Part shown: positions 1-24,995 of the stretch, piece after piece
Numbering within the stretch: the first letter of the stretch is position 1
Layout of the letters: each line of letters starts with the position of its first letter
Virus record (IMG/VR): IMGVR_UViG_3300032288_000554
Location: 1 to 24,995 of that record
DNA length: 24,995 nucleotides
Origin: a virus
Direction: 5' to 3' (one strand)
The notes under the pieces: generated by a model
Database searches by the model: none
The model's input: only the letters and a program-made list of their open reading frames with translations
Told to the model about the DNA's origin: nothing
Translations under genes and position numbers: made by a program

Positions 1-2
1 CA

Positions 3-194
3 CGGATCATCGTGCTTGAGGAGGATCGTCGTGATACATCAAATAAATTTGGTACGAATCCCTGTTCAGAAATTATTCTAGCAGACTCTCCTCTTGCAAG
101 ATATCCCAAAGAGATCGCAAAGCAAAAGGGATGGGACTGCTTCAAGGAAGAAGCAGATCATAATAACAATTATTTCAAGACTCACCACAAGTGA
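3..194 (+). CDS. 3' end of ORF with RNR-type NPCSE motif (5'-truncated by window)
   Basis: The reading frame is open from the window edge, so only the C-terminal ~63 residues are visible. A GTG at 12 is not necessarily the true start. It contains FGTNPCSEIIL, identical to the catalytic loop of the complete class II ribonucleotide reductase encoded at 5646-7562, where the Cys of NPCSE is the thiyl-radical cysteine. After the motif the sequence diverges completely: the FCNL segment with the second active-site Cys is missing, and the frame ends after ~36 unrelated, mostly charged residues. Six of the 11 shared codons differ synonymously, so this is not a recent copy of the downstream gene. It may be a remnant or fusion of a second RNR, or an unrelated protein with a chance match. 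tRNA genes start 7 bases after the stop. Confidence 0.5.
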   Translation, partial: RIIVLEEDRRDTSNKFGTNPCSEIILADSPLARYPKEIAKQKGWDCFKEEADHNNNYFKTHHK

Positions 195-201
195 GTCTCA
201 T

Positions 202-283
202 GGCCTCGTGGCGGAATAGGCATACGCAGCGGACTTAAAATCCGTAGCCGCAAGGCGTGGGGGTTCAAGTCCCCCCGAAGCTA
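202..283 (+). tRNA. tRNA-Leu (anticodon UAA)
   Basis: An 82-nt cloverleaf can be drawn by hand. The acceptor strands are 202-208 and 276-282 (one C:A mismatch and one G:U pair), with discriminator A283. The anticodon stem is 229-233/241-245 with loop CTTAAAA and anticodon TAA at 236-238. A short variable-arm hairpin (GCC/GGC, 247-256) fits the class II shape of tRNA-Leu. The T stem GGGGG/CCCCC encloses TTCAAGT. No CCA is encoded. The next tRNA begins one base later. Confidence 0.93.
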
Positions 284-284
284 T

Positions 285-355
285 TCCAGAGTGGTGTAAT
301 GGTAGCACTGGAGATTTTGGTCCTCCCTGTCTTGGTTCAAATCCAGGCTCTGGAG
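285..355 (+). tRNA. tRNA-Gln (anticodon UUG)
   Basis: A 71-nt cloverleaf. Acceptor TCCAGAG (285-291) pairs with CTCTGGA (348-354), followed by discriminator G355. The anticodon loop is TTTTGGT, giving TTG. The anticodon stem has one A:C mismatch next to the loop. The T stem CTTGG/CCAGG encloses TTCAAAT. No CCA is encoded. It is separated from its neighbours by 1 and 3 bases, which suggests processing from a common transcript. Confidence 0.9.
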
Positions 356-358
356 TTG

Positions 359-431
359 GGTTCCTTAGCTCAGTTGGTAGAGCAACCGACTTTTAATCGG
401 TTGGTCGTGGGTTCGACCCCCACAGGAACCA
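359..431 (+). tRNA. tRNA-Lys (anticodon UUU)
   Basis: A canonical 73-nt cloverleaf. Acceptor GGTTCCT (359-365) pairs with AGGAACC (424-430), discriminator A431. The anticodon stem ACCGA/TCGGT carries loop CTTTTAA with anticodon TTT. The T arm is GTGGG-TTCGACC-CCCAC (407-423). No CCA is encoded. It may support the many Lys-rich small proteins encoded downstream, although those also use AAG codons. Confidence 0.95.
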
Positions 432-456
432 TTGTCAATTTTTATATAGGAGTAAT

Positions 457-2172
457 ATGGAAACTGAATCAAAGGTAGTATCGCGTAAACGCTGCCCAAA
501 GTGTGCAGCACAAGGTAATGACACATCAGGTAACAATCTTGCTGTGTATGATGACGGCCATAGTTATTGCTATGCTTGTCAATTTTATATCAAAGGAACA
601 AAGATGGAAACACCCGTAACAGATGAAACACCAACTTATACCAGTGAAAAGTTTAGAACAGGTGAGATCCAGAGTCTACCACATCGACGCATTAATGACA
701 AGACTACCAGACAGTACGGATACCAGACCACTAATACTGGAGCGGAGGTTGAGAATTTTTACAATACCTCTGGAGAGTTGCAAGCACAACATATTCGGTA
801 CGATGGCAAAAAGTTTGCATGGATTGGAGACACGTCGAACCTACAGTTCTTTGGTCAACATCTATTTAACTCAGGCGGTAAGCGTATTCTAATTACCGAG
901 GGTGCTATTGACTGTATGACTATGGCTCAATTGTTTGAGAATAAATACCCAGTTGTATCTATTCCCAATGGAGTCAACTCTGCAGTCAAATGTGTCAAGG
1001 ATAATTATGAATATATCTCATCCTTTGAGACTATTGTTATCTGCTTTGATATGGACGATCCTGGTCAGAAGGCTGCGCGTGATGTAGCAGAAGTTCTACC
1101 ACCTGGCAAGGCTAAGATCATGTCTCTGCCTCGCAAGGATCCCAATGAGATGCTGGTAAATGCTGAGGCTGCTCAGTTGCTACAGGCTTATTGGAATGCT
1201 AGGACATACAGTCCAGACTCAATCCTCCATGTCTCTCAAGTTGTGTCTGACAATAAAACTGATCTACAGGTCTACGAGTATCCTTGGGATTCTCTTACGA
1301 CCTTTATGATTGGTCAGGATTCAGGTCGCTTGAATCTTTGGACATCAGCCACGGGTCACGGCAAGTCCACTATTATCAGAGAATTGGTTGTTGATCATCT
1401 CAACCACGGTCGCGCTGTAGGTGCTGTGTTCCTTGAGGAATCTCCAGAACAAACTGTAGATGATCTTATCTCACTTAGGCTTGGTAAACCAGTCCGTAAG
1501 ATCATGTCTCAGCGTCAACTAAACGATCTTCGCAAGAAAAATAACAAATCTACCGTTGATATGGTAGAAGATAACCTAACCGAAGAGGAATATAATGAAG
1601 CTAAATCGTTCATTTCTAGCAAGCCTTTGTACCTGTATGATCATATCGGCAATGCTAATATCAATAACATCATCAATCGTCTTGAGTATATGGCTGTTGG
1701 CCTTGATTGTAAAGTCATCTTTCTTGATCACATTACTCTCTTGGGCAATATGCTGCTATCTAGCGGCTCTGATTTTGGAAATGATGAGAGACTGGTACTT
1801 GACTCCGTAATGAAGAAGCTACGAGAGTTGGTCGAGCGCACAGGAGTTACCCTCCATGTCATTGCTCATATCAAGAAGACCGACAAGAACGTAGACGAAG
1901 GTGATCGAATCAACCTTAATGATCTTCGTGGCTCAGGTTCTCTTGCACAAATCTCTGATAATGTCTTTGCCCTAGAGCGTAATGCTCAGCATCCAGATCC
2001 CGCAACATGCAATACAACCAATGTACGAGTCCTTAAGAATCGTAAGGGTGGTAAGCGTGGCATCGCTACGGCTCTGTTCTACAACGACCAAACATCCAAG
2101 CTTGTAGATGTACCATTCGTTGTTACCCCAGAAGGAGAGGTGCTTTATCGCTATGACGAAATTAGTGTTTGA
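457..2172 (+). CDS. T7 gp4-like primase-helicase
   Basis: This 571-residue protein fits the bifunctional replicative primase-helicase of T7-like phages (T7 gp4A is about 566 aa). The N-terminus has a four-Cys zinc-binding motif (C13, C16, C38, C41), as needed for primer template recognition. A TOPRIM core follows (EGAIDC around 148, DMDDPG around 199). The RecA/DnaB-type helicase domain has a Walker A motif (TGHGKST, around 299-305) and a Walker B-like VIFLDHITLL around 419-428. It would unwind DNA as a ring hexamer at the fork and lay primers for the polymerase encoded next. The start is supported by an AGGAG site 7 bases upstream, 25 bases after the tRNA-Lys gene. The 3' end overlaps the polymerase start by 20 bases, suggesting coupled translation. 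Confidence 0.95.
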   Translation: METESKVVSRKRCPKCAAQGNDTSGNNLAVYDDGHSYCYACQFYIKGTKMETPVTDETPTYTSEKFRTGEIQSLPHRRINDKTTRQYGYQTTNTGAEVENFYNTSGELQAQHIRYDGKKFAWIGDTSNLQFFGQHLFNSGGKRILITEGAIDCMTMAQLFENKYPVVSIPNGVNSAVKCVKDNYEYISSFETIVICFDMDDPGQKAARDVAEVLPPGKAKIMSLPRKDPNEMLVNAEAAQLLQAYWNARTYSPDSILHVSQVVSDNKTDLQVYEYPWDSLTTFMIGQDSGRLNLWTSATGHGKSTIIRELVVDHLNHGRAVGAVFLEESPEQTVDDLISLRLGKPVRKIMSQRQLNDLRKKNNKSTVDMVEDNLTEEEYNEAKSFISSKPLYLYDHIGNANINNIINRLEYMAVGLDCKVIFLDHITLLGNMLLSSGSDFGNDERLVLDSVMKKLRELVERTGVTLHVIAHIKKTDKNVDEGDRINLNDLRGSGSLAQISDNVFALERNAQHPDPATCNTTNVRVLKNRKGGKRGIATALFYNDQTSKLVDVPFVVTPEGEVLYRYDEISV

Positions 2173-3874
2173 TATTGAGGCCAATGGTCTTAATGAAGTA
2201 ATTGCTGGTAAGAAAGATACTTATCTAAAAGAAGCCACAAAAATTTGGTGTCTATCTATCTGTGACATTGAAACCAAAGAGACATATCTCTTTGAGCAGG
2301 ATAACCTAGCAGATGGCATAGAGATCCTGAGGAATGCTGAGTTGATTGTAGGTCACAACATCTACGCATTCGACATTCCCCTGATTGAAAGATTGTTTGG
2401 ATCATTAAACAAACAACCATACACTCAGGTACTTGATACCCTAATCCTAAGTCGTATGATTTATGGAGACAATCCTCCAACCCCTGATCAATCCCATTCT
2501 CTAAAGGCATGGGGTAAGTTTCTAGGTGAAGAGAAGATTGATTATCAAGGTAACTGGGATTCCTATACAAAGGAAATGGGTGAATATTGTATTCAAGATT
2601 CTGTAGCAACTGCTAAGATTTGGGATCACTTTGCTTCCCAAAGTTATATGATCAAGTACAGTCGTGCTGTTCGTATGGAGCATGTCGTTGCTGACATGAT
2701 CAAGCGTCAAGTAGAAGCTGGTTTTAGTTTTGATGTTGACAAGGCGGAACGCCTAGAAATGGAATTGCTAATTGAAAAGTCTCAAATCGAAGACCAAATG
2801 CGTCGAATCTTCCCAGACAAGATCATTATTAGACATTCTGAGAAAACAGGAAAGCGCCTCAAGGACAAGATCGAAGTCTTCAACCCAGGTTCAAGACAAC
2901 AAATTGCTGAGCGTCTGTCAGAAAAGTATGGATGGGAACCAAACACCACCGACAAGGGAAACCCCAAGGTGGACCATGAAGTTCTATCTAACCTAGACTA
3001 TCCAGAAGCTAAAGTACTTTGTAATTACTTTGATCTTGTTAAACTCATGAGCCAAGTAAGTGATTGGGTTTCACGTTCAAAATCTAGTAGGGATGGAAAA
3101 ATCCATGCTTTTATAAACACATTGGGTGCTGTGACTGGTCGTATGTCCAGTCGAGAACCCAATATCCAACAGGTTCATTCTGACCCAAGAGCTCGTGCAT
3201 TGTTTGTACCACGAGAAGGTTGGTCCTTAGTTGGCTCTGACCTCAAGGGCCTAGAACTAAGAATGCTTGCCCATTATCTATTTCCATACGATAATGGTGC
3301 GTATGCCAAGGAAGTATGTGAAGGAGATATCCATACCCACAATCAAAAGGCTATGGAACTGGACTCTCGTAACACAGCTAAGACTGCAATCTATTGCTTC
3401 TTGTATGGCGGTGGTGACGAAAAGTTTGGTAAGACTGTTGGTTGTTCTACCCATAAGGCTAAGCAAACCAAAGGTAAACTCCTTAGTAATATTCCTGGAC
3501 TTAAGAAGTTGATTGAGAATTGTAGATTTGACACATTGGATAAGGGATATGTCATGCCATTCAATTGGCGACCAGTCTATGTCCGTAAGGAACATGCTGC
3601 TCTGAATACTTTGCTGCAATCTTCAGGTGCTCATATTGCCAAGGGCTGGGCCTGTGTAGCTGATCAACGTCTTCGGATGGAGATTGGTCAAGATAAATTT
3701 AATTGGGTTGCTTCTGTGCATGACGAACTACAAGTAGAATGTCATCCAGATGTGGCTAATAAAGTAGGTAAGATCCTCTGCGATTCTGCAACTACAGCTG
3801 GTGAACTACTACGCTGTAATTGTAAGATTGAGGCAGAATTTAAAGTAGGTACTAACTGGTCGGAGACACACTAA
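2153..3874 (+). CDS. DNA polymerase A family, T7 gp5-like with 3'-5' exonuclease
   Basis: A 573-residue family A replicative polymerase. Proofreading exonuclease motifs are visible: FDIEANG near residue 6 (Exo I), GHNIYAFDIPL near 67 (Exo II) and YCIQDSVAT near 145 (Exo III). Polymerase motif A is GSDLKGLELRMLAH near 360, motif B is RNTAKTAIYCFLYG near 407, and motif C is VHDEL near 521. The Tyr in motif B sits at the position of E. coli Pol I Phe762 and T7 Tyr526. The frame is open further upstream (ATG at 2108), but the ATG at 2153 places Exo I at the usual distance from the N-terminus and follows an AAGGAGAGG stretch. Length is shorter than T7 gp5 (704 aa), as in many marine podoviruses. 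Thioredoxin dependence cannot be judged. Confidence 0.95.
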   Translation: MTKLVFDIEANGLNEVIAGKKDTYLKEATKIWCLSICDIETKETYLFEQDNLADGIEILRNAELIVGHNIYAFDIPLIERLFGSLNKQPYTQVLDTLILSRMIYGDNPPTPDQSHSLKAWGKFLGEEKIDYQGNWDSYTKEMGEYCIQDSVATAKIWDHFASQSYMIKYSRAVRMEHVVADMIKRQVEAGFSFDVDKAERLEMELLIEKSQIEDQMRRIFPDKIIIRHSEKTGKRLKDKIEVFNPGSRQQIAERLSEKYGWEPNTTDKGNPKVDHEVLSNLDYPEAKVLCNYFDLVKLMSQVSDWVSRSKSSRDGKIHAFINTLGAVTGRMSSREPNIQQVHSDPRARALFVPREGWSLVGSDLKGLELRMLAHYLFPYDNGAYAKEVCEGDIHTHNQKAMELDSRNTAKTAIYCFLYGGGDEKFGKTVGCSTHKAKQTKGKLLSNIPGLKKLIENCRFDTLDKGYVMPFNWRPVYVRKEHAALNTLLQSSGAHIAKGWACVADQRLRMEIGQDKFNWVASVHDELQVECHPDVANKVGKILCDSATTAGELLRCNCKIEAEFKVGTNWSETH

Positions 3875-4095
3875 TGTCTAGAGATTATGACGACGAATAC
3901 AAGAAGTTTCAATCATCAACTAAATCAAAGAAAGACCGAGCCCATCGCAATAAGGTACGCCGTAAGGCTACCCGCGAAGGCCGTGTTGAAAAACATGATG
4001 GAAAAGACATTGATCATGTTGATGGAAATCCAAGAAACAATTCACCTAAGAATCTACGGGTTGTTAGTAAGTCCAAGAATCGAGCAAAGAAGTGA
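3874..4095 (+). CDS. Small HNH endonuclease-like protein
   Basis: A 73-residue, strongly basic protein whose C-terminal half has an HNH pattern: IDHVDGNPRNNSPKNLRVV, with the central DH, the paired N and the NL-(R)V segment seen in HNH nucleases. The N-terminal half is a Lys/Arg-rich segment without recognisable domain. It may be a free-standing homing-type nuclease inserted beside the polymerase gene or a phage nicking nuclease; no intron or intein is visible in the polymerase. It starts on the last base of the polymerase stop codon (TAATG) and its TGA overlaps the GTG start of the next small ORF. Confidence 0.75.
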   Translation: MSRDYDDEYKKFQSSTKSKKDRAHRNKVRRKATREGRVEKHDGKDIDHVDGNPRNNSPKNLRVVSKSKNRAKK

Positions 4096-4247
4096 CTGAA
4101 GCAGTTTACTTTATGCGCCAAGTAAACGAGTTTATAGCTTCAAATCCAGAACACCCCATGGTTGTAGATTACAACAAGGGCAATATTGGATTAGGTTATA
4201 TTATTCGCCATTGGCAGGAGGTTAGTAATGAGAATTATTCAAATTAG
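4092..4247 (+). CDS. Small hypothetical protein, GTG start
   Basis: A 51-residue ORF fills the only gap in this operon. It would start with GTG in a GTGA overlap with the HNH gene, or alternatively at ATG 4113, and ends inside the start of the dNMP kinase gene. Its product is soluble-looking, with VNEFIASNPEHPMVVDYN and GNIGLGYIIRHW; no family is recognised with confidence. The tight coupling on both sides and the sensible composition favour a real gene. Confidence 0.6.
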   Translation: MTEAVYFMRQVNEFIASNPEHPMVVDYNKGNIGLGYIIRHWQEVSNENYSN

Positions 4248-4869
4248 TGGCAAGGGCAGGGTGGGTAAAACCACCCTTGCTCAAGCCATTCAACGTGCTG
4301 TGTTTGATAAGGGATACAACCCTGTGGTTCTACCCTTTGCAAAAGCTATCAAAGAAGAAGCAGAGCGACTTGGGATTACCAAGGATACGGACTCTTCCAA
4401 ATATCGTGAATTCTGTCAGGAACTCGGTGCTCGCAAGCGTGCTGAGGATCCTGATTACTGGGTAACCAAGACCTATGAACAAATCCAAGAGTACATGGTT
4501 AAGGAAATTGATAACAAGAAACAAGGTAAGACTCATTATGAGTATGTCATTATTCAAGATGATGTGCGATACATGAATGAACTTGCCTTGGGTCGTGACC
4601 TTGTAGCTACCCAAATCTTCCTGTCAGCAGGAGATCGTAAGCTCGAAGAACACAAGGCCAAGTGGCGTAGTCACGAAAGTGAAATACTTGGCAATGCTGT
4701 AGACGAAGCAATTGGTAAGGATAACAATGATTACGACGCATTGTTTGACTGTGTTATCTCTAACGACGGATCTACTAAAGATCTAGAACAATTAGTTAAA
4801 GATAATCTAGATGACTGGCTTGATCTAGGTTATATGGAACTAGAGGAATATAGTGAAGAAACCAACTGA
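4228..4869 (+). CDS. Deoxynucleoside monophosphate kinase
   Basis: A 213-residue P-loop kinase of the phage dNMP kinase type (the T4 gene 1 group). The P-loop GKGRVGKTT lies at residues 8-16, directly after an N-terminal beta strand. IIQDDVRYMNELALG, about residues 109-123, matches the DVRxxNE region typical of these kinases. The enzyme would phosphorylate dNMPs, for example those released from host DNA by the exonuclease encoded next, to dNDPs for phage DNA synthesis. The ATG follows a GGCAGGAGG site at 4213-4221. The 3' end overlaps the next gene by 17 bases. Confidence 0.85.
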   Translation: MRIIQISGKGRVGKTTLAQAIQRAVFDKGYNPVVLPFAKAIKEEAERLGITKDTDSSKYREFCQELGARKRAEDPDYWVTKTYEQIQEYMVKEIDNKKQGKTHYEYVIIQDDVRYMNELALGRDLVATQIFLSAGDRKLEEHKAKWRSHESEILGNAVDEAIGKDNNDYDALFDCVISNDGSTKDLEQLVKDNLDDWLDLGYMELEEYSEETN

Positions 4870-5662
4870 GGCCATCTTAGATGGTGATATCATTGCTTAT
4901 CGTGCTGCCTTCTGGGCTGATTCCGAAGGGGTAGACGAACTACCAACTAGGATTGCCCAAGATATCAAGAACTGGACACCCGAGGGTGTAGATAAAGTCT
5001 ACATTGCTATGTCGTGTCCCCGTAGTAACAACTATAGGAGAATGTTTTGGCCAGAGTACAAGAAACACAGAGAGGACTTCAAGAGTCCAGACTGTATGTC
5101 AATTGCACTAGAGACAATCTATGCAACCAATCTGACTGTTCGATGTGTGAATCACCTAGAAGCAGACGATCTTATTGGAATGCTGGTGTCATCAGGCAAG
5201 GCACTTGGAGTAACGGTGGACAAGGATCTTCGACAGATTCCTGGGTGGCATTGGAATCCAGACAAGGAATTAGAACCGCTCCTGGTATCTGGAGAAGAGG
5301 CCGATAAGTATTTCTACCAGCAATGGCTGACTGGAGATACTACTGATAATATCTGGGGTCTTTGGAAGGTTGGTCCTGCCAAAGCACTAAAGGTATTGGA
5401 AGCCAATCCACCTGAGGCATGGGATCAGGTTATTATGACCATGTATGAGAACGAGGATTGGGCTAAACGACCTGAGAATAAACGTCCTCTAGATATGTTC
5501 CGCAAGGAGTTTGCTTTGTCACAAGCACGTTGTGTCCGTATCCTACGGGATGGTGATTATGACAAAGAAAAGAATACAATCAACCTGTGGTGTCCAAATA
5601 ACCACGGAGTTAGAAACATTTTGAACTTAGACAAGGGAGTTATTGATGAGCAAGATATTTGA
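4853..5662 (+). CDS. 5'-3' exonuclease, T7 gp6-like (FEN/PIN fold)
   Basis: A 269-residue protein (T7 gp6 is 300 aa) with the metal-binding acidic motifs of the FEN-like nuclease family: ILDGDIIAYRAAF near residue 8, LEADDLIG near 102, VDKDLRQIPG near 124, and the helix-hairpin-helix-like TGDTTDNIWGLWKVGPAKA near 163. In T7 this enzyme removes RNA primers and degrades host DNA to nucleotides, which fits its place between a dNMP kinase and an RNR. The start is GTG at 4853, in frame with MKKPTEAILDGD and preceded by AGAGGAA; no nearby ATG would keep the first acidic motif. It overlaps the kinase gene by 17 bases and the RNR gene by 17 bases. Confidence 0.92.
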   Translation: MKKPTEAILDGDIIAYRAAFWADSEGVDELPTRIAQDIKNWTPEGVDKVYIAMSCPRSNNYRRMFWPEYKKHREDFKSPDCMSIALETIYATNLTVRCVNHLEADDLIGMLVSSGKALGVTVDKDLRQIPGWHWNPDKELEPLLVSGEEADKYFYQQWLTGDTTDNIWGLWKVGPAKALKVLEANPPEAWDQVIMTMYENEDWAKRPENKRPLDMFRKEFALSQARCVRILRDGDYDKEKNTINLWCPNNHGVRNILNLDKGVIDEQDI

Positions 5663-7562
5663 AGATTTCGTAGCCGTAGATAAGTATTGCCGATGGCTAC
5701 CCAATGAGAATCGTAGAGAGACTTGGGATGAGGCTGTAGATAGATACTTTGATTATTTAATTAATCGTCTTGATCTTAGCAATAAAGTACCCCTAGAGGA
5801 AATGCAAGAGATTGGTAAGATTCGTCAGGCTATGAAGGATCGCCAAGTGTTTGGTTCCATGCGCGCTCTTATGACCGCTGGGCCAGCTCTTGATAAGGAT
5901 GATGTAGCTGCATACAATTGCTGCTATGTTGCTATTAACTCTACCCAGGATCTATCTAACATCCTGTATACCCTAGCCTGTGGTACAGGTGTTGGGTTCT
6001 CAGTTGAAAGACACAACATCCAGAACCTACCAGTGGTCAGCGAGACTATTGAAAAGGTAGAAAATGTCATTGTAGTAGATGATTCCCGTGAAGGTTGGGC
6101 TAATGCCTATAAGTATTTTATTGACCAACTGTTCAATGGTAAGCATTTTACGGTGGACGTAAGTAAAATACGGCCAAATGGTGCTCGTCTTAAGACTTTT
6201 GGTGGCCGTGCCTCTGGGCCAGAACCACTGATTAGACTAATTAAGTTTACTGCCAATGTCTTTTATGAAGCCCGTGGTCGTAAACTTAAACCAATTGAAG
6301 TACATGATTTGGTTTGTCAAATTGCGGATTCAATTATCTCAGGTGGGGTAAGGCGTTCGGCTCTTATCTCCCTTAGTGATCTTAATGATTATGAAATGGC
6401 TCATGCCAAGAGTGGCCCCTGGTGGGAAAAGGGAGGACATCGTGCGCTTGCAAACAACTCAGCCGTCTATACATCAAAGCCAGACATGGGTTCGTTCATG
6501 CAAGAATGGACATCGTTGTATAACTCCCGATCAGGTGAGCGTGGTATCTGTAATAGAGAAGCTATGCAAAAGATCGCAGAAAAGGCAGGACGAAAGGCAC
6601 ACTATGAATTTGGAACTAATCCCTGTTCAGAGATCATCCTTCGACCCAACCAATTCTGTAATCTTTCTACCGTAGCGGTACGTCCCGATGATCAAGCACC
6701 ACAACTAATTGATAAGATTCGTTATGCTGCAATCCTCGGTACTCTACAGAGTGCGCTAACTAACTTTACATACTTTACATCCCAAAAGAATTCTTCCTTT
6801 AAGGATAACTGTGAGGAAGAGCGTTTGCTTGGTGTGTCTATGACTGGTATCTTTGACAATCAATTGACAAATGGTGGTCAGGGTCCAGAAGAATTACAGA
6901 AATTACTAGGAGCACTTAAGTTTGTTGCTAGAAAAATTAATGAGAAGTGGTCTAGCTATCTGGGAATTAATCCATCCAAGTCTATTACCTGTATTAAGCC
7001 AGAAGGTACAACTAGCTGCGTTGCTGGGACTGCCTCTGGTTTACATCCACGCTATAGCAAGTTCTATATTCGTAGAATCAGAATGGATAAGAACTCTCCC
7101 ATGGCTAAGTTTATGATTGATTCTGGTATTCCAAGCGAGGCTTGTGTAATGAAGCCAAACCATACTCTGGTTTTCTCATTCCCAATTAAAGCCGACTTTG
7201 GTATTACAGAACAACAGATCAATGCTATTGGGCATCTTAACCTTTGGTTAGCTTATCAATTGTGGTATTGTGATCATAAGCCTAGCATCACTGTTAATTA
7301 CAACGACAATGAGTTCCTTCATATTGGTGGTTGGTTATGGCAGCATTGGAATGCCGTCAGTGGCATTTCATTCTTGCCGAAGGATAACCATGTATATCAG
7401 CAAGCACCATTCGAGGCAATCTCAGAAGAAGAGTATAACAAACTCAACGATGCTATGCCAACCAGTGTTGATTTCAATCTTCTATCTAATTATGAGACAG
7501 AAGATGGTACTACAAATGCTCGCGCCCTAGCTTGTACAGCTAATGGTTGTGAGGTAACCTAA
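5646..7562 (+). CDS. Adenosylcobalamin-dependent (class II) ribonucleotide reductase
   Basis: A 638-residue monomeric class II RNR (RTPR type) that reduces ribonucleotides to deoxyribonucleotides using adenosylcobalamin to generate the radical. Visible landmarks, numbered from ATG 5646: the N-terminal redox Cys in AAYNCCYVAI (C92/C93), SGGVRRSALISLSD, the thiyl-radical Cys in NPCSE (C327), and its redox partner in FCNL (C338). The 11-residue spacing matches Cys408/Cys419 of the Lactobacillus leichmannii enzyme. KPEGTTSCVAGTASGLHPRY follows, and the C-terminal CTANGC pair at the tail would re-reduce the active site. A TTG at 5643 is in frame, but ATG 5646 is better placed after AAGGGAG (5632-5638). 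No separate NrdB or thioredoxin is visible. Related phage enzymes are typical of marine T7-like phages. Confidence 0.95.
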   Translation: MSKIFEDFVAVDKYCRWLPNENRRETWDEAVDRYFDYLINRLDLSNKVPLEEMQEIGKIRQAMKDRQVFGSMRALMTAGPALDKDDVAAYNCCYVAINSTQDLSNILYTLACGTGVGFSVERHNIQNLPVVSETIEKVENVIVVDDSREGWANAYKYFIDQLFNGKHFTVDVSKIRPNGARLKTFGGRASGPEPLIRLIKFTANVFYEARGRKLKPIEVHDLVCQIADSIISGGVRRSALISLSDLNDYEMAHAKSGPWWEKGGHRALANNSAVYTSKPDMGSFMQEWTSLYNSRSGERGICNREAMQKIAEKAGRKAHYEFGTNPCSEIILRPNQFCNLSTVAVRPDDQAPQLIDKIRYAAILGTLQSALTNFTYFTSQKNSSFKDNCEEERLLGVSMTGIFDNQLTNGGQGPEELQKLLGALKFVARKINEKWSSYLGINPSKSITCIKPEGTTSCVAGTASGLHPRYSKFYIRRIRMDKNSPMAKFMIDSGIPSEACVMKPNHTLVFSFPIKADFGITEQQINAIGHLNLWLAYQLWYCDHKPSITVNYNDNEFLHIGGWLWQHWNAVSGISFLPKDNHVYQQAPFEAISEEEYNKLNDAMPTSVDFNLLSNYETEDGTTNARALACTANGCEVT

Positions 7563-7572
7563 GGAGTTTACT

Positions 7573-7800
7573 ATGCCAAAGATGTTAATTGAAACCGAGT
7601 ACGACATGGATCAGGCGTTAGCCGAGACTATTAAATTAGTCAAGTTAACCAAGTGTTCCCTGGACCTTGGGTTTAATAACATGAACATGGTGAGTATTTT
7701 CCTAGATAATTTACATGAACAATTAGTCGAACATAAGATTAATCCTGGAGAAAAGGATTTCCATCTTAATATTCTGGTGAAAACAAATGAACAGACTTGA
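7573..7800 (+). CDS. Small hypothetical protein
   Basis: A 75-residue acidic, probably helical protein without recognised motif. It starts 11 bases after the RNR stop behind a good AAGGAG site (7561-7566) and overlaps the next short ORF by 14 bases. Its place after the nucleotide-metabolism genes suggests late-early expression, but no function can be assigned. Confidence 0.75.
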   Translation: MPKMLIETEYDMDQALAETIKLVKLTKCSLDLGFNNMNMVSIFLDNLHEQLVEHKINPGEKDFHLNILVKTNEQT

Positions 7801-7987
7801 ACTATTATTGCTGAAGTGGAAGCAGGGGTCCGTCAAGGACCCCGACCTTTCCCTTTGCTTAAGCTATATTCACAAGATACAATTGGATAATTATGAAAGA
7901 GAACCTAAGACTGTCGAGAGATCTGATCCAGTATCTGGAGAAGACAATAACCCTAAGCCAAAGCGACTTAAAGCTAAAGGACTATGA
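7787..7987 (+). CDS. Small hypothetical protein, overlaps neighbours
   Basis: A 66-residue ORF (MNRLELLLLKWKQG at the start, a Lys/Pro-rich tail). The N-terminal half looks amphipathic-helical; the tail is charged. It overlaps the upstream gene by 14 bases and the downstream 60-codon ORF by 95 bases, so one of the pair may not be translated or may be shorter. There is no strong ribosome-binding site. A perfect 7-bp hairpin (7825-7843) lies inside it. No family is recognised. Confidence 0.5.
   Translation: MNRLELLLLKWKQGSVKDPDLSLCLSYIHKIQLDNYEREPKTVERSDPVSGEDNNPKPKRLKAKGL
7825..7843 (+). other. Perfect 7-bp hairpin GGGGTCC-gtcaa-GGACCCC
   Basis: The stem GGGGTCC (7825-7831) and GGACCCC (7837-7843) enclose a 5-base loop. 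The following GACCTTTCCCTTT is only weakly T-rich, so this is not a convincing rho-independent terminator. It lies at the junction between nucleotide-metabolism and structural genes and could be an RNA processing site or an attenuator. Confidence 0.6.
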
Positions 7988-8075
7988 CCGAGGCTTTAAG
8001 GCAGGACAACTTGAGGTTGTGTCTAAATTAAAACTATTATTAGAGCAGCAAGAAAGGAAGGACGGCTATGGCTAA
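7893..8075 (+). CDS. Small hypothetical protein, helical
   Basis: A 60-residue protein with two likely amphipathic helices: LSRDLIQYLEKTITLSQSDL and the segment DYDRGFKAGQLEVV-SKLKLLLEQQ. The RGFKAGQ-type helix resembles short hypothetical proteins found in front of portal genes in marine podoviruses, though I cannot name a family. It overlaps the upstream ORF by 95 bases in another frame and the next gene by 8 bases. Only a weak GGAT precedes its ATG. Confidence 0.6.
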   Translation: MKENLRLSRDLIQYLEKTITLSQSDLKLKDYDRGFKAGQLEVVSKLKLLLEQQERKDGYG

Positions 8076-8415
8076 AAAAGGTGGCGGAATGCAAACTAAT
8101 TTCCAAGCGGAGATGGATCGCCAAGAGCAGATGATGCAGCGTCAAATGGCACTGCAGCAACAGTATCAACGCGAAGCAGAAGACCGAATGCGCCAAGAGC
8201 GTGAGCGTGAAAGAAACCTAGAACTAGCGCGCCGTCGAGAAGCTGCAATAGAAAAAGAAACACAAATGGAAAGGGAAGAAGCACAGGAAGCTGCTGTCTT
8301 CCAAGAAATGCAAGGACAAGCCAAGGCTGAATCAAGTGAGTTTGGTGGTGGATTTAATCTAGCCATGCCAACCATTGAAAGACCTGGTTACGAGAGTCAA
8401 GATAGACCCCTATAA
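8068..8415 (+). CDS. Coiled-coil Gln/Glu/Arg-rich protein upstream of portal
   Basis: A 115-residue protein. After a short MAKKGGG start it has a long, highly charged predicted coiled coil from about residue 12 to 85 (Met/Gln-rich, then repeated Arg-Glu), followed by a Gly-rich stretch and a short tail ending DRPL. The position just before the portal gene matches T7 gene 7.3, a small virion/tail assembly protein, but similarity cannot be claimed from sequence. It overlaps the previous ORF by 8 bases and is separated from the portal by a strong ribosome-binding leader. Confidence 0.75.
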   Translation: MAKKGGGMQTNFQAEMDRQEQMMQRQMALQQQYQREAEDRMRQERERERNLELARRREAAIEKETQMEREEAQEAAVFQEMQGQAKAESSEFGGGFNLAMPTIERPGYESQDRPL

Positions 8416-8425
8416 GGAGAGATAA

Positions 8426-10030
8426 ATGCAATCTGAAAAGACTATTAAAGATAGATGGTGGACTCTAAATGCTAAGCGTGAGTCCAAGCTAAACAAGTCA
8501 AGGGCTTGTTCGGCTTTAACTGTACCTACATTGTTACCTTATCAATCTCTATCTGGAGAAGATAATCTATTTCAGACTTATTCATCTGTCCAATCAAGAG
8601 GTGTTACTTCCTTAGCCAGTAAGATCCTCAGTGTTCTCATTCCTTTAAATGATACCCCATTCTTTAGCTTTGGTCTTAAGAATGGTAGAGAACCAACACC
8701 AGAGATTTCAGAATACCTTAGTAAGTTATCTCTACAAGTCTATCGTAAACTAATCTCTAATAATCTTAGAGAGATTTCATACCTTGCCATGCAACATTTG
8801 ATTGTTATTGGCGATGTATTGATTGTAATGGAAAACGATTACTCATTCCGTTCAATTCGTTTAGATCAGTTTGTTGTTCGTCGTGATGTAAACGGAGCTG
8901 TAAAGGAATTTATCTATCTTGAATTCATTTCTCCATCTAACGAGGAGGCGGCTAGTGCCTATGATTTCATTGCGGGCGAGGAAAAACAAACAGGTTTTAA
9001 AACAGTATACATCCGAGTCTTCCAAAACGAAGAAAACCTCTGGGAAGTACAGAAAGAACTGGACGGAGAAATCATTGATAAAGGTTTCTACAGTGTTCTA
9101 CCTTATGTTATTCTTCGTTGGGCTAGTGTGTCTGGTGAAGATTATGGCCGATCTCACGTCGAGGATATTTATTCAGATATTCGTACCCTAGAATCTTACA
9201 GTCGTGCTATGATTCAAGGTATGGCAGCAGGATCTACATTCTTCATGGGTGTAAATCCAGCTGGTATTACTGAAATTGACGATCTTGCTGGAGCACAGAA
9301 TGGTACTTGGGTTGGTGCCAGAAAAGAAGATGTGTTTGTCATCACCCCAGGTGAAACAATCAATCCACAACTACAGGCTTGTGCATCAGCTGTAGACAAT
9401 ATGCGTAAAGAAGTAGGACAAGGATTCCTATTACAGACCGCAGCAATGCCAACAGGAGATCGTGTAACAGCTACGGCTGTTCGCGCAGTTGGTAACGAGT
9501 TAGAAACAATCCTTGGTGGTACCTTCTCTGCTATTGCCAGAGACTTTATGGTACCAATCATCAGAAGAACAATCTATCTTATGATTGAAAACAATGAGAT
9601 TGATCAACGAATGGCCGATCAATTCAATGAAGAGAATGGTATCCTTAACATTGAAATTTTAACTGGCCTCCAGTCCCTTAGCCGTGAATCAGACATCACC
9701 AAATTACTCCAAATGGGTGAGATGGTTCGCAACTTACCACCTGAAGCCGCTTCTTCATTCAAGTGGGAGTCCTATGCTAGAGCCCTGATCACGGCTATGG
9801 GATTTGATGCAAACAACTGGGTCCGCAGTGCCGAAGAACTAAAGAAAGAAAAGATGGAAATGGCAAAGGCTCAGCAACAAATGGAAATGCAAAAGATGTT
9901 TGCTGGTGCGGCTGCTCAGGCTATGGGTGGTGCTGCTCAGCAAGACCTAATGAATACTGGTGGTGCAAACATTCCTCCAGAATTAGGACAGCAAGCAATG
10001 CAGATGCTAGGAGGACAACCCAATGGCTAA
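8426..10030 (+). CDS. Portal protein (head-tail connector), T7 gp8-like
   Basis: A 534-residue protein, nearly identical in length to T7 gp8 (536 aa), and in the expected place. The features fit podoviral connectors: an N-terminal helical region, a mixed core with GEDYGRSHVEDIYSDI near 235, a segment around QTAAMPTGDRVTATAVRAVG near 338-357, and a C-terminal Met/Gln/Ala-rich helix. Twelve subunits would form the ring at one capsid vertex through which DNA is packaged and ejected and to which the tail tubular proteins bind. The start follows AAGGAGAGATAA, a leader repeated before the fibre gene at 11235. It overlaps the next gene by 8 bases. Confidence 0.93.
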   Translation: MQSEKTIKDRWWTLNAKRESKLNKSRACSALTVPTLLPYQSLSGEDNLFQTYSSVQSRGVTSLASKILSVLIPLNDTPFFSFGLKNGREPTPEISEYLSKLSLQVYRKLISNNLREISYLAMQHLIVIGDVLIVMENDYSFRSIRLDQFVVRRDVNGAVKEFIYLEFISPSNEEAASAYDFIAGEEKQTGFKTVYIRVFQNEENLWEVQKELDGEIIDKGFYSVLPYVILRWASVSGEDYGRSHVEDIYSDIRTLESYSRAMIQGMAAGSTFFMGVNPAGITEIDDLAGAQNGTWVGARKEDVFVITPGETINPQLQACASAVDNMRKEVGQGFLLQTAAMPTGDRVTATAVRAVGNELETILGGTFSAIARDFMVPIIRRTIYLMIENNEIDQRMADQFNEENGILNIEILTGLQSLSRESDITKLLQMGEMVRNLPPEAASSFKWESYARALITAMGFDANNWVRSAEELKKEKMEMAKAQQQMEMQKMFAGAAAQAMGGAAQQDLMNTGGANIPPELGQQAMQMLGGQPNG

Positions 10031-10322
10031 AAGACCTGATAAAAAATCAATGCCTTGTAATAAACCAAGAGCCTCAACTTCCGCTGGCAAGAAGAAGATG
10101 GTTAAAGCATGTGCCAATGGTCAAGAAAAAATTATCCACTTTGGAGCAAAAGGTTATGGTCACAACTATAGTTCGGAAGCTCGTAAGTCTTTCAAAGCAC
10201 GGCATAATTGCGACTCTGCGGATAATAAACTAAGTGCCAAATACTGGGCCTGTAAAAACCTATGGGCGGGTCCAGGTGGTTCTAAACAATCCTGCCCCAA
10301 AGGTAGGAAGTGTAAAGGATAA
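10023..10322 (+). CDS. Small basic Cys-containing phage protein
   Basis: A 99-residue, Lys-rich protein with six cysteines (C12, C30, C63, C77, C91, C97). The core FGAKGYGHNYSSEARKSFKA, followed by RHNCD and YWACK, is a pattern seen in small uncharacterised proteins of marine phages and some large viruses; I do not name a family. Paired Cys and a His suggest metal binding; the charge suggests nucleic-acid or surface contact. It overlaps the portal gene and the next fibre gene, so it is part of the structural operon. It resembles in style, though not in sequence, the small proteins at 16108-16843. Confidence 0.8.
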   Translation: MAKRPDKKSMPCNKPRASTSAGKKKMVKACANGQEKIIHFGAKGYGHNYSSEARKSFKARHNCDSADNKLSAKYWACKNLWAGPGGSKQSCPKGRKCKG

Positions 10323-10921
10323 TGGACAGAAAACAATCAGCCGTAGCACGGCGTTTAGCTGAACAAAAAAGTGCACTTAGTCTTGCTGTACAAGAACCAC
10401 AATTAACTTTCCTACAAACTCAAGTTGGTAAGCATGAAAATACTTTGATTTCTTTAAACTCTTATACGGTTTATTTAAATCAAAATATAACCAAGGCTCA
10501 GGATAACATCACAGATTTGTTTACTCGGCTTGGTAAAGTAGAAACCTATACTACTGTACAACAGGGTAGATTAGTTGGTCGTTGGTCATCAGCTGGTACT
10601 GGTACTTTACAAGAAGTAACAATAGGTTATGGTTTAAAACTTAGTAATGGCGGTGAACTTAGTGCATTTACTGCACAAATTGCTGATGCTGGCATTACAA
10701 TTACGGCTGGTAATGGATTACTTGGTGGTGGCGACCTTACTCAGAATAGATCTTTATCTGTTAACTTTGCGGCTAATGGTGAAGTTTCATCTAGCAAAGC
10801 AGTAAGAGCAGATGACTCTAGACTTAGTGGTTTAGCCCCAAGTACGGGCTTATTTGATATAGATGGTGGAGATGCTGGTGTATACACAGGCACTCCTATA
10901 CTAGATGGAGGTGGTGCCTAA
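10322..10921 (+). CDS. Fibre-like protein with N-terminal coiled coil
   Basis: A 199-residue protein. Residues ~20-80 form a likely trimeric coiled coil. From ~100 onward it has beta-rich fibre segments such as GLKLSNGGELS and GNGLLGGGDLTQNRSLSV, a pattern common in phage tail fibres and head fibres. It ends in PILDGGGA, a terminal DGG tag also seen in the next two gene products. It starts on the stop codon of the previous gene (TAATG) and its stop overlaps the start of the next one. It probably is a short fibre or a fibre-anchoring component of the virion. Confidence 0.75.
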   Translation: MDRKQSAVARRLAEQKSALSLAVQEPQLTFLQTQVGKHENTLISLNSYTVYLNQNITKAQDNITDLFTRLGKVETYTTVQQGRLVGRWSSAGTGTLQEVTIGYGLKLSNGGELSAFTAQIADAGITITAGNGLLGGGDLTQNRSLSVNFAANGEVSSSKAVRADDSRLSGLAPSTGLFDIDGGDAGVYTGTPILDGGGA

Positions 10922-11223
10922 TGCCCTATACAATTAGAGTACGTCGAGATACATCAGCTAACTGGACCACAACAAATCCAGTACTAGCCTTAGGAGAAAT
11001 AGGATATGATGTAACCAACGATAAATTAAAAGTGGGTAATGGTATTGCAACATGGAGTGCACTCACTTATCTAGATGCTGATCCATCCGCACACTTCCAT
11101 TCCCTTAGTGATCTATCTGATTTTCAAGTAACAAGTCCCGCCACTGGTCAGGTATTTAGATATTCTGGAACCAAGTGGATTAATGAAGCACCCGAAACAC
11201 TTACCGATGGTGGTAACTTTTAA
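10921..11223 (+). CDS. Short fibre-like protein with Mtd-N-like module
   Basis: A 100-residue protein. The N-terminal ~50 residues (IRVRRDTSANW, then LALGEIGYDVTNDKLKVGNG) match the module found at the start of the Bordetella phage Mtd tropism determinant and many phage fibres, which usually trimerises or anchors. The C-terminal half contains FHSLSDLSDFQV and YSGTKWINE, a pattern seen in phage fibres, and ends with DGGNF. It could be a decoration or an adaptor between the two neighbouring fibre proteins. It overlaps the upstream gene by 1 base. Confidence 0.8.
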   Translation: MPYTIRVRRDTSANWTTTNPVLALGEIGYDVTNDKLKVGNGIATWSALTYLDADPSAHFHSLSDLSDFQVTSPATGQVFRYSGTKWINEAPETLTDGGNF

Positions 11224-11234
11224 AGGAGAGATAA

Positions 11235-13208
11235 ATGGCAAACACACTTAGAATTAAACGCAGAGCATCAGGAAACGCAGGAGCCCCAACCACACTAGAG
11301 AATGCTGAGTTAGCATTTAACGAAGTCGATATGACACTGTACTATGGTAAAGGTACAGGTGGTGCTGGTGGTACTGCAACTACAATTGAAGCAATTGGAG
11401 GTTCTGGTGCTTTTGTTGGTTTAGCTGGTACTCAAACAATTACTGGTAATAAGACATTCTCTGGAACTGTTGCATTAGGTTCATCCGCTACCGCAACCAC
11501 CCCTGCTGGAAGTAGCAATGATACAAGTGTAGCAACTACCGCATTTGTTAAGGCCCTTGGTCTTGGTTCTGGAACGGTCACTAGTGTTGGTCTATCTCTT
11601 CCTGCAATCTTTACTGTTAGCAACAGTCCAGTAACAACCACTGGCACACTGACAGCAACCTTTGCTTCTCAGTCAGCTAATCAGGTATTTGTTGCTCCCA
11701 ACGGCAGTAGTGGTGCGCCAACCTTTAGATCATTGGTTGCTGCTGATATCCCAACACTAACTGCTGCTAAGATCAGTGATTTTGATACTCAAGTTCGTAC
11801 AAACAGACTTGATCAAATGGCACAGCCAACCGCTGATGTTCCATTCAACAGCCGTAAGATTACTGGTCTTGCCGATCCCACACAGAATCAAGACGCTGCA
11901 ACCAAGGCATATGTAGATACCGTATCACAAGGTATCCATACCCATACTTCAGCTCGTCTTGCTACTGCAGCAGCTTTACCAACATCAACTTATTCTAACG
12001 GTACTGGTGGTATTAATGCTACCATTACTGGTACAGCTAACGGCGCTCTTTCTGTAGACAGTGTTGCTGTAGCGGTTGATGATCGAATCCTAGTTAAGAA
12101 TCAAGCAAACGCATTTGAAAACGGTATGTATGTTGTTACTGCTACTGGTGGAGCCAGTGCTGTATTCGTACTAACTCGTTCTACTGACATGAATCAGGAT
12201 GTAGAATTCCCTGGTTCGTTTGAATTCGTAGAAGAAGGTACAGTTAATGCTGACAATGGTTATGTAGTTACTACAAACCTTCCAATTACTATTGGTACTA
12301 CAGGTATTACTTGGACTCAGTTCTCAGGTGCTGGTCAGATTACAGCAGGAACTGGTCTTACCAAGAGCGGTAATACCATTGATGTTGCCACTGCTTCGGC
12401 TTCCAGAATTGTAGTCAATGCCGATAGTATTGATCTTGCAACTACAGGTGTATCTGCAAGTACCTATAAGTCTGTAACTGTAGATACCTATGGTCGTGTG
12501 ACTGCTGGTACTAATCCAACTACACTCAGTGGTTACGGTATTACCGATGCCCTTAGTAACAGTACTTCATCTTCTCAAAACATGTATGGTCAATTATATT
12601 TATATGATAATGGACTTTCTTCAACTGGTTTGTATTTAAAGGTTGATAACGTTAGTGACCTTACTACAGCTAGAACTTTAAGTATTGATGTTAATGATGC
12701 TAATAGAACAATTACCCTTAGCGGTAATCTTACTGTAAGTGCAGCCTCTACAGTCAGCGGTACCAACACAGGTGATCAGACCATTACCCTAACGGGTGAT
12801 GTGACTGGTTCTGGTACTGGTTCATTTACAACTACCCTAGCCAACTCAGGCGTTACTGCTGGCACCTATAAATCCGTCACAGTCAATGCCAAGGGTCTAG
12901 TGACATCAGGTACTAACCCAACCACCTTGGCTGGATACGGCATCGTAGACGCTCAGGCTCTAGATGCTACCCTAACTGCCTTGGCTGGCGTAAGCACCTC
13001 AGCTAATACTGTAATCTACGCTACTGGTTCTGATACTTTTACTACCACTAGTTTTACTGCGTTTGGTCGTAGCTTAGTAGACGATGCTGATGCTTCGGCT
13101 GGTAGAACTACTCTTGGTCTTGGCACAATGGCAACTCAGAATGCCAGCAGTGTTGCAATTACTGGTGGTACTATTGACGGTATTACTCTTGATGGAGGCT
13201 CATTCTAA
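11235..13208 (+). CDS. Tail-fibre/adhesin protein with phage fibre repeats
   Basis: A 657-residue Gly/Thr/Ser-rich beta protein. Residues 1-50 carry the same N-terminal module as the neighbouring gene products (LRIKRRASGNAG, then ENAELAFNEVDMTLYYGKG). Then come common tail-fibre signatures: GTQTITGNKTFSGTV near 65 and KITGLADPTQNQDAATKAYV near 209. Two copies of a shaft repeat (TYKSVTVDTYGRVTAGTNPT near 410, TYKSVTVNAKGLVTSGTNPT near 544) are each followed by a GYGI motif. It ends with LDGGSF. It probably is a trimeric host-recognition fibre. It is preceded by the strong leader AAGGAGAGATAA, and its stop overlaps the next start. Its place between portal and scaffold, away from the tail genes, is unusual. 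Confidence 0.88.
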   Translation: MANTLRIKRRASGNAGAPTTLENAELAFNEVDMTLYYGKGTGGAGGTATTIEAIGGSGAFVGLAGTQTITGNKTFSGTVALGSSATATTPAGSSNDTSVATTAFVKALGLGSGTVTSVGLSLPAIFTVSNSPVTTTGTLTATFASQSANQVFVAPNGSSGAPTFRSLVAADIPTLTAAKISDFDTQVRTNRLDQMAQPTADVPFNSRKITGLADPTQNQDAATKAYVDTVSQGIHTHTSARLATAAALPTSTYSNGTGGINATITGTANGALSVDSVAVAVDDRILVKNQANAFENGMYVVTATGGASAVFVLTRSTDMNQDVEFPGSFEFVEEGTVNADNGYVVTTNLPITIGTTGITWTQFSGAGQITAGTGLTKSGNTIDVATASASRIVVNADSIDLATTGVSASTYKSVTVDTYGRVTAGTNPTTLSGYGITDALSNSTSSSQNMYGQLYLYDNGLSSTGLYLKVDNVSDLTTARTLSIDVNDANRTITLSGNLTVSAASTVSGTNTGDQTITLTGDVTGSGTGSFTTTLANSGVTAGTYKSVTVNAKGLVTSGTNPTTLAGYGIVDAQALDATLTALAGVSTSANTVIYATGSDTFTTTSFTAFGRSLVDDADASAGRTTLGLGTMATQNASSVAITGGTIDGITLDGGSF

Positions 13209-14371
13209 TGGCAGTTACGTTGCTTCATAAGCGAAGTGTAGTAGCCAGTGCAGTTCCTACTACGACCAACCTAGAAGTTGGTGAACTTGCAATGAATTAT
13301 CGCTCCAACAAGTTGTTTATACGCAGTTTCAATGACGACATCATCCATTTCTGCCCGCTGAACGATGGCGACAAGGGTGATATTACAGTTAGTGATGCTG
13401 GACAAACATTTACAATTGACAATGCTGCAGTAACTGTAGCTAAGATTTCGGCAACAGGTACCGCTGATAATACAACTTTTCTCCGTGGCGATGGCGCATG
13501 GGCTGCTGCTGGCTCTTTTACCCCTATTCGACAAGCCTACACATCAACAACATCTGGAATTAGTATTCCAAGTGGTGCAAAAAAACTTAGAATTATTTGC
13601 TTAGGTGGTGGTGGAGGCGGTGGTGGCGGTACATTAAGCGTTCCTACAGCGGGTCGATCTGGTGGTGGTGGAGGTTCAGGAGGCGGTACATATCTAACAG
13701 AACACCATGTTGCTTTTCTTTCTGGAACAATTACAGTTGTAGTTGGAGCAGGAGGAACTGGCGGGGCTGGTTCAACTAACCTTGGTGTATCAGGAACGAA
13801 CGGAACTGGAGGAGGAGTTTCATCCGTTGAAGGAACTCTTAATGGCGTAACTACTCGTTTGGCAGCTGGTCCCAATGGTTTTGGTGGTACTGGGGGAAAT
13901 AATGCATCTGCAAGTGGTGGTGGTGCCGTTGTAGCAGGACTTCAAGGTGGTATAGGAGGTAGTAGTAGTACTACAGCAAATGGTGGTTTTCCTGGGGCTA
14001 CAAACGGCCCTACTGGTTGGGGTATTTCTGGTATGGGTGGAGGAGGAGGTGGTGGCTGTAGTAGTTCCAATGTTCAGTACGCTGGTGCACAATCTTGGGG
14101 TTCAACCATTCCAAATGACAATGTAACTCCTGGAGGAACGGCTGGTGGTGGTCACGGAGGTAGTGAAAATCAAGGACGAGGTACAAACTGGGATTATTCA
14201 CGATCTGGCGGTGGTGGCGGTGGTGGTAATAATGCTGGAAGTGGTGGTAATGGCGGAAATGGCGGATATGGGGCAGGAGGTGGTGGAGGTGGCGCAGGAA
14301 CAAATTATCCAAATCAAGGTGGAAATGGTGGAAATGGTGGATCTGGTATTGTAATTTTATATTGGGAATAA
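13208..14371 (+). CDS. Adhesin with polyglycine-rich C-terminal domain
   Basis: A 387-residue protein. The N-terminus repeats the fibre module (LLHKRSVVASAVPTTTNLEV, then GELAMNYRSNKLFIRS). A linker with DGDKGDITVSDAGQTFTID follows. Residues ~131-379 are dominated by runs of Gly of up to nine, interspersed with Ser, Thr, Asn and aromatic residues, ending in GIVILYWE. This layout matches glycine-rich phage adhesins, where Gly runs pack as polyglycine II and the loops between them bind the host receptor. At DNA level the region is very G-rich on the + strand with many GGT/GGA codons, unlike its AT-rich neighbours. Reverse-frame ORFs there are artefacts of this composition. Confidence 0.85.
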   Translation: MAVTLLHKRSVVASAVPTTTNLEVGELAMNYRSNKLFIRSFNDDIIHFCPLNDGDKGDITVSDAGQTFTIDNAAVTVAKISATGTADNTTFLRGDGAWAAAGSFTPIRQAYTSTTSGISIPSGAKKLRIICLGGGGGGGGGTLSVPTAGRSGGGGGSGGGTYLTEHHVAFLSGTITVVVGAGGTGGAGSTNLGVSGTNGTGGGVSSVEGTLNGVTTRLAAGPNGFGGTGGNNASASGGGAVVAGLQGGIGGSSSTTANGGFPGATNGPTGWGISGMGGGGGGGCSSSNVQYAGAQSWGSTIPNDNVTPGGTAGGGHGGSENQGRGTNWDYSRSGGGGGGGNNAGSGGNGGNGGYGAGGGGGGAGTNYPNQGGNGGNGGSGIVILYWE

Positions 14372-14374
14372 CTT

Positions 14375-14785
14375 ATGAGATACGCTGTAATAAATAATTC
14401 AAATGTAGTAGAAAATATAATTATCATAGAAAATCCAGAAGTATGGACACAAAATACTTTACTTGTTTTATTAAATGAAAATGAACGGTGTGCTATAGGT
14501 TGGATTTACGATTCAAACTTAACACCTAGATTTATTTTTGTACCTATTCAAGCTGTATTTTCTTGGACTTCTTACCAATTCTTATTACGATTTACCGTAG
14601 AAGAACGAGCTGCTTTCCGAGCTGCTGCATTGACTGATCCAAATGTCGCTGACTTTCAACAATTAGCTCAAGCAGCTCAGGAAGTAATTAGTAACGACCC
14701 TATGACTGTGGCTGGTATGAACTATTTAGTTAGTGTCAATCTGCTAACAGAACAACGTAAAAACGAAATACTAGGATTAACATGA
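14375..14785 (+). CDS. Hypothetical phage protein downstream of adhesin
   Basis: A 136-residue protein. The N-terminal ~50 residues (YAVINNSNVVENIIII, then GWIYDSN) resemble short domains often found in phage fibre-associated proteins. The C-terminal half is helical: LRFTVEERAAFRAAALTDPN, QQLAQAAQEVISND and LTEQRKNEIL. It could be a fibre-assembly or decoration protein, by analogy with small genes that follow fibre genes in other phages. The start has no strong ribosome site; the stop overlaps the cohesin/dockerin gene (ATGA). Confidence 0.75.
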   Translation: MRYAVINNSNVVENIIIIENPEVWTQNTLLVLLNENERCAIGWIYDSNLTPRFIFVPIQAVFSWTSYQFLLRFTVEERAAFRAAALTDPNVADFQQLAQAAQEVISNDPMTVAGMNYLVSVNLLTEQRKNEILGLT

Positions 14786-15426
14786 TTGATATTATACTTA
14801 GTTGTATTACTCCTGCTGTAATCGGTCAAACCGTAGACGTTCAGGTATTAGTTCAGGCTAACAACCAAACTCGAATTACTTCATGTGATCTTGTGTTTGG
14901 ATGGGATACCACTAAACTAGAGTTTGTTGGTATTGATAATTCTAATATTCTAGAACCATTAGCATCTTTCTTACCACAAGGTAACTGGGACTACTATGGA
15001 ATCAATGAAACCTTACCACCCGCAGATGGTAATGGTCTGTATTACTGGCTTGCTCCTTTAACGGGAATTCCTGTGTATATTACTCAACAGCCAAGTTTAT
15101 TAACTACCTTAAAGTTTAAAGTATTGCCAAACTATACTCCAACTTCTGTAGATATTTTACCTGAGTTCACTGTATTTCATACAGCAGAAACCGTAATCTA
15201 TGGTTCAGATGTGCCTGGAATGAATGTTACTGGTACACTTACCAATGCTCCAGTCAATCCAGTTATGGGTGATTTTGATTATAATGGTCTGGTTGGTTCC
15301 CAAGACATGGCTATGCTATTAGTTAACTGGGGATCTATTACACTTGGACCCAATCCATACGACCTAGATAAAGATGGTCAAGTAGGATCTGGTGATCTAT
15401 CTTTACTATTAGCAAGTTGGGGGTAA
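14782..15426 (+). CDS. Cohesin-like domain fused to a dockerin domain
   Basis: A 214-residue protein. Residues ~10-160 read as a cohesin/carbohydrate-binding-like beta sandwich: IGQTVDVQVLVQANNQT, DLVFGWDTTKLEFVGI and LLTTLKFKVLPN are in the order and spacing usual for cohesins. Residues 163-214 are a type I dockerin-like pair of calcium loops. The first is D164-D166-N168-G169-V171-G172-D175 and the second D194-D196-D198-G199-V201-G202-D205, each followed by a helix ending NWG or ASWG. The loops are exactly 30 residues apart. Endings of the LLLxxWG type are especially common in secreted proteins of Planctomycetota. The product would bind calcium and could mediate protein-protein contacts on the virion or with host-surface material. 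No signal peptide is seen. The cohesin assignment is less sure than the dockerin. Confidence 0.8.
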   Translation: MIDIILSCITPAVIGQTVDVQVLVQANNQTRITSCDLVFGWDTTKLEFVGIDNSNILEPLASFLPQGNWDYYGINETLPPADGNGLYYWLAPLTGIPVYITQQPSLLTTLKFKVLPNYTPTSVDILPEFTVFHTAETVIYGSDVPGMNVTGTLTNAPVNPVMGDFDYNGLVGSQDMAMLLVNWGSITLGPNPYDLDKDGQVGSGDLSLLLASWG

Positions 15427-15427
15427 T

Positions 15428-16099
15428 ATGGCGTTAAAAGCAATCGCAGCAAATGTTCCAGTAAAAGGAGTAGACTTTTTAGAGTATTACTATACTTTAA
15501 AAGGACTTCCAAACCCATCTCATCAAGTAACTTTAAAAGTAAATCGACATATTCATGTTGGTAATTTTAATTCTAATTCCGTTGCTAATGCTTTAGCTAT
15601 GGCAGAAGATGCTGCAAAGGGATGTTTAATTAAAAGTGGTTGCTTTAGGCCAAATGATTGTTTGGCTAGGATTCCATTTAGAAAGTATGGGTTTCCTGTT
15701 CCACCACCAAGTGGAGATGTTATACCAAATGTTGTAAATTGGGATAATGTTTTATACAACCAATCCCCAACATCTTATTACATTACAGCTGAACAAATAA
15801 CTGGAATAAATGTTCCTATTACTTTAGAGGTACATTTTAGTAGTAGTAATCAAATGGTTTTGCAATACAAAGTAGAAGCTACCAATACAGGAGGTGATGC
15901 TCAAGTATTTACACAACCAACTGGATTTACTGCACTAAATCATCAAGGACAAATTACAGTAACAAATAATCAATGGGTATTTTTTACTGTATTTCCTGGA
16001 CCAAACTTTAACGGTAATTCAAGTCAACACACAATAACAGTACATAACGCTAGCGATAATATGACAATTTTAGATCAGTTTGTTGCTATTGTACAATAA
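15428..16099 (+). CDS. Hypothetical beta-rich virion-type protein
   Basis: A 223-residue protein. The N-terminal half is mixed, with a cluster of cysteines around residues 66-78 (GCLIKSGCFRPNDC) and a Pro-rich stretch VPPPSGD. The C-terminal ~100 residues look like a beta sandwich (ITLEVHFSSSNQMVLQYKV, QITVTNNQWVFFTVFPG). No family is recognised. It starts two bases after the dockerin-gene stop and is followed by the cluster of very small basic proteins, so it is probably co-expressed with the accessory structural block. Confidence 0.7.
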   Translation: MALKAIAANVPVKGVDFLEYYYTLKGLPNPSHQVTLKVNRHIHVGNFNSNSVANALAMAEDAAKGCLIKSGCFRPNDCLARIPFRKYGFPVPPPSGDVIPNVVNWDNVLYNQSPTSYYITAEQITGINVPITLEVHFSSSNQMVLQYKVEATNTGGDAQVFTQPTGFTALNHQGQITVTNNQWVFFTVFPGPNFNGNSSQHTITVHNASDNMTILDQFVAIVQ

Positions 16100-16107
16100 G
16101 GTTTAAA

Positions 16108-16281
16108 ATGGCAAGCAAAAAAAACTGGATCAAAGATGCAATTAAAAGGCCAGGTGCTTTAACTAAGAAAGCTAAAGCTGCTGGTAAGTCTATCTCCTCT
16201 TATTGTGCAGGAGGTAAATTAACTACCCAAACAAAGCGTCAATGCAACCTAGCAAAGACACTCAAGGGGTTCAACAAATAA
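16108..16281 (+). CDS. Micro-protein, basic, two Cys (57 aa)
   Basis: A 57-residue, Lys-rich protein. KNWIKDAIKRPGAL, SSYCAGGKLTT and QCNLAKTLKGF recall a short module found in many uncharacterised proteins of marine phages. There are two cysteines (C33, C46). It is the first of five very small ORFs in tandem. There is a run of eight A in codons 4-7. The upstream spacing is 8 bases after the preceding stop, with a weak AAGG. The function is unknown. Confidence 0.72.
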   Translation: MASKKNWIKDAIKRPGALTKKAKAAGKSISSYCAGGKLTTQTKRQCNLAKTLKGFNK

Positions 16282-16298
16282 CCTAGGAGTTAGAATCT

Positions 16299-16439
16299 AT
16301 GCCAAAGGATGCATGTTACACAAAAGTAATGAAAGCATATAAAGGTAAGCATAGTGCGTATGCCTCGGGTTCCATGGTCAAATGCCGTAAGGTAGGTGCC
16401 AAGAACTGGGGTAATAAGACCAAGAAGGGAGGGCGATAA
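16299..16439 (+). CDS. Micro-protein, basic, two Cys (46 aa)
   Basis: A 46-residue protein with DACYTKVMKAYKGKHSAYAS, then KCRKVGAKNWGN. Short CYxKV...SAYASG...KCRK proteins recur in marine phages and large DNA viruses, which supports coding, although the role is not known. Two cysteines 23 residues apart could chelate metal or cross-link. AGGAG stands at 16284-16288, 10 bases before the ATG. Confidence 0.75.
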   Translation: MPKDACYTKVMKAYKGKHSAYASGSMVKCRKVGAKNWGNKTKKGGR

Positions 16440-16440
16440 T

Positions 16441-16554
16441 ATGCCAAAAGTAGGAAAGAAAGAATTCCCATACACCGCTAAGGGTAAGGCTATGGCCAAA
16501 ACCGAAGCTAAGAAGACTGGGAAGAAGATGTCAATGAAGAAGGGCTATAAGTAA
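16441..16554 (+). CDS. Micro-protein, Lys-rich (37 aa)
   Basis: A 37-residue protein, PKVGKKEFPYTAKGKAMAKT followed by Lys-rich sequence. The FPYTAKGKxxAK motif with a TGKK tail is common in very short proteins encoded near phage structural genes. No cysteine. It starts one base after the stop of the previous micro-ORF and its TAA overlaps the next ATG (TAATG). Confidence 0.72.
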   Translation: MPKVGKKEFPYTAKGKAMAKTEAKKTGKKMSMKKGYK

Positions 16555-16793
16555 TGGCTGACTTCTCCCTTGAAAAGAAACAAGGGTTACATGGTTGGTT
16601 CAAGCGGAACAATGGTAAGGGCTGGGTAAACTGTAAGACAGGTGGACCCTGTGGTCGTAAGTCTGCCTCGTCTGGCGGCTCTTATCCCGCTTGCCGACCA
16701 ACCAAAGCTCAATGCACAGCTAAAGGCGTGGCAGCTAAGAAATCCTCAAAACCAGTATCTTGGGAGTCCAAGAAGAAAAGTAAAAAGAAATGA
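16554..16793 (+). CDS. Small basic protein with Cys/Gly core (79 aa)
   Basis: A 79-residue protein. Residues 11-54 contain GLHGWFKRNNGKGWVNCKTG, then PCGRK, YPACRPT and KAQC (C27, C33, C47, C54, with H13 possibly contributing). This compact Gly/Cys/Trp pattern recurs in small phage and giant-virus proteins and suggests a metal-stabilised mini-fold. The tail is almost pure Lys/Ser. It starts on the previous stop and overlaps the next micro-ORF (ATGA). Confidence 0.8.
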   Translation: MADFSLEKKQGLHGWFKRNNGKGWVNCKTGGPCGRKSASSGGSYPACRPTKAQCTAKGVAAKKSSKPVSWESKKKSKKK

Positions 16794-16843
16794 AAAAGAA
16801 AAAGAAACCAAAGAAAAAAAGCAGCTGCGGCTGCGGAAAGTGA
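16790..16843 (+). CDS. Candidate 17-residue Lys/Cys peptide
   Basis: The ORF MKKKKKPKKKSSCGCGK is translationally coupled by an ATGA overlap to the preceding gene and ends 9 bases before the next gene. Two Cys in CGC and ten Lys make it a miniature of the neighbouring basic proteins. Alternatively it is only a spacer with an accidental start; ORFs this short arise by chance in A-rich DNA. A small hairpin GCAGC-TGCG-GCTGC (16821-16834) lies in its second half. Confidence 0.4.
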   Translation: MKKKKKPKKKSSCGCGK

Positions 16844-16852
16844 GTATAACAC

Positions 16853-17998
16853 ATGCCATTGATTTCCTTTCCCCAAGCATTTGCTTTAAACAAAGGTGCT
16901 AATTACGCTTTTAATGCTACATTTGCGGGCCTTGCCGTGTCTACTCTAACTGCACCAGCTGGATATAAGTTTGATCAACCAGCATTCCAGACTCCTGCAG
17001 CTAACCTATATAACTCTGCATCTACCACATATACTATTGCGGGATTAAATGCAGCACACACCGCCAGTGTTCTTAAAGATGGTGGTAACTTAGTGGACAC
17101 TGCAATTAAGTGGACTAATGGTAAATCACTTGGCAATTGGTATCAAATTCAAAGACACGCTGCGTCACCAACTGGTGGCTCTGTTACTAGTAATGGTAAA
17201 GTATTAAGAGTTACATGCGGCAATACAACAACTCTATTAAATAGATCTCTTTTACATGATGTTAAATTTAATCGCAATGGTGTTTTAATAACAGAGAATA
17301 GCAATACAGTAAATGGTTATCTTGAACTAACTGATAATGTAAATACAAAACTTTACTTTAAGGGTTATGTAGAATATTTTGATATAAACGAAAACTCAAG
17401 TGTTGAAGCAGGTTTAAAAGTAGCTAATCATACTCAATTCTTTGTTGGTTATAGATATTTCCATACTCAAAATACCTATGGAACTGATTCAACTTTTCCA
17501 CTACCTATTTTTATAGGTACTTCGCGTGGTTTTGGTTTTTTACCTGTTCGATTAAATGATACTACATTTACTTGGCATTGTGTTGTAATAGCTCAAGTAG
17601 ATGCGGTATCTTCAACTGATACTGTTGGGTTTTGTTACGTTGTAAATACAAATTTAAATGCTTTTGCAAGTCATAAACTTGAGGTAAGGTTTAATAATGG
17701 AACAATTACTTGGTTTGCTAATGGTACTCAAGTGGCTACAACAACTATTGCTAGTTTAATTTCACAAGGTCATACTTTTAATACTGTTAATAATTCAATG
17801 TATGCAAGTATAGCAAGTATAAAGGGTGGAAATGACATTACTGTTCCTGGTCAGTTTACTATTTGTGTAGAGGAAGCTGCTGTTATTAGAGAACTTCCAT
17901 TAACTTATAATAACTTTGAAGACACAGATACCGAAGTTACTGCTAGTGAAATAGATTATCATAATACTGGTCTTAGATTACTTAAAAAACTTAAATAA
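16853..17998 (+). CDS. Beta-rich virion-type protein, LamG-like middle
   Basis: A 381-residue protein. It starts MPLISFPQAFALNKGANYAF and ends YHNTGLRLLKKLK; the following gene product has matching ends. The central part, about residues 90-330, looks like a jelly-roll/concanavalin-type domain (KLEVRFNNGTITWFANGTQV is typical of such folds), which often bind glycans. The coding DNA after about 17140 is noticeably more AT-rich than the first 300 bases, suggesting a mosaic origin. No ribosome site is perfect (GGAAAG upstream). It is probably a decoration or host-surface-binding protein of the virion. Confidence 0.7.
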   Translation: MPLISFPQAFALNKGANYAFNATFAGLAVSTLTAPAGYKFDQPAFQTPAANLYNSASTTYTIAGLNAAHTASVLKDGGNLVDTAIKWTNGKSLGNWYQIQRHAASPTGGSVTSNGKVLRVTCGNTTTLLNRSLLHDVKFNRNGVLITENSNTVNGYLELTDNVNTKLYFKGYVEYFDINENSSVEAGLKVANHTQFFVGYRYFHTQNTYGTDSTFPLPIFIGTSRGFGFLPVRLNDTTFTWHCVVIAQVDAVSSTDTVGFCYVVNTNLNAFASHKLEVRFNNGTITWFANGTQVATTTIASLISQGHTFNTVNNSMYASIASIKGGNDITVPGQFTICVEEAAVIRELPLTYNNFEDTDTEVTASEIDYHNTGLRLLKKLK

Positions 17999-18009
17999 AG
18001 GAATAACAC

Positions 18010-18483
18010 ATGCCAGCAATTTCATTTGAACAAGGTGTAGCTTTAGCATATGGTGTCTATATTGATCCAAAAGATAACACACAAAATCAAACATTTACTC
18101 TTGTAGAAGAAAATTCTGCTAGGAATGTAGATGGAAAATTTGCAATTAATATTCAAAATGGTCAAGTTTCTAATAGATTAAGAGCTTTATTTCATGCTAC
18201 TACAGCAACTAATGCAGGGGCTCTTAATTTTGCTAATAATTCTGCAGGAACTCTTCTTATTAACTTAAGCAGCCAAATTTACACCAGAGCCACTACTTCT
18301 ACTGCTGTTAATGATGTTAACTTAACTGATATAGGAGAAGATATTTACACAGGTTTTAATGCCAGCCAAAAACAGTTAGATTTTAGAGCTGGTGGAGATA
18401 TTACAGGAAATAGTAACGTAACTGTAGTAGAAAGAAACTACCATATTACAGGTATGGGTATTTGGAAAAAATTAAAGAAATGA
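18010..18483 (+). CDS. Short companion protein sharing ends with previous gene
   Basis: A 157-residue protein. Its start MPAISFEQGVALAYGVYI and end YHITGMGIWKKLKK parallel those of the 381-residue product just upstream, whereas the middle is shorter and different (beta-rich, Asn/Thr-rich). It therefore looks like a paralogue or a module-swapped partner. It begins 11 bases after that gene, behind AAAGGAATAACACATG, a leader similar to the one used upstream. The function is unknown; a virion surface component is the likeliest reading from context. Confidence 0.7.
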   Translation: MPAISFEQGVALAYGVYIDPKDNTQNQTFTLVEENSARNVDGKFAINIQNGQVSNRLRALFHATTATNAGALNFANNSAGTLLINLSSQIYTRATTSTAVNDVNLTDIGEDIYTGFNASQKQLDFRAGGDITGNSNVTVVERNYHITGMGIWKKLKK

Positions 18484-18490
18484 GGTTTGT

Positions 18491-18676
18491 ATGTCACGAA
18501 TGCCAATGATGGGTATGGGAATGGGTATGCCAACAGGTATGGGCCCAGGTATGATGGAATCACAAATGGGTATGGGTGCTCAAATGCCTATGCCACCTGA
18601 GGAACCAATGCCAGTTAAGAAAAAGAAAAAAGCAATGAAGAAAAAGGCTTCTGGTAAGAAGATGAAGAAGCGATGA
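18491..18676 (+). CDS. Met/Gly-rich micro-protein with Lys tail
   Basis: A 61-residue protein of unusual composition: 17 methionines, concentrated in Met-Gly repeats over residues 1-34, a short acidic/Pro stretch, then 19 residues that are mostly Lys. No family is recognised. Met-rich sequences can bind copper or other soft metals or form flexible surfaces; the Lys tail could bind nucleic acid. The ATG follows TGAGGTTTGT, a weak site, and its stop overlaps the next small ORF (ATGA). Confidence 0.65.
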   Translation: MSRMPMMGMGMGMPTGMGPGMMESQMGMGAQMPMPPEEPMPVKKKKKAMKKKASGKKMKKR

Positions 18677-18789
18677 AAATTAATAAGAATACAAAACAAG
18701 ACTTAGAGTATGTCAAAAGTAGAACTGGCCCTAAGCCAGACTCTAAGAAACCAATTCAACCAAAGAAACCTAAGACTCGTTCTAAGTAA
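18673..18789 (+). CDS. Micro-protein, Lys/Pro-rich (38 aa)
   Basis: A 38-residue ORF, MKINKNTKQDLEYVKSRTGP followed by a Lys/Pro tail (KKPIQPKKPKTRSK). It is coupled to the Met-rich gene by an ATGA overlap and ends 27 bases before the scaffold gene. Its composition matches the other basic micro-proteins of this block. No function can be given. Confidence 0.6.
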   Translation: MKINKNTKQDLEYVKSRTGPKPDSKKPIQPKKPKTRSK

Positions 18790-18816
18790 CGAACAATCTA
18801 AAGGAGAGATATTTAA

Positions 18817-19740
18817 ATGACAGAACCAATTAATGCTGAACAATCTCAACTTGTCGAGACTCAGCCAACATTAGCCACCCCAGTACAGACCGAGAGTCCC
18901 CAGATCGCACATGAACGTGCCATGTTTATGAAGTATGTTCAGGATCAGGGTCAAAAGATTCCAAGTAATTTCAAGTCTGCGGATGACTGGTTCAACAGTT
19001 TGGTCGAAGCCCGTAAGGGTTTTACCCAAGCAAGACAAGAGATCGCTTCGCTTAAGAAGCAATACAATCAAAACGGCGTGACCAATCCCAACTATGTTGC
19101 GGACTCACAGCCAGTTGCTCGGGCTGAGCCAGTCGAGGACCTATCAGGTATTCCTGAGGATCTAAAGATTGCGCCTCAACCAACTCAGCAACCACCTACA
19201 GGTCGTGTAAGTTCAGAAGATTGGCTTCGTTGGGGCAAGGAAATTGACTCAACGGGTGCCGTAAGTGACGCTACACGCAAGGAAATTCAATCCAAGATGG
19301 GTGCTGATGAGGTCATTATTGAGCAGTTAATTAAGGGTCGTAAGGCTCTTGCCAAGCAATCATGGGACGATGCAGCTGGGGTTGTCGGAGGTAATGACAA
19401 TCTTAAGCGTATGTTCAAATGGGCTCAGGAAAACTTAACTGCAGAAGAGGTTGCTGCTACTAATAGAGCACTTCAGACTAATGCCTATAAGAATGTCCTA
19501 CTAGGACTTAAGGCTCGCTTTGAGCAACAAAACCCACCAAAGGCCCCTTCACAGGAACCTAGGCCAATGGATAATCGGGTAAACCCCTCACAGGTTCCAC
19601 AATCCGTACAGGTATTTAAAAACCAAGCTGAACAACAAGCTGCACTGAGAGATCCAAGGTATCGTGTTGATACCAACTACAGAAGAGCAGTAGAAGCAAT
19701 GGTTGTTAATACCTCTAAGTACGGTTACAGAAATCGTTAA
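18817..19740 (+). CDS. Capsid assembly scaffold protein, T7 gp9-like
   Basis: A 307-residue protein, the same length as T7 gp9, rich in Gln, Glu and Ala and with predicted helices (SADDWFNSLVEARKGF near 48-63, a coiled-coil-like QARQEIASLKKQYNQ near 69-83, and VFKNQAEQQAALRDPRY near 264-280). Scaffolds of T7-like phages guide procapsid assembly and leave before DNA packaging, and the gene always lies directly before the major capsid gene, as here. The start follows AAAGGAGAGATATTTAA. Sequence conservation among scaffolds is low, so the call rests on place, length and composition. Confidence 0.88.
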   Translation: MTEPINAEQSQLVETQPTLATPVQTESPQIAHERAMFMKYVQDQGQKIPSNFKSADDWFNSLVEARKGFTQARQEIASLKKQYNQNGVTNPNYVADSQPVARAEPVEDLSGIPEDLKIAPQPTQQPPTGRVSSEDWLRWGKEIDSTGAVSDATRKEIQSKMGADEVIIEQLIKGRKALAKQSWDDAAGVVGGNDNLKRMFKWAQENLTAEEVAATNRALQTNAYKNVLLGLKARFEQQNPPKAPSQEPRPMDNRVNPSQVPQSVQVFKNQAEQQAALRDPRYRVDTNYRRAVEAMVVNTSKYGYRNR

Positions 19741-19742
19741 CT

Positions 19743-19765
19743 CCGTATAATCCTATAGGACACGG
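19743..19765 (+). promoter_or_regulatory. Palindromic element with CTATAGGA, candidate phage promoter
   Basis: Between scaffold and capsid, the 10-base palindrome TCCTATAGGA (19751-19760) is flanked by CCGT and ACGG in inverted orientation. The CTATAGGA core resembles the initiation region of T7-type promoters (CTATAGGG) and the position matches T7 phi10. No second copy of this core with the same flanks was seen in the window, so the assignment is tentative. Confidence 0.3.
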
Positions 19766-19776
19766 AACAACTAATG

Positions 19777-19832
19777 GTTTCTCCTTTGTTTAATGTTTAA
19801 TAATAATAGAGAGTTTCTATATAAGGAGAAAC
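19777..19832 (+). promoter_or_regulatory. Capsid leader with stem covering the ribosome-binding site
   Basis: GTTTCTCCTT (19777-19786) is an exact 10-base complement of AAGGAGAAAC (19823-19832), which includes the Shine-Dalgarno sequence of the major capsid gene. The 36-base loop holds a smaller inverted repeat ATAGA/TCTAT (19806-19820). The structure could control capsid translation; a chance complement to a ribosome site is possible, but 10 perfect bases in a 96-base leader is unusual. Confidence 0.5.
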
Positions 19833-19836
19833 AAAC

Positions 19837-21201
19837 ATGCCAGAAAATACACAGAATCTTTATCCCATTGACTCGGGATATCCTAGCGCAACAGTTGGTA
19901 ACTTTAGTAATATGACTGGCCATGGTGGCTGGCCTAAGGGTGGACAAGCTGCTTCAATGACTTCTATCCCATCCGTGGCTAATATTGATCAGTCAGATCC
20001 TTCTTATTGGCTTCCTATTTGGTCAGGTGAAGTAATTAATGCTTATGATCAATACAACATCTTTGAGCCAATGGTTACTACTGAAACCATTGAATCAGGT
20101 ACTACCAAGCGATTCCCAATCACTGGTACTGTTGGTCATAAGGGTGTTTGGCTTGCTGGTGAAGAACTAATTGGTAACAGTGGTATTTCCACTCCAGGTT
20201 GGTTCGATATTTCACTAGATCAACGCCCAATGGCTGCTTACTTTGAATTAGATGATATCCATCTAATGCTTACCCAATGGGACTACCGTGCTGAACTAGC
20301 TCGTCAAGCTGGTCTTCAACTCAGTTACATCCGTGACAAGCAAATTGCTTGTATGCTTGCTCAAGCTGCTTTTACTGCTAATCGTGTACCATTTGGTACT
20401 GATTATGCTGGTATGAATCATGCAAATAATCAAGTTCTTCCAAAAAATGGTGCCTTTAATCACTTAGGAAATAGACTTAGTACTCAAACTCAACGTACTG
20501 ATGCTGCTCTTCTTCTTCTTGATTATATTGAGCGTTACATGGTTAAGCTTTCAGAAATTGATGCTACCATGGGCGAAGTATACTGCGCTGTAACTCCACA
20601 AGCTTTCCACGACATCCGTGCTCTTGGTATTGCCCGTGATGCTACTGGCCTTGTCGGTGGTGCTGGTCGTCCATTCTTCGGTGGTGTAGCCGAAGCTGGT
20701 GGCCTTGGTGCTCCTCTTAATAACAACATGTTTGCTCTTCAAGAAACACTAGATTATATGGGTGTTAAGATTGTTAAGAGTAATCACCTTGCTCAACTAG
20801 ACTTTGCTACTGTTTATAGCAGCACTGCCGCTAATGTTGCAAAAACTGGTTTCTCAACAACTACTGGTTTACCAGTTGCTACTGCAACGATTCCAATGAT
20901 TCACGATCTTGGCGATACTAAGTATGATTTCCAATGGGGTCGTGGAGTTGAAAATGGTGGTGAAACCCGTTTTGATGCCGATGGAAACGGTGTGGTCGAA
21001 GCTACTGATACTTTTGCTCCAGTTAAAGCCCTTATCTGGCAAAAGAGTGCTGTATGCTCACTACGTTTACAAGGCATGAAGGTTGAGACTGTAAAGGATG
21101 TCCGTAGAGGTACATTCTTTACTGTTAGCTCCATCATGGCTGGTGCTGGTATTCTACGACCAGAACTATGTGGCGCAATTCAAGGCGATATAACCGTATA
21201 A
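19837..21201 (+). CDS. Major capsid protein, T7 gp10-like
   Basis: A 454-residue protein forming the icosahedral shell. The place (after scaffold, before a strong terminator and the tail tubular genes), the strong AAGGAGA leader and typical sequence support the call: GDTSGxV-like N-terminal region replaced by SGEVINAYDQYNIFEPMV near 65-82, TTKRFPITGTVGHKGVW near 89-105, and the C-terminal RRGTFFTVSSIMAGAGILRP near 424-443. It is about 110 residues longer than T7 gp10A. Residues 380-391 (DADGNGVVEATD) follow the calcium-loop pattern of EF-hand and dockerin domains, an unexpected insertion near the C-terminus. The coding sequence uses many GCT, GGT and CTT codons, as in highly expressed genes. 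Confidence 0.93.
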   Translation: MPENTQNLYPIDSGYPSATVGNFSNMTGHGGWPKGGQAASMTSIPSVANIDQSDPSYWLPIWSGEVINAYDQYNIFEPMVTTETIESGTTKRFPITGTVGHKGVWLAGEELIGNSGISTPGWFDISLDQRPMAAYFELDDIHLMLTQWDYRAELARQAGLQLSYIRDKQIACMLAQAAFTANRVPFGTDYAGMNHANNQVLPKNGAFNHLGNRLSTQTQRTDAALLLLDYIERYMVKLSEIDATMGEVYCAVTPQAFHDIRALGIARDATGLVGGAGRPFFGGVAEAGGLGAPLNNNMFALQETLDYMGVKIVKSNHLAQLDFATVYSSTAANVAKTGFSTTTGLPVATATIPMIHDLGDTKYDFQWGRGVENGGETRFDADGNGVVEATDTFAPVKALIWQKSAVCSLRLQGMKVETVKDVRRGTFFTVSSIMAGAGILRPELCGAIQGDITV

Positions 21202-21243
21202 CCGTTGCTTAATCTAGCGTTAGCTAATACATTTTAATACATG

Positions 21244-21278
21244 CCTAGGGGGTCGAAAGATCCCCTAGGTATTTTTTT
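21244..21278 (+). terminator. Rho-independent terminator after major capsid gene
   Basis: CCTAGGGGGTC (21244-21254) pairs with GATCCCCTAGG (21259-21269) through 11 base pairs including one G:U, closed by a GAAA tetraloop. Three more pairs extend the stem to ATG/TAT, and seven T follow (21272-21278). This is the same position as the T7 late terminator downstream of gene 10. It would reduce tail-gene expression relative to capsid. Confidence 0.95.
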
Positions 21279-21292
21279 CGCAAGGAGGATAA

Positions 21293-21457
21293 ATGAAACC
21301 ATTTAATCCAGTTACAAATTCATCTAAAGGTCTTGGCGATACGGTAGCTAAGGTGGCAAAGGCTGTAGGTTTTAAACAAACCGAAGGCTGTGGCTGCCAG
21401 AAACGTCAAGAATATCTTAACAAGCTAGTTCCCTACGGGAAGAAAGGAACTAAGTAA
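21293..21457 (+). CDS. Small phage protein with CGC motif (54 aa)
   Basis: A 54-residue protein between terminator and tail tubular A gene. KGLGDTVAKVAKAVGF, then GCGCQKRQEYLNKLVPY, is a pattern repeated in many short uncharacterised phage proteins located near head or tail genes, which supports coding. It has two Cys in CGC, as in the 17-residue ORF at 16790. A perfect AAGGAGG (21282-21288) precedes the ATG, and its TAA overlaps the next start (TAATG). Confidence 0.82.
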   Translation: MKPFNPVTNSSKGLGDTVAKVAKAVGFKQTEGCGCQKRQEYLNKLVPYGKKGTK

Positions 21458-22122
21458 TGGGACTATACAGCTATACAGATGCGATTAATCATATGCTGTT
21501 GTCCTCGGGAGAGCATTTGATTTCTGATTTAACCAGTGAATCTGGAGTAGACACCAGTGTTGCTCAGTTCATTTTAAATCAAACAATCAAGGCTATGGTA
21601 ATGAGAGGTATTGCCAATAATAGATATGTAACAACTATAGCTCCAGATCTAAATGGTAAGATTAACTTACCGTCCAATGCTTGTTATGCTCAGGTCGTAG
21701 AACCACTATTTGATCCTACGACGGGGGAGGTGATCCAAACTACATTAAAGTCCACAAATAGCGGACCTGTGCTTTTCAATATAACAAAGCAGACAGATGT
21801 GTTTGATAAGACTCTGGATATAGAAGTTATTATTACTCTAGGCAATGCACAAGATTATTATGGTTGGGATAATATTGATTCTGCGTTACAACGTGGCATC
21901 ATGGAATCCGCAGCCAGAGAATATCAACTTATTACCCAAGGCGATTTAGATGTGGATAAACGCATGGCTGTGCGTGAACAATACCATATCGCCAGAGGAC
22001 GTGCTTCAGATATCTTTAAGAAAAATAGATCTATATTCCTAGGAGATGCAGGAACTAGAGCGGCTGTTGACAGACGCGGCATCCTTAGTAATGATCCATA
22101 CTTTACCAGAACGAGGTTTTAA
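21457..22122 (+). CDS. Tail tubular protein A, T7 gp11-like
   Basis: A 221-residue protein (T7 gp11 is 196 aa). YSYTDAINHMLLSSGEHLIS at the start, QFILNQTIKAMVMRGIANN near 44, LPSNACYAQVVEP near 71, and the C-terminal segment MESAAREYQLITQGD near 149 are typical of the adaptor that forms the upper ring of the short tail between portal and nozzle. Its gene lies directly before tail tubular B, as always in this group, and the two overlap by one base. Confidence 0.93.
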   Translation: MGLYSYTDAINHMLLSSGEHLISDLTSESGVDTSVAQFILNQTIKAMVMRGIANNRYVTTIAPDLNGKINLPSNACYAQVVEPLFDPTTGEVIQTTLKSTNSGPVLFNITKQTDVFDKTLDIEVIITLGNAQDYYGWDNIDSALQRGIMESAAREYQLITQGDLDVDKRMAVREQYHIARGRASDIFKKNRSIFLGDAGTRAAVDRRGILSNDPYFTRTRF

Positions 22123-24881
22123 TGTTTACTAGACTTCCAATCAATACACTCAGTGGTGGCGTAGGGCGACAAGCTCCTACCAAAAGGTTAATTAGTGAGG
22201 CAGAGAATATTGACAACTGCTTGGTATCGCTTGAGAAGTCTATCGAAAAAAGACCACCTCTAGTACAGGTAAACTATACAAAGGATGGTGCCAGTATTGG
22301 TACCTATCTACCAGTTAATCATGTGACTCCCCCCAGTACATTCCTTACTGGGGGAGCCACTAACTTTAATCCAGATAATCTTTACTTCCATTACTTAGAT
22401 GTAGATGGGAATAATCGTTACTGTATCATTATTAACCGAGCAGCTTATACCTTTGATCCTACAGTTGCTAAGAACTTTACTTATACCCACAATGGTACGG
22501 CTGTTACAATCAACCTAGCATCCTTAGTGACGGTCTTTAGAATCGAACCTACAGAATGGATCCTAGAAGATGTAGACGTTGTTGCTGGTGCCACGGAAGG
22601 CAATACCAGTGGATTTAATAGAGGTATATTTGAGTATATAACCTTTGGTAATAAGAATACAACTACTAGTTATAGAGTTGGAAACCAGAATTACACCGTA
22701 CCAGCCACCTCAATTAAGGATACATTTGGTTCTGTAGATCTTGATATTGGTTTATTATTATGGAATAAACTCGTACCACTAGATTATTTACCAGATAACT
22801 CTTCCTTAGAAATTACAAATACTGAATCATGGTACTCTGCACAAGCTACTAACGAGTATATCCATTCAGGAGATACAGTTAACTATAAAACAACAACATC
22901 GGACAATCCCCTAAACCCCTTCTATGAAGACGATCTATCTAGTACATTGTATTGGTCCAACATTAGAGATGATATTGACTTCTATGTAAACTCTGGTACT
23001 TTAGAAGAAGAAGAGCGTGGTCAAAATGTAAATGACTTTAGTGTTATTCCACAGTATCCTGCTACAGAAGTCCAAAGCGATGTAAACGATGTCAATGGTT
23101 TTAAAGCACAAAGAATGCTAAGTCAATACTACGACAAACCAAAGATCATCCCAATCCCACAAACTTCAATTGACTTCAATCGAGATCACTATCATCAGAC
23201 ATCACCACTGCCTCCGCTGGTTCGTGACGGCCAAACGGTGTATGGCTATGGTAAAATCTATCAAACAAGAAACTCTTACCTAACTTTCCCATCCAGTATC
23301 TATCGCGCTACACGGTACGGTAAGAACCCATACTTTGAAAGAGTTAGAACAGAAGATGCTAACTCAGTATTTGACCACAGAAGATTCCCATTAATCATCT
23401 ATAAAGATACAGCTACAGATGGCAAATGGCGTGTTAAGTTCATGCCTTTGTTCCCACGCAGAGCTGGTACTAGACTAAGCAACCCAGGTCCTAAGGCTTT
23501 AGAGCGTAAAGAAAAAGTTCAATCCATGGCATTCTGGAAGAATAGACTATGGATTGCTACAGACAGTACCTTGCTTGCCAGCCGTACCAACAGTTTCTTT
23601 AATTTCTGGGTTGACGATGTTCAGAATATAACCGAAACAGATCCCATTGATATTCAATCAACCGTTGGTGCATACAATAAACTAAGTTTCATTGTACCAT
23701 TCCAATCTATTTTATTTGTAGCTAGCTCAGGCTCAGTACAATTTGAAGTAAGAGGTGGTTCTATTGACACAGGTATCTCCCCATTTAACGTAGAGTTCCG
23801 TCCTACATCGTTCTACAGTACTTCTAAACTAGTAGAACCACAGAAGATGGGTAACAATATCTTCTTTATGGATGCTGGTAGATTGTATATGTACCTATCA
23901 GGTAGTGCCTTTAATGATGAATTCTCCACTTCTATGGATATGAGTACACATTGCAAAGGTTATTTACCCCTAGAGTATGGCGCAGTTACAACAAACTCAG
24001 CTGTCAATTCACTTATGTTTGTGGACGATAACCAAAAGAATCATATTTATTTCTTTACTTTTAGAACCAATGGTGAAAAGGTAATTCAAAATGCTTACTA
24101 TAGATGGATTCTATCTGATAAAGATAATCTCCAAAGTATTAAAGCATATGAAAAAGATCTATATATGGTTTCTAAGCGAAGTATTAATCCACAAAACGCT
24201 AAGGGTTTAGTTGTATTCTTTGCATCTTTAGAAACAGTATCTATTTCTACCCCAATGGTAGATTGGTTAACTACTGTTCCTACCGCTAGTATGGTTTACT
24301 CTAGTGGTAATAATACAACTACAGTCACAATGCCTCACTATGATCCAGATGTAGCCTATGTAATTAAGGCTCCTCAATGGAGTACAGATGCTTATACTGT
24401 AATTCCAATTCCACCAAATGGAATAACTACAGTAAATGAAAACGGTATTATAAAAACTAGTTTTGTCCTTACAGGTAACTATACAACATATCCAATCTAT
24501 GTAGGCCATCCCTATGAAATGAATATTGAGTTATCACAACAAGTACAAAGATCTTCAGATGATCAAGCTACAGTTTACGAAGGTGTTCTTAATATAAAAA
24601 GAGCTACCTTTAGGCATTACAATACAGGATCATATGATATTGTTATTGATAGAAGAGGACGTTTAGATAATAAAGTTACATTCTACCCAACAGATATCAA
24701 TAGTTTATTGGCTAGGAATGATCAACTTAAGATTGATAGAGTGGGTGAGCATCTAGTTAAAGTATTGTCTTACTCCGAGGCTTGTAAGATCTTTATTAAA
24801 TCCTCATACCCAACCCCATGTAATATTTCAAATATCGACATAGTAGGTAACTTCCGTCGATTTAATACCAGTATTGAATAA
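22122..24881 (+). CDS. Tail tubular protein B (nozzle), T7 gp12-like
   Basis: A 919-residue protein (T7 gp12 is 794 aa) forming the tail nozzle. The N-terminus FTRLPINTLSGGVGRQAPTK and ENIDNCLVSLEKSIEKRPP are characteristic: these proteins begin by listing the polymer-contacting region after GGVSxQ-like motifs. Downstream are beta-propeller-like signatures such as VQSMAFWKNRLWIATDSTLL near 466-485 and FNVEFRPTSFYST near 556. The gene follows tail tubular A. A GC-rich hairpin (22323-22360) lies within residues 68-80. The additional ~125 residues compared with T7 may form surface domains that contact fibres. Confidence 0.93.
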   Translation: MFTRLPINTLSGGVGRQAPTKRLISEAENIDNCLVSLEKSIEKRPPLVQVNYTKDGASIGTYLPVNHVTPPSTFLTGGATNFNPDNLYFHYLDVDGNNRYCIIINRAAYTFDPTVAKNFTYTHNGTAVTINLASLVTVFRIEPTEWILEDVDVVAGATEGNTSGFNRGIFEYITFGNKNTTTSYRVGNQNYTVPATSIKDTFGSVDLDIGLLLWNKLVPLDYLPDNSSLEITNTESWYSAQATNEYIHSGDTVNYKTTTSDNPLNPFYEDDLSSTLYWSNIRDDIDFYVNSGTLEEEERGQNVNDFSVIPQYPATEVQSDVNDVNGFKAQRMLSQYYDKPKIIPIPQTSIDFNRDHYHQTSPLPPLVRDGQTVYGYGKIYQTRNSYLTFPSSIYRATRYGKNPYFERVRTEDANSVFDHRRFPLIIYKDTATDGKWRVKFMPLFPRRAGTRLSNPGPKALERKEKVQSMAFWKNRLWIATDSTLLASRTNSFFNFWVDDVQNITETDPIDIQSTVGAYNKLSFIVPFQSILFVASSGSVQFEVRGGSIDTGISPFNVEFRPTSFYSTSKLVEPQKMGNNIFFMDAGRLYMYLSGSAFNDEFSTSMDMSTHCKGYLPLEYGAVTTNSAVNSLMFVDDNQKNHIYFFTFRTNGEKVIQNAYYRWILSDKDNLQSIKAYEKDLYMVSKRSINPQNAKGLVVFFASLETVSISTPMVDWLTTVPTASMVYSSGNNTTTVTMPHYDPDVAYVIKAPQWSTDAYTVIPIPPNGITTVNENGIIKTSFVLTGNYTTYPIYVGHPYEMNIELSQQVQRSSDDQATVYEGVLNIKRATFRHYNTGSYDIVIDRRGRLDNKVTFYPTDINSLLARNDQLKIDRVGEHLVKVLSYSEACKIFIKSSYPTPCNISNIDIVGNFRRFNTSIE
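22323..22360 (+). other. GC-rich hairpin inside the nozzle gene
   Basis: GTGACTCCCCCCAGTA (22323-22338) is complementary to TACTGGGGGAGCCAC (22346-22360) with one bulge and one mismatch, and a 7-base loop. No T tract follows on either strand, so it is not a terminator. It is embedded in codons for VTPPSTFLTGGAT. Confidence 0.55.
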
Positions 24882-24890
24882 GGAGAGTCC

Positions 24891-24995
24891 ATGCCCTGTT
24901 ATAATTATTCCGATAATGACCCTATTTACTATAGTCCAAATGCAGGACAGTGGGCAGTTGAAAAGGTTTATACAGCAAGTGGAACAACCACAACC
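24891..24995 (+). CDS. Start of a further structural-region gene (cut by window)
   Basis: An ORF begins 9 bases after the nozzle gene behind AAGGAGAGTCC. Only 35 residues are visible (MPCYNYSDNDPIYYSPNAGQ, then WAVEKVYTASGTTTT). It is not recognised. In T7 the next genes encode internal core proteins, but the Thr-rich, aromatic start looks no more like those than like a fibre or decoration protein. Confidence 0.75.
   Translation, partial: MPCYNYSDNDPIYYSPNAGQWAVEKVYTASGTTTT

Follow-up and report, generated by a model that had tools for sequence, protein, structure and literature searches.

The question raised by this locus is what a phage gains from a small protein in which a cohesin is fused to a dockerin. 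The two modules form a calcium-dependent clip known from cellulosomes, and few known protein pairs hold together as strongly; to our knowledge such clips have been studied almost only in cellulosomes. The window, that is, the whole stretch of 24,995 nucleotides analysed here, covers part of the genome of a T7-like phage and carries genes for a primase-helicase, DNA polymerase A and a ribonucleotide reductase, and further for a portal protein (PF12236, 175 bits), fibre-like proteins, the major capsid protein and tail proteins. The fusion gene had been placed in a phage adhesin cluster by an earlier note made from the sequence, and it does lie there, tightly packed among fibre/adhesin genes between the portal and capsid genes. 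Its start overlaps the preceding stop by 4 bp (ATGA), and only 2 bp lie between its own stop and the start of the next gene:

14375-14785, plus strand: upstream coupled gene, 136 aa, phrog_25252 with no function assigned, its C-terminal half common to phage record L001
14782-15426, plus strand: cohesin-dockerin fusion gene, 214 aa, without signal peptide, family profile E 8e-88
15428-16099, plus strand: downstream gene, 223 aa, without family match

At the start of the window, positions 3-194 hold a fragment that resembles the ribonucleotide reductase motif FGTNPCSEIIL; the full reductase gene lies elsewhere, at 5643-7562.

The cohesin and dockerin domains

The protein genuinely belongs to both the cohesin and the dockerin folds, and its parts are as follows:

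14785-15255, plus strand: cohesin domain, a beta sandwich, residues 2-158 (PF00963, AlphaFold2 strands, Foldseek)
15268-15423, plus strand: dockerin type I domain, residues 163-214 (PF00404 in homologues, profile matches to solved dockerins)
15271-15306, plus strand: first EF-type loop, DFDYNGLVGSQD, residues 164-175, then a helix ending VNWG
15361-15396, plus strand: second EF-type loop, DLDKDGQVGSGD, residues 194-205, then a helix ending ASWG

Pfam Cohesin (PF00963) was found on residues 15-120 with 26.7 bits, which is above its cut-off of 24.1. An AlphaFold2 model built on a 22-sequence alignment (mean pLDDT 81.7, pTM 0.77) gave a beta sandwich and two helices, with poor modelling of residues 65-83, which lie between cohesin strands. 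When the PDB was searched with Foldseek, cohesins took 45 of the 46 top ranks (E 1.8e-7, TM reaching 0.76 when normalised by target length), and in a single-sequence PDB search the C. thermocellum cohesins were best and dockerins came lower down. The cohesin-like beta sandwich claimed earlier was thus recovered by Pfam, by structure prediction and by structural comparison, and these together with the homologues bear out the claim that cohesin and dockerin are fused in one small viral protein.

The dockerin of the window copy matched Dockerin_1 (PF00404) on residues 163-209 with 15.1 bits, short of the 22.9 that the cut-off requires, and it is confirmed because the homologues match this model: PF00404 was found at E<=0.01 in 14 of 16 family members (best 1.5e-9) and at E<=0.1 in 20 of the 22 members of the alignment, and it was above the cut-off in 23 of 33 records, with homologues reaching 41 bits. 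The family profile also matched solved dockerins (best E 2.2e-7). The window dockerin has the duplicated loop-plus-helix pattern D1-D/N3-D/N5-G6-D12, and the AlphaFold2 model places its helices at residues 173-181 and 203-211. Both loops are EF-type and, judged from their residues, are predicted to bind calcium. They start 30 residues apart, as had been claimed, and pairs of such loops 25-40 residues apart occurred 0 times in 5000 shuffles of the window proteins; the xWG helix ends that had been described are present as well. The NCBIfam model for 'GC-type dockerin' matched relatives of the window dockerin with 21.2 and 17.7 bits, below its cut-off of 29, and with these weak matches and the PEP-CTERM-like sorted proteins of related phages (see below) a planctomycete flavour of the dockerin is plausible.

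Spread, variants and positions of the family

Cohesin was found in 44 IMG/VR virus records including the window, and cohesin together with dockerin in at least 33. The 44 records are the window, 32 contigs from IMG/VR scans, 2 from the PEP-CTERM set and 9 from the capsid set. The fusion family has no PHROG and no match among INPHARED phages or PLSDB plasmids, and no bacterial relatives were confirmed in pattern-based scans of genome contigs. We consider the family in IMG/VR to be undescribed, as our searches found neither a published description nor a curated phage family, and no paper on a viral cohesin-dockerin was found in the literature searched.

Domain composition varies within the family: L004, L005, L042 and G043 have tandem cohesins without a dockerin, L201 has two cohesins and a dockerin, L040 and L041 have a cohesin with one degraded dockerin loop, and L045 and L046 have a cohesin alone. 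A typical record has one copy, usually without a second dockerin or cohesin protein, and neither was found on the window contig. Because of this, the binding partners are expected to come from the host. Alternatively, the protein could be its own partner, the cohesin of one copy binding the dockerin of the next so that calcium-dependent chains would coat cells, debris or virions. Single copies without a separate partner gene would suit such chains, as would the presence of both halves in one short protein, with a spacing of about 10 residues between the domains in the AlphaFold2 model, and the near two-fold symmetry of the dockerin. However, the cohesin and dockerin of one protein are usually non-cognate, and the relatives with two cohesins and a dockerin, with cohesin only or with one broken loop (L040/L041) fit an obligate polymer poorly, so that we regard self-polymerisation as improbable.

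The fusion gene is under purifying selection, with dN/dS of 0.04-0.18 across eleven pairs and of 0.05 for the window against L001. The cohesin-dockerin of L001 is 98% identical to that of the window, and a cassette at 14561-15430 has 92% identity between the two whereas the neighbouring shared DNA has 80-84% and the other flanks are unrelated, which indicates exchange between phages. The spread is patchy, with family domains in 14 of 46 contigs of the T7-like clade. Such patchiness, and the exchange of a cassette with different flanks, would also be expected of a passenger, namely, a fragment of a host surface protein that has no phage function. This explanation was already disfavoured and we consider it very improbable, because dN/dS is low in 11 of the 11 pairs and the calcium loops are intact across most of the family.

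The position of the gene differs from phage to phage. The window, L001, L036 and L037 have it in the fibre cluster, the last two with a divergent allele, and this position is retained in several T7-like lineages. It lies between the primase-helicase and DNA polymerase genes in L007, L016, L017, L023 and L041, after ribonucleotide reductase in L003, L009 and L010, and, in L040, within the early region, before a large ORF read as RNA polymerase; in L008, L012 and L013 a tubulin/FtsZ-family gene is directly downstream of it. These shifts argue for a mobile accessory gene and not for a fixed part of the virion.

The tubulin/FtsZ-like genes are at L012:6380-7567, L013:8662-9849 and L008:5138-6331 (PF00091, 46.5 bits in L013). 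Near the cohesin genes of L003 and L004, two unrelated phage contigs, there are genes for homologous large proteins without family match (L003:3675-5573, minus strand, and L004:8470-9864; 35% identity). L004 is a large phage contig in which many unrelated ORFs start with M(N/T)WYKxAQ (for example, 1711-3033, 4021-6210, 6243-7109 and 10762-11262), and the shared start suggests an N-terminal targeting or packaging tag.

Predicted export and possible display on the virion

Signal peptides were judged by sequence, from a positive n-region, a hydrophobic core and a cleavage-like AxA/Q end. By these marks 12 of 22 analysed members have a Sec-type signal peptide, and a branch with support 93/91 separates the 12 from the other members. 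The T7-like L145, L201 and L207 also carry signal-peptide copies, and none was seen in the window copy, L001 and L036/L037; signal-less copies have nothing ahead of the mature cohesin. In L145, G110 and L151/L201 (the two-cohesin copy), T7-like phages related to that of the window whose capsids are about 68-70% identical to its own, copies with a signal peptide occupy the fibre-cluster position that the gene has in the window. After the two-cohesin copy in L151/L201 comes the gene that lies downstream in the window too, a homologue of the 223-aa gene being found behind the two-cohesin-dockerin gene in L151. Since relatives have predicted signal peptides and signal-less copies begin at the mature cohesin, the protein probably acts outside the cytoplasm, where calcium is available, and the window copy, being without a signal, would then act after lysis or on the virion.

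Action on the virion is the reading that we rank second, after an adaptor at the host surface. In T7-like phages the protein would be made late with the fibres and carried on the particle, its dockerin or cohesin serving for reversible receptor-binding to host scaffolds. A copy without a signal peptide in a tight fibre-gene cluster is the better fit for a virion protein; the window gene is translationally packed in that cluster between portal and capsid, and L001 and L036/L037 keep the position and likewise have no signal peptide. However, the window protein has no virion-attachment domain or PHROG match, the phages with about 68-70% identical capsids have signal-peptide copies at this very position, sister phages have the gene in the replication module, and an EF-type capsid loop that might receive the protein is private to the window phage. 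On balance we think display on the virion unlikely. Virion decoration, which the earlier note had entertained, was not supported as a general mechanism, given that in relatives the gene is placed in the replication module or behind ribonucleotide reductase and that many copies, including those in the same fibre-cluster position, have signal peptides.

The capsid loop just mentioned, DADGNGVVEATD, is a lone EF-hand-type loop at 20974-21009, in a variable loop of the major capsid protein (19837-21201). Docking of the fusion protein to it was rejected: among the capsid homologues inspected, the loop is limited to the window and to L118, which has the identical capsid, and it is absent from L001 in spite of the nearly identical cohesin-dockerin there. 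About 0.06 such loops per proteome are expected by chance.

A possible adaptor at the host surface

The reading that we put first, and hold tentatively, is that these phages carry a minimal cohesin-dockerin adaptor that acts at the host surface, outside the cytoplasm, in the manner of a planctosome. Phages would have taken up the adaptor gene and would pass it among themselves as an accessory gene. Outside the cytoplasm and in calcium, the phage dockerin may clip onto the cohesin of a host surface scaffold, and the phage cohesin may accept a dockerin-bearing protein of the host, of a co-infecting phage or of a related phage. The surface complex would thereby be re-wired or capped, on a host whose surface proteins include dockerin and exosortase-type ones and which is probably a planctomycete-like bacterium. 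The likely benefit would be that receptors are blocked against a second phage or that phage-chosen proteins are held at the surface. Many relatives would be exported during infection by their putative Sec-type signal peptide, and the signal-less window copy would leave the cell at lysis or travel on the virion. If host scaffolds are indeed plugged into, this would point to a new route of surface remodelling or superinfection control; phages of uncultured planctomycete-like bacteria would become easier to approach, and binding studies would gain small natural cohesin-dockerin fusions.

Several known systems can be compared with such an adaptor. Cellulosomal adaptor scaffoldins also have one or more cohesins and a dockerin in one protein (PMC11557425). 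Like them, the phage family joins the modules in one secreted chain, with two cohesins and a dockerin in L201; unlike them, the phage protein is viral, has 210-260 aa and usually one cohesin, has no carbohydrate-binding module, and has no cellulase genes nearby. Unlike a cellulosome scaffoldin, the window has one cohesin, no CBM and no other dockerin. In freshwater planctomycetes a surface 'planctosome' has been proposed that consists of an anchoring protein, an adaptor that carries signal peptide, dockerin and cohesin, and dockerin-bearing peptidases, the adaptor being from freshwater Nemodlikiaceae planctomycetes (PMC6461901). Compared by description, both have signal peptide, dockerin and cohesin joined in one adaptor, and a peptidase cargo, which the subtilase-dockerin of contig G075 (see below) would be. 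The host adaptor differs in its extra hyaline-repeat domain and in its domain order, whereas the phage protein is minimal, and the window copy has neither the signal peptide nor the hyaline repeat. By analogy, the window protein may work like the planctosome adaptor. Archaeal non-cellulosomal cohesin/dockerin proteins, such as those of ANME (PMC9012536), resemble the phage protein in having cohesin-dockerin without cellulose degradation, but they are cellular and often multi-domain whereas this one is encoded by a tailed phage. The gene is also like the phage 'moron' genes that alter the host surface, in that it is a single accessory gene of variable position with predicted export in many relatives. 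We know of no 'moron' example that is a cohesin-dockerin protein.

Genes for further proteins accompany the family in some phages:

L020:7076-7786, L029:3202-3876, L031:6959-7627 and L102:8034-8708: PEP-CTERM-like genes
L029:4027-4230, L031:7801-8004, L032:7801-8001 and L102:8864-9067: genes for two-helix holin-like membrane proteins
L115:1489-2940, minus strand: subtilase with dockerin, contig G075 (PF00082)

The PEP-CTERM-like gene closely precedes the cohesin-dockerin gene in L020, L022, L029, L031 and G075 and directly precedes the tandem-cohesin gene in G043; none is on the window contig. Its secreted product ends in PTPGAIALLGMAGLxGRRRR, a PEP-CTERM-like exosortase tail, and is scored by NCBIfam models below their curated cut-offs. 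There are 54 IMG/VR loci of this family, including three phages of the window's capsid clade, and no match was found in INPHARED phages or plasmids. The model of its fold is modest (pLDDT 68) and has no clear relative. G075 is a 102-kb contig with a terminase gene in addition to the PEP-CTERM-like and cohesin-dockerin genes, and about 4 kb on from the latter it encodes the subtilase (PF00082, 142 bits), which has a signal peptide and, at its C-terminus, a dockerin ending GMLLSAWGACP. G018, G033, G038 and G079 encode secreted proteins, probably beta-helical, that have dockerin-like parts.

From these genes a wider proposal can be framed, namely, that a set of phages infecting exosortase-type (planctomycete-like) hosts bring along genes for an extracellular scaffold kit of their own and rebuild the surface of the infected cell with it. 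The kit would comprise an anchored surface protein of the PEP-CTERM-like kind, the cohesin-dockerin adaptor in secreted form, scaffolds of tandem cohesins, and protease or beta-helix proteins that bear a dockerin. We consider this proposal possible but doubtful.

In L029, L031 and G075 the small holin-like gene lies between the PEP-CTERM-like and cohesin-dockerin genes, and in these and L032 it overlaps or abuts the start of the latter. The holin-like gene was rejected as a general partner because it is kilobases away in L007/L016/L017. The PEP-CTERM-like proteins are a conserved phage-encoded family, predicted to be secreted, with the C-terminus PTPGAIALLGMAGLIGRRRR. Such genes adjoin L048:1112-2992, L113:1438-3111 and L114:1372-2988, which encode secreted, probably beta-helical proteins with C- or N-terminal dockerin-like loops.
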